64,000 nucleotides of DNA. It comes from Phenylobacterium sp. GTDB taxonomy: Bacteria; Pseudomonadota; Alphaproteobacteria; Caulobacterales; Caulobacteraceae. The notes under the pieces are model-generated. The model made no database searches and was not told the DNA's origin. It saw nothing but the letters and a program-made list of their open reading frames with translations. How positions within the stretch are numbered: position 1 is the stretch's first letter; each line of letters opens with the position of its first letter. The stretch is from NCBI RefSeq assembly GCF_030693625.1, contig NZ_JAUYAF010000002.1, positions 1 to 64,000 on the forward strand, written 5' to 3'. This document shows positions 1 to 64,000 of this stretch, in pieces. The translations under genes and the position numbers were made by a program.

Positions 1-123
1 CTCCGAAAGGCCGCCGCCAGAACCCTCGAGCAGCTCTGGTCAGCCATCGCTCAAATCATCGACGCCTTCACACCAAGGGAATGCGCGAACTACTTCGCCG
101 CCGCTGGATACGATGCAGACTGA
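1..123 (+). mobile_element. IS630-type transposase, C-terminal end (cut by window edge)
   Basis: Reading frame 1 is open from the first base to a TGA at 121-123 and gives 40 residues ending FTPRECANYFAAAGYDAD. That tail is typical of IS630/Tc1-mariner-type transposases of alphaproteobacteria, which move DNA with a DDE active site. The catalytic part lies outside the window. About a dozen bases after the stop, the sequence AAAATGCTCTAG looks like an IS end next to a TA dinucleotide, which IS630 elements use as target. The broken Crp/Fnr gene starts right there. Whether the element is intact upstream cannot be seen. Confidence 0.75.
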
Positions 124-135
124 TCGAAAAATGCT

Positions 136-470
136 CTAGCCCGCGCCGCTGGCGGGCCACAACTCCTGCTCGGCCTGGCCGATGGGGGTGACGCTGGGGG
201 GCTGGTGATTGTCGATCAGCGGGTCGGGCTTGGCCAGGCGCTCCAGGACCACGGGGCGGGCGATGGTCACCTCGGGGCCGTTGATCACGACGCCGTAGCC
301 GGTGAGGGTGGCGAAGGCCCGCGACAGATTCTCGGGGGTCATGCCCAGCAGGGAGGCCAGCTCCGGCCCTGGTGGGCGCCCACCCGGTTCGGGGCTGGTG
401 CATGTGCTGCAAGCCGGCCACCAAGCGCATGGCGGCCCGTCTGAAGTTTGGGGCTGGTACGCCAGCACCA
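136..470 (-). pseudogene. Crp/Fnr-family regulator remnant
   Basis: The minus strand encodes the DNA-binding tail of a Crp/Fnr-type regulator: ELASLLGMTPENLSRAF is the recognition-helix region, followed by VVINGPEVTIARP and a TAG stop at 136-138. In a different frame just upstream is RAAMRLVAGLQHMHQ, which matches the dimerisation-helix region of such proteins. The two parts are joined without the usual intervening residues and in different frames, and no cNMP-binding N-terminal domain remains. The gene is therefore dead by internal deletion plus frameshift. It is wedged between an IS630 end and the stop of the hybrid kinase (474). Confidence 0.65.
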
Positions 471-473
471 GCC

Positions 474-2954
474 TTACAAGACGGCATCCATGGCGGCGAA
501 CAACTTGGCCGGGTCGATTGGCTTGGCGACCGCGCCATCCATGCCCGCCTCCCGGTAGGCGTCCTGCTGATGGGTCATGACGTTGGCGGTCAGGGCCAGG
601 ATCGGCGTCGGCGCCCCTGTCCGGCCGCCCTCTTCCTGGCGAATGAGCCGCGTCGCCGTGATCCCGTCCATGACAGGCATCTGCACATCCATGAGAATCA
701 GATCCCATGTCCCGGTCCGCCAGGCCTCCACGGCCTCCTGGCCATCAGTGACCACGACTGGCGTGACCCCGGCCTGTTCAAGGATTGCCTGGATGACGAT
801 CCGGTTCACCGGGTTGTCTTCGGCGACCAGAATGCGCAGGTCGTCAGCGGCCGCCAGCTCGATGGCGTCCGGACGCTCGGCTCCCGGCGCCGCGGTCGCG
901 CGACCTTCCAGGCGGGCCAGGGGCAGCCGCGCTGTGAATGTCGAACCCGCGCCCTCCTCGCTCTCAAGGGTGATCTCGCCCCCCATCAGGCGCGCCAATT
1001 CCTGGGAGATTGCCAGTCCAAGTCCGGTGCCACCGAACTTTCGAGTGATTGACGGATCGGCTTGGGTGAATTTCTGAAACAGCTCGCCGAGCTTCGCCGC
1101 CGAGATGCCGATCCCCGTGTCGCGGACCACCAGCCGAAGCTGGCCGTCGGCGTTTGAGACCTCAAGCGTGATCTGACCCTGGTCGGTGAACTTCAGAGCA
1201 TTGGAGCAGAGATTATTGACGATCTGCCGGACCCTGGTCGAATCTCCGCGGAATCGCCCCTCCGCCTCCGGACTGACAAAGCAGGAGACCGCCACATCCT
1301 TTTCCGCCGCCAGGACCGTGAGGCTCGCTTGGGCGGAACGGACGATCTCGGCCAGGTCGACCTCGCCGGCCTCGAGGGTCAGTTTACCGGCCTCGATCTT
1401 GGAGATGTCCAGCAGGTCGTCGAGCAGGCTCAGCAGGATTGCGCCAGACTGTAGGATGATCTGCACGTGCCCTTGCTGGCGGTCGCTCAGAGGCTCCTTG
1501 GACAGCACCTTCCCCATCCCCAGGATACCGTTCAGGGGCGTGCGGATTTCGTGGCTCATCGCCGCCAGGAAGCTGGACTTCGCCTCATTGGCCGCCCGAG
1601 CGGCGTCCCGGGCGCTGATGAGATCGAACTCGGCGAGTTTGCGGTGGGTGATCTCCTGGAGGGCGCCGATCAGGCGGACCGGCTTGCCGGCCGCATCCCG
1701 CTTCAGCGAGGCGGCCGATCGCACCCAGACCTCTAGCCCGTCCTCGCGATGGATCCGGCACTCGATATTGAAGGGACTTCCAAGCTCCTCGTGAGCCTGC
1801 CAAGCCGCGATCGCCGCCTCGCGATCCAGCGGATGGATCAGGGCGAACGGATCGCGCGCAAAGGCCTGATAGGTCTGGCCCTGGCCAAGGAAGGAGTCGG
1901 CGGCGCCCAGCTTGGTCAGGGTGCGCTGCGCGTAGTCCACCTCATAGACGTGCAGATTGGCGATCTCCACGGCGACATGCAGGCTCTGCTCGGCGCGTTC
2001 GGATCGCTCCAAGGCCGCCCTGATGTCCGCGAACGCCGCGGCCTCGACGACAAGTCTCTGTTCTCGCCCGGAAGCCTCGAAGGCGGCCTCCATCTCCTTA
2101 AGCCTGTCTTCGAGGTGCTGCTGAAATTCGGCGGCTTGCGCCTGCAGCCTGCGCCTCTCGATCCCGTCCTCGCGAAACCGCTCTGCGGCCCTGGCGATAT
2201 CTCCGATCTCATCCACCCGGTCTGCGCCCGAAATCTCGACATCGAACTGCCCCCTGGCCATTTGCCGAAGGATGTCGTTCAGACGTTTCAAGGGTCGGGT
2301 GATGCTGCGGGTCGTCAGCCATCCCGCCAGTCCAGCGAGCACCACAAGAGCGGCGAGACTCAAGGCGATCTGCACCTCGACCCGCTGCATCTGGCGGCGC
2401 GTGGTCTGCAGGTCCGACGACAGGAGCGCGCCTTGGCTGCCGGCCAGGCCGGCGTCGCCCGTCTGGCCCACCAACAAGGCCTGGGATCGCCGGAAGAGGG
2501 GCAGGACGTCTGTCTTGAAGCCCCTCTCCACGGCTGCGGTGTTCCCACGGTCGGCGGCCTCAAAGCTCGCGGCCTGCGCCGCCTTCAGCTTGGGCAGTAT
2601 TGCGGAGAGCTCGCGCCAGGCGGCCCGGCTCTCTGGACTGGGGAGCCCAGGCGCCAGCCCGTTCATCGACGCGCTGAGCTTGTCGATACGATCCCACTGC
2701 CGGGCCCAGTCACGGCGCATCGATGGATCATGGGTGATGATGTAGCCGCGCAGCGCATTGGCCGAGGACACCGTGGCGCTGGACAGCCGCAGGGCCGCCA
2801 AGGCCGTCGGCGCGCGAATCTCGTCGCCCCGGCTCACGCGATGAACCGAGTCATGGACAAGCGGCAACACGCCCCCCACGGCCACCACCATCAGGACGAC
2901 GATGGCGCAGAAACCCAGGGCCAGTCGACCGCCGGTCCGCAGGTTCAGCCGCAT
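474..2954 (-). CDS. Hybrid sensor histidine kinase with PAS and receiver domains
   Basis: An 826-residue membrane kinase. Seen in order: TM helix about 10-32, periplasmic helical sensor to about 195, second TM about 196-215, HAMP about 215-265, coiled coil, PAS about 325-440, HisKA with phospho-accepting His in SHEIRTPLNG (about 468), HATPase with N box NNLCSNALKF, DTGIGIS and GGTGLGLAIS, and a C-terminal receiver with phospho-accepting Asp in ILMDVQMP (about 756). ATG at 2954 is chosen because GGAGG lies eight bases upstream and the N-terminus then matches the neighbouring chemoreceptor. The first about 300 residues resemble that receptor closely, so both probably sense the same kind of signal. 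No separate output regulator is adjacent. The next gene upstream, cheW, runs the same way but 278 bases off, so it is probably transcribed on its own. Confidence 0.9.
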   Translation of the reverse strand: MRLNLRTGGRLALGFCAIVVLMVVAVGGVLPLVHDSVHRVSRGDEIRAPTALAALRLSSATVSSANALRGYIITHDPSMRRDWARQWDRIDKLSASMNGLAPGLPSPESRAAWRELSAILPKLKAAQAASFEAADRGNTAAVERGFKTDVLPLFRRSQALLVGQTGDAGLAGSQGALLSSDLQTTRRQMQRVEVQIALSLAALVVLAGLAGWLTTRSITRPLKRLNDILRQMARGQFDVEISGADRVDEIGDIARAAERFREDGIERRRLQAQAAEFQQHLEDRLKEMEAAFEASGREQRLVVEAAAFADIRAALERSERAEQSLHVAVEIANLHVYEVDYAQRTLTKLGAADSFLGQGQTYQAFARDPFALIHPLDREAAIAAWQAHEELGSPFNIECRIHREDGLEVWVRSAASLKRDAAGKPVRLIGALQEITHRKLAEFDLISARDAARAANEAKSSFLAAMSHEIRTPLNGILGMGKVLSKEPLSDRQQGHVQIILQSGAILLSLLDDLLDISKIEAGKLTLEAGEVDLAEIVRSAQASLTVLAAEKDVAVSCFVSPEAEGRFRGDSTRVRQIVNNLCSNALKFTDQGQITLEVSNADGQLRLVVRDTGIGISAAKLGELFQKFTQADPSITRKFGGTGLGLAISQELARLMGGEITLESEEGAGSTFTARLPLARLEGRATAAPGAERPDAIELAAADDLRILVAEDNPVNRIVIQAILEQAGVTPVVVTDGQEAVEAWRTGTWDLILMDVQMPVMDGITATRLIRQEEGGRTGAPTPILALTANVMTHQQDAYREAGMDGAVAKPIDPAKLFAAMDAVL

Positions 2955-3232
2955 GTCTTGGCCCTCCGGCTCGCCCGAAGGGAGCATTCAGATTCAGGTG
3001 GGTATGAACCCGCCGTTGCGCCGAAGGCCATGGCCCCCTCTTGTCGGTTGCGCCTCCCGGTCAGGTAGGCCCACGCGTGCGGCGGCGCATTGAGCGCTGC
3101 TGGGACTCGAGTTGACGCCCGTCAAACCGGCCCTCCTCAGATGCCGAAAATGCTCGCGATGGCGCTGCGACGGCGCCGCGGTTGAGCGCCGTCATGCGAT
3201 CCTCGCTGGTGGTCGAACGTGCGCTTCAAGTC

Positions 3233-3754
3233 TCACGCTATCGCCAGAGCGCGGTCGCTCGAGGCTGTGGAGGCCGCCCCGCCAGAGGGTCGGGTCGCGG
3301 GAACCCCGCCCGGGGGCAGTATCTCGTCAAGGCAGATCAGGGTGACGATCCCGGTCTCAGTGGTCATGACCCCCCGCACGAAGTGACGAACCTCCTCCGC
3401 GCCCACGTCCGGCGCCTCCTGCAGCATGTCATCGGTGAGCAGGAGAATGTCGCAGACGGCGTCGACGAGGAGGCCGATCTGGCGGCCATCGATCTCGGCC
3501 ACCACCACCACTGAGGAATTGTCGGCAGAGGTCGGAGCCAGACCCAGACGGGCGCCGAGATCCACCACCGGCAAAATCACGCCGCGTAGATTGATCATGC
3601 CGCGCACATAGGAGGGCGCATGCGGCAGCGGAGTCGAGGTCGCCCAGCCGCGGATTTCGCGGACCGACATGATGTCGATGGCGAACTGCTGGTCGCCGAT
3701 CCGCACAGTGATCAGCTCCGCCCCCGCGACGGGAAGCTTGGTGAGCGCCGCCAT
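3233..3754 (-). CDS. cheW: CheW-type chemotaxis coupling protein
   Basis: A 173-residue cytoplasmic adaptor linking chemoreceptors to CheA. The CheW fold is visible: ELITVRIGDQQFAIDIMSVREI, then the conserved YVRGMINLRGVILPVVDLGARLG, then IGLLVDAVCDILLL. The ATG at 3754 lies two bases after the receptor stop (3757-3759), with GGGAGG upstream inside the receptor's last codons, so the pair is translationally linked. The tail after about 150 is an Ala/Ser-rich extension. No cheA, cheR, cheB or cheY is in the window, so the protein must couple to a kinase encoded elsewhere. Confidence 0.92.
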   Translation of the reverse strand: MAALTKLPVAGAELITVRIGDQQFAIDIMSVREIRGWATSTPLPHAPSYVRGMINLRGVILPVVDLGARLGLAPTSADNSSVVVVAEIDGRQIGLLVDAVCDILLLTDDMLQEAPDVGAEEVRHFVRGVMTTETGIVTLICLDEILPPGGVPATRPSGGAASTASSDRALAIA

Positions 3755-3756
3755 GG

Positions 3757-5712
3757 TCAGAAGTCCTCCCATCCGTCGCTGGAGGGCGCGCCGCCGCCGA
3801 AGCTGGCGGCCACCTTCTGGCGCATCGCGCGCGCCGGCGACGGCCGGGCCACCGCCTCATCCGACACTAGCCGCGGCCCATCCCCTCGGGTCGAGGCGCC
3901 CGGGCTTGGGGCGCCGCCGACCTGAAACTTGCCGATAAGCTGGATCAGTTCGCGGGTCTCGCCCTTCATGGAGTGGGTGGCGGCGGTCGCTTGCTCCACC
4001 ATGGCGGCGTTCTGCTGAACCACCTGGTCCATCTGATTGACCGCCACATTGACCTGGGCGAGTCCGGTGGCCTGCTCCTGAGCCGAGGCTGAGATCGTCG
4101 AGATCACTGTGTCGATCTCCGCCACCTTGGCGACGATGGACTGCAGGGCCTTGCCAGTCTCGCCCACCAGGCTGACGCCCTGCCCCACTTGCTGCGACGA
4201 GGCCGAGATCAGGGTCTTGATCTCCTTGGCGGCTTCGGCCGAGCGCTGGGCGAGCGCCCGGACCTCGGAGGCCACGACGGCGAAGCCGCGGCCAGCGTCC
4301 CCGGCGCGGGCGGCCTCGACCCCGGCGTTCAGGGCCAGGAGGTTGGTCTGGAAGGCGATCTCGTCGATCACCCCGATGATCTGGCTGATCTGACGCGAGG
4401 AATCCTCGATCTCGCCCATGGCCTGGACGGCCTGATCGACCACCTCGCCGGAGCGCTGAGCCTCGGCCTTGGCCGCCGCCACCGCCGTGCTCGCGTGGTG
4501 GGCGCCCTCGGCCGTGGTCTTCACCGTCGCCGTGATCTCGTCCAGGGCCGCGGCGGTCTCCTCAAGCCCCGCCGCCTGCTGTTCGGTTCGCCGCGACAGG
4601 TCATCGGAGGCCTGGGCCATCTCGTCGGAACTCGCCCCGATGCTGGAGGTGGTGGCGGCCACGGCAGTGACGGTCGCCTCCAGGCTGGAAATGGCGGCAT
4701 TGAAGTCGCGTTTCAGTTCTGCGTACTCCGCCGCCACGTCCTCCGAGAGCCTGGCGGTGAGGTCACCCTGGGCCAGGGCAGAAAGCTGCCGGGCCATCGC
4801 CTGGACGACCAGTCGTTGCTGTTGGCCCGCGGCTTCGAAAGCGGCCTCGGTCTCCTTCAGCCGGGTGTCGAGATTGTTCTGGAACTCCTTGGCCTCGGCC
4901 TCGAGCGCGGCGCGGGCGAGCCCGTTCTCGCGAAACACCTCCGCGGCCCGGGCGATGTCGCCGATCTCATCGGCGCGGTCGGTTCCGGTGACCTTGAGGT
5001 CGAAACGGCCCGTCGCCATCTGGCGCAGGAGCTCGTTGAGCTGGGTCAGGGGGCCGACGATGCTGCGGGTGGTCACCCAGCCCGCAACGCTCGCGACAAG
5101 CACCAGCCCGGCTAGTCCCATGAAGACCGCCAATCGAGTCTGCTCCATCTTGACCCGGGCGCCCTTCAGCTCCGCAGAGAGCAGAGCGCTCTGTCGGCCA
5201 GCCAGGCCAGCGTCGCCTCTCTCGCCCACCAGTTGGCTCTGGGTCTGTTGGAACAGGGGGAGGACCTGGGTTCGCAGGGCCTCCGCTGAAGCCGCCTGGT
5301 CGCCCGCGTCGGCGACCGTGAAGACCGAGGCCTGCGCCGCCCGCAGCTTGGGAAGGTTTTGCGAAATCGCGCGCCAGGCCTGTCGGTTCTCGGCGCTGGT
5401 GAAGCGTGACGACAGCTCCTCCATGACGGCGACATTCCGCTCGATGAGCCGCCATTGCTGTTCCCATTGCACGCGCATTTCGGGGTCACGGGTTATGATG
5501 TAGCCGCGCAGCGCGTTGGCGCTGGCCACGGTTTCGAGCGCGAGCTTCTGGCTTGTGGTGGCGACGGGGACGCGGAGCTCATCGCCCGTAGTGACGGTTC
5601 GAAGCGCGTTTTGAATGAGGGGCGCGGCGACCCCCACGACGATCAGCATCACAACAACAATGGCGGAAAAGCCAGCCGCCAGCCGCCCGCCTGTGCGCAG
5701 CTTCAAAGACAT
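3757..5712 (-). CDS. Methyl-accepting chemotaxis protein
   Basis: A 651-residue transmembrane chemoreceptor. TM1 about 12-33, periplasmic helical sensor 34-195, TM2 about 196-214, HAMP 215-268, a second HAMP-like stretch about 300-350, then the long signalling coiled coil with hairpin tip [20 protein letters not shown] (about 451-470), which contacts CheA and CheW. The protein ends in GWEDF, an xWxxF pentapeptide of the kind that tethers CheR/CheB to receptors. The sensor half, including [11 protein letters not shown], is nearly the same as in the hybrid kinase (474-2954). Start: ATG with GGGGAG about nine bases upstream. It forms a two-gene unit with cheW. Confidence 0.95.
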
Positions 5713-6019
5713 GATCGCGATCTCCCCAAATGATTTGAGGAGAGATTTTGAATCTCAGGGATAATTTTGGGTTAATATTGACCCTTTCCCGCCTTTTGGT
5801 GCGACACAATACCTCACTTCTGCGATGTATTCGCGATTACAGGCAATCAGCGAAGTACACACCGCGATGTATATCCTCCGATACACGGCGCCACGCCCAA
5901 CGATCCAAATTACACATGCTGCGCGACCAGGCGCGCGCCGCCGCCTGCTCGGAGACGGCTTGGAGTTCCCCAAAAGTATCCAGCCTGCGCCCGGAGTGGC
6001 TGACCGCTAGGTCGCGAGA
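5713..6019. other. Intergenic region upstream of the chemoreceptor
   Basis: No gene is seen in these 307 bases. The part next to the receptor start is AT-rich compared with the rest of the window (about 5745-5830) and is the likely promoter region for the receptor-cheW unit. The 3' end of the MucR-like gene abuts the other side. No confident -35/-10 pair or operator could be defined by eye. Confidence 0.4.
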
Positions 6020-6520
6020 TCAGTCGGACGCGCTAGGCGGCTTCTCGAGGGTTTGGATATCGCGCTTTCCAGCATCGCCTCTGTGGTGGGCGGAGAGGGG
6101 AGCTTCACATCCGGCGCCGCCCCGTCGTCCGAGCCCCATGGACTTGGCGACAGCCGTTCGTATGGCGCTTAGGCGTGGAGCCGTCATCGGATAGTCGAAC
6201 GGCAACCCCCATTTCGCACGATAGGCCGCAGGTGTAAGGCCCCGGCGGGCGAGATGGCGCGTGAGCAACTTGTAGGGCCTGCCATCCTCAAAACTGATCA
6301 GCGCCTCAGGCGTGATGCTTCGGCGAACCTCATCCTGTGCGGGAAGGGACGGGCCCGCTGCATCAGCCCCCTTAAGCCGGCGCTCGACCTCGGCCAAGGC
6401 AGTGTGAACAGATACCAGGAGACCTGCGACGCCGTCAGCCGGCAGCTGATTGCGCGCCAGATAGGCCACGACGATCTGATGGGTGAGCGCGATGCTCAAG
6501 ACTGATTGCGCGCGGTCCAC
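6020..6520 (-). CDS. MucR/Ros-family transcriptional regulator
   Basis: A 166-residue DNA-binding protein of the MucR/Ros family, which controls envelope, motility and cell-cycle genes in alphaproteobacteria. Seen: an N-terminal helical oligomerisation part (VAYLARNQLP) and the core SFEDGRPYKLLTRHLARRGL followed by YRAKWGLPFDYPMTAP. The zinc-finger cysteines of Ros are not present at the usual place (ISFEDG where Ros-like proteins have a C-x2-C), as in other zinc-less family members. The tail after about residue 130 is Gly/Arg-rich. The start is GTG at 6520 with a GGGGG stretch upstream. It is transcribed alone. Confidence 0.85.
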   Translation of the reverse strand: MDRAQSVLSIALTHQIVVAYLARNQLPADGVAGLLVSVHTALAEVERRLKGADAAGPSLPAQDEVRRSITPEALISFEDGRPYKLLTRHLARRGLTPAAYRAKWGLPFDYPMTAPRLSAIRTAVAKSMGLGRRGGAGCEAPLSAHHRGDAGKRDIQTLEKPPSASD

Positions 6521-6961
6521 GTGTTGCCCCCGATCTTAGCGCGACCCCGTGATGATGGCCACCTGCCGGCGGGCCTCGCCTCAGCCTGAACCGCAGCTTG
6601 GCTCGGACAGACTTGCCGAAATCGAGCCCTGTTTCAACATCAGTCAGAAAGAGCAATGGAGAGAACCCGCAAAGGGTTGAAGTCATTTGGCTTAGATATT
6701 GGCTGATTGGCCTATATCTTTAGATGCAGAATCGCTCGATCTTTCTCAGCTTCTATTTGAACACACATTATCCGAACTGAATTCTCCCTATGGGAGTATT
6801 TAGATTTTCGGAAAACTCTCGGTTGCTCAACTGATAATAGTCAATCGGTTGCAAGCCGACCTCCGCTATGGGTGTGGCGTCCGAGCGCCTGGCAGAACAG
6901 CCCGAGACAGTGATCTCCGCGCCAGGCGCTGAGGCGGTGTAGAAGCGGGGGTTCAAATCCG
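6521..6961. promoter_or_regulatory. AT-rich divergent control region between the MucR-like gene and the LuxR-type regulator
   Basis: A 441-base region between divergently transcribed genes. The stretch about 6680-6850 is clearly AT-rich in a GC-rich window, which suggests promoters or binding sites of H-NS/MucR-like proteins. No ORF with coding character and no defined promoter could be assigned by eye. Confidence 0.4.
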
Positions 6962-7579
6962 ATGTCATTGGTCGTGGAGGAAAAGCCCATATGCCGATCG
7001 GCCCTGGGCCAGATTCTCCTCGAATGTCGCGGCCAGGGGCAACCACGCTTCGCCTCGTCCATGGAAGAGGCCATCGATGAGATCTCGATCGCCAAACCGA
7101 GCGTCACTCTGGTCGACCTGTTCACCGCGAACTATGATTTTCAGAAACTGAAGCAACTCGTCGTTCACGCCAAACCAGGCATGGTGATTGTCGTTGATGA
7201 CCGCGTGACTCCAGCCTTTGCCAGTCTTGCGAAGTGGGCGGGCGCGGCGGGCTATCTGACCAAGGACCTCGACGTGGAGGCGTTCAAGCACGCAATCACC
7301 ACCGCGATCGATGGCGGCGTCAATTTTCCCGCCGACCCCTCGAAGTCTTCAAACGCCCAAACCCAACCTGCGACCCGAGGACTGTCGGCGCGTCAGCTTG
7401 AAGTCCTTGGGCAACTGGCTCTGGGGAAATCGAACCAGGAGATCGCTGAGGCTCTAGAAATCACCACCGGGACGGTGAAGACTCATGTCCACACCGTCCT
7501 GACGCTGATCGGCGCGCGAAATCGGACCCATGCGGCATTGATCGCGGGAAGATCCCACGCCTCCTCCATCGTGCGATAG
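6962..7579 (+). CDS. LuxR/NarL-type response regulator, possible curli regulator
   Basis: A 205-residue two-domain regulator. The N-terminal half has the receiver layout (EEKPICRSAL, then VTLVDLF with the likely phospho-accepting Asp near 51, then GYLTKD with the conserved Lys). The C-terminal half is a LuxR-type helix-turn-helix: LSARQLEVLGQLALGKSNQE followed by TTGTVKTHVHTVL. The acidic pocket near the N-terminus reads EE rather than DD. Its position beside the curli genes makes a CsgD-like role possible, but this is inference from location. No partner kinase is adjacent. The start is ATG 6962; a G-rich run upstream is a weak ribosome site. Confidence 0.85.
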   Translation: MSLVVEEKPICRSALGQILLECRGQGQPRFASSMEEAIDEISIAKPSVTLVDLFTANYDFQKLKQLVVHAKPGMVIVVDDRVTPAFASLAKWAGAAGYLTKDLDVEAFKHAITTAIDGGVNFPADPSKSSNAQTQPATRGLSARQLEVLGQLALGKSNQEIAEALEITTGTVKTHVHTVLTLIGARNRTHAALIAGRSHASSIVR

Positions 7580-7712
7580 CGGACCTCGCCAACGTCTGAG
7601 CCCACCGCCGACTGCGGACCTTCTGGTACCCCGCGCACGCTGGCGTGAGCCCCCGCTGGTTCTGTCAGGGTAACGACCGCGGGCCGAAGAGGCCCCTCCC
7701 TCACGCTTCCGA

Positions 7713-7865
7713 TCAAACAGCGAAGGTCGCAGCCACCCACGTCTGACGGGCGACGGCCCGGAGGTGGCATAGGGTCTGTCGGCGGATGAGGAGCTGGAGG
7801 TTGAACACATTGTAGACGGCGGCATGGGTGGCCAGGAACTTCTGGGTCGAACCTTTTGCGCACAT
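7713..7865 (-). mobile_element. IS6-family transposase remnant (C-terminal end)
   Basis: The minus strand reads STQKFLATHAAVYNVFNLQ, then RRQTLCHLRAVARQTW and a TGA at 7713-7715. This is the C-terminal end of an IS6-type transposase (THAAVxNxFNxQRHLxSRxTLRxLR). Only about 50 residues remain, with no catalytic domain and no visible terminal repeats. A shifted frame just upstream (VRKRF) may be its continuation. The fragment lies directly behind the last gene of the curli group and may mark an old rearrangement there. Confidence 0.6.
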
Positions 7866-7934
7866 GGGACTGACGCGGCTCGGGCGTGACCTTGACCAGA
7901 TTGGCGTTGGTGCGGGCCTCGGCGGCCGCCCGCG

Positions 7935-8393
7935 CTAGCCGGGCGCGCGCAGGATAGCGATGGTCGGCGCGCCGGTGGCCGGGTCCGTCAATTGCGGAGT
8001 GCGAGTGATCGACTCCAGGTCCTTGGATAGTCGGTCCAGGTCCGTGCCGAGCGACGAAGGCGGCTCGGCCTCGCCCTCCCGACGCAGCGCCTCAAGCTGG
8101 CCGACCCCGCAGTCGAGGCCTTTCACGGCTTGCGCCTCGCCGCGCAGGATGGCCTCGCAGCGGTCCAGTGCGTTCCTGGGCTGGGCTATGGCGGTGCGGG
8201 CCCCGGCGCTGGACGGCACGTTCGCCACCGCCAGGGTCCTGCGCTGAGGCGTGAGGTTCTCCACCCGCACCGAGGCGCGCGTCACCGCCCCGGCAACCTG
8301 GTCGACCAGGATGTCAGGGTTCGGCGGTCCGGCGCGTGTTGCGCCGGCCGCCAGGATCAGGGTCGCGGCGGCGATGAGGATCGTGGCGCGCAT
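7935..8393 (-). CDS. Exported protein of unknown function at the end of the curli operon
   Basis: A 152-residue protein with a signal peptide (MRATILIAAATLILAAGATRA), so probably periplasmic. The mature part has two cysteines (DRCEAI and LDCGVG) and is mostly polar and helical; I do not recognise a family. The ATG follows GAGGATAGG and lies seven bases after the stop of the upstream curlin gene, so it is in the curli operon. CsgE and CsgC are not otherwise found here, so this protein could be a local accessory factor; that is inference. The 3' end may be damaged: a +1 shift near 7940 would extend it through ARLARAAAEARTNANLVK towards the IS6 remnant. Confidence 0.6.
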   Translation of the reverse strand: MRATILIAAATLILAAGATRAGPPNPDILVDQVAGAVTRASVRVENLTPQRRTLAVANVPSSAGARTAIAQPRNALDRCEAILRGEAQAVKGLDCGVGQLEALRREGEAEPPSSLGTDLDRLSKDLESITRTPQLTDPATGAPTIAILRAPG

Positions 8394-8400
8394 CCTATCC

Positions 8401-9300
8401 TCAGCGCGCCGTTACGATGGTCTGCACGTTCGCCTGCATCACCGAGACGTTGGTCACGCCGGTCAGCGTGATCCCACCCGCCACGGTGGAGGTCCCGTCC
8501 TGGACGATGGCGTAGGCGAGCCCGGAGCCGGTTTGGGTGAGGTCGGCGGAGTTGGCCTCGCCGGTCTGGTCGATCTGGCCGAGGTTGCCCGAGCCGTTCT
8601 GCTTTAAGGACGCATAGTTGTTGTCACCGTCCTGGGTCACCGTAGCGGTGTCGCCGGTGTCGCCCGCGAACCTCTGGATGATGCTGGCGAAGTTGCCGAG
8701 TATAGACGCGGTGAGCGTATTGTTCTGGGTGATGCTGGCGGTGCTCAGATCGGTTCCCTGGTTGATCTCAGCATAGGACCCGTCGGCCCCCGCGCCCTGC
8801 GCAATCCTCGCCGTGTCGTTCGAACCCGTTTGGAAGACGACGGCGGCGTAGGACGTTCTGGGATGCGTATTGGCCAGCACGCTGAGTGTGCCGGGGCTCA
8901 GCTGCGACTGCGCGCCAAGCGACGTTGCGCCGTCCGCCTGTAACTGAGTCACCGTTACCTGGTTGTTGTCGCCCTGCTGCCTGACGTAGACGCCCTGGCC
9001 AGCCCCGCCGATCTGGATGATCTGGGCGTTGTTCGAGCCGCCCGCGCCGCCTTCCTGCCTCACGTAGGCTGTGGCGCCCGAGCCGCCTTGATCGACGCAG
9101 GCGCTTCCATTCACCGACCGCGTCTGGGCGACCGTGGCCACTCCATAGGAGGCGCTGGCGTCTTGGACAATGCTGGCGAAGTTGCCGCCGCTCGTCGGAG
9201 TGCAGGTTGCGAGCGCCGGCGCGGCCCAGACCATGGCCAATGCCATTGTGACGATGGCGGAAGCTAAGATCCGCCGGAGGGGCGCGTGGAGGTTGAACAT
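8401..9300 (-). CDS. Curlin-repeat protein (second curli subunit)
   Basis: A 299-residue exported protein: signal peptide ending APALA, a Cys-containing start of the mature chain (TCTPTSGGN), then curlin repeats of the Q-x-G-x-x-N-x-A-x-V-x-Q kind, for example RQQGDNNQVTVTQ and TQDGDNNYASLKQNGSGN. Curlin repeats stack into the amyloid cross-beta core. It is longer than E. coli CsgA/CsgB (about 150) and its repeats are less regular, with a non-repeat insert near the middle, so it may be a minor or nucleating subunit. The start is placed at the second candidate (ATG 9300), giving a normal signal peptide. A strong hairpin separates it from the upstream curlin. Confidence 0.85.
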   Translation of the reverse strand: MFNLHAPLRRILASAIVTMALAMVWAAPALATCTPTSGGNFASIVQDASASYGVATVAQTRSVNGSACVDQGGSGATAYVRQEGGAGGSNNAQIIQIGGAGQGVYVRQQGDNNQVTVTQLQADGATSLGAQSQLSPGTLSVLANTHPRTSYAAVVFQTGSNDTARIAQGAGADGSYAEINQGTDLSTASITQNNTLTASILGNFASIIQRFAGDTGDTATVTQDGDNNYASLKQNGSGNLGQIDQTGEANSADLTQTGSGLAYAIVQDGTSTVAGGITLTGVTNVSVMQANVQTIVTAR

Positions 9301-9334
9301 CTCGAACTCACGTCTCACTGCGGCGGAAGGAAGC

Positions 9335-9360
9335 GCCGGGCGGCTGCGAAGCCGCCCGGC
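9335..9360 (-). terminator. Strong hairpin between the two curlin genes
   Basis: An 11-bp perfect inverted repeat, GCCGGGCGGCT and AGCCGCCCGGC, with a 4-base loop. It sits 10 bases after the csgA-like stop and 34 bases before the next start. There is no T-run, so it is more likely a partial terminator or an RNA-stabilising 3' structure than a full stop. Either would favour the upstream subunit over the downstream one. Confidence 0.6.
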
Positions 9361-9370
9361 GTCAACGCTG

Positions 9371-10351
9371 TTACTGGTTCACCGTCGCGTTATTATAGCT
9401 ACCGCCTTGGGTGATCGAGCTCACGCCCCCGACTACGGTTTGGTTGACTGTCGCCACGTTGATTGCGCCAGCTTGATCGATGACGCTCGTGCTCTTACTC
9501 GCCGCTTTTTGGGTCACCTTGGCCGTGTTGCCGTTGCCGTCCTGTTTGATAGTGCTTTCGTTGAGGTCAACCAAGTCCTGCACAACTTCGATGACGCCGC
9601 CCCATCCCTGACCGGTGATGGTGCTCCTGTTGTTGTTGCTATACTGGTTCACGGTGAAGCTATTGTTGTTGCCGGACCGGATGGAGGAGGAGAAGTTGTC
9701 GGCGCCCATCTGCGTCACGCTTATGCTTGAGTTCTCGCCCGACTGGGTGACGAGCGCGTAGGAACTGCTTCCCACCTGGTTCACTGTCGCGCTGTTGTTG
9801 TAGCCGACCTGGGTGACAGAGGCGTCGGTGCCGATCAGGGACAGGGCCTGGCTCTGGGTGATGGTGACAGTGTTGGCGTCGCCGGTCTGGGACACAAGGG
9901 CGTTCTGGTCCGGCCCGCCGCTGTTGCCGCTCTGGCCGATGGTGACGCTGTTCGTGCCGGACGCGTTCGTGCCGACCGCGTTGGACGCCTGAGTGACCTC
10001 GGCTACAGCGCCCGCGCCGGCCTGAGTTAGGCTAGCCGTGTTGGCCCTCGAGCCGCCGGACTGGCTGACCGTCGCAGAGGCGCGCAGCGAACCCACGACT
10101 TGGTTGATGGTCGAAGTGTTGGTCGCACCGCCCGCCTGGGTCACGCTCGCCACGCCCGGAACGCCGATCACGTTTACGCCCGACTGGGTGATGGTTGACT
10201 TACCATTCGTGGCGCTGGTCTGGGTGACAGTGGCGTTGTTGTACACCCCTCCCTGGGTCACGTTGCTGTCGTTGGCTGCGAGCGCTGCGGAGGCGCCAAA
10301 GCCGAGCGCCAAGGCCGAGGCGGCCCCGAGCGCGAGATGCTTAAAGTTCAT
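9371..10351 (-). CDS. csgA: Major curlin subunit, CsgA-like
   Basis: A 326-residue exported amyloid subunit. Signal peptide MNFKHLALGAASALALGFG then ASAALA. The mature chain is almost all curlin repeats rich in N, Q, S, T, V and G: NVTQGGVYNNATVTQ near the start and SSITQGGSYNNATVNQ at the very end, with about 14 repeats of roughly 20 residues between. This is about twice the length of E. coli CsgA. The ATG follows GGGAGAGTTAGGA. It lies downstream of csgG on the same strand with 38 bases between, and the products act in one pathway: secretion through CsgG, anchoring with CsgF, assembly on a CsgB-like nucleator. Confidence 0.92.
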   Translation of the reverse strand: MNFKHLALGAASALALGFGASAALAANDSNVTQGGVYNNATVTQTSATNGKSTITQSGVNVIGVPGVASVTQAGGATNTSTINQVVGSLRASATVSQSGGSRANTASLTQAGAGAVAEVTQASNAVGTNASGTNSVTIGQSGNSGGPDQNALVSQTGDANTVTITQSQALSLIGTDASVTQVGYNNSATVNQVGSSSYALVTQSGENSSISVTQMGADNFSSSIRSGNNNSFTVNQYSNNNRSTITGQGWGGVIEVVQDLVDLNESTIKQDGNGNTAKVTQKAASKSTSVIDQAGAINVATVNQTVVGGVSSITQGGSYNNATVNQ

Positions 10352-10389
10352 GGTCCTAACTCTCCCTTATGAATGGTGTTCGCGAGGCG

Positions 10390-11793
10390 TTATTCGCCCA
10401 GCCTTTGGATGGATCGCGCCGCCACATTTAAGCTGGCGGCCGAACGGACTTTGACAAGACAGTCGCGGCCTCGACCTTTTAGGGCGTCGCAGAAGGCCTG
10501 GGCGGCGGACGTATCGGAGAAGCCTTCGACAGATGCGCGATAGAAGGTCTGACCATCGCGCGCGACGGGCTCCACCCGCCGGGCCTTGCCCGCCACGAAG
10601 GTGGGGAACCTGGCGGCCGTGTCCGACCAGCCCGAGTGAGCCAGGGCCGCGGAGGCATAGGCTCCGATCTGCACCGCCACCCGGCCAGGCGCCTTCGCCG
10701 GTCGCGCCGCGAGCGTCGCGCGTTTTGGCGTTGTCGTACCGGGGAGGGTTGCAGCCATCGCCGCCGAAGGCGCAGGCCTGACATAGCTCGCCGGTATGAG
10801 CTCGGCCGTCGCCATGGGTTCACGCATCGCAGGGCGCGGCGTCTGCGGGGGAGGAGATGGCGTCTGAGCCGCCTCTGTTGGGACCGGGCGGCTTACGGGG
10901 ATCGGCTTTGGCGCGGGCTGCGCGCGAGCGCCGCTCAAGCTGGCCAGGTGCTGGTCGATCAGAGCCGAGCCTGCGAGCTTGTCTCCAAACGACCAAACGT
11001 TCAAACGGGCGCCTTCCAGCACCAGATCATAGGCCGCCTTCTGGACCGCCTGCTCCAGCGCGATGGTGCGCGGCTCGTTGACGGTGAAACCGGTCTCGGC
11101 CTCAAGCAGGTTCTTGTAGCTGACATAGCGGAAGGCGCCGCCTGAGATTCCCGCTGAGACAACCGTCTTGCGCACCACCACAGAGGCCAGCACCTCACCG
11201 GTCTTGGTGGCGACGGCCCGAAGGTAGACCGTGATAGTGTCTTGCCGGTAATCAGCGTTGGCGCCCACGCCCAGGAGCCGCGCCCCTGCGCCGCCAGTCA
11301 GCGTGTTGGTGTCGTAGCCGATGACCCCGCCTTCCAGCAGCACACCGGCAAACAGCAGCGATGGCAGAGCGTCGGGATTGACCGCACTCTCACCAAGGTA
11401 GCGCTGACGCATCTCGGTGATGACCTGACGCTCCTTCAGCAGGTTGTCCAGGTGTTCGCGCTCCAGCACCGTGAACCAGGTTCCGCCGCCGGCTTCACGC
11501 AACGACTGCACCAGCACCGAGGTCGCACCCTGCGTCAGGGCCCGCGAAAGGGTCTGGATGTTATCGGTTGGACTGAACTGGCCCGTCTGGTCGACGAAGC
11601 CATAGACCGCCACCGCCACCGGGGCTGCAGGGTGGGGCAGGTTGAGCAGGTCCTGACTGGATGACGAAACCTTGGCCGCCTGCGGTTGGCTGTAAAGCCG
11701 CGGTCGCGCCATGCCCTCGGGACCCGAGGCGCAACCCGCCAACGCGAGCGCCGCGCAGGAGGCGGCCCAGAGAGGTTTATTGCGGAGGGACAT
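10390..11793 (-). CDS. csgG: CsgG curli secretion channel with C-terminal SPOR domain
   Basis: A 467-residue outer-membrane lipoprotein forming the curli export pore. The lipobox is LALAGC (Cys21). The CsgG domain covers about 40-285: VAVAVYGFVDQTGQFSP, TWFTVLEREHLDNLLKERQ, GGVIGYDTNTLTGGAGARLL and ALEQAVQKAAYDLVLEGARL all fit the family. CsgG normally ends there (E. coli about 277 residues). Here a Pro-rich linker (about 295-365) leads to a SPOR domain (about 370-450: VAVQIGAYASAALAHSGWSD, ... FYRASVEGFSDTSAAQAFCD). SPOR domains bind denuded peptidoglycan, so this channel may be held at septal or polar wall. Its start lies 12 bases after the csgF stop, so both are in one operon. Confidence 0.93.
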   Translation of the reverse strand: MSLRNKPLWAASCAALALAGCASGPEGMARPRLYSQPQAAKVSSSSQDLLNLPHPAAPVAVAVYGFVDQTGQFSPTDNIQTLSRALTQGATSVLVQSLREAGGGTWFTVLEREHLDNLLKERQVITEMRQRYLGESAVNPDALPSLLFAGVLLEGGVIGYDTNTLTGGAGARLLGVGANADYRQDTITVYLRAVATKTGEVLASVVVRKTVVSAGISGGAFRYVSYKNLLEAETGFTVNEPRTIALEQAVQKAAYDLVLEGARLNVWSFGDKLAGSALIDQHLASLSGARAQPAPKPIPVSRPVPTEAAQTPSPPPQTPRPAMREPMATAELIPASYVRPAPSAAMAATLPGTTTPKRATLAARPAKAPGRVAVQIGAYASAALAHSGWSDTAARFPTFVAGKARRVEPVARDGQTFYRASVEGFSDTSAAQAFCDALKGRGRDCLVKVRSAASLNVAARSIQRLGE

Positions 11794-11805
11794 GTGCGAT
11801 GTTCC

Positions 11806-12249
11806 CTAGCGGCCGGTCAGGAGAACGGGGACCGAAATGGTGGTGGTCTGGCCCGTGGTCGCGTCGAAGATATCAATGGCCACAGCGTCGAGGCCGCGGG
11901 CGAACTTTATGGTCTGGCTACCGAAGACGATTTCGCCACTGTTTTGCGGGTTGCTCCCAAAGATCGCCTCGGTAACGTTGGAGGCTAGCGCCGAGAGGAA
12001 GCGGCTCTGCAGCTGCTGAAGGAATTGGGTCGCCTGGGTCTGGCTGGCGTTGGTCGCCGCCGCGGCCGTGGGGGGGGCGTAATTGTTCTGCGCGTTCGCG
12101 ACGCTCAGGAGGTGCGCCGAGTTGCCGGGATTTCCGCCAAATGACGGATTGACCGGCGTGTAGGTCAGTTGGGCTGCTTGCGCCTCTTGGGACGAAAGGA
12201 TGCAAGCAAGTGTTGTCAGAGCGAAAACGCCAAATTTTGAGAGAGACAT
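11806..12249 (-). CDS. csgF: CsgF curli assembly factor
   Basis: A 147-residue exported protein that caps the CsgG pore and couples secretion to nucleation. Signal peptide MSLSKFGVFALTTLACILSS ending EAQA, mature start AQLTYTPVNPSFGGNP, which is the conserved pore-inserting N-terminus of CsgF. The middle is Ala/Gln-rich and helical, and the C-terminal half (GEIVFGSQTIKFARG... TTTISVPVL) is beta-rich as in the family. The start is placed at ATG 12249 because it gives this signal peptide. It is the first gene of the csgF-csgG-csgA-curlin group; ATTTTGAG half-sites and an inverted repeat lie upstream. Confidence 0.93.
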   Translation of the reverse strand: MSLSKFGVFALTTLACILSSQEAQAAQLTYTPVNPSFGGNPGNSAHLLSVANAQNNYAPPTAAAATNASQTQATQFLQQLQSRFLSALASNVTEAIFGSNPQNSGEIVFGSQTIKFARGLDAVAIDIFDATTGQTTTISVPVLLTGR

Positions 12250-12635
12250 CAGTCTATCCACGTCCAAAATATTTTGAGATTTAAGTCGTTGCGTTAACCG
12301 CGAGATCCTCGCCCTATTGAATCGTGCGATAAACATTTGTTCGCCAGATATCCGTTCGCCAATTCATCACTGTCGCACTTCCGTATTCAGATGCGCTCAC
12401 AAGCACTTCGCCGTTGGCCTCCAGAACGTCGTAGAAATCTGGTCTTGGGAAGCCTCGCCGCCCCATTTTGAGGCAACGGGCGGTTATATCCGCCTCAAAA
12501 TGAGGCGCCGTTTCACGGTTTTAAACGAACTGTTAGGAGGCCGGCGCGGTCAATTGCAGTGACCGGAGGCCGGGATTTCCGCTTAAGAAATCAAGACTTA
12601 ATGCGAAGGGGCTCTGGCATATTTTACAGCGATGT
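12250..12635 (-). promoter_or_regulatory. Control region upstream of csgF
   Basis: A 386-base gene-free region between regulator 1 and csgF. It contains two ATTTTGAG half-site copies near the gene (12271-12278, and one at 12234-12241 just inside csgF), a perfect 12-bp palindrome CAAAATATTTTG at 12265-12276, and the inverted repeat at 12461-12505. It is more AT-rich than its surroundings. I infer that this is the promoter of the csgF operon; no clear sigma-70 or sigma-54 elements were assigned. Confidence 0.5.
12461..12505. repeat. Inverted repeat A (CCCCATTTTGAGGC ... GCCTCAAAATGAGG)
   Basis: Two 14-base arms with one mismatch lie at 12461-12474 and 12492-12505, 31 bases centre to centre. 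The same arms, with the same 31-base spacing but different inner sequence, recur at 13718-13760. It lies about 210 bases upstream of csgF. It could be an operator for paired dimers three helical turns apart, or an RNA hairpin at the 3' end of regulator 1. Confidence 0.65.
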
Positions 12636-13619
12636 CTAGCAGGGCGACTTCGCCGGCCGGACAGTGACGATTCGATGAATCTGCTCTGTCATCACAAGAA
12701 GCAAAGCCGGAAGGTCGCCACTGATCTTTAGAAAAGCAGGCGCGAGCGTGACCTCGGTTGGAATGACGAGGCCCTCCCCACGCCGCTCAACAAGACCGAT
12801 CTCCACCAGGCGGCTGACATAGCGTCGTGTCGTTTCGGCAGGGTAGTTGGCGGCTCGGGCGATGCTCCTGATGCTAGCGGGCCGTCGCAACGCGTCCGGG
12901 ACCGGTGGGTCCAGCAGGGCGTATTTCAACGCCAGATCGTCGTCCTCAAGAAGAGGCCGATTGTTTTCGTTGAAAATGCAGAGAAATGCGTCTGCAGCCC
13001 CCAGATTTCGTTCGAATATGAGCATGTTTGCAGTCGCATATCGCACGATGCTATCGAGCAGCAGGAGCACCCTTAGCCGTCTGCCGATTTGAACATTTTC
13101 CTGCTCCTGATCCCAGGGGCAAGGATTGAGCACCAGGGGAAGAAGAGCGGGGAAATCCACACTCCAACGCTCGAGCTCCCCGTACATCGACCTCAGTAAA
13201 CTCTCAGTCTGTTGCGACGCGGTTTCGATGTAGTCGATGCCGTAAGATGACGACCTGACGATCATACCGGCAGCCGGGCGCTCACAAAGGCCGCGTTCGA
13301 TCAAGCGCTTGGACGATCGGCGCACCGTCTCAACGTCGTGACCCAGTCTGGCGCCCAGCCCCCGCACCGAGATGGGTCGGCGAAGGGAGTCTGGAAACTT
13401 TCCGTCCAAGAAGAGTTGGAACAGGCCCTCATGGGCGAAAATGAATTCTATGTTCGCCAGATCTATGGTGGGCCACGCCATCGCGCTGAGATGGTCGCCG
13501 CCGAAGGCGCGACGCCAAACCATCGAGGCCTGGAAGGCGCAGGCGAGGACGATGCGGGTCAGCAGCCTGACCGGCACGGCGTCACTCGCAGCCTGCTGGT
13601 GAAGCCGATGGGCCGTCAT
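12636..13619 (-). CDS. Regulator 1: tandem winged-helix protein of unrecognised family
   Basis: A 327-residue soluble protein with no signal peptide. The N-terminal helical part contains PVRLLTRIVLACAF. Two winged-helix-like segments are visible: about 68-120 (RRPISVRGLGARLGHDVETV, then LIERGLCERP) and about 235-285 (RRPASIRSIARAANYPAETT, then LVEIGLVERRGEG). Between them is a helical stretch with IFERNLGAADAFLCIFNENN. Two paralogues follow upstream (13767-14720, 14793-15752), and this is the most divergent copy. I know no named family for it. Its place between csgF and a csgB-like gene suggests control of curli genes. The start ATG 13619 lacks a clear ribosome site. Confidence 0.75.
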   Translation of the reverse strand: MTAHRLHQQAASDAVPVRLLTRIVLACAFQASMVWRRAFGGDHLSAMAWPTIDLANIEFIFAHEGLFQLFLDGKFPDSLRRPISVRGLGARLGHDVETVRRSSKRLIERGLCERPAAGMIVRSSSYGIDYIETASQQTESLLRSMYGELERWSVDFPALLPLVLNPCPWDQEQENVQIGRRLRVLLLLDSIVRYATANMLIFERNLGAADAFLCIFNENNRPLLEDDDLALKYALLDPPVPDALRRPASIRSIARAANYPAETTRRYVSRLVEIGLVERRGEGLVIPTEVTLAPAFLKISGDLPALLLVMTEQIHRIVTVRPAKSPC

Positions 13620-13717
13620 CGGATGCGGTTAAGTGCTGCGGCCGGGTTTGCCATGTCGGTGCCTGGTCTCCTGCCCCAAACAAGTTCCAGAACCCAGGAC
13701 TTGGAAAGGCGGATTGG

Positions 13718-13760
13718 CCCATTTTGAGGGGCCCGCCCGCTTCGCGCGCCTCAAAATGGG
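13718..13760. repeat. Inverted repeat B (CCCATTTTGAGG ... CCTCAAAATGGG)
   Basis: A perfect 12-base inverted repeat at 13718-13729 and 13749-13760 with 19 bases between the arms, 31 bases centre to centre. It lies 7 bases after the stop of regulator 2 and about 100 bases before regulator 1. It may be an operator for regulator 1 or a terminator-like hairpin for regulator 2. There is no T-run behind it on the minus strand, which argues against a classical terminator. Confidence 0.65.
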
Positions 13761-13766
13761 GCGGCG

Positions 13767-14720
13767 TCAGGCCGCGACGAGGGCTGCCGCGACGCGGTCC
13801 ATGCGGCGAAGCATGAGGGTCAGGGAGCTGCTTATGTCGGCTGCGCTCTTGACGATCTCGGGTCGCGCCAGGGCCGCGTCAGACATGATGAAACCGTCAC
13901 CACGCCGTTCGAGGAGGTTCGCTTCAACGAGCTGGTGGACGTGGCGGCGCGTGGTTTCTACCGCATAGTCCAGCCGTTTGGCGATGGCGCGGATGCTTAT
14001 CGGCTCGCGCAGCTCGGCCGGCACAGGTGTCTCGAAGGTGGCGTAGCGCCGGTTCAGGTCGTCGTCGTCGAAGAACCGCCGGTGGTTGGCGCTGAACACA
14101 CAAAAGAAGACGCTGGAGCTCATGGTGTTGCGCTCGAAGATCCCCTGGCTCTCGATGCCGAACCTCAGGATGAACTGCAGGAATGTCAGCACGAACAACC
14201 GACGCACGAAGGTGGGGTTGGCGTGCGCGGCGTCCCACGGGCGGGCTCCGATGGATATTTGGGGCAAGGTGACGCCCCAGCGGTTGAGGTCCGCGAGCAG
14301 CGCACCCAACGCCTCAAGCGTTTGGCGTGAAGCGTGCTCGATGGCCTCGCGCTCATAGGCGGCGGAGGGAACTATCAGCCCCTCGGGCCGCCTTTCACAG
14401 AACCCGGCGTCGACCAAGCGCTTCGCCCAGCGGCGGATGGTCTCTGAATCAAGGCTTAGGCTCGCGCCCAGGGCGCGGACCGCGATCGGACGACGGACCT
14501 CGTCGTCGATCCGGCCCCGGCGAACCAAGCCTGAGAGCTCCGGGGGGCCGAACAGGTGATCGGTGTTGGCCAACTCGACCGACAGCCACATCAGTAGGCT
14601 CAGGCTATGGGCGTCGAAGGCTCGCCGCCAGGCGAGCTGGACCGGGAATGCATGATGCATCACGGCCCGCGTCACCAGCCGGACCGGTGGCGATGCGAAT
14701 GCTTGCTCCGGCGCACTCAT
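13767..14720 (-). CDS. Regulator 2: tandem winged-helix protein of unrecognised family
   Basis: A 317-residue paralogue of regulators 1 and 3. Same order: PPVRLVTRAVMHHAF at the N-terminus, first winged helix about 65-115 (RRPIAVRALGASLSLDSETI, LVDAGFCERRPEG), the helical middle with IFERNTMSSSVFFCVFSANH, and the second winged helix about 225-275 (REPISIRAIAKRLDYAVETT, LVEANLLERRGDG). The C-terminal helix (SLTLMLRRMDRVAAALVA) looks like an oligomerisation element. ATG 14720 is preferred over an upstream candidate because GAGGGAATAAGG precedes it. It lies 72 bases downstream of regulator 3 on the same strand. Confidence 0.78.
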   Translation of the reverse strand: MSAPEQAFASPPVRLVTRAVMHHAFPVQLAWRRAFDAHSLSLLMWLSVELANTDHLFGPPELSGLVRRGRIDDEVRRPIAVRALGASLSLDSETIRRWAKRLVDAGFCERRPEGLIVPSAAYEREAIEHASRQTLEALGALLADLNRWGVTLPQISIGARPWDAAHANPTFVRRLFVLTFLQFILRFGIESQGIFERNTMSSSVFFCVFSANHRRFFDDDDLNRRYATFETPVPAELREPISIRAIAKRLDYAVETTRRHVHQLVEANLLERRGDGFIMSDAALARPEIVKSAADISSSLTLMLRRMDRVAAALVAA

Positions 14721-14792
14721 CCTTATTCCCTCGAACCGGAGGGCCATACAGCCCAGTGTCCACGCGTCACCTCTCGCCGAAAGAAGGCGGCG

Positions 14793-15752
14793 TCAGTCCG
14801 CGGCGAGCGCGGTCGCGACGCGGTCCATGAGGCGCACCATCATCATTATCGAGGCGTTGACGTCAGTCATGCCCTTAATGAGCCCCGGCGCGGCCATGGC
14901 GTTGGTTGGCACGACGTACCCGGCGCCGAGCTTTTCGAGAAATCCCTTTTCGATTAACCGGTTGGCATGCCGACGTATCGTTTCATCCGGGTATCCCATG
15001 CGCTTGGCGACGGCGCGAATGCTGATCGGCTCGCGAAGCTCGGCCGGGACAAGGGTCTCCCAACTTGCGTAGCGCAGGTTCAGCTCATCATCCTCGAAGA
15101 ATGGCCGGTTGTTGGCGTTGAACACACACAGAAACACGCTGGAGGTCATGGTGTCGTTGTCGAAGATCGCCCGCGTCTCGACGCCGAAACGAAGGATGAA
15201 CTTCAGGTACAGGACGACGAACAGATGGCGCACGAAACTCGGATTTGCATGATCCGATTCCCAGGGCCGGCGCTCTATGACTTCCGAACGTTCGTGGAAG
15301 GCGATGTTCCAACGAGCGAAATCCCGGAACAGCGAGCTCAGCACCTCCAGGGAGGCGGCCGCAGCCTGAGCGATGTCCTCGCGCTCATAAGCCGCCGATC
15401 TTACGATCAGGCCGTCGTCGACGCGCTCGCATAGGCCGCGCTCGGCCAAGCGGTTGGTCCAGCGGCGCGTGGTCTCGGCGTCGAGGCCCAGGGTGGCGCC
15501 CAGCGCCCGCACGGTGATCGGCCGGCGGCGCTCGTCGGCCAGCCGACCCTCGCGGACTAGGCTGGTCAGGTCCTGCTGCTCGAACAGGTGCTCGGTGTTG
15601 GCGAGGTCCGTAGAGAGCCACATGAGCATGCTCAGGTGGTGACCTTCGAAGACCCCCCGCCAAGCCATTTCGGCCAAAAACGTATGGTGCAGCACGGTCC
15701 GGGCAATCAGCCGGACCGGCGGTGCATCGAACGCTGGGTGTGGCGCGAGCAT
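14793..15752 (-). CDS. Regulator 3: tandem winged-helix protein of unrecognised family
   Basis: A 319-residue paralogue, clearly close to regulator 2: APPVRLIARTVLHHTFLAEM, first winged helix RRPITVRALGATLGLDAETT with LAERGLCERVDDG, middle DNDTMTSSVFLCVFNANNRP, second winged helix REPISIRAVAKRMGYPDETI with LIEKGFLEKLGAG. The two winged helices resemble each other, so the protein itself may come from an internal duplication. The start is ATG 15752, with AGGAAC about eight bases upstream. The gene lies 49 bases after the csgB-like gene on the same strand and is probably cotranscribed with it. Confidence 0.78.
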   Translation of the reverse strand: MLAPHPAFDAPPVRLIARTVLHHTFLAEMAWRGVFEGHHLSMLMWLSTDLANTEHLFEQQDLTSLVREGRLADERRRPITVRALGATLGLDAETTRRWTNRLAERGLCERVDDGLIVRSAAYEREDIAQAAAASLEVLSSLFRDFARWNIAFHERSEVIERRPWESDHANPSFVRHLFVVLYLKFILRFGVETRAIFDNDTMTSSVFLCVFNANNRPFFEDDELNLRYASWETLVPAELREPISIRAVAKRMGYPDETIRRHANRLIEKGFLEKLGAGYVVPTNAMAAPGLIKGMTDVNASIMMMVRLMDRVATALAAD

Positions 15753-15801
15753 CCGTTTGTTCCTACAACGGAGGGAATATAGACTAGCTTTGGCGAGCGC
15801 A

Positions 15802-16215
15802 CTATTGCCGGACGATGGCCGTGTTGCCGGTCCCGGACTGGACGATGGACGAGACGCTACCGGCACCCACCGTCTGATAGACGAAGGCCTGATTCATCGA
15901 ACCCGACTGCACGATCAGGCTCCTGGCGGCTGCCGCGCTCTGGAGCACCTGCGCATAGAGGCCGCCAGCGTCGAGCCCACTTTCCTGGATGACCACGCTC
16001 TGCTGGCCCAGCCCCGTTTGCTCGACCAAGGCGTGGGAGTCCGCCAGGCCAGCGTGGAGCAAGACGCTGACATTGCCCACGTCGGCAACGGCGAGCAGGT
16101 CCCCCCGCTGGGCGGACGTCACTTGGTCGATCGAGACGACCGCCGCGCACGCCGGGCACGCGGCCGCTAGCAGGACAGCCGTCAATGCGCCCGCGATCTC
16201 TAAACGCCTCATCAT
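15802..16215 (-). CDS. Short curlin-repeat protein, CsgB-like nucleator candidate
   Basis: A 137-residue exported protein with signal peptide MMRRLEIAGALTAVLLAAAC followed by PACA. The mature chain has about five degenerate curlin repeats: VEQTGLGQQSVVIQESG, VQSGSMNQAFVYQTVG, and at the end VQSGTGNTAIVRQ. The close GNTAIV-type ending and short length are like CsgB, the minor subunit that seeds CsgA polymerisation, but sequence alone does not prove that role. Here it is separated from the other curli genes by three regulator genes, whereas csgB and csgA are adjacent in enterobacteria. Confidence 0.75.
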   Translation of the reverse strand: MMRRLEIAGALTAVLLAAACPACAAVVSIDQVTSAQRGDLLAVADVGNVSVLLHAGLADSHALVEQTGLGQQSVVIQESGLDAGGLYAQVLQSAAAARSLIVQSGSMNQAFVYQTVGAGSVSSIVQSGTGNTAIVRQ

Positions 16216-16621
16216 CCCACCACCCTATTTTCGGTGTCGAGGCCGCCGGCCATGGCTGGTCGGGTCTCGCGCCCATTAGTGGCTCCATGATGCGGCGGAG
16301 AGGTTTAGGTCCGGTGTATGGATGGCCGCCGGCAGACCCCATAGTTGTTGCGCGACGGCTCTGAAACCGGGTCCAAAGGTAATCGACCCTCGTCGAGCTG
16401 CTGATGGTGGCGGCGTCACAACGCCAAGAAAGCCTGCCAAACCCCATCTTCGCCAGTGCGCTCAGCAGAATATGAATGACTCCCGGATATTAGCAGGGAA
16501 CCTGGTGACGCCTGGAAGTTGGTCTGCCTCCAGAGCGCATCTGAGAGGGAAGTCCATCGCATTTCCTACTGATGGCGAGGTCGGATGGCCGCCTCGCCAC
16601 ACCTAAGACAGACGGTAACAG
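16216..16621. promoter_or_regulatory. Gene-free region upstream of the csgB-like gene
   Basis: A 406-base region between divergent genes. It must contain the promoter of the csgB-like/regulator transcript on the minus strand. I see no ORF with coding character, no copy of the CATTTTGAGG repeat arms, and no clear promoter boxes. Confidence 0.35.
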
Positions 16622-16917
16622 ATGAAGGAAATCGCGGCGGTTGAACTGGATCTGTCCTACAGCGCCGCGAAGGTGAGCGTCCAGGTGTTGGCGCCCGAAT
16701 GGGACGAGTACGAGGCGAACCTATAAATGTGGAGCGCAAGGTCAGTGGCGTCTCGAGCCTGCAGGCTCTCGCCCTTGGGCTGAAGACGCTTTCCGCATAT
16801 CTCTATGGGTCGGACCTCTACAAGAATGGCGAATTGGGGGTGTATGCGCAGTTCGGCGCCAGCCTCTCTATCCCGGCTCCCAAGGCAATGCTCGACAGAG
16901 CTCCGTTTCCCTTCTGA
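16622..16917 (+). pseudogene. Small conserved protein (DUF6968-like), split by a frameshift
   Basis: An ATG at 16622 opens MKEIAAVELDLSYSAAKVSV...APEWDEYEANL and stops at TAA 16724-16726. In another frame, the sequence from about 16717 continues as NVERKVSGVSSLQALALGLK then LSAYLYGSDLYKNGELGVYA and AMLDRAPFPF, ending 16917. Together these have the layout of small proteins of about 95 residues with an APEWDEYE-type first half and an SLQALALGLK-type second half. A one-base deletion (or a -1 shift) near 16720 would join the two parts. It is probably a recent pseudogene or a sequencing error. Function unknown. Confidence 0.55.
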
Positions 16918-17088
16918 TCGTCGATAGCCCTTCGTTTTGAAGACCAGTCGACCGCCGCCTGCGCCCACCGCCAGACAGTCAGGGCAAGTCCTCTCGGCCG
17001 ACCTCGCAAGGCAGCCCTATGCGACGCCCAGCCTCCCTGGCGGAGGTGGGACGTCGTCAAGGGTAAGGGCGAACCTCGGACGGGGGCG

Positions 17089-18879
17089 CTAGTTGAAAAG
17101 CCAATCCGAGCTGCTCAGTGCCGCTGGCTTGACCCCGTCGAGGTGGGTGATGGTGGTGGACCAAGGGTTGCTCGACCCCCAGCCGTCGGAGTCGAACAGG
17201 ACTGTCGTCCCACCATGGCCGTTGTCCTCCAGGCGCAGATAGCCGTCCGCCCGGGGGTCGCCCCCGCGATATCCGACCTGAGCAAACAGGGGCCGGAGGT
17301 CCAGGACATCGGCCCCGGGCTGGAAGTCGGTGATTCGCCCTGCGCTCCAGGGCAGGTCGCCAAAGACGAAATGGTCCCTTCCGGAGCCGCCGGTCAGCTG
17401 GTCGGCGCCGCGGCTGGCCTGCAAGGTGTCCGCGCCCGAACCCCCTACAAGCGGGGCGCCTGGGTAGTCCGAGATCAAGACGCGGCCTTCGCCGGCGGCG
17501 GCTGGCGCCGAGGGGCCGCCGCCTAGGACTTGGGCTGCTGACAGGCCGCTCGGCGAGACCCCTTCCAGAGTCACCACGTGGTAGGCGATCGTGCTTCCGC
17601 CCGCGAAGCCGTCCACGTCCATCATCACCTTCGTGCCGCCCACGCCGTCGGCGATGAGGCGGATATAGCCGTCGGCTACCGGATCGGAGCCGCCGTAGCC
17701 ATTGGCATACAGCGCCGAAAGGTCGAGTCGGTCGGTTCCCACCTGGAAATCAGTGATGCGACCCGCGCTCCAGGGCATCGCCTTGAACACGAACGTGTCG
17801 GCGCCCCCGCCTCCCGTGAGCCTGTCACTCCCCTGGCTCGCGTTGAGGACGTCGGCGCTCGAGCCGCCCGCGAGCGTCGCGCCTGGATAGGCCGACGTCA
17901 GGATCTGCCCCCCGCCGGCGGCTGGCGCCCCAGGCTGGGAGGTCGTTGCGCCGAACACATTGGCGGCGTTGAGTCCGCCTGGAGCCACCCCCTCCAGTGA
18001 GACGACGTGGTACTGGATGGTGCTGCCGCCATCAGGCCCGTCGACGTCCAGCATGACCTTGGCGCCGCCCTGGCCGTCCGCGGCGAAGCTGACATAGCCA
18101 TCCGCCACGGGGTTCGCGCCGCGATAGCCGTTGGCGTAGATCGCGGAGAGATCGAGCCTGTCGGTCCCCACCTGGAAGTCGGTGATCCGCCCGGCGCTCC
18201 AGGGCATGGCCTTGAAGGCGAAGGTGTCAGCACCAGCCCCCCCGGCCAGCTGGTCGCTGCCCTGGCTCGCATTGAGGGTGTCGGAGCCCGCCCCCCCGGC
18301 AAGGCTTGCCCCCGGGTAGGCCGCGGTCAGCACCTGGTCGGCGGAAGGCGCCGGCGGCTGCACACCGCCGCCCGGCGAGAACGGAGTGTCGTACCCGCCA
18401 AAGCGGCGCACATATTCCGAGACGGGGGTGTTGTAGCCGTCCGGCGTGTCGATGCGGCCCCCGGACTCCAGGAAGGACTTCAGCGCCCAGACGCCGACGA
18501 GGTGCCCTCCGGCGACCAGCCCCGACTCGGTGATCGGTCCGCCGCCGATCCACTGCCCGATGTACGACTTGAGGCCCAAGGCGGTCACGTCGTCGTTGAC
18601 CTTGGAGAACCAGGCCTGTGTGGCCGCGTCCTGAGCCGCCGGCGAACTCAGAAAGCTCGACTTGTCCCACACCCCGAAGGCGCCAGCCTTGGACGTCCAG
18701 CTCCCGGTGAAGTCGATCGTCGAGGTTGAGTCCCCATTGTAGAAGCCGACCGCCTGCAGGGCCTCTTCCCCGAACTGGAAGCGACCGAGATAGCCGAGGC
18801 TGCTCACGAACGAATAGTTGTTGCCGGACTCGTTCTGGCCAAGCGCGCGCCAGAAGTCCTCGTATGATCCAATAGCCAC
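17089..18879 (-). CDS. RTX-type secreted protein with lysozyme-like N-terminal domain
   Basis: A 596-residue protein with no N-terminal signal peptide, as expected for type I secretion. Residues 1-170 (YEDFWRALGQNESGNNYSFV, GYLGRFQFGEEAL, WFSKVNDDVTALGLKSYIGQ) resemble lysozyme/transglycosylase-like folds with a possible catalytic Glu in NESGN. Then come three near-identical units of about 135 residues, each with YPGA-LAGG-SDTLNASQGSDQL-GGAGADTF (calcium-binding GGxGxD-type) and MPWSAGRITDFQVGTDRLDL. The C-terminus (ALSSSDWLFN) is hydrophobic/polar like type I secretion signals. No type I exporter genes are near. Likely an extracellular wall-active or surface protein; the substrate is unknown. 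Confidence 0.75.
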   Translation of the reverse strand: MAIGSYEDFWRALGQNESGNNYSFVSSLGYLGRFQFGEEALQAVGFYNGDSTSTIDFTGSWTSKAGAFGVWDKSSFLSSPAAQDAATQAWFSKVNDDVTALGLKSYIGQWIGGGPITESGLVAGGHLVGVWALKSFLESGGRIDTPDGYNTPVSEYVRRFGGYDTPFSPGGGVQPPAPSADQVLTAAYPGASLAGGAGSDTLNASQGSDQLAGGAGADTFAFKAMPWSAGRITDFQVGTDRLDLSAIYANGYRGANPVADGYVSFAADGQGGAKVMLDVDGPDGGSTIQYHVVSLEGVAPGGLNAANVFGATTSQPGAPAAGGGQILTSAYPGATLAGGSSADVLNASQGSDRLTGGGGADTFVFKAMPWSAGRITDFQVGTDRLDLSALYANGYGGSDPVADGYIRLIADGVGGTKVMMDVDGFAGGSTIAYHVVTLEGVSPSGLSAAQVLGGGPSAPAAAGEGRVLISDYPGAPLVGGSGADTLQASRGADQLTGGSGRDHFVFGDLPWSAGRITDFQPGADVLDLRPLFAQVGYRGGDPRADGYLRLEDNGHGGTTVLFDSDGWGSSNPWSTTITHLDGVKPAALSSSDWLFN

Positions 18880-19443
18880 GCTAACTTTAATCCCCGATGA
18901 GGGCGCCTATTTGAATACGGGCATGGCTTGCTCCATACGAGCGCGGTCCCGAGAACAATTGTAACGCCGGTTTTTCTGTCTAATGGCCACGCTTTATTCT
19001 CCCGTGACGCGAGATTACTAATAATGAGGTCCCTGCGGCGATATTGCGGCGACTTACCGGTCAAGGCGTGACCATCCGTCCACTTCGCCGCCTGGCTGGG
19101 CCGCTAGCTCATCCCGCCCATTCGCCGGCCGAGAGTCCGGAAAGGCCCCTCACCAGGCGTCGCGTGCGTAGGGCCCTCACGAGCTTTGTCAGCCCAAACT
19201 TCAGGCAGGGCGAACCGGCGCTCGGCGCCGCAGGACTTTAGAAGTCGACCTTGACCATCTGAAATTGCCGGTGGGAGCGGCAATACTCAGATCGCCTATT
19301 CGGATTCAGGCGCTCCGGCGTGGTTCCTGCGTAACGTCGCCGGCGGCTCCGCCACTCCGATTAACGGTTAAACGGCTTTCAACGGTTTCGACGGCAGCCC
19401 TGGCCAGTTTACGCTGTCCCAGACGATTCACATCGAGGACACG
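18880..19443. other. Intergenic region with the decayed 5' part of the following RTX gene
   Basis: Positions 18880-19250 hold no recognisable gene; the minus-strand RTX promoter should be here. From 19255 the frame of the downstream gene is open and reads EIAGGSGNTQIAYSDSGAPA, then a TAA at 19369-19371, then TAFNGFDGSPGQFTLSQTIH running into the annotated start. This looks like protein-coding sequence broken by stops (TGA 19252, TAA 19369). Confidence 0.5.
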
Positions 19444-21159
19444 GTGTCCTCGGCGATCCTGAAGTTCGATTTCGCCTCCACCACCAGTTATAGCGGCGCG
19501 GTTCGCACGTTCGACGTCCTGCTCACCCAGGGCGGGACCACTGTGGCCAACTTCTATCACTTTGCGGCGCCGTTCCGGGATTCCGCCTGGAGCCCCGTGA
19601 CCCAGGTGTCGCTGGACATTGGCGCGACCCTGAACGCGCTCAGCGCGGGCGACTACAAACTGACCTTCATCGAAATCATCCCGGCCAACTTCACCGGCCC
19701 TGGCGCCTTTGGCCTGGACAACATCTCGCTCAACGCCACCTTCGGCCCCAGCAATGTGGCGCCGGTCGCCGTCGCTGACGCTTTCGCGGCTACCGAGGAT
19801 GGCGCGGCGATGACGCTGAACGTCCTGGCCAACGACACCGACGCCGACGCGGGCGACACCAAGACCCTGGTCTCGGTCGACACGGCCGGCACGATCGGGT
19901 CGGCGACCGCCAACGCCGACGGCACGGTGAGCTACAATCCGGGCGCCAACTTCCAGGCGCTGAAAGCCGGCGAAACGGCCACCGACACCTTCAGCTACAC
20001 GATGAAGGACACGGCGGGCCTGACGAGCACCGCCACCGTCACCATGACTGTCACCGGCGTCAACGATGGCGTTGTGGCCGTGGCCGACAGCGGCGCAGCG
20101 ACCGAGGATGGCGCGGCGGTGACGCTGAACGTCCTGGCCAACGACACCGACGCAGACGCAGGCGACACCAAGACCCTGGTCTCGGTCGACACGGCCGGTA
20201 CGATCGGGTCGGCGATCGCCAACGCCGACGGCGCCGTCATCTACGCCACAGGCTCGGCCTTCCAATCGCTGAGCGCCGGCGCGACGACCACCGACAACTT
20301 CAGCTACACGGTCCGCGATTCCGCCGGCGGCGAGAGCACGACCTCGGTGACCATGACCGTCACTGGCGTCAATGACGGGCCGGTCGCCCTGGCCGACGCG
20401 GGCTCGGTTTCCGAAGACCAGTCGCTGACCCTGGACGTCCTGGCCAATGACACCGATGTTGACGCCGGCGACTCCAAGACCCTGGTGTCGGTCTCTGCCA
20501 CCACCAGCGGCGCCAGCGTCGCCATCGTCGATGGCAAGGTGGTCTATACCGCCGACGCCGACAGCCAGGACCTGCTGACCGCCGGCCAGACCGCCGTGGA
20601 CAGCTTCACCTATGTGATGGCCGACTCGGCGGGCGCGACCAGCACCGCGACGGTCAGCGTGGCGGTTGGCGGTGTCGCCAATGGGGCCAACATCCTGGGC
20701 ACGGTGAAGGCCGACGCCCTGTCTGGGACAGAAGCTGACGAGCGTATCGAGGGCGGCAATGGCGACGACACCGTCAATGGCGCCGGCGGGGCCGACAACC
20801 TCTTTGGCGGTAACGGCGGCGACCAGCTGTTCGGCGGGGCGGGCATCGACCAACTCTCCGGCGAGAATGGCTCCGACACCCTCTCAGGTGGGGCCGGCAA
20901 TGACATCCTGACGGGCGGGAACGGGCCGGACCGCTTTGTCTTCGGCGCTGGTTTCGGCAACGATACGATCACCGACTTCAAAGCGCAGAACGACAGCATC
21001 CAGATCGACCACACACTGGTGGGCAGCTTTGGGGACCTGATAAGCCACGCCTCCCAGGTCGGGAGCTCGGTGGTGATCGCGTTGGACGCCGCCCACTCGA
21101 TCACGCCGCAGGGCGTGATCCTGGCCAGCCTGAGCAGCGGCGACTTCGTCTTCTCCTGA
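19444..21159 (+). CDS. RTX adhesin-like protein with cadherin/VCBS-type repeats, probably 5'-truncated
   Basis: A 571-residue chain from GTG 19444. Residues 1-100 look like a beta-sandwich (ILKFDFASTTSYSGAVRTFD... FGLDNISLNATF). Then three repeats of about 100 residues follow (PVAVADAFAATEDGAAMTL, NVLANDTDADAGDTKTLVSV, ... TVTMTVTGVNDG), typical of cadherin-like/VCBS adhesin modules. The C-terminal about 150 residues carry GGNGDD-, GGNGGDQLFGGAGID- and GGAGNDILTGGNGPD-type calcium-binding nonapeptides and end SSGDFVFS, fitting type I secretion. Coding potential continues upstream of the GTG but is broken by TAA 19369, so the native N-terminus is probably lost; GAGG five bases before the GTG could still start translation. 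Confidence 0.7.
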   Translation: MSSAILKFDFASTTSYSGAVRTFDVLLTQGGTTVANFYHFAAPFRDSAWSPVTQVSLDIGATLNALSAGDYKLTFIEIIPANFTGPGAFGLDNISLNATFGPSNVAPVAVADAFAATEDGAAMTLNVLANDTDADAGDTKTLVSVDTAGTIGSATANADGTVSYNPGANFQALKAGETATDTFSYTMKDTAGLTSTATVTMTVTGVNDGVVAVADSGAATEDGAAVTLNVLANDTDADAGDTKTLVSVDTAGTIGSAIANADGAVIYATGSAFQSLSAGATTTDNFSYTVRDSAGGESTTSVTMTVTGVNDGPVALADAGSVSEDQSLTLDVLANDTDVDAGDSKTLVSVSATTSGASVAIVDGKVVYTADADSQDLLTAGQTAVDSFTYVMADSAGATSTATVSVAVGGVANGANILGTVKADALSGTEADERIEGGNGDDTVNGAGGADNLFGGNGGDQLFGGAGIDQLSGENGSDTLSGGAGNDILTGGNGPDRFVFGAGFGNDTITDFKAQNDSIQIDHTLVGSFGDLISHASQVGSSVVIALDAAHSITPQGVILASLSSGDFVFS

Positions 21160-21170
21160 GGACGCCGGAC

Positions 21171-21192
21171 GGGGCGGCCTTGCGGCCGCCCC
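21171..21192 (+). terminator. Hairpin terminator candidate after the RTX gene
   Basis: A perfect 9-bp inverted repeat GGGGCGGCC-TTGC-GGCCGCCCC begins 11 bases after the stop at 21159. There is no T-run, which is common for GC-rich alphaproteobacteria, so function as a terminator is inferred from position and stem strength. Confidence 0.6.
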
Positions 21193-21530
21193 GCTACCCA
21201 TCGCGATAGCGGACTTGCCTGCCGGAGGATCGGTGGGGGATCGGACGACTCCCTGTCTCAAAGCGTTGCCAACGCTGACGCCGGCCGTGGCGCAAGGCCG
21301 ATTTCGTGGCCATCTGCGCGAGACGACATCCAATAGCTCCTCTGAACTTCGGGTCGGACCGGGACTGTCGCACCAGGCCTGGGAGCTTATGGCCAAGCTG
21401 CGCGTTGAGGGTGAGGCGCTTCTATTCGAAGGCGCATCATTTCTCTCAGTCCCACGCCGCGTTGCAGCAGAGCTCCCCATTCCGAAGCATGTGCATCGGC
21501 CCGGCTCCTGCGCTCGAAAAGGTAGAACTC

Positions 21531-22400
21531 ATGTTGTCCCTGAAATCCTTATCCGCCGCCGCCGCCTTCGCCCTAGCTCTGTCGCCGGCTCCCGCGGCTC
21601 TGGCTCAGAGCAGCAATCAAGAGCGCTTTGGCCAGGTGCTTGAGGCCTTGCTCGGTCAAGGAAGCTCTCTGGACGCCAGGTGGCAGCGCGGCGAAAGGCC
21701 GTTGAGCGCGGCTCAGGGTCAGTTTCAGGCGCGGCTCGATGGCGATGTCCGCGCCGGCGCCCTGTCCGCAGGCTCTGCAAACCGGCTGAGGGCGGACTTC
21801 TCGAACCTCGTCATGCTTGAGAACCAGTATGCCGCTGACGGGCGGTTCACGGCGCAGGAACGCGCCGACCTGGGCGAACGCTATGGCGCCATCACGCAGC
21901 GGCTCGACCAGCCCGGTGAGGCTTACGACGACACCGGCGCGAGCGTTGCCGACGGCCGGGCGGATTTTGAGTCCAGAGTAAACTCCGCCGTCGCCAGCCG
22001 GCGCATCACGCGCACGCAAGGGACGCGCTTGCGCGCGGACTACCTGGCCCTGATCCAGCTTGAAGCCAGCATTGCGCGCGACGGCATAAGCGCCCGAGAG
22101 CGCGAGGACCTCGACGCGCGTCTGGACGCCCTGGACGAGCGCATTGGCGACGGCCCCCAGGGCCCCCTTCAGGCGATAAGTCCGCGGGCTCGCCTGGCGG
22201 ACATCCTCACCGCCGTGGCCGCCAATGAGCGATCAGGCGCCATCACGCGGCGAGAGGCGTTGGACATCCGTGAGACGCAAGGCGATCTCGCCCGCCTTGA
22301 AGCCGCCTACGCTCGTATGACGGTGTCGGCCGATGACAGCACATACCTGCTGCGCCGGATCGGAGAGCTGGAAGCCCGCGCCCGCATCAGCCGTCGGTGA
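21531..22400 (+). CDS. Secreted protein with three helical repeats, unknown function
   Basis: A 289-residue exported protein. ATG 21531 gives a clean signal peptide (MLSLKSLSAAAAFALALSPA, PAALAQ) after AAGGTAG. The mature chain is highly charged and helical, with a repeated pattern: ANRLRADFSNLVMLENQYAA with DGRFTAQERADLGERY, then GTRLRADYLALIQLEASIA with DGISAREREDLDARLD, then RRIGELEARARIS at the end. I recognise the repeat as a common alphaproteobacterial periplasmic module but know no function. It stands alone, with 370 bases before it after the RTX gene and 237 before the transglutaminase cluster. Confidence 0.7.
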   Translation: MLSLKSLSAAAAFALALSPAPAALAQSSNQERFGQVLEALLGQGSSLDARWQRGERPLSAAQGQFQARLDGDVRAGALSAGSANRLRADFSNLVMLENQYAADGRFTAQERADLGERYGAITQRLDQPGEAYDDTGASVADGRADFESRVNSAVASRRITRTQGTRLRADYLALIQLEASIARDGISAREREDLDARLDALDERIGDGPQGPLQAISPRARLADILTAVAANERSGAITRREALDIRETQGDLARLEAAYARMTVSADDSTYLLRRIGELEARARISRR

Positions 22401-22637
22401 ACCTGGCGGCGCCCCGCGGTTGAGCCCTATCGCGTCGTTGGAGAAGCGGAGTGACGACCGTCTCTTCCATGGCCGCTGACCCGCGGATGTCCCCGCCAAG
22501 GCCGGCGCAGCCAGGGGTCCGGCCGCCGGAACGGAGCCGCGGCCTTTGACGTTGGTGCGGGACCGGCTCGTCCGGATTGCTCAACGCCACCACGGGCGGC
22601 CCGCCGCCGCCTTGGTCAACACCGCCAGAGACCGCCA

Positions 22638-23486
22638 ATGCTGATCCGAGCCGGCTACCGAATTGGGTTCGACTGCCTGAACCCCATGCCCATCCACCTG
22701 CTGCTGAGCGTCCATCCGGACCGCCGCGCCGACCTGGTGACAGACGACAAGCTGCGCACGGACCCCGGGGCCGAGGTCACCCGTGAACAGGATGCGCTCG
22801 GCAACCTGGCCACCCGGGTCCTGGCGCCCGCCGGACCCATCACCTTCTCCGCGGAGTTCGTCGTTCGCGACAGCGGCCTGCCGGACCGGCTGGCGCCGGG
22901 CGCGGGACAGCTTCCCGTGGAGGCCCTGCCGGTCGACGCCCTGCCCTACCTGCTGCCCAGCCGCTACTGCGAGACCGATCGGCTCGGCGATCTGGCCTGG
23001 CGCAACTTCGGCGGTGTCACGCCCGGCTGGGCGCGGGTGCAGGCGATCTGCGACTATGTCCATGACCGCATCACCTTCGGCTATCACAACGCCCGGCCCA
23101 CACGCACCGCGGCGGAGGGTCACGATGAGCAGGTCGGGGTGTGCCGGGACTTCGCGCACCTGGCCGTCGCCCTGTGCCGCGCCATGAACATCCCGGCCCG
23201 CTACTGCACGGGATATCTCGGCGATGTCGGCGTGCCTGCCAGCGCGGCTCCGATGGACTTCAGCGCCTGGTTCGAAGCCTATCTGGATGGGGAGTGGTTC
23301 ACCTTTGACGCCCGCCACAATGTCCCGCGGATCGGGCGCATCGTGGTCGCCCGAGGCCGCGACGCCGCCGACGTGGCGATCACCCACACCTTCGGCCAAG
23401 CCATCCTGACCCAGTTCGAAGTCGTCACCGAGGAGATCGAGGCGGCGGACACAGGTGAACCGGACGCGCGGATGGCGGCGGCCTGA
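22638..23486 (+). CDS. Transglutaminase-like protein with Ser at the usual His position
   Basis: A 282-residue protein with an N-terminal beta-rich region (MPIHLLLSVHPDRRADL) and a transglutaminase/protease-like core. The nucleophile is seen in VGVCRDFAHLAVALCRAMN; the Asp region is WFTFDARHN. The stretch before it reads MDFSAWFEAYLDGEW, with Ser where the other two transglutaminase proteins in this window have His ([16 protein letters not shown]). Some family branches may keep this Ser, so loss of activity is not certain. It is the first gene of the transglutaminase/ATP-grasp cluster, separated from the next by 164 bases. The start ATG 22638 matches the usual MLIRxGYxI N-terminus. Confidence 0.85.
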   Translation: MLIRAGYRIGFDCLNPMPIHLLLSVHPDRRADLVTDDKLRTDPGAEVTREQDALGNLATRVLAPAGPITFSAEFVVRDSGLPDRLAPGAGQLPVEALPVDALPYLLPSRYCETDRLGDLAWRNFGGVTPGWARVQAICDYVHDRITFGYHNARPTRTAAEGHDEQVGVCRDFAHLAVALCRAMNIPARYCTGYLGDVGVPASAAPMDFSAWFEAYLDGEWFTFDARHNVPRIGRIVVARGRDAADVAITHTFGQAILTQFEVVTEEIEAADTGEPDARMAAA

Positions 23487-23650
23487 CACTCCGCTCACAG
23501 AGCCCCGCTGCCGCTTTTTTGCGTCGCCGGCTTCAGGGCACACCTGCGGCGCGCAGCCGGGCTCGCTCTGATTCCGCGCCACGGTAAAGTTCCCCACAAT
23601 CCTGCCGGGGTGGGCTAAGGCTGGGCGGCCATCGCCAAGAGGAGACCAAC

Positions 23651-26600
23651 CTGTCGGTCATCGCCGCGCTGAACCATGTCACCCGGTACCGCTACGACCA
23701 GCCGGTCGAGCTCGGCCCGCACGTGGTGCGCCTGCGCCCTGCGCCCCACACCCGCACCTCGATCACCAGCTATTCGCTGAAGATCACGCCGGCGGCGCAC
23801 TTCATCAACTGGCAGCAGGATCCCCACGGCAACTGGCTGGCGCGGATCGTCTTCCCCCAACCGACCCGTGAGTGCAGCATCGAGGTGGATCTCACCGCCG
23901 AGATGACGGTGGTCAATCCCTTCGACTTCTTCGTCGAGCCCTATGCCGAGACCCTGCCGTTCGCCTATCCGCCGGATCTCGCCCAGGACCTGGCGCCCTA
24001 TCTGGTGGCTGACGACGGCGGGCCGCTGCTGGACGCCGCGGTCGCCGACCTGCGCCCGGCCGGTCAGGGTACAGTCAACTTCATCGTCGGGCTGAACGCC
24101 AAGATCCAGCGCGCCGTCTCGTATGTGGTGCGCATGGAGCCGGGGGTGCAGAGCCCCGACGCCACCCTGTCCCTGGGGTCGGGCTCCTGCCGCGACAGCG
24201 CCTGGCTGCTGGTCCAGGTTCTCCGCCGCCTGGGCCTGGCCGCCCGGTTCGTCTCCGGCTACCTGCTGCAGCTGAAGGCCGATATCGATCCGGTCGCGGG
24301 ACCCATGGGGACCCAGACCGATTTCACCGACCTGCACGCCTGGGCCGAGGTCTATATTCCGGGGGCGGGTTGGATTGGCCTCGACGCCACCTCGGGCCTG
24401 CTGACCGGCGAAGGCCACATCCCGCTGGCGGCCTCGCCGCACTACAATTCCGCCGCGGCGATCACCGGGGGCGCGAGCCGGCCCGCCGACCATTTCGACT
24501 TCGCGATGAGCGTCACGCGGATCGTCGAGCCGATCCGCATCACCCGTCCCTTCGAGGAGACGGACTGGAGCGCCCTCGACGCCCTGGGCGACCGGGTCGA
24601 GGCTGACCTGCAGGCTCAGGACGTTCGCCTGACGATGGGCGGCGAACCGACCTTCGTCTCCATCGACGACTTCGAGTCCGCCGAATGGAACATCGACGCT
24701 TCGGGCCCCACCAAGCCGATCATCGCCGAGCAGTTGCTGCTGCGGCTGCGCGAACGGTTCGGGACTGGCGGGATGCTCCACTATGGGCAGGGCAAGTGGT
24801 ATCCGGGGGAGCCCCTGCCGCGCTGGGCGCTGGGACTCTACTGGCGCCGCGACGGGGTATCGATCTGGCGCGACGGCGAAACGGTTGGCGAGACCCACCG
24901 CCCCGCCTCCGTGGCCGACGCCCGCGGCCTGATCCAGCGCCTGGCGCACCGTCTCGGGATTGATCCCGGCCTCATCCTGCCGGCCCGGGAAGATCCCCTG
25001 CTGACGATCAAGACAGAGGCCGACCTACCGGCCAATGTCGCGGTCACCGACCATGAGCTGGACGGGACAGACGCCCGCGCGCGCCTGCGCCGCAACCTGG
25101 AGGGCGGTCCCTCCAAGACCGTGGGCTATGTCCTGCCCCTACGTCGCGCCACAGCCAAGGCCGAAGGCGGCGGCTGGCTGAGCGAGGCCTGGGTGTTCCG
25201 CCGGGATCGGCTCTACCTGATCGGCGGCGACAGCCCCATGGGCCTGCGACTGCCGCTGGACAGCCTTCCGGAGGTCGATCCCAAGGACTATCCGCGCATC
25301 GTCCCGCGCGACCCCTACGAAGAGCGCGCGCCCCTGCCCGATTTTGCGGCGCTGGACCTGCCGGACATGATCCCGCCCCGGCCGGCGGGAAAGGGCAAGA
25401 CGCCGATCGTGCGGACCGCCATCACGGTCGAACCCCGTGGCGGCCACCTCTATGTCTTCATGCCACCGCTGGCGCGGGCGGAGGACTACCTCGAACTGGT
25501 GGCGCAACTGGACGCCGCGGCCCAGGACCTGTCGCTTCGCCTTGAAGGCTATCCGCCCCCGGCCGATCCACGCCTGGACGTGTTGAAGGTCACCCCCGAC
25601 CCCGGGGTGATCGAGGTCAATGTGCAGCCGGCGGCCACCTGGCGGGAGGCCGTGGAGATCACCACCGGGGTCTATGAGGACGCCCGCGCCTGCCGCCTTG
25701 GCGCCGACAAGTTCATGACCGACGGGCGGCACGCCGGCACCGGCGGCGGGGCCCACGTCGTGGTGGGCGGCGCCACCCCCGATGACTCGCCCTTCCTGCG
25801 CCGCCCCGACGTCCTGAAGAGCCTGCTCATCTACTGGCAGCGCCATCCGTCCCTGTCCTACCTGTTCTCCGGGCTGTTTGTCGGTCCGACCAGCCAGGCG
25901 CCCCGGATCGACGAGGCGCGGCACGACGCCCTCTACGAACTCGACATCGCCCTGGCCGCCATCCCGGCGCCGGGCAAGAAGACGCCCGCGCCCTGGCTCG
26001 TGGACCGGTTGCTGCGAAACCTGCTCACCGATGTCGGCGGCAACACCCACCGCACCGAAATCTGCATCGACAAGCTCTACTCGCCGGACGGCCCCACAGG
26101 CCGACTGGGGCTGCTGGAGTTCCGCGGCTTCGAGATGCCGCCGGAGGCCCGGATGAGCCTGGCCCAGCACCTGCTGATCCGCGCCCTGATCGCCTGGTTC
26201 TGGCGGGAACCCCAGACCGGGCGCCTGGTGCGCTGGGGCACGGCGCTGCACGACCGCTTCATGCTGCCCCACTTCGTCTGGAACGACTTCCAGGCGGTCC
26301 TGGCTGACCTCGGCGGCGCGGGCTACGACTTCGACCCGCGCTGGTACGAGGCCCAGCGGGCCTTCCGGTTCCCGGTTCACGGACAGGTCCGGTATGGCGA
26401 CGTCAGCCTGGAGCTGCGCCATGCGCTGGAGCCCTGGCACGTGATGGGGGAGGAGAGTTCTGGCTCCGGAACCGTGCGGTTCGTGGACTCCTCGGTTGAG
26501 CGGCTGCAGGTCATGGCCGACGGCTACATCCCCGAGCGGCACATCATCACCTGCAATGGCCGGGCTCTGCCCATGACGCCGACCGGGGTGTCGCTGCAGG

Positions 26601-26917
26601 CGGTGGCCGGGGTTCGCTACAAGGCCTGGAAGCTGCGCAGCGGGCTGCACCCCACTCTGCCGGTGAACGCGCCGCTGACCTTCGACATCCTCGACCGGGC
26701 CAACAACCGGTCGCTGGGCGGCTGCGTCTATCACGTGGCCCATCCCGGAGGCCGGAACTATGATACCTTCCCGGTCAACGCCTACGAAGCCCAGGCCAGG
26801 CGTCGGGCGCGCTTCGAGATGCAGGGTCACAGTCCAGGCGTCCGACGCCTGCCTGCCGACGAACGGAGCGACGAGTTTCCCATGACGCTGGACCTGAGGA
26901 CCTCGGTTGGCCGCTGA
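23651..26917 (+). CDS. Large transglutaminase-like protein (DUF2126), probable CTG start
   Basis: A protein of about 1088 residues. N-terminal domain: [20 protein letters not shown] then LRPAPHTR. Transglutaminase core: catalytic Cys in [20 protein letters not shown], His in [15 protein letters not shown], Asp in GLDATSGL. From about residue 300 the C-terminal DUF2126 region follows ([31 protein letters not shown], and [20 protein letters not shown] near 680). The family N-terminus requires coding from 23651, where the codon is CTG with AGGAGA six bases upstream; the first GTG (23720) would delete conserved residues. The 3' end overlaps the next gene by 11 bases. Likely cytosolic; may act on a peptide made by the ATP-grasp partner. 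Confidence 0.88.
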
Positions 26918-29441
26918 CACCACCACCGCCGATCGACGGCAGGAGCATCTGGAGCCCACGGCCGCGCGCCGGCTGTCAGGCTGGCTGAAGGGCTACAAAC
27001 CCCTGACCGGCATTCCGGACGAGCTGTTCGACGCCCTGGGCCGCCCCCGCGACCACTGGCTGAGCCTGCTTGGGGACTTCGCGGAATATCCCGAGGGCGA
27101 GTTCAATAGCCGGTTTGGCCTGGCCACCCGGCACATCCGCGACACCGGGGTCTCCTACCGCATCTATGGTGAGGAGAGCGAACGCAGCTGGCCGCTTAAT
27201 CCCCTGCCCCTGATCCTGGGCCAGAAGGAGTGGGGCGAGATCGCGGCTGGGGTGATCCAGCGGGCCAGGCTGATGGAAGCGCTGCTGGGCGACATCTATG
27301 GCGAGGCCAGCCTCGTCGCCGACGGCTCTATACCGGCCGCCGCCCTCACCGGCAGCATCGACTTCGTGCGCGCCATGCGTGGCGTCAGCCCTCCCGGCGG
27401 CCGTCACCTGCAGATATACGCCGCCGATCTCGGGCGGGGCCCGGACGGCCGCTGGTGGGTGCTCGACGACCGCACCCAGGCCCCCTCCGGAGCCGGCTAC
27501 GCCCTGGAGAACCGGCTGGTGCTCAGCCGCGCCTATCCCACCCTCTACAACGCCATGAACGTGGAGCGGCTGGCGCCCTTCTTCGACGCGTTCCGCCGGG
27601 GCCTGGCGGCCGCCGCAGACCGCTCCGACCCCCGCATATGCCTGCTCAGCCCCGGCCCCTTCAGCGAGACCTATTTCGAGCAGGCTCACCTGGCCCGCTA
27701 CCTGGGGTTCCTGCTGGTGGAGGGCGACGATCTGGTGGCCCGCGACGGCCGCGTCTATGTGCGCACCATCGCCGGGCTCAAGCGCGCCGATGTGATCCTG
27801 CGCCGCGTCGACGCCGATTTCCTCGATCCCCTTGAGCTCAACAGCGCCTCGCGCCTGGGCACGCCGGGCATGCTGGAGGCGATCCGCTCGGGCGGGGTGG
27901 TGGTGCTCAACATGCCGGGTTCCGGGGTGGCGGAGTCCAAGGCGCTGCTGGGCTTCATGCCCTTGCTGAGCCGCCGGCTGCTGGGTGAGGAGCTTCGCCT
28001 GCCCAATGTCGCCACCTGGTGGTGCGGCCAGCCGCGCGAGCGTGAGATGGTCGAGGCCAACCTCGACCGCCTGGCCATCGCCCCGGCCTTCAACGCGCGC
28101 CTCGACACCGGCGGGCTGACCCGGCCGCAGTTGGTCTCGGACCTGACGCCGGAGGCCCGCGCCATCCTGCTGGCCCAACTTCGCGACCGCCCGGGCGACT
28201 TTGTCGGGCAGGAGGTGGTGCGGCTTTCGACGATGCCGGTGCTCCGCGACGGCCGCCTCGAGCCCGCCCCCTTCGTGCTGCGGGTCTACGCAGCCTGGAC
28301 GCCGGAAGGCTGGAAGGTCATGCCCGGCGGCTTCTGCCGCACCTCCGAGCGCCTGGACGTGCGCGCCATCTCCATGGGCGAAGATGCCTGCACCGCCGAC
28401 GTCTGGGTGATGGACGACAAGCCGGTGGAGCGCATGACGCTGATGGCCAGCAAGGAAGAGGTGAAGGTCCGGCGGATCCTGGGGCATCTGCCCAGCCGGG
28501 CGGCGGACAACCTGTTCTGGCTCGGCCGCTATCTGGAGCGCGCGGAGGCCACCCTTCGCTTGGCCCGCAGCCTCTGCACGAGCCTGATGGATTCCGAGAC
28601 CGCTCTGCACACCACCGGTGAGACCCTGGCCTGCCTCCAGAAGCTGCTCATCGAATGGGGCGCCCTCGACGAGGAGGCGCTTGGGGCTCCGGCCCTGGAA
28701 GCGGCGCGCAACGCCCTCCACGATCAGAAGGCCTACGGCTCGGTGATCTATCTGGTGCGCGCCGCCCAGCGCGCGGCGGCCAGCATGCGCGAGCGTCTGT
28801 CGGTGGACTTCTGGGCTCTGCTGCTGAACCTCGAGAAGGAGCTGGCGGAAGGCGCGCAGAACCCGCTGTCCGAAGCCGAAGCCCTGCAACAGATCGAAAG
28901 CGCCCTGCAGCTGGTCGCGGCCCTTTCCGGCCTGTCACAGGAAAATATGAACCGTGTGGCCGGCTGGCGGTTCTTCGATATGGGCCGCCGGATCGAACGC
29001 GGCATCAACACCTGCCGCCTGGCCCACACCCTGGCGCCCGATGAGGCCACCACCGATGACCTGGACCTCTTGCTCGACCTCGCCGACAGCCAGATCACCT
29101 ACCGGGCCCGCTACCTGGTGGGCCTGGCCTTGACGCCGGTGCGCGACATGCTGCTGCTCGATCCGTACAACACCCGGTCCCTGGCCTTCCAGGCCCAGAC
29201 CCTCAAGGACCACCTGGCGGTCCTGCCCTCGCTGCTGGACGACGGCATGCTGGAGGAACCCAGCCGCATCCTGCTGCCGCTGGCCACCGAGATCGAGACC
29301 GCCGACGCCCGCAACCTCACCACCGCCAAGATGCTGGCGTTCGAGCGCGCGCTCATGGACCTCTCCGGCGCGGTGGCCGACCGTTACTTCCTGCAGGGCG
29401 CCAATGCGGTCCCCACCCTGAAGCTGTCGGCCTTGGCGTGA
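26907..29441 (+). CDS. Circularly permuted ATP-grasp protein fused to alpha-E domain
   Basis: An 844-residue fusion. Residues about 20-490 form a circularly permuted ATP-grasp ligase (DUF404/DUF407 type): [80 protein letters not shown]. From about 520 an alpha-E (DUF403) helical domain follows: [20 protein letters not shown], ... [19 protein letters not shown]. In many bacteria these are two separate neighbouring genes; here they are one. ATP-grasp enzymes join a carboxylate to an amine, so peptide-bond formation is predicted; the substrate is unknown. The TTG start at 26907 overlaps the upstream gene, and the 3' end overlaps the next start by four bases (GTGA). Confidence 0.9.
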
Positions 29442-30340
29442 TCTACGGCCTGCGCCATCGCACCACCTACACCTACGAAGACCCGGTGACCTTCGCCCGC
29501 TGCGTGCTGCGCCTTACCCCACTGTCTTCGGCCTCCCAAACCGTCCTGAGCAGCACAGTGTCGGTCACCCCCAAGCCGTCCACCAGCCACGAAGCTGTCG
29601 GCCCCTTCGGCGAGAAGACCCTGACCGTGGTCCTCGACAACCCGCACCGTGAGTTGATCATCGAGGGCCGCTCCCGGATCGACGTCCACGCGCCGCCCCC
29701 GCCGCAGCCGGCCGCCACCCCCCCATGGTCGCAGATCCGGGATCAGGCCTATAGGAGCCGCGCCCTGAGCCCCGATGGCCCGGCGACCTTCCTCTATCCA
29801 ACCCGCCGCACCCCCATCACCCCGGCGATCACCGAGTATGCCCGCGAGAGCTTCCCCGCCGGCCGGCCCATCCTGGAGGCGGCGGCTGAGTTGATGACCC
29901 GGATGCACGCCGAGTTCGTCTACGACCCGGAAGCCACGACGGTCTCCACCCCGGCCCCCGAAGCCTTCGCCGCGCGCCACGGGGTCTGCCAGGACTTCGC
30001 CCACATCATGATCGCGGGCCTGCGCGGCCTGGGCTTGCCGGCCGCCTATGTCAGCGGCTATCTCCGAACGATCCCGCCCCCCGGCCGTCCCCGGCTGGAG
30101 GGCGCCGACGCCACCCACGCCTGGGTGTCGCTCTGGTGTGGGGACGTCGCCGGCTGGGTCGGCCTGGATCCCACCAACGCGATTCTCACCCAGAACGACC
30201 ATATCGTGCTGGCGGTGGGCCGCGACTATTCCGACGTCGCGCCCATCGACGGCATCATCCTGGCCCCCGGGGTCCAGACCCTGAAGGTCGAGGTCGACGT
30301 CGCTCCGGAAACCGAGGCCGTCGCCCCCCTCCACCCCTGA
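29438..30340 (+). CDS. Transglutaminase-like protein (BTLCP/DUF-type N-terminus)
   Basis: A 300-residue protein with the N-terminal beta domain typical of bacterial transglutaminase-like proteins (YGLRHRTTYTYEDPVTFARC) and a full catalytic set: Cys in HGVCQDFAHIMIAGLRGLG, His in DATHAWVSLW, Asp in GWVGLDPTNAIL. It starts with GTG at 29438, overlapping the ATP-grasp/alpha-E stop in GTGA, so translation is coupled. As last gene of the cluster it probably acts with the ATP-grasp partner, by hydrolysing or transferring amide bonds. No secretion signal is seen. Confidence 0.9.
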   Translation: MIYGLRHRTTYTYEDPVTFARCVLRLTPLSSASQTVLSSTVSVTPKPSTSHEAVGPFGEKTLTVVLDNPHRELIIEGRSRIDVHAPPPPQPAATPPWSQIRDQAYRSRALSPDGPATFLYPTRRTPITPAITEYARESFPAGRPILEAAAELMTRMHAEFVYDPEATTVSTPAPEAFAARHGVCQDFAHIMIAGLRGLGLPAAYVSGYLRTIPPPGRPRLEGADATHAWVSLWCGDVAGWVGLDPTNAILTQNDHIVLAVGRDYSDVAPIDGIILAPGVQTLKVEVDVAPETEAVAPLHP

Positions 30341-30510
30341 GCCCCGCCTCGAGCTGGGTTAAGTCCGGCCGTCACCGATGTCGCGCAAATGCCACGCGCT
30401 CGCACCCGATAATGCGAACCGCTCGCCATTGTGTTGATAATGCGAATTCCTCCTCGCGCACTGGATCGCGGGCCTGGCCGTGCCGGTGATCTATGCCGCC
30501 CACCGGCTGA

Positions 30511-31251
30511 TCAGTCGGCGGCGATGAGGATAAAGCTCACATTGTCCGGTGCCTGACGGGCCAGGGTCGTCGCCAGCAGCCAGTCGGCCGAGGCGGCCAG
30601 GTCGTGGCGGTCGATCCCCGCCAGCTCGTCCTCGGTGACGCAGGCGGTCAGGCCATCGGAACACAGCACAAAGAGGTCGCCGGCCTGGATGGGAGCGAAG
30701 CGGCGGTCCAGGTCGATGGAGGGCGCAGATCCCACCGCGCGGGTGATGACGTGGGCGCTGGGATGGGATTTGCGGCGGGCCTCGGGCAAGGCGCCCCCGT
30801 CCACCAGTTCCTGCACCACGCTGTGGTCGCGGGTGATCGCCGACACTGTCCCTTGCCGCAGGTGATAGGCGCGGCTGTCGCCGGCCCAGAGGCAGGCATA
30901 GTGGCCCTCATGGGCCAGCAGGGTCACCACCGTCGATCCGCTGGTCGCGCCCGAGGCCGCCTGTTCGGCGAACAGCTCGGCGTTCACCCGGCGCACCTCG
31001 CCCTCGATGTCGGCGATGCAGGCATAGCCCGAGGCGCCGTGCTCCACGTGGGACAGGGCTTCGATCAGCCGGCTGGCGGCGACATCGCCGGCCTGGTGCC
31101 CGCCCATGCCGTCGGCCACGGCCCACAGGGTTTGGGCCCCGCACTCCAGCAGGCGGTCTTCGTTGACCGTGCGCCGGCGGCCGGCGTGGCTGCGGGAAAC
31201 TGAGCGGAATCTCAGGGGCGAGGCTTCCGGCGATTGGGCCAGGGCGCTCAC
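30511..31251 (-). CDS. pppA: PP2C-type Ser/Thr phosphatase, PppA-like
   Basis: A 246-residue metal-dependent phosphatase. Motifs: RRRTVNEDRLLE, VADGMGGHQAGDVAASRLIE, CLWAGDSRAYHLRQG, ITRDHSVVQELV, LFVLCSDGLTACV and APDNVSFILIAAD, which supply the metal-binding aspartates. The GTG start at 31251 overlaps the stop of the FHA gene (GTGA); upstream in-frame sequence is non-homologous and belongs to the FHA gene in another frame. In type VI secretion, PppA reverses the phosphorylation by PpkA. It is the last gene of the operon. Confidence 0.9.
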   Translation of the reverse strand: MSALAQSPEASPLRFRSVSRSHAGRRRTVNEDRLLECGAQTLWAVADGMGGHQAGDVAASRLIEALSHVEHGASGYACIADIEGEVRRVNAELFAEQAASGATSGSTVVTLLAHEGHYACLWAGDSRAYHLRQGTVSAITRDHSVVQELVDGGALPEARRKSHPSAHVITRAVGSAPSIDLDRRFAPIQAGDLFVLCSDGLTACVTEDELAGIDRHDLAASADWLLATTLARQAPDNVSFILIAAD

Positions 31252-32249
31252 CGGGCCTCGGGGTCCGTCGCGCGGCTGTAGGCCTCGGCGAAGGCGCGCC
31301 GCAGGGCGTCGTCCTGAGTTCCCTCGGCGCGGCTGGTGAGGGCCGCGTGGCGGCGATTGTGGATGTCCCAGCATACGGCCTGGCGGCTGCGAAGCATGGA
31401 GCCTTGCGACTTGGCTTCCGCTTCGATGGTCTCCGGCGCGAAGCTCTGCAGGACGACCTCGGCCGCGGCGTCCGCGCCCCGGGCCAGGGCCGCGAGGTGC
31501 TGGTTCAGATCCTCGAAGGAGGCGCGCACCGCCTCTGCGTCCGACAGGAAGGCCGCGTCGCCGCCGGTCAGCAGGTCCTGCGCCACCTTGCGGGTGGGCG
31601 CCCACTTGAACGGGTTGTTCTGGGCCGCCCGGATGGTGGTGCGCTCCAGCTCGTGGTCGCCCTTGAAGCGGGCGCGATCGGCCATCAGCGTGGCCAGGCC
31701 GATCACCGTCTGTTGGTAGATGGCCCCCAACCGCCGCATGAGGTCGGTGGGGTCCTCCGAAGAGAGGGCTGAGGCGTCCAGCTTGGCGCCGTCGCAGAAG
31801 GCTTCCAGCAGGGAGGCGTCGCGATGGGGCGACGGCGCGGCCGGCGGGTCGGTCCAGGTGGCCGGCAGGGGAGTCACCTGGGCCGCCAGGGGCGCGTGCA
31901 GGGTCGTGGCCAGGCCGGCGTCGGCGACCTCGTCGTTGGGCGCCTCCTCCACCAGGATGGTGAAGGCGCCCAGCCGCAGGCTCTGGCGGGCGCTTATCTC
32001 CACCGGCAGGTCGCGCGGCGCGCGCGCACCGTCGGCCAGGAAGGTCCCGTTGGTGCTGGTGTCCTTCAGCAGCAGCCGGCCGTCGACCATCTCCAGGCTG
32101 CAGTGCAGACGCGACAGCGTGCCGTCGGGATCGGGCAGGGCCCAGTCGGCCGAGACGTCACGGCCGATGGTGACCGGAAGGTCGGCGATCAGCCGCCCCT
32201 CGATCTGCTCGAAGGGCTGATCCTTGTGGAACAGGCGACAGATGTACAT
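31248..32249 (-). CDS. tagH: FHA-domain protein, TagH-like (type VI secretion associated)
   Basis: A 333-residue cytosolic scaffold. The N-terminal FHA domain (about 1-105) shows VTIGRDVSADWALPD, LSRLHCSLEMVDGRLLLKD and TSTNGTFLADG, which bind phosphothreonine. The C-terminal region (about 165-330) matches the TagH family: ERTTIRAAQNNPFKWAPTRK, ... LLTGGDAAFLSDAEAVRASF, and ALRRAFAEAYSRA at the end. In type VI secretion the phosphorylated FHA protein promotes apparatus assembly. It lies between the kinase (8 bases upstream) and phosphatase (4-base overlap). Confidence 0.88.
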   Translation of the reverse strand: MYICRLFHKDQPFEQIEGRLIADLPVTIGRDVSADWALPDPDGTLSRLHCSLEMVDGRLLLKDTSTNGTFLADGARAPRDLPVEISARQSLRLGAFTILVEEAPNDEVADAGLATTLHAPLAAQVTPLPATWTDPPAAPSPHRDASLLEAFCDGAKLDASALSSEDPTDLMRRLGAIYQQTVIGLATLMADRARFKGDHELERTTIRAAQNNPFKWAPTRKVAQDLLTGGDAAFLSDAEAVRASFEDLNQHLAALARGADAAAEVVLQSFAPETIEAEAKSQGSMLRSRQAVCWDIHNRRHAALTSRAEGTQDDALRRAFAEAYSRATDPEAR

Positions 32250-32257
32250 CGTCCCCC

Positions 32258-34027
32258 CTACGCTGAGCGTCGCGGCCAGGCGGGATCGAAGGGCGTGCCC
32301 ACGGCGCTGGAGGGCTGGACCGGCGCGGGCTTGGGCTGCGCCTCGGCGACCGTCGGCGCGATGCGGGTCTCGTCCAGGGCGCGCGGGCCGCCCGAGGGGC
32401 GCTCGGCCGCCTCCAGACGTTCCTGCACCGCGGTGGCGAACAGGTTGAAGCCGTCGAAGAGCTCGCCGAACTCATCCTTGCGGCCGTGGGAGATGCGGAA
32501 ATCCAGGTCGCCCATGGTGGCGTCCCGCAGGGCCTGCTTCAGGCGGCGCACGGGGGCGGCCAGCATCTTGGCCAGGGTGAAGCTGATCATCCCCACCACC
32601 AGCAGGATCAGGGTGCTGAGCGCCAGCATCAGGTTGCGCGAGGTGTCGGCGGCGGCCTGCAGCTCGGCCTTACTGATGCTGACCTCGATCATGCCGAACT
32701 TGCGGTCGGCATAGAGGATGGGATGGACGAAGCGGAAGCCGTCGCGTCCGTCATCCAGCTTGATGTCAGTCACCGTCACGTGGCGGTTGCGCTGCACCAC
32801 CACCTCACCCACGGGCGGGCGATAGCGGGCGCCCAGCAGCTTGGGATCGCTGGCGCCCCGGATGATCCCCTCGGCGTCCACCATGGTCATCCAGCGTACG
32901 GACTGGTCCTTGGCGGCGGCGGCGATGAAGGCCTGGATCGGGGTCCAGTCCTGCTCCATCGGCAGGGCGGCCGAGTTCTCCACCGACGGCAGGGCGGCGT
33001 TGCTGGCCACGAAGGCCGAGATCGAGGAGCCCGACGCCAGCGCCATGCGCTCCATGGCGCGGTACTGGCGATCGAGCACGGCGCTGACGCTGATGGCCAG
33101 GGCGATCGCGGTGACCGCCACCATGCCCAGGGTCAAGCGGATCTGCAGGGGCAGGTACTTACGGCGCGCCGAGTCCTCGGCGTGCACGGCTTCATAGGCC
33201 TTGGCCTCGCGGGCCAGGGCGCGGGCCAGTTCCGCGCCGTCGGCGAACCGCCGCTCGGGACGTTTGGCCAGCAGCTTCTCGACGATGAAGCGCAGGCCGC
33301 CGGGGCAGCCCGGCTCCACGGTGGCGATGGAGGGCGGGTTCTGCTGGGTGATCTGGAGGGCGAGCGTCGCGGCGCTGGTCCCGGAAAAGGCCTGCTTGCC
33401 GGTGATCAGCTCGTATAGCACCACCCCCACCGAGAACAGGTCGGAGCGGCCGTCCACCACCTGGCCCAGGGCCTGCTCGGGACTCATGTAGCGCGGCGTG
33501 CCCAGCACCTGGCCGATCTGGGTGCGGACGTGTTCCTGATCCGTGAAGGCGGCGTCCTCGGCGACCCGGGCGATCCCGAAGTCGAGGATCTTGATGGAGG
33601 TTCCGTCCCGGCCCAGCATGATGTTGGAGGGCTTGATGTCCCGGTGCACGACGCCCGACAGGTGGGCGTAGCTCAGGGCCGCGGCCAGCTGGCCGCCGAT
33701 GGCCAGGACGCGGTCGCCGGAGAGCTGGCCTTCCCGAGCCAGCACCTGGTCGAGGGACTCCCCCTCCAGCAGCTCCATGGCGATGTAGGGATATCCGTCG
33801 GCCTCGCCGACGTCGTAGATCGTAACGATGGACGGGTGGGCCAGCGCGCCGGCGGCCTTGGCCTCCCGCAGGAAGCGCATCGCATATTCGGCATTGCGCC
33901 GGTATTCCTGCTTCAGCAGCTTGATGGCCAGCACCCGGTCGATGCTGGGATCATGGGCGCGCCAGACCTCCGCCATGGCGCCCTCGCCAATGCGTTCGCG
34001 AAGCTCGTAACGACCGATCAGGCGCAT
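32258..34027 (-). CDS. ppkA: Membrane Ser/Thr protein kinase with external sensor, PpkA-like
   Basis: A 589-residue kinase. Residues 1-265 form a Hanks-type domain: IGEGAMAEVWRAHD (Gly loop), LAIKLLK (Lys), VVHRDIKPSNIML, ILDFGIAR and GTPRYMSPEQAL. A TM helix about 300-320 precedes a periplasmic Cache-like sensor (about 325-465: SVRWMTMVDAEGIIRGASDP), a second TM about 470-490 and a HAMP (VRRLKQALRDATMGDLDFRI). The order kinase-TM-sensor-TM-HAMP is unusual, since the HAMP is at the C-terminal cytosolic end. ATG 34027 starts the kinase fold directly (MRLIGRYELRERIGEG), with GGAGGG upstream. It presumably phosphorylates the TagH-like FHA protein. Confidence 0.9.
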   Translation of the reverse strand: MRLIGRYELRERIGEGAMAEVWRAHDPSIDRVLAIKLLKQEYRRNAEYAMRFLREAKAAGALAHPSIVTIYDVGEADGYPYIAMELLEGESLDQVLAREGQLSGDRVLAIGGQLAAALSYAHLSGVVHRDIKPSNIMLGRDGTSIKILDFGIARVAEDAAFTDQEHVRTQIGQVLGTPRYMSPEQALGQVVDGRSDLFSVGVVLYELITGKQAFSGTSAATLALQITQQNPPSIATVEPGCPGGLRFIVEKLLAKRPERRFADGAELARALAREAKAYEAVHAEDSARRKYLPLQIRLTLGMVAVTAIALAISVSAVLDRQYRAMERMALASGSSISAFVASNAALPSVENSAALPMEQDWTPIQAFIAAAAKDQSVRWMTMVDAEGIIRGASDPKLLGARYRPPVGEVVVQRNRHVTVTDIKLDDGRDGFRFVHPILYADRKFGMIEVSISKAELQAAADTSRNLMLALSTLILLVVGMISFTLAKMLAAPVRRLKQALRDATMGDLDFRISHGRKDEFGELFDGFNLFATAVQERLEAAERPSGGPRALDETRIAPTVAEAQPKPAPVQPSSAVGTPFDPAWPRRSA

Positions 34028-34113
34028 TCCGCTTAACCCTCCGCCTGACGCCAGGGGCGCATGGCTCTTCGCCAGCAACCTAAGGCGGAGTCGTTAAGGG
34101 GTGGTTGGCCGAA

Positions 34114-34563
34114 TCAGGGCTTGGCGCGCACGGCGCCGCGGATGCGGACCGCGCGGGCCAGGTCGCGCTGGATCAGCGCATTGCCCGGATCCAGCTGGCT
34201 TGCCTGGGACAACAGGGCCACGGCCCGGTCGATGGCCCCGCGATTGAGCTGCTCCAGCCCCTGGGCGCGCAGCTGGGCGGCGCGGGCTGCATTGGCCCCC
34301 GGCTTGGGGGTGACGTCAGGGGCGGCGGGGCGGGGGGCGGCGGGCTTCGCCACCGGCGCCTGGGGCGACGGGCGAGGGGCGGCCGGACGCGGAGCGGCCG
34401 CGGGCCTGGAGCCGTCGGGGTTGGGGATGGGCGCCATCTTGCCATAGCCGCGCGCCGGGTCGGTCGCCGAGTCGGGCGTGGCGGCGGTGGGGCCGCTCGC
34501 GCAGGCGCTGAGCGCCAGGGCCGCGGCGAGCAGCACGAGGGGGAGCATCGGGGAGCGGGTCAT
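34114..34563 (-). CDS. Lipoprotein with Pro/Ala linker and TPR-like C-terminus
   Basis: A 149-residue lipoprotein: MTRSPMLPLVLLAAALALSA then CASGP, with the lipobox Cys near 21. A Pro/Ala-rich linker (about 45-85) leads to a helical repeat, LRAQGLEQLNRGAIDRAVAL and LLSQASQLDPGNALIQRDLA, which looks like one TPR hairpin pair. ATG 34563 overlaps the EAL stop (ATGA), so it is coupled to that gene; the kinase gene follows after 86 bases. It could be a periplasmic partner of the kinase sensor; that is inference from order. Confidence 0.75.
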   Translation of the reverse strand: MTRSPMLPLVLLAAALALSACASGPTAATPDSATDPARGYGKMAPIPNPDGSRPAAAPRPAAPRPSPQAPVAKPAAPRPAAPDVTPKPGANAARAAQLRAQGLEQLNRGAIDRAVALLSQASQLDPGNALIQRDLARAVRIRGAVRAKP

Positions 34564-36194
34564 GCGGAGCGGCGGCTTTCGGCGGCTTTCAGGCGTGGAC
34601 GGGGCGCGGCGACGCGCCAGGCGGGGGGATCGCGGACCAGACGGCGGAAGGCTTCGCCGGTCAGAGGCTTGGAAAAGTAATAACCCTGGAAAACGTTGCA
34701 TCCGAGGTCATGCAGGGTCTGGACCTCCTCGGCGGTCTCGACGCCCTCGGCCAGGATCAGCAGGTCGAGACCCCGGCCGAGCTCGATCAGGGCCTTACAG
34801 ATGGCGCGGCTGTCGCGCCGGCTCTCTATCTGGGTGACGAATTCCCGGTCGATCTTCAGTTTGTCGAAGGGCAGGTTCTTGAGGTAGCTCAGGCTAGAGT
34901 AGCCGCTGCCGAAGTCGTCGATGGCCAGGCTGACCCCCATGGCTCGCAGGTCGCCGAACAGGCGCAGGGTGCCGGTGGCGTCGGCCATGGTGGCCGTCTC
35001 GGTAAGCTCCAACTCCAAGGCCCGGGGGCTGAGGCCATGGCGCTTGAGGGTCCGCTCCACCTTCCCCACCAGGCCAGGATCCAGCAGCTGACGGGCCGAC
35101 AGGTTCACCGCCACCTTGAGATCGGCCAGCCCCTCGTCCTGCCACAGCCGGGCCTCGCGGCACGCGGCGTTCAGGACCCAGAGGCCATAGCTGTCGCTGA
35201 GGCCCATCCGCTCGACGATGGGGATGAAGCGCGCCGGCGAGATCGGACCCAGGCTGGGGTGATCCCAGCGCAGCAGCGCCTCGGCCCCGATAATCCGACC
35301 CGCCGCCAGGTCCACCACGGGCTGGAAGACCATGGTGAGCTGATCGTCGGCGATCGCCCGGGTCAGGCCCTGCTCCAGGGTGAAGGCCTCCCGCGCGATC
35401 TCGGCCGAAGGCGGCTCGGGCAGGGTGAGGTCGCCGGTCCGGGAAGTCTCGGGCCGCGCCAGGCCGGCGGTGACCCGCAGCAGAAGCTGGCCCGCGTCGT
35501 TCCCGTCGCGGGGGAAACTGACCGCCCCGGCCTCCACGGTGGGGGTGAGCAGGGTCGCGCCATCCGCCAGTTCCTGGCCGGCGACATAGACGATCGCGCG
35601 GAATTCCCTCGACGAGGCCTCCAGGTCGGGGGGGCCGCGGAACCAGACGGCGAAGCAGTCGCGGTCGATCTGGGCGATGACGTGGGCGGCGCTGGTGGCC
35701 GCGGTGAGCCGCAGGGCGAAGCGCTTCAGGGCCGAGTTGGCGGCGGCCAGGTCGAAGGCCGCGAGGCGGTCGAAGTCGGCGAACCGGATCGCGCCCAGCA
35801 GCCTCGGGCCGCAGTCGTGCGCGATGTCGGCGTGGATTTCCTCCGCCAGGGGCTCGCGGGTCGGCATGCCGGTGGTGGGATGGATGTTGGCGGCGCGATG
35901 CTTGAGCGCGTCGAAGCGGTGTCCCAGCTCCCTGAGCAGATGGGGCAGGCTGCGTGTGGAGCCACCCTCGAACAGCCGCGCCGCCAGCCGCTCGGCCAGC
36001 ACGACCTGGCTGACGACCCGGGCGAGGAGGATCGCGCCTCCGGCGAGCAGGGCGGTCGCTGCGGCGGGGTGCAGGGTCCCTGCGACGCCCCCCGAAAGCC
36101 CCACCGTCAACAGGGCGACGGACGCCGGAATAGCGACGGCGTTCGAGATCGACCACCGGCGCGCCGGGGCTTCGAAGCCGCTCTTGACCGTCAT
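34560..36194 (-). CDS. EAL-domain cyclic-di-GMP phosphodiesterase with degenerate GGDEF
   Basis: A 544-residue membrane protein. Two TM helices near the N-terminus (about 18-65), then a GGDEF-like domain without the signature (IDRDCFAVWFRGPPD where GGDEF would be), then a full EAL domain from about 290: FQPVVDLAAGRIIGAEALLR, VNLSARQLLDP, ELTETATM, IDDFGSGYSSLSYLKNLPFD, KIDREFV, LAEGVETAEE and GCNVFQGYYFSKPL. The metal and catalytic residues are present, so hydrolysis of c-di-GMP to pGpG is likely. It is the first gene of a five-gene unit ending in the T6SS-type kinase module. Confidence 0.9.
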   Translation of the reverse strand: MTVKSGFEAPARRWSISNAVAIPASVALLTVGLSGGVAGTLHPAAATALLAGGAILLARVVSQVVLAERLAARLFEGGSTRSLPHLLRELGHRFDALKHRAANIHPTTGMPTREPLAEEIHADIAHDCGPRLLGAIRFADFDRLAAFDLAAANSALKRFALRLTAATSAAHVIAQIDRDCFAVWFRGPPDLEASSREFRAIVYVAGQELADGATLLTPTVEAGAVSFPRDGNDAGQLLLRVTAGLARPETSRTGDLTLPEPPSAEIAREAFTLEQGLTRAIADDQLTMVFQPVVDLAAGRIIGAEALLRWDHPSLGPISPARFIPIVERMGLSDSYGLWVLNAACREARLWQDEGLADLKVAVNLSARQLLDPGLVGKVERTLKRHGLSPRALELELTETATMADATGTLRLFGDLRAMGVSLAIDDFGSGYSSLSYLKNLPFDKLKIDREFVTQIESRRDSRAICKALIELGRGLDLLILAEGVETAEEVQTLHDLGCNVFQGYYFSKPLTGEAFRRLVRDPPAWRVAAPRPRLKAAESRRSA

Positions 36195-36376
36195 ATGGTC
36201 GCCAATCCTGCCGGAATCCTCGTGACCCGTTTAGCGTGTGAGGATTAATCGATCATGGGCGGGGCGGGATTATCTGCCCTGCCGGCGGCTGCGGACCTGA
36301 GATCAAGAGGGTAGAACCCCGCCGCGGGTGCGGATTGGCCGCCCACCGCTGTCGTCTCCATTCGGGGTGAAGCCGC

Positions 36377-36823
36377 TTGGCAAGTCGCTATGGCCTCGAG
36401 ATCCGCGCCGCCGACAGCGTCGACGCGCCGGGGATCACAGAACTGCTGCAGGCGGCGGGGCTGTTGGCCGCCGCCGCCTTGGCCGCGCGGCTGGAGCGGC
36501 TGAAGGCTGAGCGCGCCACGATCCTGCTGGCCATCGAGTGGGGGCCGCCCAGCGGGCTCATCGTCTTCCACGCCCGCCAGACCCTGCTGGCCGATCTCCC
36601 CTGCGCCTTCGTCAGCACCTTGGTGGTCGGACCCGACGCGCGTCGCCGCGGGATCGGACGGCTGTTGTTGAAGGCCGCCTCCCAGGCGGCCCGAAGCGCC
36701 GGCTGTGGCGAGCTGCACATATCGGTTCCCGAGGGCCAGGCAGGCCTGCGCGCCTTTTGCCAGGCGACGGGTTTCGATGAGCAGGACGCAGGCTTCGTGC
36801 GCCCGCTGCGCAAGCGGAACTGA
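36377..36823 (+). CDS. GNAT-family N-acetyltransferase
   Basis: A 148-residue enzyme. The acetyl-CoA motif is seen in VSTLVVGPDARRRGIGRLLL, followed by LHISVPEGQAGLRAFCQATG. The start is TTG 36377 (LASRYGLEIRAADSVDA) with GGGGTGAAG upstream; no in-frame ATG precedes the domain. It stands alone between the divergent EAL operon and the convergent acyl-CoA synthetase (3 bases to its stop). The substrate cannot be told from sequence. Confidence 0.85.
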   Translation: MASRYGLEIRAADSVDAPGITELLQAAGLLAAAALAARLERLKAERATILLAIEWGPPSGLIVFHARQTLLADLPCAFVSTLVVGPDARRRGIGRLLLKAASQAARSAGCGELHISVPEGQAGLRAFCQATGFDEQDAGFVRPLRKRN

Positions 36824-36826
36824 CGC

Positions 36827-38398
36827 CTAGATCGCCCGGGCGCGGCCCTCCCAGTAGGGCGCGCGAACCTTGTTCCGCTGGATCTTGCCGGCCTCGGAAC
36901 GCGGCAGGCTGGTGGCGAAGTCGATCTGGCGGGGGATCTTGAACTTGGCCAGATTGGCGTGGGCGAAGGCCAGAATCTCCTGCTTCAGGGCCTCGCTGGG
37001 CTCATAGCCGGCCTTGAGCTGGATCACCGCGCGAACCTCCTCGCCGCGTTCGTCGTGGGGCACGCCCACCGTGCAGGTGTCCTCGACGGCCGGGTGCTTG
37101 ATCAGCTCGTTGTCCACCTCCTGCGGGTAGATATTGACCCCGCCGGCGATGATGGTCTCGGCGTTGCGGCCGGTGAGGAACAGGTAGTCGTCCTCGTCGA
37201 AATAGCCGATGTCACCCATTGTGAAATAGCCGTCGCGGCGGTTGGCCTCGGTCTTGGCGTCGTCCTTGAAGTAGTCGAATCCCCCCTGGATATCGAGGCG
37301 CATATAGATGGCGCCGGCGACACCGACAGGACATTCCTCGCCGGCCTCGTCCAGGATGCGCGCGGCGTGCGGCGCGGGCCGTTTGCCCACCGTGCCCGGC
37401 TTCCTCAGCCATTCCTCGGAGCTCACCACAAAGCCGACGCCACCCTCGGAACCGGCGTAGTATTCGTTCAGCACCGGCCCCCACCAGGCGATGATGGCGT
37501 GTTTCACCTCGGGCGGACACGGCGCCGCGCCATGGGTGATCTTGCGCAGGGAGCTGAGGTCGTAGCGCCCCCTCACCTCCTCCGGCAGGGCCAGCAGGCG
37601 CTGGAACATGATCGGCACGAAGTGGCCCCGCGTGATCTTGAAGTCCTCGATGGTCTTCAGGACCAGTTCGGACTCCCACTTATCCATCAGCACGGTGGGC
37701 ACCCCGTTGGTCAGGGCGCGGCGCACATCTCCAGCCAGGGGCGCGGCGTGATAGGCCGGGCCGGTGCAGAGGTGGATGTCGGTCTCGCGGTCATAGGTCT
37801 TGTCATGGCCCGGCACGACCGCCTGCGGCTTGTGCACCCCCTTGGGCCGCCCGGTGGTGCCTGACGAGTAGAGCATGGTGTAGCCGCGCACAGGATCGTC
37901 GATGTCGACGGGGGAGAACCGGGCCAGGGCCGCCTCGTACCTGACGAAGCTCGGCAGGTCCCCACCGATGGCCACCTTCAGCCCCAGGTTCGGGCACTGG
38001 CCGGCCGCCGCCACCGCGGTGGCCACATCAGCGTCGGCGAACAGGGCCTTGGCCTCGCAGTTTTCGATGATGTAGGCGATCTCGTCGGCGGTCAGGTGCC
38101 AGTTTACCGGGCTCATGCGCACCCCCACCCGCAGGGCGGCGAACAACACGTCGGCGAACTCCACCCGGTTGGAGCACAACAGGGCGATGGAGTCCCCGGG
38201 ACCCAGCCCCTGCTCCCGCAGCAGGCGGGCGATCCGGTTGGCGTTGGCGTTGAGGTCAGCGAAGGTCCGCGTGCGGCCGTTCAGCTCATGGACCGCCACC
38301 TTGTCGGGCTGCACCTGCGCCCAGACGGCGGGCGCCATCCCGACCTCGATCGCCGCGTTCAGGCGCGATTCCAGATCGCCAACCGAAGCCTGGCTCAT
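36827..38398 (-). CDS. AMP-forming acyl-CoA synthetase
   Basis: A 523-residue adenylate-forming enzyme that activates a carboxylic acid with ATP and CoA. Motifs: YSSGTTGRPKGVHKPQ (P-loop), NEYYAGSEGGVGFV, GYFTMGDIGYFDEDDYLFLT, GRNAETIIAGGVNIYPQEVD and the catalytic Lys in PRSEAGKIQRNKVR. ATG 38398 is chosen over the one two codons upstream because GGGGAG then sits at normal distance. It resembles medium/aromatic acid-CoA ligases of the FadD3/long-chain type; the exact substrate is unknown. It is transcribed alone, divergently from the octapeptide protein. Confidence 0.9.
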   Translation of the reverse strand: MSQASVGDLESRLNAAIEVGMAPAVWAQVQPDKVAVHELNGRTRTFADLNANANRIARLLREQGLGPGDSIALLCSNRVEFADVLFAALRVGVRMSPVNWHLTADEIAYIIENCEAKALFADADVATAVAAAGQCPNLGLKVAIGGDLPSFVRYEAALARFSPVDIDDPVRGYTMLYSSGTTGRPKGVHKPQAVVPGHDKTYDRETDIHLCTGPAYHAAPLAGDVRRALTNGVPTVLMDKWESELVLKTIEDFKITRGHFVPIMFQRLLALPEEVRGRYDLSSLRKITHGAAPCPPEVKHAIIAWWGPVLNEYYAGSEGGVGFVVSSEEWLRKPGTVGKRPAPHAARILDEAGEECPVGVAGAIYMRLDIQGGFDYFKDDAKTEANRRDGYFTMGDIGYFDEDDYLFLTGRNAETIIAGGVNIYPQEVDNELIKHPAVEDTCTVGVPHDERGEEVRAVIQLKAGYEPSEALKQEILAFAHANLAKFKIPRQIDFATSLPRSEAGKIQRNKVRAPYWEGRARAI

Positions 38399-38771
38399 AT
38401 CCATTCTCCCCGCCCGGCATTGAGCAGCCGGTTCGGCGTCATCTTCCGGAACCCTGCGCGATGACGCAACGGCAATCCGCAACCGCGGGCGATTGAACCG
38501 GACTTCGGACCGCAACCTGTCGTTGGGAAAAAACTGCGGAGGTCGGCAAATCCTGCCACGGCCAAGGCTGCGACATTCCACGTATTCGATTGTTTTTGAA
38601 CGATTTCTCTCATGGCGGTCGGACAGGCACAGCCCTTGCAACCACGGTTAACGGGCGCGGTCGCGACGCCCGCGTAAGGGCTCGCATGCAGGGACACGGC
38701 AGACAGAAGGACCGCACGGCGCGCCATGGCGCCCCTCGCCGCGTCTTGTCCGCCGGGGCGGGACCCGCAGC
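38399..38771. promoter_or_regulatory. Divergent promoter region, acyl-CoA synthetase / octapeptide protein
   Basis: A 373-base gene-free region that must drive both neighbours. The only AT-rich stretch is about 38575-38615. Upstream of the octapeptide protein, ribosome-site similarity is weak (GGGAC). No convincing small gene is seen. Confidence 0.4.
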
Positions 38772-41700
38772 ATGACCTCCATTGTCTCCTCCTACACCCC
38801 GGCCCAGATCGCCGGCCTGTCGCGGCAGGAACTGGAGGCCCTGACCCGCGCCGACATGGCGGCGCTGAGCTTCAGCCAGATCGGCGCCCTGACGGCGACG
38901 GGTATGGAGGCCCTGTCGGGCGAACAGCTTCAGGCCCTGTCCACCAAGCAGGTGACCGCGCTGGCGGCCACCCAGATCCGGGCGCTGTCCACCAGTCAGA
39001 TCGTCTTCAGCGCCGCCCAGCTGGCGGCGTTCAACGGGACCCAGTTCCAGGGCTTTGAAGCCGAGGACATCGCGGCCTTCACCACGACCCAGATCCGGGG
39101 CCTTACCGCTCGCGAACTCTCAGCGGCGACCGCGGACCAGGTCGACGCCTTCTCCGCCACCCAGATCGCGGCGATGAGCGCCACCCAGATCCGGGGCTTC
39201 ACGGCCACCGAGGTCGCGGGTCTCGACGATCAGCAGTTCGCCGCCTTGAGCGCGGGCCAGGTGGGCGCCCTTACCCCGACCCAGATCAAGGCCCTCAGCA
39301 CCACACAGGTCGCGGCGCTCAGCACCACCCAGGTCAAGGGCCTGACCGCAGCCGGACTGGAGGCGATGACCGCCACCCAGGTCAGCGCCCTGACGCCCGA
39401 ACAGATTCCCGCCATATCCGCCGGCGGCTTCCTGGGCTTCACCGGCGCCGATATCGCCAGCTTCAGCAGCGAACAGCTTGGCGCCCTGACGCCCACCCAG
39501 ATGGGGCGTCTGTCGACCCCGCAGGTCCGCGGCCTGACCGCGAGCCAAGTGGCAGGCTTGGCCGACGCCCAGCTCTCCGCCGTCACCACCGCCGGGATGG
39601 CGGCCTTCACAGCCAGCCAGGCTGCGGCCTTCACCCAGGCCCAAGTCGCGGCGCTCGCCACCACCCAGATCAAGGGCCTCTCTCCGGTGGCCGTGGGCGC
39701 GCTCTCCGCCGATCAGATCGATGGCCTGTCCGCCGGCCAGATGGCGGCGCTTTCGGTGACCCAGCTGCGAGGCTTCGACGCAGCCGACACCGCCTCCCTG
39801 GACGCCGCCCAGCTCGGCGCCCTGAGCACCCTCCAGACGGGAGCTTTCAACGCCACCCAGATTCAGGCGCTGAGCCCCGAGCAGCTCGCTTCGCTCACCA
39901 CGACCCAGATCAAGGGGCTCACCGCCGCCCAGATGACGGCGATGACACCGACCCAGATCGGCGCTTTCACGGTCACCCAGATTCCCGATCTGACGGTCGC
40001 CGGCCTCTCCGGCCTCACGGCGGCCAATATGGCTGGCCTGAGCACCGAGCAGTTGGGCGCCCTGAGCTCGGGCCAGATCAGCAAGCTATCGGCCATGCAG
40101 GTGCGCGGGCTGACGGCGACCCAGATTCCCGCCCTGGCCGACACCCAACTGGCCGCGCTGACCGCCGGCGGGATGGCGGGGCTCACCCCCACCCAGGTGG
40201 CGGCGTTCAGCGAAACCCAGATCGCGGCCCTGACCACCACCCAGGTCCGGGGCCTGTCAGCCGCCGCCGTCGGCGCCCTGTCCGAAGCCCAGGTCCAGGC
40301 CATGTCGGTGAGCCAGGTCGGGGCGCTCACCGCCACCCAAGTGCGGGGCCTGACGGCCACCGGGGCCGGCGCCCTGACCTCAGACCAGTTGGCGGCGCTG
40401 AGCAGCGTCCAGGTGGCCAACCTTTCGGTCACGGCGATCACCAGCCTGACCGAGACAGATATAGGCGCCCTGACGACCACCCAGGTGCGAGCCCTTAGCG
40501 CTGGCCAGATCGGCAGCCTCTCCCCCACCCAGGCGGCCGGCCTACAGGTGACCCAGCTCGCCATGCTGAGCGCACTGCAGATGAAGGGTATCGCGGCCGC
40601 CGACCTGAGCACCCTGACCGCCGAGCAGATGGCGGCCTTCTCCACCACCCAGATCGCGGCGCTTGGCGCGGGCCAAGTCCAGGCCCTGACCTCCGCCCAG
40701 GTGGCCGGTCTGAGCACCACCCAGGTGGGTGGCATGGCGGCCACTCAGATCGCCGCCTTCACCTCCGCCCAGGTCGAGGCCCTGGCCTCCACCCAGCTCG
40801 CCGCCATGACACCGGGCGCTTTCACGGGCCTCACCGCCACCAATATGGCCCAGCTGCGCACCGAACAGCTGGGAGCGCTCACCATCACTCAGATCACCAG
40901 GCTGTCGGTCTCGCAGCTCCAGGCCCTGGGCGACACCCAGATCGCTGGCCTGGCCGACACCCAGCTCACCGCCCTGACGGCCCCGGAACTGGCGTCCCTG
41001 TCGGGAACCCAGGTGGCGGCCTTCACCCAGCAGCAGATCGCGGCGCTAACCACCACCCAAATCCGCGGCCTCACCGCCACCAGCCTCGGCTCGTTGACGC
41101 CTGAGCAGATCGGCGCGCTGTCGAGCACCCAGCTTCAGGCCCTCACCACCGCCCAGCTCAAGGGGTTCACCACCACCGAGGCGGCGTCCCTGACCACTGC
41201 CCAGTTCGCCGCCCTGTCGGAGACCCAGGTGGCGGCCCTGTCGGCCAACGTCATCGGCGGCTTGACCCTCGACGAGGTGGCGGGCCTGAGCACCAGCCAC
41301 CTGGCGGGCCTGTCCACGGCTCAGGTGGGGGCGCTGTCGGAGGAGCAGGTCGCGGTCCTGTCGACCACCCAGCTCGGCGCCCTGGGCGCCACCCAGATGC
41401 GAGGCCTGACCAGCGAGGCCCTGGCGGCCCTCACCGCCAGTCAGTTCGCCACCTTCTCGGCCACTCAGATGGCGGCCCTGACCGCCAACCAGATCAGGGG
41501 CTTCACCGGCGACGAGATCGACGACATGACGTCCGAGCAGCTGGCCGGCCTCACGGCGGCGCAGCTCACCGGCCTTTCGGCCACGGCCATGGCGGCCCTG
41601 TCCACCACCGACGTCGCGGCGCTGACCGCCACCCAGATCAAGGGCTTGGCGGCCACCACACTGGCGGCCTTCTCTTCGGAGCAGCTCGGGGCGCTATCGA

Positions 41701-44522
41701 CCACCCAGATCCAGACCTTGAGCGTCGCCCAGGTCAGGGCGTTCACCCAGGAACAGGCCGGAGCCCTCACCACCGACCAGATCGCGGCCCTGCACACCAC
41801 CCAGGTGGCGGCCCTGAGCACGACGGCCCTCGCCGGCCTCACCCCCGGGGACATCGCGGGCCTGGCCCCCACCCAGATCGGGGCGATGGTGGCCGCCCAG
41901 ATTCAAGCCTTGTCCGGCGATCAGATCCAGGCCCTGACCACCACCCAGATCGCGGGCTTCACCGCCCTCCAGCTCAAGGGCCTCACCGCCACCTCCCTGG
42001 GCGCCCTCAGCGTCTCCCAGTTCGCCGCCCTCTCGGCTAGCCAGATCGGTTCCCTGACCTCGGCCGCCATCGGCGGGTTGAGCGTCGAGCAGGTCGAGGC
42101 CCTGACCACCACCCAGCTGGACGCCTTCAAGACCACCGGGATCGCCGGCTTCACTGACGCCCAGGTCGCCGCCATGAGCGAGGCGCAGATTGCCAGCCTG
42201 GAAGCCAGCCAGATCGGCGCCCTGACCACCACGGCGATGGCCGGCCTGACCGCCGCCGAGATCGGAGCCCTGACGGACAGCCAGATCGCCGCCCTGTCGG
42301 CCACGCAGCTGGCGGCGCTCTCGGCCGAGCAGCTGCAGGGCTTCTCGGCCTCGCAGCTGGACAACCTGACCACCAGGCAGGTGGCGGGCCTCAACGCCAC
42401 CAACCTCGGCGCCCTCTCCAATGAGCAGATCGCCGCCCTGACGCCCTCGCAGATCGCGGCGCTCAGCGCTACGGCGGTGGGCGGCCTGACCCCGACGCAG
42501 GTCGCGGCCCTGACCGACACCCAGATTGACGCCCTGAAGGCGGCCAGCGTCGGCGGCCTGACCTCGACCCAGGTGGCGGCCATGACTGACGGGCAGATCG
42601 CCGGGCTGGCGGCGACGCAGATCGCCGCGCTCAGCGCCAGCGCGGTCACGGGCCTGAGCGCCGCAGATATCGGCGCGCTCACCACGACCCAGGTCGCCGC
42701 GCTCAGCGCCACCCAGATGGGCGCCCTGTCGGACGATCAGGTCGACGGGTTCGACGCCACACAGCTTCGCGGCCTGAGCGCCAAGCAGATCGCCGGACTG
42801 TCCACCACAGCCATCTCGGGCCTGGCGCCGGAGAGTGTCGCAGCCTTCACCACCACCCAGGTCTCGGCCCTGGCCGCCACCCAGGTCGCCGCCCTGACCG
42901 CCGCGGATGTGCAGGCCATGACGGCCGCCCAGATCGCGGCCCTGTCGGTCTCAGGGGTCGCCGGGCTGGCCGACACCCAGGTGGCCGCCCTGAACGCCAC
43001 CCAGATGGCGGCCTTCACCCCCACCGAGATCGCCGCCTTGACCGCCACAGCGGTCTCGGGGCTGACGGCCACCCAGATCGCCGGACTCTCGAAGGAACAG
43101 TTGGCTGCGATGACCCCGGGTCAGATCGCCGCCATCTCCACCACCAGCATCGTCGGCCTCACCCCCACCGAGATCGCGGGCCTCAGCCTCACCCAGTTCG
43201 GCAGCCTGACCCCCACCCAGGTGGGAGCCTTCACCCCCACTCAGGTGGCGTCGCTGACCGCGGCCCAGGTGGCGGCCCTGACGCCGGCTGAGGTCGGCGG
43301 CTTGACCCCGACCCACATCGCGGCCCTGACCCCGACCCAGTTCGCCGCCCTCAGCCCCACCCAGCTGGCCGCCATGTCGACGACGGGCATCACCGGCCTG
43401 ACCTCGACCGAGATCGCGGGCCTGACGAGGACCCAGCTCACCAGCTTCACCGCCACCCAGATCGGCGCCCTGACCTCGACCCAGTTCGCGACGCTGAGCC
43501 AGACCCAGCTCGCCGACCTGACGGCCACCGAGATCAGTGGCCTGACCGCCACCCACGTCGCCAGCCTGACTCCCACCCAGATCGCGGCGATGACCACCAC
43601 CCATATCGCGGCCCTGTCGGCGAGCGGCGTGTCGGGCCTGACCGCCGATCAGATCCCGGCCCTGTCGGCGACCCAGATCGCCGCCTTCACCGCCACCGAG
43701 GTCGCCGCCCTTTCGGCCGGCGCCATCTCCGGCCTGTCGACCGAGGACATCACCGGCCTGACCTCGACCCAGTTCGCGGCCCTGACGCCGGAACAGGTCC
43801 GCGCGCTCTCCACCACCCAGGTGGCGGGGCTGGGGACCACCCAGGTCGGCCTGTTGGACGCCTCGGACGTGCGCAGCCTGACGCCCACCCAGATCGCGGC
43901 CCTGACCTCCACCGGGTTCGCCGCGCTGACCCCGACCCAGATCCAGGCCCTGTCGGCCGCCGGGATCACCGGCCTGACCGAGGAACAGATCACCCAGATG
44001 ACCCTGACCCAGCTCGGCGGCCTGACCACCGAGCAGATCGGGGCGCTCACCACCACGGAAATCGGCTATCTCACCGCCGCCGGACTGGCGGCCATGACGG
44101 TCACCCAGCTCAGCGGCCTGGTGCGAATGCAGCTGCGGGCCTTGAGTGAGAGCCAGTTCGATGCGCTGACCGAGACCCAGGTGGCCTCCTTCAGCGGGAC
44201 CCAGATCGCCAACCTGGAGTCCACCGACCTCAACAGCTTCGAACCCACCCAGTTCGAGGCCCTGACCTCGACCCAGGTGGGATCGCTGACACCTACCCAG
44301 CTCAACAGCCTGAACGCGACGATGATGTCGTCCTTCACGGACCGGCAGCTGGTGGGCCTGACCGTCACCCAGGTGGCTAGCCTCTCGATCACCAGCATCA
44401 GCGCCCTGACGCCCCGCGAACTGATGGCCCTGAACGGCACCCAGATCGACGCCTTCACCCCGACCCAGATGGCCAGCATCACGCCCGAGCAGTTGGCCGC
44501 CATGCAGGCCGGTTCGTCCTGA
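38772..44522 (+). CDS. Giant octapeptide-repeat protein
   Basis: A 1916-residue protein in which residues from about 7 to 1909 are some 238 tandem octapeptides with consensus (A/G)-L-(T/S)-x-(T/E)-Q-(I/V/L)-x, for example ALTTTQIR, ALSPEQLA, GLTATSLG. The register slips only rarely, e.g. a seven-residue unit FSAAQLA near residue 82. I see no Cys or Trp; composition is dominated by A, T, L, G, S and Q. Units beginning GL or GF after Lys/Arg, and lacking Gln, recur every four or five units, suggesting a higher-order period. There is no signal peptide, TM helix or recognisable terminal domain (it ends AAMQAGSS). The S/T-x-x-E/Q pattern would cap short helices; a beta-solenoid is the alternative. 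Role unknown: surface layer, adhesin or filament are guesses. Confidence 0.85.
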   Translation: MTSIVSSYTPAQIAGLSRQELEALTRADMAALSFSQIGALTATGMEALSGEQLQALSTKQVTALAATQIRALSTSQIVFSAAQLAAFNGTQFQGFEAEDIAAFTTTQIRGLTARELSAATADQVDAFSATQIAAMSATQIRGFTATEVAGLDDQQFAALSAGQVGALTPTQIKALSTTQVAALSTTQVKGLTAAGLEAMTATQVSALTPEQIPAISAGGFLGFTGADIASFSSEQLGALTPTQMGRLSTPQVRGLTASQVAGLADAQLSAVTTAGMAAFTASQAAAFTQAQVAALATTQIKGLSPVAVGALSADQIDGLSAGQMAALSVTQLRGFDAADTASLDAAQLGALSTLQTGAFNATQIQALSPEQLASLTTTQIKGLTAAQMTAMTPTQIGAFTVTQIPDLTVAGLSGLTAANMAGLSTEQLGALSSGQISKLSAMQVRGLTATQIPALADTQLAALTAGGMAGLTPTQVAAFSETQIAALTTTQVRGLSAAAVGALSEAQVQAMSVSQVGALTATQVRGLTATGAGALTSDQLAALSSVQVANLSVTAITSLTETDIGALTTTQVRALSAGQIGSLSPTQAAGLQVTQLAMLSALQMKGIAAADLSTLTAEQMAAFSTTQIAALGAGQVQALTSAQVAGLSTTQVGGMAATQIAAFTSAQVEALASTQLAAMTPGAFTGLTATNMAQLRTEQLGALTITQITRLSVSQLQALGDTQIAGLADTQLTALTAPELASLSGTQVAAFTQQQIAALTTTQIRGLTATSLGSLTPEQIGALSSTQLQALTTAQLKGFTTTEAASLTTAQFAALSETQVAALSANVIGGLTLDEVAGLSTSHLAGLSTAQVGALSEEQVAVLSTTQLGALGATQMRGLTSEALAALTASQFATFSATQMAALTANQIRGFTGDEIDDMTSEQLAGLTAAQLTGLSATAMAALSTTDVAALTATQIKGLAATTLAAFSSEQLGALSTTQIQTLSVAQVRAFTQEQAGALTTDQIAALHTTQVAALSTTALAGLTPGDIAGLAPTQIGAMVAAQIQALSGDQIQALTTTQIAGFTALQLKGLTATSLGALSVSQFAALSASQIGSLTSAAIGGLSVEQVEALTTTQLDAFKTTGIAGFTDAQVAAMSEAQIASLEASQIGALTTTAMAGLTAAEIGALTDSQIAALSATQLAALSAEQLQGFSASQLDNLTTRQVAGLNATNLGALSNEQIAALTPSQIAALSATAVGGLTPTQVAALTDTQIDALKAASVGGLTSTQVAAMTDGQIAGLAATQIAALSASAVTGLSAADIGALTTTQVAALSATQMGALSDDQVDGFDATQLRGLSAKQIAGLSTTAISGLAPESVAAFTTTQVSALAATQVAALTAADVQAMTAAQIAALSVSGVAGLADTQVAALNATQMAAFTPTEIAALTATAVSGLTATQIAGLSKEQLAAMTPGQIAAISTTSIVGLTPTEIAGLSLTQFGSLTPTQVGAFTPTQVASLTAAQVAALTPAEVGGLTPTHIAALTPTQFAALSPTQLAAMSTTGITGLTSTEIAGLTRTQLTSFTATQIGALTSTQFATLSQTQLADLTATEISGLTATHVASLTPTQIAAMTTTHIAALSASGVSGLTADQIPALSATQIAAFTATEVAALSAGAISGLSTEDITGLTSTQFAALTPEQVRALSTTQVAGLGTTQVGLLDASDVRSLTPTQIAALTSTGFAALTPTQIQALSAAGITGLTEEQITQMTLTQLGGLTTEQIGALTTTEIGYLTAAGLAAMTVTQLSGLVRMQLRALSESQFDALTETQVASFSGTQIANLESTDLNSFEPTQFEALTSTQVGSLTPTQLNSLNATMMSSFTDRQLVGLTVTQVASLSITSISALTPRELMALNGTQIDAFTPTQMASITPEQLAAMQAGSS

Positions 44523-44524
44523 TC

Positions 44525-44541
44525 CAGGCCGCTGAGGCCTG
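44525..44541. terminator. Hairpin between convergent genes
   Basis: CAGGCC-GCTGA-GGCCTG, a perfect 6-bp stem with a 5-base loop, starts two bases after the octapeptide gene stop and lies within the 29 bases separating it from the convergent GntR gene. It may end transcription from both sides. There is no T-run. Confidence 0.5.
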
Positions 44542-44551
44542 AGGTCGCGCT

Positions 44552-45274
44552 CTAGGCGCCCGCGGCCACCCCCGCTGCGGCGTCCTGCTCGATCAGCACC
44601 AGGGCCTCCAGCATCAGCTCGCGCATCGCCCGGCTGGCGCCCTCGGCGTCGCCGGCCAGGATGGCGTCGGAGACCTTCTGGTGGTCGGCGATGCTCGCCA
44701 GACGGACGCCCTTGCGCCGGTTGGTCAGGCGGATGGAGGTGCGCAGGGCGACGTCGATCAGGTCGCGCATCTGGGCCAGGAAGCGGTTGCCGCTGGCCCG
44801 CAGGATAGCGACGTGGAAGGCGATGTCGGACTCCAGCGGATCATCCTCGCCCCGCTCGGCGGCCTTCATGCGATCCAGCCCCGCGATGATCGCGGCCTTG
44901 GCCTCGTCGCTGGCCAGGCGCGCGGCCATGGAAGCGGCCATGGGCTCGATGGCGAGGCGAACCTGGGTGAACTCCAGCAGCAGGGTCGGCGAGAACTTGC
45001 GCTGCAGGAACCAGCGCAGCACGTCGGGATCCAGCAGGTTCCAGTTGGTCTCCGGCTCCACCCAGGTGCCCTGGCGCGGACGGGCGTTGAGCAGGCCCTT
45101 GGTGGTCAGCATCTTGACCGCCTCGCGCAGCACGCTACGGCTCACCCCCAGGCGCTTGCACAGCTCGGCCTCGATGGGGAACGGGTTCTGCGCGCCATAG
45201 ACGCCGCAGACGATCTCCTGGCCCAGGCGCTGGACGATGTCGTGGGTGAAGCTACGGCCGTGGGTGGTCCTCAT
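44552..45274 (-). CDS. GntR-family regulator, FadR subfamily
   Basis: A 240-residue repressor-type regulator. N-terminal winged helix: FPIEAELCKRLGVSRSVLRE then AVKMLTTKGLLNARPRQGTW. C-terminal all-helical FCD domain: LLEFTQVRLAIEPMAASMAA, ... ESDIAFHVAILRASGNRFLA, and SIADHQKVSDAILAGDAEGA, with the His/Asp residues that bind metal and ligand in this family. Such proteins usually sense sugar acids or carboxylates. No metabolic operon is adjacent, so the target cannot be named; the octapeptide gene is convergent. Confidence 0.92.
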   Translation of the reverse strand: MRTTHGRSFTHDIVQRLGQEIVCGVYGAQNPFPIEAELCKRLGVSRSVLREAVKMLTTKGLLNARPRQGTWVEPETNWNLLDPDVLRWFLQRKFSPTLLLEFTQVRLAIEPMAASMAARLASDEAKAAIIAGLDRMKAAERGEDDPLESDIAFHVAILRASGNRFLAQMRDLIDVALRTSIRLTNRRKGVRLASIADHQKVSDAILAGDAEGASRAMRELMLEALVLIEQDAAAGVAAGA

Positions 45275-45386
45275 CGGCGGATCGCCGGCGCGTCGCGCGC
45301 GACCAGGTCAGCGTGCGAAATGAGACACCTCCAGGCCCGCAGCTTGGGTGCGGTCCTGAAAGCATGTTCCAGCTTTGCCCTGACGG

Positions 45387-46160
45387 TCAAGCGCGCAGGG
45401 CTTGGACGTTTTCTTGCTGCGCCTGCAGGAAGGCGCCGGGCGCCAGGGCGGTGACATCGCCCACCACGATCATCACCGGTCCCGCGCCGGTGGCCGCGGC
45501 CAGGGCCGGCAGGCACTCAAGCGACCCGCTGCTGAACCGCGCATCGGGGCTCCCGACATTCTCCATCACCGCCACCGGCGTGGTGGACGCGCGGCCCGCC
45601 GCGATCAGCCGGGCGCGGATCTGCTCAGCGGCGGCCCCGCCCATATAGATGGCCAGGGTGGTCTCCGGATCGCCCGCGCCGTCCCAGTCGGCCACCAGCC
45701 TGCCCGCCGTCAGGGTGGCGGTGGCGAACACCACGCGGCGCGCCAGGCCGCGGTGGGTCAGGGGGAAGTCGAACTGTGCGGCGCCCGCGCAGGCGGTGGT
45801 GACGCCCGGCACGATCTCCACGGCCACGCCGTGGGACTTCAGGAACGCGCTCTCCTCCCCCACCCGGCCGAAGATCGAGGGATCGCCCCCCTTCAGCCGA
45901 ACAACCTTCAGGCCGCGCCGCGTCAGGCGCAGCATCAGGCGGTTGATCGTGTCCTGCGCCATGCTGGTCCGTCCCGCCCGCTTGCCGGTCTGGATGCGGA
46001 TACAGTTGGCCGGCGCCAGGTCGAGGATATCGGCGCCGACCAGGGCGTCATAGAGCAGGGCCTGGGCGCCCTGGACCGCCCGCAGGGCGCGCACCGTCAT
46101 CAGGTCGGCGGGTCCGGGACCCGCGCCCACCAGCTGCACCTGACCGAGATCATGCGGCAT
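45387..46160 (-). CDS. cobA: Uroporphyrinogen-III C-methyltransferase (siroheme synthesis)
   Basis: A 257-residue SAM-dependent enzyme that methylates uroporphyrinogen III to precorrin-2, the siroheme precursor needed by NirB. Motifs: VQLVGAGPGPADLMTVRALR, ALLYDALV, KRAGRTSMAQDTINRLML, VVRLKGGDPSIFGRVGEES, VEIVPGVTTACAGAA, and YMGGAAAEQI. The start ATG 46160 lies inside the end of nasA (11-base overlap), so it is the last gene of the nitrate operon. It is a single-domain enzyme without the CysG oxidase/chelatase part, so siroheme completion must be encoded elsewhere. Confidence 0.93.
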   Translation of the reverse strand: MPHDLGQVQLVGAGPGPADLMTVRALRAVQGAQALLYDALVGADILDLAPANCIRIQTGKRAGRTSMAQDTINRLMLRLTRRGLKVVRLKGGDPSIFGRVGEESAFLKSHGVAVEIVPGVTTACAGAAQFDFPLTHRGLARRVVFATATLTAGRLVADWDGAGDPETTLAIYMGGAAAEQIRARLIAAGRASTTPVAVMENVGSPDARFSSGSLECLPALAAATGAGPVMIVVGDVTALAPGAFLQAQQENVQALRA

Positions 46161-48828
46161 CCTGGGTCTCCTTGAGGATGTTGAGGGCGGCGATACGTCG
46201 GGCGATCTCGGGGCGGCAGGAGCCGCAGTTGGTCCCGGCTCCCGTCGTCGCGCCGATGGCCTCGACGGTGGCGGCGCCGCCTCGGACGGCGTCGTCAATG
46301 GTGCGGGTTCCCACCTTCAGGCAGGCGCAGACGGTGGGGCCCTTGTCGATCACCGGGCCGGGCGGGCGTCCGAACAGCAGGGTGGCCCGCGCGGCGGCCG
46401 GCAGCGCCTCCTGCTCGAACAGATCCGCCAGCCATTCGCGGGGCGGCAGGGCGCCGCCGGTGGCCATGAACAACACCCGCTCCAGCCGATCGCCGGAGAT
46501 CCAGGCGTCTCGCCGCGCGCCTGTGCCCGGGTCGCCGTAGCTCAGCAGCTCGCCCACCGGCTCACCGATCCAGCGACGCAGGGCCTCGCGCTCGTCCTCG
46601 TCCCCGCGCCCGGCGAACTCGTGCAGCGTGCAGGCGGTCTGCGGGATGCGCCGCCAGATCAGGTCCGCGCCCTGCGGCGAGGCGAACCCCTTGCGGTCGA
46701 TCAGGAAGCCCTTCCAGGTCTCGCGATAGGCCCGCACCCGGGCCGGCGTGTGCTTGAACTCGGGCTGGCCGGAGGTGGCGTCGACACTGGGCGCGATCAG
46801 CGTGTTGGACCGGCCGGACGGGGCGTAGGCCTTGGTCCAGTGGATGGGCATGAAGATCCCGCCTCGCCGCTGACGATCGGTCATCCGGGCGATGGCCACC
46901 GCCTCGCCGCGCACCGTCTGGACGCGGGTCAGGACACCCTCGGTCACCCCCACGGCGGCGGCGTCCTCGGGGTGGATTTCCACGAAGGGCTCCGGCGCAT
47001 GGCGCCACAGGTCGGCGGCGAGGCCGGTGCGGGTCATGGTGTGCCACTGGTCACGGATACGGCCGGTATTGAGCGACAGGGGGAAGGCCGGATCACAGGC
47101 GGTGGCGGGCCCTTTGGACGCCACCGCCATCATGTTGGCCCGGCCATCGGGCGTCTGAAAACGCCCATCGGTGAACAGCCGCGGCGTGCCCAGGCGGTCA
47201 GCGCCCACCGGCCACTGCACGGGGGCCAACTCGTCATAGTCCGCCTGGGACAGGCCCACGAGACCCGAGAGGTTCAGGGTGCGGGAAAGGTTCTCGAAGG
47301 CGGTCAGCCGGGTCCATTCGCGGAAGACGCTGGCCGGTCTCGCCCAGGAAAAGGCGTCGCCAAAGCCCATGGCGTCGGCCACCTCGGCGATGATCCGCCA
47401 GTCGGCCTTGGCCTGGCCGGGAGCGGGAAACAGGGCCCGCTGGCGCGAGATTCGGCGTTCGGAATTGGTGACCGTGCCGTCCTTCTCGCCCCAGGCCAGG
47501 GCCGGCAGCTTCACGTGAGCGAAGGCCATGGTGTCGGTGTCGGCCATGCAGTCGGAGACGACGACGAAGGGGCACTTGGCCAGCGCCTCGCGCACCCGTC
47601 CTGCGTCAGGCATGCTGACGGCCGGATTGGTGGCCATCACCCAGATGGCCTTGATGCGCCCGTCATGGACGGCCTCGAACATGTCGACCGCCTTGAGGCC
47701 GGGCTTGGGGGAGGTCTTCGGCGCGCCCCAGAAGCGGGCCACGCGGGCCACGTCGTCCGGGGCGAAGTCCATGTGGCCGGCCAGGGTGTTGGCCATGCCG
47801 CCCGTCTCGCGACCGCCCATGGCGTTGGGCTGGCCGGTGATGGAGAAGGGGCAGGCGCCGGGCTTGCCGATCCGCCCGGTCGCCAGGTGCGCATTGAGGA
47901 TCGCCAGCCCCTTGGCCACGCCCTGGGCCGACTGGTTGGCGCCCATGGAGAACAGGCTGACCGTCTTGGGCGTGTCGGCGAACATCTGGAAGAAGGTCTG
48001 AAGGTCGGCCAGGTCGAGCCCGCAGTCGGCGGCCACGGCGGCAGGCGACTGGTCGGCCTGGGCGAGTTCGGCTTCCACGCTGGCGAAGCCGTTGACGTGT
48101 TCAGCGATGAAGCTGCGGTCGATGGCTCCGCGACCGATGAGGTCAGCCAGCAGGCCGTTCCACAGGCGCACGTCCATCTGCGGCGCGAGGGCCAAGTGCA
48201 GGTCGGCCACCTCGGCGGTGTCGGTGCGGCGCGGGTCGATGACCACGTGCTTCTGGCCCCGGGCGCGTTGGGCCTCCATGCGCCGGAACAGCACCGGATG
48301 AGTCCAGGCCGCATTGTGGCCGCTGAACACCACCAGGTCTGCGAGGTCGAGGTCCTCGTAGCAGCCGGGCGCCAGGTCGGCGCCGAAGGCCTGCTTGTGG
48401 GCCGCCACCGCAGAGGCCATGCAAAGCCGCGAATTGGTGTCGATATTCCCCGAGCCGATGAAGCCCTTCATCAGCTTGTTGGCGACGTAGTAGTCCTCGG
48501 TCAGCAGCTGGCCCGAGACGTAGAAGGCCACCGAGTCCGGGCCATAGCGAGCGATGGTCTGGCTGAATCTGCGGGCCACCAGGCCGGTGGCCTCGCTCCA
48601 ACCCACCTCGCGTTCGCCGATCATGGGGCTGAGCAGGCGGCCCTCCAGACCCACCGTGGCCCCCAGCGTCGAACCCTTCGAACAGAGCCTACCTTCATTG
48701 GCCGGGTGGGCGACGTCGCCGCTCACCGCCAGGCTGCGCGCCTGGGCCACCACGCCCGAGACGCCGCAGCCCACACCACAATAGGGGCAGGTGGTCTTGA
48801 CGGCGGGGACGAGGGAACCGTCGGCCAC
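46150..48828 (-). CDS. nasA: Assimilatory nitrate reductase, catalytic subunit
   Basis: An 892-residue molybdopterin (bis-MGD) enzyme reducing nitrate to nitrite in the cytoplasm. The N-terminal [4Fe-4S] cysteines are C14, C17, C21 (TCPYCGVGCGVSG) and C49 (GRLCSKG). Molybdopterin-binding parts follow (SGNIDTNSRLCMASAVAAHK, VVIDPRRTDTAEVADLHLAL, FSMGANQSAQGVAKGLAILN). The C-terminal about 60 residues are a BFD-like [2Fe-2S] domain (VCACLKVGTRTIDDAV, GTNCGSCRPEIARRI), as in NasA/NarB types that take electrons from a flavoprotein or ferredoxin. It lies 3 bases downstream of nirD. No separate NasB electron-transfer subunit is seen. Confidence 0.95.
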   Translation of the reverse strand: MADGSLVPAVKTTCPYCGVGCGVSGVVAQARSLAVSGDVAHPANEGRLCSKGSTLGATVGLEGRLLSPMIGEREVGWSEATGLVARRFSQTIARYGPDSVAFYVSGQLLTEDYYVANKLMKGFIGSGNIDTNSRLCMASAVAAHKQAFGADLAPGCYEDLDLADLVVFSGHNAAWTHPVLFRRMEAQRARGQKHVVIDPRRTDTAEVADLHLALAPQMDVRLWNGLLADLIGRGAIDRSFIAEHVNGFASVEAELAQADQSPAAVAADCGLDLADLQTFFQMFADTPKTVSLFSMGANQSAQGVAKGLAILNAHLATGRIGKPGACPFSITGQPNAMGGRETGGMANTLAGHMDFAPDDVARVARFWGAPKTSPKPGLKAVDMFEAVHDGRIKAIWVMATNPAVSMPDAGRVREALAKCPFVVVSDCMADTDTMAFAHVKLPALAWGEKDGTVTNSERRISRQRALFPAPGQAKADWRIIAEVADAMGFGDAFSWARPASVFREWTRLTAFENLSRTLNLSGLVGLSQADYDELAPVQWPVGADRLGTPRLFTDGRFQTPDGRANMMAVASKGPATACDPAFPLSLNTGRIRDQWHTMTRTGLAADLWRHAPEPFVEIHPEDAAAVGVTEGVLTRVQTVRGEAVAIARMTDRQRRGGIFMPIHWTKAYAPSGRSNTLIAPSVDATSGQPEFKHTPARVRAYRETWKGFLIDRKGFASPQGADLIWRRIPQTACTLHEFAGRGDEDEREALRRWIGEPVGELLSYGDPGTGARRDAWISGDRLERVLFMATGGALPPREWLADLFEQEALPAAARATLLFGRPPGPVIDKGPTVCACLKVGTRTIDDAVRGGAATVEAIGATTGAGTNCGSCRPEIARRIAALNILKETQDAA

Positions 48829-48831
48829 GCC

Positions 48832-49179
48832 CTAGCCTCCGACCACGCCCAGCATCAGGCGGCCGTCCACCACCTCCAGGGGAACCACCGGCGCGCAGCC
48901 GTGACCCTTGTCGGCGCCGGTCCCTTCGCCGGTGGCCAGGTCGATGACCCGGCCGTGCAGGGGGCAGGTCACCGACTGGCCGTGCACGATCCCCTGGCTG
49001 AGGGGGCCGCCCTTGTGCGGGCACCTGTCCATCAGGGCGAAGACCGCGCCGTCGCCGGTGCGGAAGATGGCGATGTCACCCCGAGGGCTGGGGACCCGAC
49101 GGGCGCCCCGGCGCGGGACGTCGGTCACGGCGCCCACGTCGGTCCAGAGGATGGCGGGCTCCTTCACGAGCGCGTTCAT
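48832..49179 (-). CDS. nirD: Nitrite reductase small subunit, Rieske-type
   Basis: A 115-residue NirD-type subunit with an intact Rieske [2Fe-2S] pattern: CPHKGGPLSQGIVHG and, 15 residues after the first pair, CPLHG. Many enterobacterial NirD proteins lack these ligands; here both Cys-His pairs are present. It works with NirB to reduce nitrite to ammonium. ATG 49179 overlaps the nirB stop (ATGA). Confidence 0.92.
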   Translation of the reverse strand: MNALVKEPAILWTDVGAVTDVPRRGARRVPSPRGDIAIFRTGDGAVFALMDRCPHKGGPLSQGIVHGQSVTCPLHGRVIDLATGEGTGADKGHGCAPVVPLEVVDGRLMLGVVGG

Positions 49180-51635
49180 GCAGGTTCGAACTCCAGGCGG
49201 CGGCTAAGCGGGTTGAACTCTTCGGTGTGACGGCCCGCCACTCGCTCCGCCCAGGGATCGATGCGGGAGAAGCGCTGCGAATAGGAGAAGCGGTCGTAGA
49301 GCGCCCGGCGGTTGTCAGGGTCGGCGATCGCCGCCTTGATGCTGTCGAGGCCGACCCGGTCCATCCACTTGTAGATCCGCTCCAGGTACCAGCCCTCCTC
49401 GCGGTAGAGCTGCACCACGGCGCAGATGGTCCACATCGCCTCCTCCTCGGTGGCGACCTTGGTGAGGATCTCGGTTCCGCGGATATGCAGGCCCGCGGCG
49501 CCGCCCACATGGATCTCGTAGCCGCTATCGACGCAGATCACGCCGACGTCCTTGCAGGTGGCCTCGGCGCAGTTGCGAGGACAGCCCGACACTGCGAGCT
49601 TGACCTTGGCGGGGGTCCAGGACCCCCACATGAACTTCTCCAGCCGCATGCCGAGACCGGTGGAGTCCTGGGTCCCGAAGCGGCACCAGTCGGAGCCGAC
49701 GCAGGTCTTCACCGTGCGCAGCCCCTTGGCGTAGGCGTGTCCCGAGACCATGCCCGCCGCATTGAGGTCGGCCCAAACCGCCGGCAGGTCGTCCTTCTTG
49801 ACCCCGAGCAGGTCGATCCGCTGGCCGCCCGTGACCTTGACCGCCGGGATGGCGAACTTGTCGGCCACGTCGGCGATGGCGCGTAGTTCGTCGGGCGTGG
49901 TCATCCCGCCCCACATGCGCGGCACAACGGAATAGGTCCCGTCCTTCTGGATGTTGGCGTGGACGCGCTCGTTGATGAAGCGCGACTGCTTGTCGTCCTG
50001 GTAGTCTCCCGGCCAGGCGCAGATCAGGTAGTAGTTGAGCGCGGGCCGGCAGGAGGCGCAGCCGTCCGGGGTCGTCCATTCCAGGGCCTGGTGGATGGCG
50101 GGCATGGACTTCAGCCGGCCATCGACGATAGCCCGGCGGACCACGTCGTGGGTGTGGCTGGTGCACTTGCACATCGGGGCTGGGCCGGTCTGGACCTGGA
50201 AGCCATCGCCGAGGGTCAGCTTTAGCAGCTTTTCCACCAGCGGGGTGCACGACCCGCACGAGGCCGAGGCCTTGGTGAGCCCGCGCACGGCGTCCAGGGT
50301 GGTGAGCCCCTGGGCGGTGATGGCTCCGGTGATCTGCCCCTTGCACACGCCGTTGCAGCCGCAGACCTCCTGGTCGTCGGACATGGCCGCAACGGCCGCA
50401 CTAGGGTCCAGGCCCGACAGACCCTCCGTGATGGCCTGGCCGAAGATCAGGGTCTCGCGGATGCCGCTGACATCGGCGCCCTGGCGCATGAGGTCGAAGT
50501 ACCAGCCGCCGTCGGCGGCGTCGCCGAACAGCACCGCGCCGGCCACCTTGCCGTTTTCGAGAACGACGCGCTTGTAGACGCCACGACCCGCGTCACGGAA
50601 CACGATGTCCTCGCAACCCTCCCCGCCCGCGAACGCCCCGGCGGAGAAGACGTCCACGCCTGACACCTTCAGCCGGGTCGAGAGCATGGAGCCGCCATAG
50701 GCGCTGCCTTCGTCGCCGGTGAGCGCCGCCGCCAGGGTCTTGCACATGTCCCAGATGGGGGCCACCAGGCCGTAGGCCACGCCCCGGTGTTCGGCGCATT
50801 CCCCCACCGCATAGATGTCCGGATCGTCGGTGCGCATCTGGTCATCGACCACGACGCCGCGCGCCACACCAATGCCGGCGGCCTTGGCGAGCGCCGTATT
50901 GGGCCGGATGCCCACGGCCATGACCAGAACGCTGCAGGGCAGCACCCGGTCGTCCGACAGCTTCAGGCCGCTTACCTTGCCGTCTTCGCCCAGGATGGCT
51001 TCGGACTGGGCCGAGAGCACCGTCTCCACGCCGCGCAGAGCCAGGGCCTCGGTGAGCAGGAAGCCCGCGGCGCTGTCGAGCTGACGCTCCATCAGCACGT
51101 CCATCAGGTGGACGACGGTGGCCTTCATGCCGCGCTTGGCCAGGCCATAGGCGGCCTCCAGGCCCAGCAGGCCCCCGCCGATCACCACGGCCGCGCCACC
51201 AGCGTCGGCGGCGGCGACCATCTGCTCCACGTCATCCAGGTCGCGGAAGGTGACGACGCCCTTCAGGTCAGCGCCCGGGAGCGGCAGGCGGACGGGGTCC
51301 GAGCCGCTGGCCAGGATCAACCGGTCGTAGGGTACCGAAAGACCGCCCTGCGCCGTCACTGTCTTGGTCACCCGGTCGATGCCGGTGACCGCGCGGCCGG
51401 CGTGCAGGGTGATGGCGTTGTCGCGGTACCAAGCCTCGTCATTGATGACGATGTCGTCGAAGGCCTTCTCCCCCGCCAGCACCGGCGAGAGCATGATGCG
51501 GTTGTAGTTCACCCGCGGCTCGGCGCCGAAGATGGTGATCTCGTAGCGATCAGCATCGCGCTTGAGGATGTCCTCCACCACCCGGCACCCCGCCATACCG
51601 TTGCCGATGACGACGAGCTTCTGCTTGGCTTGCAT
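49176..51635 (-). CDS. nirB: Nitrite reductase large subunit, NAD(P)H-dependent
   Basis: An 819-residue flavoprotein. The N-terminal FAD/NAD(P)H oxidoreductase is seen in KLVVIGNGMAGCRVVEDILK and VVIGGGLLGLEAAYGLAKRG; two BFD-like [2Fe-2S] segments follow (VCGCNGVCKGQITGAI, ... CASCRPALNYYLICAWPGDY). The siroheme/[4Fe-4S] reductase has the ligand cysteines in CVGSDWC (C-x5-C) and SGCPRNC (C-x3-C). It reduces nitrite to ammonium by six electrons. ATG 51635 is preferred over the ATG two codons upstream because GAGGG then lies at eight bases. The narK stop is 12 bases upstream. Confidence 0.95.
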   Translation of the reverse strand: MQAKQKLVVIGNGMAGCRVVEDILKRDADRYEITIFGAEPRVNYNRIMLSPVLAGEKAFDDIVINDEAWYRDNAITLHAGRAVTGIDRVTKTVTAQGGLSVPYDRLILASGSDPVRLPLPGADLKGVVTFRDLDDVEQMVAAADAGGAAVVIGGGLLGLEAAYGLAKRGMKATVVHLMDVLMERQLDSAAGFLLTEALALRGVETVLSAQSEAILGEDGKVSGLKLSDDRVLPCSVLVMAVGIRPNTALAKAAGIGVARGVVVDDQMRTDDPDIYAVGECAEHRGVAYGLVAPIWDMCKTLAAALTGDEGSAYGGSMLSTRLKVSGVDVFSAGAFAGGEGCEDIVFRDAGRGVYKRVVLENGKVAGAVLFGDAADGGWYFDLMRQGADVSGIRETLIFGQAITEGLSGLDPSAAVAAMSDDQEVCGCNGVCKGQITGAITAQGLTTLDAVRGLTKASASCGSCTPLVEKLLKLTLGDGFQVQTGPAPMCKCTSHTHDVVRRAIVDGRLKSMPAIHQALEWTTPDGCASCRPALNYYLICAWPGDYQDDKQSRFINERVHANIQKDGTYSVVPRMWGGMTTPDELRAIADVADKFAIPAVKVTGGQRIDLLGVKKDDLPAVWADLNAAGMVSGHAYAKGLRTVKTCVGSDWCRFGTQDSTGLGMRLEKFMWGSWTPAKVKLAVSGCPRNCAEATCKDVGVICVDSGYEIHVGGAAGLHIRGTEILTKVATEEEAMWTICAVVQLYREEGWYLERIYKWMDRVGLDSIKAAIADPDNRRALYDRFSYSQRFSRIDPWAERVAGRHTEEFNPLSRRLEFEPA

Positions 51636-51646
51636 GATCATCACCC

Positions 51647-52870
51647 TCAGACCCGGACCGGAGTGGAGTCGGCGGGCGCCAGGGTCGGCCAGACCGCGCG
51701 CCAGTGGTTCTTCAGGCCGGCCAGCGCCACCAGGGCGAAGACCGCCAGAGCCGCGAAGCCGAGGAAGCCGAACTGGTAGGTCCCGGCCATCTTCTTGGCG
51801 AGGCCAAGGGTGGAGGCCAGATAGAAGCCGCCGATCCCGCCGGTCATGCCGATCAGGCCGGTCATCACCCCGATCTCTTTGCGGAACCGCTGGGGGGCCA
51901 GCTGGAACACCGCCCCGTTGCCGGCGCCCAGAGCCGACATGCAGAGCATCAGGACCGCGAAGGCCAACCAGACATTGGGCATCTGGAAGCTGGCGGTGGC
52001 CAGGCCAAAGGCCGCGAAGCCCAGCACCACGATCAGGGTCCGAACCCCGCCGAACCGGTCGGCCAACGCCCCGCCCACCGGCCGGATGAAGGAGCCCGCG
52101 AAGACGCAGGCGGCGGTGAAGAAGCCGGCCTTCACCGGATCGATGCCATATTCGGAGTTGAAGTAGATGGTGAGCGAGGAGGAGAGGCCCACGAAGCCGC
52201 CGAAGGTGACGCTGTAGAGCAGCATCAGCCACCAGGCGTCGGCCACCTTCAGGACGTCGAGATACTCCGAGAACTTCTTGGGTTCGGGCTGCTCGGGCGC
52301 GTCCTTGGCCATCAGCAGATAGACCACGAAGGCGACGGCCAGCGGTATGATCGCCAGGCCGATGACATTGCTCCAGCCGAAGGTCTTGGCCAGCATCGGC
52401 GCGAACAGGGCCGCCAGGGCGGTGCCCGAGTTGCCGGCGCCGGCGATGCCGAGCGCCAGGCCCTGGTGTTCCTGCGGATACCACCGGCTGGCCAGCGGCA
52501 GGGCCACGGCGAAGGAGGCGCCGGCGACGCCCAGCAGGACGCCCAGAACCAGCACCTGCTGATAGTTGTGCACCCCCAGCAGCCAGGCGGCGCCCAGGCC
52601 GGTGATCACGATGCTCTGGCCGATCAGGCCGGTGCGCTTGGGGCCGATGCGGTCGACCATGACGCCCGCCACCAGCCGCAGCAGCGCGCCCGCCAGCACC
52701 GGAATCGCCACCATCAGGCCCTTCTGGGCGGGATCGAGATTGAAGTCCTTGGCGATGGCCACGCCCAGCGGGCCCAGCAGGACCCAGACCATGAAGCTGA
52801 AGTCGAAATAGAGGAAGGCGGCGAACAGGGTGGGCGTGTGGCCCGACTTGAGGAAGGAGCGGCTCAACAT
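51647..52870 (-). CDS. narK: Nitrate/nitrite transporter, MFS (NarK/NasA type)
   Basis: A 407-residue inner-membrane protein with about 12 TM helices. Nitrate-porter signatures: FMVWVLLGPLGVAIAKDFNL, RLVAGVMVDRIGPKRTGLIG, and glycine-rich segments GIAGAGNSGTALAALFAPML and GLIGMTGGIGGFYLASTLGL, which line the nitrate path in this family. ATG 52870 is chosen because the first TM helix follows at normal distance; GAGG lies nine bases upstream and is inside a stem that could hide it. First structural gene of the nitrate operon. Confidence 0.93.
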   Translation of the reverse strand: MLSRSFLKSGHTPTLFAAFLYFDFSFMVWVLLGPLGVAIAKDFNLDPAQKGLMVAIPVLAGALLRLVAGVMVDRIGPKRTGLIGQSIVITGLGAAWLLGVHNYQQVLVLGVLLGVAGASFAVALPLASRWYPQEHQGLALGIAGAGNSGTALAALFAPMLAKTFGWSNVIGLAIIPLAVAFVVYLLMAKDAPEQPEPKKFSEYLDVLKVADAWWLMLLYSVTFGGFVGLSSSLTIYFNSEYGIDPVKAGFFTAACVFAGSFIRPVGGALADRFGGVRTLIVVLGFAAFGLATASFQMPNVWLAFAVLMLCMSALGAGNGAVFQLAPQRFRKEIGVMTGLIGMTGGIGGFYLASTLGLAKKMAGTYQFGFLGFAALAVFALVALAGLKNHWRAVWPTLAPADSTPVRV

Positions 52871-53094
52871 GGAACTGAAACCTCGGATGAACGAGAGCGG
52901 CGGCATCGCCGTTGGGGTGACCGCATCCGAGCGGTCGTCTCGATCAGCCGCGAACGTCGTTGTCCGTGGGCCTGTCCTCATGACGCACCGCAACATGACC
53001 GCTGTCAGCCGCGGCGGCGCGATCCCAGGGCGGTTGGGCGGCAGCGCCTATTTCGCAGGCGCCGCAAAATCAACGCTGGTTAAAAACTAGGCGA
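52871..53094 (-). promoter_or_regulatory. Leader of the nitrate operon with two exclusive RNA structures
   Basis: A 224-base leader between nasS and narK. On the transcribed strand, hairpin A is GACCGC-TCGGAT-GCGGTC (52919-52936), with a hexanucleotide loop. Stem B pairs CTCGGATG (52924-52931) with CATCCGAG (52882-52889), covering the GAGG ribosome site of narK. A and B share bases and cannot form together. A small hairpin, CGGCG-ATGC-CGCCG (52898-52911), lies between the arms of B. A further hairpin lies at 53038-53065. NasT-type ANTAR proteins bind hexaloop hairpins in such leaders; here the loop has G at position 4 but U, not A, at position 1. Confidence 0.55.
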
Positions 53095-54150
53095 CTAGCC
53101 GGCGTCGAAGGTCGTGCCGTCAAACAGCGGGGCCGGATTCACAAGGACCGGCGCGCCGAGGCCGGTGGTCCCCAAGGCCTCCAGCGCGAGGGCGGGACGG
53201 TAGACCGAGGCGATCAGGGCTTGGGCGTCCAGGTCCCCGTCGACCTGTTTCCAACGCCGCATCTGGGTGAGGAACCACTGGGCATGCTCCAGGCGCGGAA
53301 CACAGGCCCCCTCGCGGTGGAAGATCAACTCCTCGCCGAGCGCCGGACGAATCGCCTCGGCCGCCGCACCGACATATTCAGGCTGGGCCAGCAGCGCCGC
53401 CAACTCGTCCCTGTTGTCCGCGACATCGCACCAGGCCTGGGCCCGGACCAGGGCCCGCAGCAGGGGCGCAAGACGATCGTCGTCGGCGAACTCCGCCCGC
53501 GCCCCGAGCACCTTGTCGGGGCCCCCTGGCCAGAACTGGGAGGTGCGCAGGGCGACACGGCCCAGGCCGCCCCGGGTCGCCACCGTGTTCCACGGCGCGC
53601 CGACGCACACCCCGTCCACCTGGCCGGTGCGCAGCTGCTCCACCATGCGTGGCGGCGGCGTCACCACCAGCCGCACGTCGCGGTCGAGGTCGACCCCCGC
53701 CTCCGCCAGCCAGTAGCGCAGCGCGTAGTTGTGCATCGAATAGGTGAAGACCACCGCGAAGGTCAGCGGCGGCTCGCCGGCCGCGCGGCGTTGGCCGATG
53801 AAGGCCGCCAGTCCGGCGGCGATCTCCTGCAGGCTCTCGGCCCCGGCCGGGAGGGCCAGGCTCAGTCGGTTGGACAGGGTCACGCCTGCGCCGTTCACCG
53901 CCAGGGCCAGGGGGGCGATCATCGGCGCCACGGGACCCCCGGCGCCGGCCGTGGCCGCCAGGGCCATGGGGGCCAGCATATGGGCGGCGTCGAGGGCGCC
54001 CACCGTGACCTTGTCGCGGATGGTCGCCCAGGAGGCCTCCCGGCTCAGGGTCACATCCAGGCCCTCGCCGGCGAAGAAGCCCTTGGCCTCCGCCGCCACG
54101 AGAGGCGCGCAGTCGGTCAGGGGAATGAACCCCAGGGTCAGGCTGCTCAC
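53095..54150 (-). CDS. nasS: NasS nitrate/nitrite sensor (NrtA-like, cytoplasmic)
   Basis: A 351-residue protein of the NrtA/CmpA substrate-binding family without a signal peptide or lipobox, as expected for NasS. Seen: LTLGFIPLTDCAPLVAAEAK then GFFAGEGLDVTLSREASWA, MHNYALRYWLAEAG, PPPRMVEQLRTGQVDGVCVG, and GAPWNTVA. In the absence of nitrate NasS holds NasT; ligand binding frees NasT. The GTG start 54150 overlaps the nasT stop (GTGA), so the pair is translationally coupled. Confidence 0.92.
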   Translation of the reverse strand: MSSLTLGFIPLTDCAPLVAAEAKGFFAGEGLDVTLSREASWATIRDKVTVGALDAAHMLAPMALAATAGAGGPVAPMIAPLALAVNGAGVTLSNRLSLALPAGAESLQEIAAGLAAFIGQRRAAGEPPLTFAVVFTYSMHNYALRYWLAEAGVDLDRDVRLVVTPPPRMVEQLRTGQVDGVCVGAPWNTVATRGGLGRVALRTSQFWPGGPDKVLGARAEFADDDRLAPLLRALVRAQAWCDVADNRDELAALLAQPEYVGAAAEAIRPALGEELIFHREGACVPRLEHAQWFLTQMRRWKQVDGDLDAQALIASVYRPALALEALGTTGLGAPVLVNPAPLFDGTTFDAG

Positions 54151-54725
54151 GATGCGTCCCCCTTCAGCACGCCCGCGAAGGCCAGCAGATCGGTGGCCAC
54201 CGCACCGAGCGGCCGGCCGGTGTCCATGGCCAGTTTGCGCAGCAGCTTGTAGGCGGCGTCCTCGTCCAGGCCGCGCTCCTTCATCAAGAGACCCTTGGCG
54301 CGGTCCACCACCTTGCGGGACTCCAGGTTGGCCTTGGCCTTGGCCAGGTCCCCGCGCAGCTGCTGCATCAGCGAGAACCGGGTCATGGCCACTTCCAGGA
54401 TCGGCCGCACCCGCGCCGGCGCCAGGCCATCGACGATATAGGCCGCCACCCCGGCCCGGATCGCCTGCTCGGCGAGGCCGGGCTCGGAGCGGTCGGCGAA
54501 CATCACCACCGGGCGCGGATTGGTCTCACCGGCTTCGCGCAGGCTCTCGAGCGTGTCGCGGTCGGCGCTGTCGCAGGCCACCACGATGATGTCAGGTGAG
54601 AAGCTCGCCGCCTCGGCGGCGTCGAACTGGGCGCTCTGGCGCACCTCCAGCGGGTCGACGCCATCCAGCCCCTCGGCCACCAGCGCCGCCCGGGCGGGGT
54701 CGGGATCTATGACAAGAACGCGCAT
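54147..54725 (-). CDS. nasT: NasT antitermination-type regulator (ANTAR domain)
   Basis: A 192-residue RNA-binding regulator. The N-terminal part has a receiver fold (MRVLVIDPDPARAALVAEGL), but at the phospho-acceptor place it reads DIIVVACDSADRD, with Ala where most response regulators have Asp; this fits control by NasS binding rather than phosphorylation. The C-terminal ANTAR helices are clear: AKANLESRKVVDRAKGLLMK then ERGLDEDAAYKLLRKLAMDT. It is expected to act on the leader upstream of narK. It is the first gene of nasT-nasS. Confidence 0.93.
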   Translation of the reverse strand: MRVLVIDPDPARAALVAEGLDGVDPLEVRQSAQFDAAEAASFSPDIIVVACDSADRDTLESLREAGETNPRPVVMFADRSEPGLAEQAIRAGVAAYIVDGLAPARVRPILEVAMTRFSLMQQLRGDLAKAKANLESRKVVDRAKGLLMKERGLDEDAAYKLLRKLAMDTGRPLGAVATDLLAFAGVLKGDAS

Positions 54726-54826
54726 GGGGCTCTGCTAACCGCGAAGCCCGGCCAAGACGCCACCCGTGTCGCGCCAATCGCCCAAGGCGCAGCCGAGACG
54801 CCTGTTTTCAGGGCAAACATCGCAAG

Positions 54827-55390
54827 TCATTTGGGCGCCTTGGGCCGATCGGGCTCGCCCGTCAGGCGATCACGCTCTTGCGGGGTATTGGCGCCTCGCA
54901 GCCGAGGAAGCAGCTCGGGGTCCAGCGCCACCTGGATCAACCCCGCCCGCTCCACGAACCGCCGCAGCGGCCAGTCGGCCTGGGCGTCCCCAGGAACCGC
55001 CGCCAGATCGAGCACCATGGGCAGAGGCTGCGCCTCGAACGCCGCGCCCGGCGCCTCGGCCGCCAGGAGGGGCGCAAGGTCCTCCGGGCGGATCGTCGGC
55101 GCATCGACCGCCAACACCAGCACCCGCCCCACCTGGTCGCCCAACAGAGCCACGCCCGCCAGCACCCCGGCCACCGGCCCGCTCAGCGGCGTGGGATCAG
55201 GCGCCCGGGGCAGGCCGAACTCGCCATCGCCCGCCGACACCACCACCGTGGCCCCCACCGAGCGCGCCAGCTCGGCCACCCGGTCGACGGCGCGGCGGCC
55301 ATCCCACAGCTGCGCGGCCTTGTCCGTCCCCATCCGACGGGACGCCCCGCCAGTCAGGATGATCGCGCCGAGGGTTGGGGGGGTGCTCAT
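54827..55390 (-). CDS. mobA: Molybdenum cofactor guanylyltransferase
   Basis: A 187-residue enzyme attaching GMP to molybdopterin, giving the MGD cofactor that nitrate reductase needs. Motifs: [20 protein letters not shown] (nucleotide-binding), [16 protein letters not shown], and [20 protein letters not shown]. The start ATG 55390 places the LTGG motif near residue 12, as usual. It is upstream of nasT on the same strand with 101 bases between. Confidence 0.9.
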
Positions 55391-55483
55391 GGGCGGACCG
55401 ATGGAGCGGCCGCGCCCCGAGGTCAACGCCGGAGCCTCAAATCGCGATTGACTGCGAACGGCGCCCGCCCGAGAGAGTTGGCC

Positions 55484-56002
55484 ATGGCGAACCTAGTCCT
55501 CAGCGTAATCGGCAGCGACCGCCCCGGTCTGACCCAGGCCCTGGCGGCCGCCGTGCTCTCGGCCGGCGGAAACTGGCTGGAAAGCCATCTCAGCCGCCTC
55601 GGCGGACTTTATGTCGGCTCCGTGCTGGTGGAGGCCGACGACCTCGAAGCCCTGCGCGCGGCCGTGCAGGCTGTGGACGCCCATGGGCTGGAGGTCCGCA
55701 TCGCGCCTGCTCTCGAGGCCCCGATCGCCGGCGGGGAGGAGGTGCTCTTCGCCCTGGTCGGCCAGGACCGGCTGGGCATCGTGCACCAGGTGACGGCGAT
55801 CCTCAGCCGGCTGGAGGTCAATATCGAGACCTTCGAGACCCGCATCAGCGCCGAGCCCCATTCGGGCGGCGCCCTGTTCCATCTCGACGCCCGCCTGCGC
55901 CTGCCGCCGACCCTGACCGCGCAGGATGTCCAGGCCGCCCTGGAGGCCATCTCGGCCGAGATCATGGTCGATATCAGCCTCGCCCCCGCCACAGCGCGCT
56001 AA
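55484..56002 (+). CDS. ACT-domain protein, GcvR-like
   Basis: A 172-residue protein with two ACT domains: [20 protein letters not shown] and [20 protein letters not shown], each with the small-ligand-binding G-x-DRxG loop. It resembles the glycine-cleavage regulator GcvR. The ATG 55484 follows GAGAGAG. It stands alone between the divergent mobA and convergent sugar-kinase genes. Ligand unknown, probably an amino acid. Confidence 0.85.
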
Positions 56003-56034
56003 ACCTGATTGCGTTGGATCTGCCCCCGGCGCGT

Positions 56035-56937
56035 CTACCGGCTCGAGGCCTGACGTCGAGCCACGAGCAGGGCGCCTTCCAGGCCGGAATGGTCGAGGGC
56101 CGGGGTCCGCAGGTAGTCGGGCCCTGCGATCATGGGCGCGCCATAGTCGCCCATCGCGGTCTTCAACGCGGCGGCCACCGCGTCCACCAAGCCCGGCGTC
56201 GACATCACCCCGCCCCCCAGCACGATGCAGCGCGGCGACCAGGCGAGGGCCAGACTGGCGCAGAGCTGGGCGAGATAGTCGGCGGCCAGCGCCTTGAGGT
56301 CGGGGCGTTCGGCCAGGGTCTCGCCGGCCGCCAGCCGCCGTCCCAGCGCCGGCCCCGCCGTCAGCCCTTCGGCGCAGTCGGTGTGGAAAGGACAGGCGCT
56401 GGGGGTGGTGTCGTCCAGACGGCGGTGCAGTCGCAGGTGTCCGATTTCCGGATGCAGGGCGCCTTTCAGGGTCCGCCCTTCCAAGCATAGCGCCCCGCCG
56501 ATACCGGAGCCCACGGTGACATAGGCCACGGCGTCCAGGCCCCTCGCCGCGCCGATGGCCTGCTCGGCGATCGCCGCGGCGGCCACATCGGTCTCCACCA
56601 CCACCGGCGCGCCGAGGCGCTGCGCCAGGGCGGCGGCGAGGTTGAAGCCGCTCCAGTGCGGCTTGGGGGTCGGCAGCATCAGACCGCGGTCCGGCGAGGC
56701 GGGATCGACAATCAGGGGTCCGAAGCTGGCCAGGCCAATGGCGGCGAGCGTGTCGCCCGGCCTCAGGTCGGCCTGGATTGCGCCCACCAGGTCGATCACC
56801 GCCTGTTGCGGGGTGGTCGTCGCGAACCGATGGGTCGGGACATCAAGGGCGGCTTGCCGATCTGCGTCCGCCGTCGCCACCCGGCAGAGAATCTTCGTGC
56901 CGCCCGTCTCAATGGCGGCGATCAGGGGGCGGGTCAT
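56035..56937 (-). CDS. ROK-family sugar kinase, fructokinase-like
   Basis: A 300-residue ATP-dependent sugar kinase. N-terminal phosphate motif LIAAIETGGTKILCRV; the ROK signature region AYVTVGSGIGGALCLEGRTL then HPEIGHLRLHR; and zinc ligands in SACPFHTDCAEGL. These match bacterial fructokinases of the ROK type (ScrK/GmuE-like). ATG 56937 is chosen: GGAGG lies five bases upstream and the ETGGTK motif then falls near residue 10. Transcribed alone. Confidence 0.9.
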   Translation of the reverse strand: MTRPLIAAIETGGTKILCRVATADADRQAALDVPTHRFATTTPQQAVIDLVGAIQADLRPGDTLAAIGLASFGPLIVDPASPDRGLMLPTPKPHWSGFNLAAALAQRLGAPVVVETDVAAAAIAEQAIGAARGLDAVAYVTVGSGIGGALCLEGRTLKGALHPEIGHLRLHRRLDDTTPSACPFHTDCAEGLTAGPALGRRLAAGETLAERPDLKALAADYLAQLCASLALAWSPRCIVLGGGVMSTPGLVDAVAAALKTAMGDYGAPMIAGPDYLRTPALDHSGLEGALLVARRQASSR

Positions 56938-57518
56938 GCGGGCCTCCGTGACGGTCACGTGGCAATGACCTCTGCCCGCGATACTCAAGGTCAAAACTTG
57001 GTCGCCCGCGGCCCACGGCGCAATGATCTTTCCACCAAACCGGGCGCTCGCCACGGTCGCGGGCGCAGATGCGAGATGTGGAAGTCGCGCGGCGGTATTC
57101 GGCCGACCCTCGCCGCCCGCGACACAGGCTCACGCTCCCCGTGATAGGTTTTGAGAACCCGCGCCGGTTGAACCCTTCGTCTTGATGGGTTTCACAACTC
57201 AAGTTCGCTGAGCGATTTCTACCCAAACTGAGTACAGGTCTCCGCCGAAGCCGACGCGGCTGGGCTGACGGGCCTAGCTTGGAGGTCCGCGCGACCGGTC
57301 TCCCACGCTTGAATCCAGCGCTATCGCGACTGAATTTCAAATAGAATCCCTTCTGTTGCGAGCCTGGATCCCGACAGCATCGAACATGATCAGCGGGATT
57401 GTCGGTCGCGGCTCTCATGCCGCTTTGCAAAGGTGTAATATTCGCCTTTACTCGGCGAATCTTGAACGCGCGCCGGCGGCCCCACCGAGCGCGCGCCGTG
57501 GTTGAGGAGAACAGGACT
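56938..57518. other. Gene-free region between the ROK kinase and XRE regulator
   Basis: A 581-base divergent intergenic region. Short open frames here lack coding character. The part about 57170-57440 is less GC-rich and probably holds the promoter of the XRE gene. No repeat or structured element was recognised. Confidence 0.4.
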
Positions 57519-57941
57519 GTGCCGGAGCTATCCAACAAGACCCCGGACCCGATGGACGTCGCCCTGGGTGCTGCGGTTCGTATCCGCAGGCGAACGATCG
57601 GCATGTCGCAGGAGGCCCTGGCCGAACAGTGCGGCGTCAGCTTCCAGCAAATTCAAAAATATGAGAACGGCGCGAACCGCATTTCCTTCTCGCGCCTGGT
57701 GCAGATAGCCCGCGCGCTGCGATGCCGCGTCGTGGACCTGATGGACGTCCTAGACACCCCCGGGCACGACGCCGTGGGAGACCTGGACCTGCTGTCGCGC
57801 ATGCGCACGCCAGGCGCCCTGGAACTTCTGGCCGCATTCGAGAAACTGCCGCAGGACGCACGCGCCTCCCTCGTCAGCTTCATGCGCGCCCTTACTGGCC
57901 CGGACGGCAGCCTGCGCAGCAAGCAGAAGGAAATGGCGTAG
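57519..57941 (+). CDS. XRE-family helix-turn-helix regulator
   Basis: A 140-residue DNA-binding protein. The HTH lies at about 12-70: VRIRRRTIGMSQEALAEQCG then VSFQQIQKYENGANRISFSR. The C-terminal part (LELLAAFEKLPQDARASLVS) is helical. It belongs to the short XRE type common in Caulobacterales and rhizobia. The start is GTG 57519 (VPELSNKTPDPM) with GAGGAGA upstream; ATG 57552 is an alternative. Target unknown. Confidence 0.85.
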   Translation: MPELSNKTPDPMDVALGAAVRIRRRTIGMSQEALAEQCGVSFQQIQKYENGANRISFSRLVQIARALRCRVVDLMDVLDTPGHDAVGDLDLLSRMRTPGALELLAAFEKLPQDARASLVSFMRALTGPDGSLRSKQKEMA

Positions 57942-57981
57942 GGACCCTGTCCGACTGACTGATTGTGGCTGGCGAGCCCGA

Positions 57982-58605
57982 TCAGCTCTCGGCCAGAACC
58001 TTGTCGATGACGGCTCTCGCCTCGGGGCCTGCCCAGTCGGCGCCCCCGGCGAGGCGGGCGCGCTCCACCCCATCCTTGCCGAAGATCACCGTGGTGGGCA
58101 TGCCGACGGCCGCTGGCTTGAAGTCGTAGGGGAGCTTCAGCTTGGGATCCCGGTAGAAGACCAGGGGCGCGTGCTTGGCGATGAACAGGCGCGCCTTCTC
58201 GGCGTCCCGCTCCCCATCGACGCTGACGGCCACCACGGCCACCGGCTGACCCTCATAGGCCGCCGCCAGCTTGGCCAGGGTGGGCATCTCGATCACGCAG
58301 GGACCACACCAGGTGGCCCACAGATTGACCACCACGACCTTGCCCTTGAAGTCGGCCAGCCGCACCGGCTTGCCGTCGGCGTCCTGGAAGCTGGTGGCCG
58401 GCGCGGGGCCGGCCTCTGCTGGGAAGATGAGCTTGGCCATCTCGCCCTTGGCGAGACTCTTCAGGCTGGTTGTCTGGCGGGGGTTTATGGATGCCTGCGC
58501 CATGATGTAGACAACCGCCGCGACGCCCAGCAGGGCGACGCCCCAGAGCGCGCCTTTCAGGAGGCCCGATTTGGGCTTCGACGTCTCCTCGGGTGCTTGG
58601 CTCAT
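57982..58605 (-). CDS. tlpA: Thioredoxin-fold protein, TlpA-like
   Basis: A 207-residue membrane-anchored periplasmic thiol-disulfide protein. One TM helix about 18-38 ([20 protein letters not shown]), then a TlpA/ResA domain with the active site [20 protein letters not shown] and the cis-Pro loop [10 protein letters not shown]. Such proteins keep cysteines of cytochrome c or copper proteins reduced. ATG 58605 has GTGGAG eight bases upstream. Its start codon overlaps that of argH on the other strand. Confidence 0.9.
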
Positions 58606-60022
58606 GTCCGACGACTCCACTCACGGTTCTGACGCGCCCGCATCTGGCCAGGCCATGTGGGGCGGGAGGTTCAGCGCGAAACCCGCCGAACTGATGCAGG
58701 CGATCAACGTCTCCATCGGGTTCGACAAGCGCCTGGCGCCGCAGGACCTGGCGGGGTCCCGCGCGCACGCGGCGATGTTGCGCAAGCAAGGCGTCATTAC
58801 AAGCGCCGACGAGCAGGCGATCCAGGGTGGACTGCAGGCCATCGAGGCCGAGATGGCCGCCGGGACCTTCCCCTATCGCGACGAGTTCGAGGACATCCAC
58901 ATGAACGTGGAGGCCCGACTGCGGGAGCTGATCGGGCCGGTGGCCGGCCGCCTGCACACCGCCCGCTCGCGCAACGACCAGGTGGCGGTCGATTTCCGCC
59001 TATGGGTCCGGGACGCCTGCGACCGCACCATCGCCCAGCTGCGCGCTCTCCAGGAGGCCCTTGTCCTCAAGGCCGAGGCCCACGCTGAGACCCTGATGCC
59101 GGGCTTCACCCACCTGCAGCCGGCTCAGCCCGTCACCTTCGGCCACCACCTGATGGCCTATGTGGAGATGTTCGGCCGCGACGCCGGGCGCTTCGCCGAT
59201 GCGCGCCGCCGGATGAACGAGTGCCCCCTGGGCGCGGCCGCCCTGGCTGGCTCGCCCTTCCCCATCGACCGTGACGCCACGGCCCAGGCGCTCGGCTTCG
59301 ACCGCCCCACCGCCAATTCGCTGGACAGCGTTTCGGACCGCGACTTCGCCCTGGAGGCCTTGGCCGCGGGCACGCTGGCGGCCATCCACCTGTCACGTCT
59401 GGCCGAGGAGATCGTCATCTGGATGACGCCGCAATTCGGCTTCATCAAGCTGACAGACGCCTTCACCACCGGCTCCTCGATCATGCCGCAGAAGAAGAAC
59501 CCGGACGCCGCCGAGCTGGTGCGCGCCAAGACCGGCCGGCTGATGGGCTCGTTCACCCAGCTCGCCGTGGTGATGAAGGGCCTGCCGCTGGCCTATTCCA
59601 AGGACATGCAGGAGGACAAGGTCCCCACCTTCGACGCCTTCGACGCCCTGGAGCTGTCCCTGGCCGCCATGGCCGGGATGGTGGAGGATATGGAGCCGGT
59701 CTCGGCCAGGATGGCGGCGGCCGCCGGCGCGGGGTTCTCCACCGCAACCGACCTCGCCGACTGGCTGGTGCGCACCCTCGACATGCCCTTCCGCGACGCT
59801 CACCATGTGACGGGCGCGGCGGTGAAACGGGCCGAGCAGCTTGGCTGTGATCTCTCCGACCTGCCGCTCAAGGAGCTTCAGGCCCTGTCGCAGGGGATCA
59901 CCGCCGAGGTCTACGACGTTCTCACCCCACGGGCTTCCGCCGGGAGCCGCAAAAGCTACGGCGGCGCCGCGCCGGACCAGGTTCGCGCCCAAGTCGCGCG
60001 TTGGAAGGATATGCTGAAATGA
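58604..60022 (+). CDS. argH: Argininosuccinate lyase
   Basis: A 472-residue enzyme splitting argininosuccinate into arginine and fumarate. Motifs: [58 protein letters not shown], and the signature [18 protein letters not shown] with the catalytic Ser. ATG 58604 overlaps the tlpA start on the opposite strand; ATG 58652 (MWGGRF) is a reasonable alternative. The stop overlaps the lipoprotein start (ATGA). Confidence 0.96.
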
Positions 60023-60303
60023 CCCTTCGCCCCCTCGTGCTGATCGGCGCGCTCGCGCTCTCCGCCACCGCTCTGTCGGGCTGCGGCAAGATGGGTGAGC
60101 TGGAACGCCCCGGCCCCATCGGCCAAGCCCGCTCCGGCTCCGACGCTGGGTCCGCGCCGATGCGCTCGATCCGCACCGTCGATCCCCGCGACCGCAACTC
60201 CGATCCGGCGCCCCAGCGCACCGAGCCGATTGAGAGCACCAACGACCCCATGGCCAGCGGGCCGCAGGGCGCCATCCCCGACCCCTACGCCCGCCCGCGA
60301 TGA
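60019..60303 (+). CDS. lptM: Small lipoprotein, LptM/YifL-like
   Basis: A 94-residue lipoprotein: [20 protein letters not shown] then [12 protein letters not shown]. The lipobox Cys is near 22, followed by the short GKxGxLxxP stretch typical of LptM (YifL), which in E. coli assists LptD maturation. The remainder is a disordered Pro/Asp tail. It is coupled by ATGA overlaps to both argH and lysA, an arrangement common in proteobacteria. Confidence 0.85.
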
Positions 60304-61574
60304 ACCACTTCGAGCTGTCGGGAGGCGAGCTCGCCTGCGAGGACGTTGGGCTGACCACGATCGCGCAAGCTGTCGGCACGCCAGTCTATGTCTATTCCAC
60401 CGCCACCCTGGAGCGGCACTATACGGTGTTGCGCGACGCCCTGGTGAACGAGGGCCTGGGCGACCCGCTGATCGCCTTCGCCGTGAAGTCCAACTCAAAT
60501 GTGGCCGTGCTGCGCACCCTGGGCAATCTGGGCGCGGGCGCGGACACGGTTTCCGAAGGCGAGATTCGCCGGGCGCTGGCGGCCGGCATCCCGGGTGAAC
60601 GCATCGTCTTCTCCGGGGTCGGCAAGACCGAGGGCGAGATCGCCTTCGCCCTCAAGCGCGGGGTCGGCGAGATCAATGTCGAGTCCGAGCCCGAGATGCA
60701 CATGGCGTCCAGGGTCGCCCAGTCGCTGGGAACCCGCGCCACGATCGCCATCCGCGTGAACCCGGACGTCTCGGCCGGCGGACACGCCAAGATCTCCACC
60801 GGAAAGTCCGACAACAAGTTCGGCGTCTCCTTCTCCGAGGCCGAGCGCCTCTACGCCCAGGCCTCCAACAACGCGGGCCTGAAGCCGGTGGGCGTCACCT
60901 GCCACATCGGCAGCCAGATCACCCATCTGGCGCCGCTGGAGGAAGCCTTCGTCAAGATGCGCGGCCTCGTGGAGCGGCTGCGCGGCGAGGGGCTGGCGGT
61001 CGAGCGCCTGGACCTCGGCGGCGGGCTCGGCGTGCCCTATTTCAACATGCCGACGCCGGCGAGCCCGGCCGACTATGCGGCCATGATCGCCCGGACCATG
61101 AGGGGTCTGGACGTCCAGTTCGCCTTCGAGCCCGGCCGCATGATCTGCGCCAACGCCGGGATCCTGCTGTCGAGGGTGCAGCATATCCACGAGCGGCCCG
61201 AGGGGCGGAAGTTCGCGGTGCTGGACGCGGCCATGAACGACCTGATCCGGCCGGCCATGTACGACGCCTATCACGACATCCGGCCGGTGAAGCCCCGCGC
61301 CGGAGATCCCGTCACCTATGATGTGGTGGGTCCGATCTGCGAGACCGGCGACACCTTCACCCGCGACCGCGACCTGCCCCGCCTAGCGGCCGGCGATCTG
61401 GTGGCCTTCATGAGCGCGGGCGCCTACGGGGCGGTGATGTCGAGCGAATACAACAGCCGCCTGCTGGTTCCCGAGGTGCTGGTGAACGGCGACAGGTTCG
61501 CCGTCATCCGCCCACGTCCTACCTATGAGGACATGCTGGCCCGCGACGCCATGCCCGACTGGCTGGAGGCCTGA
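60300..61574 (+). CDS. lysA: Diaminopimelate decarboxylase
   Basis: A 424-residue PLP enzyme making lysine from meso-diaminopimelate. The PLP lysine is in IAFAVKSNSNVAVLRTL; other motifs: GADTVSEGEIRRALAAGI, IRVNPDVSAGGHAKISTGKS, TCHIGSQITHLAPLEEAF, LDLGGGLGVPY, and CETGDTF. Length and motifs are normal. Last gene of argH-lptM-lysA. Confidence 0.96.
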   Translation: MNHFELSGGELACEDVGLTTIAQAVGTPVYVYSTATLERHYTVLRDALVNEGLGDPLIAFAVKSNSNVAVLRTLGNLGAGADTVSEGEIRRALAAGIPGERIVFSGVGKTEGEIAFALKRGVGEINVESEPEMHMASRVAQSLGTRATIAIRVNPDVSAGGHAKISTGKSDNKFGVSFSEAERLYAQASNNAGLKPVGVTCHIGSQITHLAPLEEAFVKMRGLVERLRGEGLAVERLDLGGGLGVPYFNMPTPASPADYAAMIARTMRGLDVQFAFEPGRMICANAGILLSRVQHIHERPEGRKFAVLDAAMNDLIRPAMYDAYHDIRPVKPRAGDPVTYDVVGPICETGDTFTRDRDLPRLAAGDLVAFMSAGAYGAVMSSEYNSRLLVPEVLVNGDRFAVIRPRPTYEDMLARDAMPDWLEA

Positions 61575-61636
61575 CGGGCGCCCGGAACCCCAAGGCCTCG
61601 GCCCTTGTTCCCTTGGGTGACCTAGGAGGTCCCCCT

Positions 61637-61849
61637 ATGAGTACGCGTCTCTATATCGCCGCCGTTCTTAGCCTGATGGTCGCCGGCGTTCTGTTCGGCA
61701 TCGGCGCCATTCCGGTCTTGATGATCCCGGCCCTGTCGGCGAAGGCCAATCTGCTCCTGCCCATCGTTGTGGTGCTGTCGATCGTCCTGACCCCGCCGAT
61801 CGCCTGGAAGCTTGCGCCGAAGCTGCGCGCCACGCCCCATCGGCCCTAG
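61637..61849 (+). CDS. Small membrane protein, unknown function
   Basis: A 70-residue protein with two TM helices (IAAVLSLMVAGVLFGIGAIP and LLLPIVVVLSIVLTPPIAWK) and a basic tail (APKLRATPHRP). An ideal AGGAGGT lies seven bases before the ATG 61637, so it is surely translated. It is 62 bases after lysA and ends one base from the convergent hpt stop. No family recognised. Confidence 0.8.
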   Translation: MSTRLYIAAVLSLMVAGVLFGIGAIPVLMIPALSAKANLLLPIVVVLSIVLTPPIAWKLAPKLRATPHRP

Positions 61850-61850
61850 G

Positions 61851-62372
61851 TCAGTCCAGCGCCCCGATATAGGGCAGCCCGCGAAGAGCGCCGGCGGCGT
61901 CCATGCCATAGCCCACCAGGTAGCGGGCGGGCGCTTCCCAGGCCACGAAGTCCGGCACGATGGCCCTGGGCGTCGGCCAGGGCTTGGAGGCGAAGACGGC
62001 GGTGAAGGCGCGCGCCGCGCCGGCGTCGCGAACCAGGCGGCTGGCTTCAGACAGCGACAGGCCGGTGTCGATGACGTCGTCGATGATCAGGGCGGTGCGG
62101 CCCGACAACGGCCGCTGCAGGTCGGCGCGCACCTCGCACCGGCCCAGGCTGGCGCGCTCGTCGCCGTAGGAGGCCAGCCACAGGGCGTCGAAGCGGACAT
62201 GCCGGCCAAGGCGCGACAGGGCCCGCGTCAGGTCCGAGGCGAACCACAGGCCTCCGGTCAACAGGCACACGGCCACGGTGTCGTCGTCGATCGCCGGCGC
62301 GATCTGCGCGGCCAGGGCGGCGACCCGGCGGGCGACCTCTTCCTCCGACAGCAGGACGACCGGATCAGCCAT
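61851..62372 (-). CDS. hpt: Hypoxanthine phosphoribosyltransferase
   Basis: A 173-residue purine salvage enzyme. The PRPP-binding motif is TALIIDDVIDTGLSLSEASR; the substrate part includes VPDFVAWEAPARYLVGYGMD. ATG 62372 lies inside the end of the upstream zinc-ribbon gene (8-base overlap), so the pair is coupled. Residues before this start in the same frame are low-complexity and not homologous. Confidence 0.92.
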   Translation of the reverse strand: MADPVVLLSEEEVARRVAALAAQIAPAIDDDTVAVCLLTGGLWFASDLTRALSRLGRHVRFDALWLASYGDERASLGRCEVRADLQRPLSGRTALIIDDVIDTGLSLSEASRLVRDAGAARAFTAVFASKPWPTPRAIVPDFVAWEAPARYLVGYGMDAAGALRGLPYIGALD

Positions 62373-63261
62373 GGGGCTCCAGGGCGTAGGGGCTGTCGGA
62401 CGACAGGGGCTTGGCCTCCACCGGCGCGGGGCCGTGAGACGCCGCAGGCGCATGGGGCGCCTCGGCCTCCGCCGCACCGCGCAGGGCGTGTTCCGGCGCC
62501 GGGTGAGCAGGCACAGGGACCTTGGCCTTGGTCTTCTTGCCCTTGGACTTGGCGGTGTCGGGCGCGAAGGAGATCTGCAGGTCGTGGGCCGAGGTCGGCG
62601 GGTCGAGGATCGCCAGGGCGAAGTGGCGGGTTTCGCCGGGGGGCACTACCGGGTCGGCGGGCCGGGCGATCTTGGTGACGATGGTCTTGCCGGCCTTGTT
62701 GAGCAGCTCGATCTTCAGGGGCGGGGTGACGATGGCGTGGTCTTCGACATTGCGGATCATGCCTGAGATGGACAGGGCCGCGTGTCCGTCCTGCAGGGCC
62801 GGTTCGGCCCGCGAGCCCTCGATCACCAGGCCAAGGGTGTTCACCGGCAGCCCTGCGAGGGCATAGGCCTTGGCCGAGCCCGGCATGATCTTGACCACAT
62901 CGACCCGGAACACGACGGCCAGGCCGACGATGATGGCGAGCGTTGCGGCCATACCAGCCCAGACGATGCCGTGGGTGGCGGCCTCGCGCACCTTGCGCGT
63001 GTTCTCCACCTTGGCGCGGATCACCTTGGGCAGTTCGGCGCCGGGCAGGTCACTCAGCGCGGCGGGTTCCTCGGCCTGAGGTTCGAAGGGATCGCGGGCG
63101 ACCGCGCCCTCCTCAGCCGAGACGTCCAGTTCCAGGGTCGCCTCGCGGTGGGCCGTCCAGCGGTGGCCACAGGAGGCGCACTTCACCGCGCGGCCCTCCG
63201 GGGCGATCTTGCGATCGTCCACGAAATAGCTGGTGGCGCACTCTGGACAGGTCAGGATCAT
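62365..63261 (-). CDS. MJ0042-type zinc-ribbon membrane protein
   Basis: A 298-residue protein. The N-terminal zinc ribbon has two Cys pairs (LTCPECATSY, VKCASCGHRW). A single TM helix (about 99-120) is followed by a periplasmic beta-rich domain (GLVIEGSRAEPALQDGHAAL, SISGMIRNVEDHAIVTPPLK), similar to DUF3426. The C-terminus is Pro/Ala-rich. It is conserved next to ftsE/hpt in Caulobacterales and rhizobia, which hints at an envelope role, but its function is not known. The ribbon would sit in the cytoplasm. Confidence 0.85.
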   Translation of the reverse strand: MILTCPECATSYFVDDRKIAPEGRAVKCASCGHRWTAHREATLELDVSAEEGAVARDPFEPQAEEPAALSDLPGAELPKVIRAKVENTRKVREAATHGIVWAGMAATLAIIVGLAVVFRVDVVKIMPGSAKAYALAGLPVNTLGLVIEGSRAEPALQDGHAALSISGMIRNVEDHAIVTPPLKIELLNKAGKTIVTKIARPADPVVPPGETRHFALAILDPPTSAHDLQISFAPDTAKSKGKKTKAKVPVPAHPAPEHALRGAAEAEAPHAPAASHGPAPVEAKPLSSDSPYALEPHG

Positions 63262-63560
63262 GACGGCGGAACGGGTCTCGTAACCGGGGCTGTTGTTCTG
63301 GAGCGTCGCCGCCCTGGGACGGTCGGCGGTTCTGGAGGATTCGTCCTCCGGTCCCCATGCCGACGCGAACTGTTATCGCGATTCCTAGCACGCGGGCCTT
63401 GCCAAAACCCAAATCCCTGGCAGCGGCCGATCGTCCGGGTGGGAGATTCGCCCATCAGGCGAGCGCTGCGCAAGCTTGACCCAGGGACGGCGGCGCATGC
63501 GGAGGGTGGCCGCCGGTTCTGCTGGCGCATCGACCGGGCTTAGGGTAGCCGGGAAGGCCG

Positions 63561-64000
63561 ATGTCCAGACAGCCGCATGACGAACAGGCGCTCGACGCCG
63601 ATGACGCCATCCTGGCCTTCGACGACGTGTCGATGCGCTACGGTCGCGGGCCGGAGACGTTGAAAGACCTGACTTTTTCCCTGGAACCCGGCTCCTTCCA
63701 TTTCCTCACCGGGGCTTCCGGGGCGGGCAAGAGTTCGCTGCTGAAGCTGATCTATCTGGCCGCCAAGCCCTCCAAGGGCCTGATGCACCTGTTTGGCCAG
63801 GACGTGTCGACGGTCCCTCCCAAGCAGCAGCCGATGCTGCGGCGGCGGATCGGGGTGGTGTTCCAGGAATTTCGCCTGCTCGACCACATGAGCGCCTTCG
63901 ACAACGTCGCCCTGCCCCTGCGCATCGCCGGTCGCAAGCCCGACAGCTACCGGCAGGACGTCGCCGAACTGCTGGCCTGGGTGGGTCTGCGCAGCCGCAT
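63561..64000 (+). CDS. ftsE: Cell-division ABC ATPase FtsE (cut by window end)
   Basis: The first about 146 residues are present. The ATP-binding P-loop is TGASGAGKSSLLKLIY, and the Q-loop is GVVFQEFRLLDHMSAFDNVA, as in FtsE. FtsE works with FtsX at the division site to switch on peptidoglycan hydrolases. ATG 63561 starts MSRQPHDEQALDADD, a short extension before the ABC fold. The Walker B and signature motifs lie beyond the window. 299 bases separate it from the divergent zinc-ribbon gene and hold its promoter; no other gene is seen there. Confidence 0.93.
   Translation, partial: MSRQPHDEQALDADDAILAFDDVSMRYGRGPETLKDLTFSLEPGSFHFLTGASGAGKSSLLKLIYLAAKPSKGLMHLFGQDVSTVPPKQQPMLRRRIGVVFQEFRLLDHMSAFDNVALPLRIAGRKPDSYRQDVAELLAWVGLRSR

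Follow-up and report, generated by a model that had tools for sequence, protein, structure and literature searches.

The curli (csg) locus of Phenylobacterium sp. (assembly GCF_030693625.1, contig NZ_JAUYAF010000002.1) contains three genes for MarR-like regulators, designated H1, H2 and H3, which by sequence and model are proteins fused to single-chain pseudo-dimers and recruited into the locus together with a private pair of candidate twin operators. The locus lies within the window, i.e., the whole stretch of 64,000 nucleotides that was analysed, and all coordinates refer to that window. With a probability of about 0.5, one or more of H1-H3 bind these twin palindromes, which would give the locus private feedback over H1 and the csg genes. 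The locus thus offers concrete candidates in the form of three proteins and two short DNA elements, and it brings to light an unnamed regulator family whose members appear to combine in a single chain what is usually a MarR homodimer; the two DNA-binding halves could then evolve separately. Together, H1-H3 and the palindrome pair, which seems private to the locus, point to a local fibre switch distinct from CsgD, the textbook regulator.

Gene organization and conservation of the locus

The region was recognized as a csg locus by the joint presence of CsgF, CsgG and curlin-repeat proteins (Pfam). The minus-strand genes are arranged as csgB-like, H3, H2, H1, csgF, csgG-SPOR, two curlins and a 152-aa protein. 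The csgB-like curlin gene (15802-16215, minus strand) is the co-directional upstream neighbour of H3; its matches are below the respective cut-offs, both for the curlin repeat (17.7 bits vs. a Pfam cut-off of 20.7) and for the NCBIfam CsgB model (3.9e-7). H3 (14793-15752, 319 aa), H2 (13767-14747, 326 aa) and H1 (12636-13619, 327 aa) are co-directional minus-strand ORFs with Pfam winged-helix matches, just as the original prediction had placed three paralogues of about 320 residues head to tail between csgF and a csgB-like gene. The ATG at 15752 was used as the start of H3; a GTG at 15866 is also open. Reading of the sequence also revealed a leader ORF of 12 codons (13616-13654, minus strand), the stop codon of which overlaps the start codon of H1 (ATGA).

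Downstream of H1, and likewise on the minus strand, are csgF (11806-12336; PF10614, 111.1 bits, E = 5.7e-32), csgG with a C-terminal SPOR domain (10390-11793; PF03783, 185.4 bits; PF05036, 36.9 bits), a curlin gene (9371-10351; PF07012, 85.4 bits), a second curlin gene (8401-9318; PF07012, 45.6 bits) and the gene for the 152-aa protein (7935-8393), in which a putative signal peptide was recognized by eye. The opposite end of the locus carries, on the plus strand, the gene for a LuxR/NarL-type response regulator (6962-7579; GerE, 56.4 bits). It is CsgD-like by sub-cut-off similarity (NCBIfam CsgD model, 1.2e-12; best model MadR, 7.6e-19, also below its cut-off), is 94% identical in a second genome, and is a candidate partner or rival regulator of H1-H3. 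The claim that curli control here would be unlike CsgD is therefore not supported.

The second genome, G132, has a syntenic csg locus with three curlins that corresponds to record NZ_JAUSCJ010000039.1 (Phenylobacterium MAG). The identity between the two genomes was 77% for the csgB-like protein, 92.5% for H2, 71% for H1, 83% for CsgF, 77% for CsgG and 96% for the 152-aa protein; the leader ORF upstream of H1 is also found there, with one residue different. An orthologue of H3 is absent from the G132 locus, so three copies are not required. Because the split between H3 and H2 predates the split between the H2 genes of both genomes, G132 probably lost H3, unless H3 arrived by transfer. Regarding selection, dN/dS between the two genomes (NG86) was 0.18 for H1, 0.26 for H2, 0.14 for csgF and 0.19 for csgG, and 0.34 for the csgB-like gene, 0.41 for the LuxR-type regulator, 0.48 for the 152-aa protein and 0.55 and 0.72 for the curlins. 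The arrangement of H1 and H2 is not a matter of chance, since their orthologues occupy the same position in G132 under purifying selection; the original placement of the regulators within a curli locus is borne out by this conserved arrangement and by the locus-private palindromes beside H1 and csgF. The dS values range from 0.04 (152-aa protein) to 1.08 (H1), which gives the locus the appearance of a mosaic shaped by recombination. The divergence of H1 keeps step with that of csgF, csgG and the curlins, as judged by dS.

Fold and relationships of H1-H3

The pairwise identities among H1-H3 are 40, 42 and 56%. Each protein yields two winged-helix matches (Pfam, at about residues 75-120 and 240-285), confirming the two winged-helix segments originally read from each chain. 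For the MarR-type winged helix (Pfam cut-off 24.6 bits), H2 (38.1 bits) and H3 (31.5 bits) scored above the cut-off and H1 (23.4 bits) just under it. Structure prediction (pLDDT 91.7 for the AF2 model of H2), which had been proposed as a check, presents both modules as MarR-like winged-helix folds, with the N-terminal helices, winged helix and long C-terminal helix of a MarR protomer. MarR proteins have one winged helix per chain of about 140 residues, whereas H1-H3 have two homologous modules of about 155 residues, with a conserved ETxRR motif, per chain of about 320 residues. Positions E102, R105, R106, T265 and R268 (H2 numbering) are invariant in an alignment of 60 family members. As the two halves of each protein are homologous to one another, the supposed two different winged helices are two copies of one module. 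The stretch (F/D)xN...SxxFxCxFxxN, which had been described as a shared core between them, is indeed common to H1-H3 but forms the helical start of the second module. H1-H3 are best explained, by their predicted fold, as transcription regulators that bind DNA, each chain being a pseudo-dimer made up of two MarR-like modules.

The original prediction had recognized no named family, and searches of Pfam, NCBIfam, PADLOC and PHROGs likewise returned generic helix-turn-helix matches only, which does not rule out membership in a family; the PADLOC matches to Csa3, CARF and AbiEi are confined to the winged-helix stretches. Compared with members of the MarR family such as MepR, MexR and E. coli MarR, the H proteins differ by the fusion of two modules in one chain and are set apart by their placement in a curli locus; the best Foldseek E-values were 0.01 (module) and 0.11 (whole protein), and no PDB entry matched the full-length chain at E ≤ 0.001. 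CsgD is the LuxR-type helix-turn-helix activator of curli in Enterobacterales. H1-H3 resemble it in being encoded in a curli locus that they are proposed to control, but a LuxR-type helix-turn-helix does not appear among their listed matches (no GerE or Response_reg among the Pfam matches listed at E ≤ 1; for H3, the best 25 of 26), and the CsgD-like protein is the product of the separate gene at 6962-7579. Regarding winged helices of the IclR/TtgV type, the H proteins match the DNA-binding part only, with no match to the IclR effector domain among those listed. The open-access literature yielded no paper on curli in Phenylobacterium, which is weak evidence of absence, and nothing relevant to the H1-H3 proteins or to fused MarR modules among the matches listed.

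The closest architectural counterparts are other double-module proteins of Caulobacteraceae (e.g., P0016, P0040 and P0068), which align with H1-H3 over the whole length and are labelled as hypothetical, MarR, Lrp or ArsR proteins in their sources. They are, however, distant from the H clade, and most genomes that have them are without csgF. A search with distant paralogues from the same genome gave 185 proteins, the best 120 of which were unnamed, hypothetical or bore assorted regulator labels. At E ≤ 1e-20 the broad family was found in at least 116 of 248 Caulobacteraceae genomes and at least 10 of 22 genera, some of the matches being half-length; with a smaller profile at 1e-10, 30 of the 36 genomes searched from the genus had a match, as did none of 24 genomes from other families of the order. 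By comparison, csgF was detected in 18 of 249 genomes of the family and in five of 101 genomes of the genus. Being far commoner than csgF, the broad family as a whole is not tied to curli. A curli association of the broad family was also considered for genome G093, in which csgF and a double-module gene are 6.3 kb apart, and was rejected because that gene falls outside the H clade; as read from the ORFs, it overlaps an aquaporin-like gene and is near an ArsR-like gene.

The H clade itself (14 rows in a tree of 67, support 100/100) comprises H1-H3, their two orthologues from G132 and nine proteins from databases, one of which is identical to H2 of G132 and another nearly identical to H1 of G132. 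H3 joins the H2 proteins as their sister (100/99), and H1 is in a separate group (100/99). The stem of the clade has a length of 1.61 changes per column, or 0.96 once a protein from a third genome, G061, is added in a quick tree. The genomic context of the clade is known for two genomes, the seven further members being metagenomic database proteins read as sequences alone. A search of 390 genomes from the family gave matches as strong as the clade's own (2.4e-154 or better) in the present genome and G132 only, in both cases inside csg loci. Widespread homologues without curli genes, which had been named as evidence against a curli-specific role, are thus a feature of the broad family and not, where the context is known, of the clade. 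G061 gave a single match at 6.1e-52. In the quick tree its protein is tentatively sister to the 14-row clade (SH-aLRT 98), on a long branch that makes the placement unsure; BLAST found no csg genes in the 9-kb stretch examined, and a pattern search of G061 found no paired palindrome. On the best explanation, the clade of H1-H3 is one dedicated to curli within an unnamed family of Caulobacteraceae proteins.

Twin palindromes and other curli loci

The motif CATTTTGAGGC, with at most one mismatch, occurs at four sites in the window vs. 0.66 expected, a number that none of 100 shuffles reached. The four sites form two elements of equal length with the structure CATTTTGAGG-N19-CCTCAAAATG. IR-A (13720-13758) is situated in the gap between H2 and H1, 8 bp past the H2 stop codon and 100 bp ahead of the H1 start; IR-B (12464-12502) is situated in the gap between H1 and csgF, 127 bp ahead of the first ATG of the csgF ORF. 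Neither these palindromes nor the CsgD-like LuxR-type regulator had figured in the original prediction. G132 carries both elements at the same positions, one of them with a single mismatch, and its 39-nt IR-A is identical. With at most two mismatches, the twin palindrome was found in two of 390 genomes of the family, the same two that have the clade, with two copies each, all at this locus; a reversed pattern used as control gave none in either genome, and no further paired copies were found in either genome at up to three mismatches. The 15-bp arm motif (at most one mismatch) has three sites in the present genome, all at this locus (reversed control, one), and five in G132, three at the locus and two elsewhere (control, none). 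Its confinement to the locus in the present genome agrees better with a dedicated binding protein than with a global one. A REP-like repeat or mobile element was rejected because the palindromes number two per genome and are confined to the csg locus.

Six of the eight arms match the near-palindrome CGCC(C/T)CATTTTGAGGCG when a single change is allowed. The exceptions are two arms, one from each copy of IR-A, that deviate from it (TGGCCCATTTTGAGGGG). In IR-B, 15 of 17 and 16 of 18 arm bases are kept between the two genomes, as against seven of 15 in the middle, the length of which is fixed, and 31 of 50 in the next 50 bases. Of the gap between H1 and csgF, it is the surroundings of IR-B that, by eye, align well between the genomes. 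Each of the four copies has 32 bp between its arm centres, i.e., about three helix turns; chance alone would produce such a near-whole-turn spacing about once in three to four cases. A second block, CTTyCCAAGnCC-N4-TTCT, is common to all four copies about 10 nt downstream and may be part of a promoter. No sigma-70-like promoters or intrinsic terminators were called at IR-A or IR-B, and the promoter and terminator calls over the whole region were no more numerous than in shuffles (1 vs. 1.0 and 3 vs. 4.2).

Counting 18 genomes from the family search and two more from the genus search, 20 genomes are csgF-positive, and two of them have both the clade and the palindromes. In the remaining 18 neither was found within the stretches examined, some of which are short (4.2 kb for L060, 5.3 kb for L044 and about 11 kb for L039, L040 and L048). 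The searches for the clade and for the palindromes covered 390 genomes of the family each, those for the broad family 248 and those for csgF 249 plus 101 of the genus. As only two genomes have the pair, the co-occurrence of clade and palindromes represents one shared history and not many independent events. In G013, which belongs to a different genus, the place between the csgB-like gene and csgF is taken by a histidine kinase together with a NarL-type regulator, indicating that this slot houses different regulators in different genera.

Proposed control and alternative readings

From a motif that is nearly private to a locus encoding its own DNA-binding proteins, flanks H1, precedes csgF and tracks the clade, we infer that the H proteins bind the palindromes. 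One or more of H1-H3 would bind the twin elements ahead of H1 and of csgF, csgG and the curlins, and the locus would thereby control its own regulator gene together with its export and fibre genes in a private feedback loop. MarR proteins usually act by repression that is relieved by a signal; the H proteins, too, are expected to act mainly by repression lifted by some signal, with feedback on H1, and the LuxR-type regulator would be a likely second input, possibly an activator. In the simplest geometry, one pseudo-symmetric chain would occupy each near-palindromic arm, two chains per element on the same face of the helix.

An unlikely alternative is that the LuxR-type regulator (6962-7579) or another factor binds the palindromes, with H1-H3 acting elsewhere or as accessories and the whole being one inherited block. 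The conservation of the LuxR-type gene in G132, its greater likeness to CsgD than that of H1-H3, and the restriction of the block to two genomes agree with this. However, the palindromes flank H1 and precede csgF, whereas the LuxR gene does not adjoin them, and LuxR-type regulators occur in at least two other csg loci (L036, 10115-10726; L039, 7830-8684) in which no paired palindrome was found in the stretches examined.

It is less probable still that IR-A and IR-B are RNA elements, such as processing or stability hairpins between cistrons, with H1-H3 acting elsewhere. Both elements are in gaps between co-directional genes, IR-A starting 8 bp after the H2 stop codon; all four copies fold as RNA (-28.5 to -40.4 kcal/mol, values that have no shuffled control), and a G-U pair is retained despite one arm change in G132. 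The minimum-energy folds nevertheless differ between IR-A, the IR-B of the present genome and that of G132, an argument for elements that act as DNA; the spacer is conserved in length but not in sequence, no terminator was called, and no Rfam family reached the gathering score in the region. A sub-threshold Rfam match to a trypanosome snoRNA (28.3 vs. 50 bits) was taken as chance.

Binding of the twin palindromes by the H proteins remains the preferred reading. An extension of it, in which the diverged trio competes for both twin operators, making fibre production switch-like and either standing in locally for CsgD-type control or counterbalancing it, is unlikely. The combinatorial control or phase- or heterogeneity-generating circuit originally suggested for the three paralogues is highly unlikely. 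The paralogues are diverged, two of them (H1 and H2) are under constraint, and paired operators could conceivably yield cooperative, switch-like control; yet no sign of such a circuit was seen, as G132 has two copies, the orientation is the same in both genomes, extra copies of the paired element are lacking at the threshold given above, and no recombinase was noticed at the locus. A fortuitous presence of the H proteins among the curli genes, simply because their family is expanding, is likewise highly unlikely: tandem pairs of the broad family exist elsewhere (L080, L082 and L083, picked because tandem), the non-clade gene of G093 is close to csgF and the locus recombines, but H1 and H2 keep their position under constraint in two genomes with the palindromes conserved alongside, and at the sensitivity used no clade relatives were found in viral contigs (clade profile) and no H3 relatives in plasmids (H3 query only).

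A shared operator ahead of the paralogues C31, C29 and C76 of the same genome was also considered and rejected, no clear CATTTTGAGG-type site being present. The best score upstream of these genes was 13.3 bits, 199 bp before C31 (CGGCGCATTTGGCGGCG), which is within the range of the top scores in five shuffles of the window (11.8-18.9). A weakly conserved GGGT...CCC palindrome was observed upstream of C31.

Divergence and composition of the curli locus

Comparison of positions 6683-16973 with the syntenic locus L030 of a second Phenylobacterium genome (G132) gave dS values from 0.04 up to 1.08 along the locus. Judged from these values, the locus is an apparent mosaic, the diverged block of which comprises csgF, csgG, the curlins and H1, one of the three double-module MarR-like putative regulators (H1-H3). 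The protein encoded at 10390-11793 is a CsgG with a SPOR domain at its C-terminus (36.9 bits), and it resembled the Caulobacter FtsN model in a model search. To our knowledge, a SPOR domain is unusual on a CsgG pore; it may link this curli pore with the peptidoglycan of the septum or the poles.

A protein of 152 residues, putatively carrying a signal peptide, is encoded at 7935-8393 and has a G132 counterpart of 96% identity; it yielded no match in a Pfam search and none by BLAST against 16 other csg loci. A leader ORF of 12 codons (13616-13654), which overlaps the start codon of H1, is retained in G132 with one residue differing.

The csgB-like/csgF gap and adjoining genes

The gap between the csgB-like gene and csgF is filled by H1-H3 in the window and by a histidine kinase and a NarL-type regulator in the csg locus of another genus (L039, 5986-8684). 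Adjoining the curli locus, 17089-18879 and 19444-21159 encode two large proteins in which GGxGxD or cadherin-like repeats were read by eye; these are perhaps additional surface proteins.

Relatives of the double-module proteins

In genome G061, a double-module protein of the broad Caulobacteraceae family and shorter relatives lie directly upstream of a putative exported protein (L079, 5539-8975), a further hint of ties with surface proteins. Two neighbouring single-module relatives in L021 (5490-6089 and 6555-7019) are located, by reading of the sequence, 3' of an ispG-like gene, and those in L062-L065 are paired in much the same way; such pairs are possible ancestors of the fused form.
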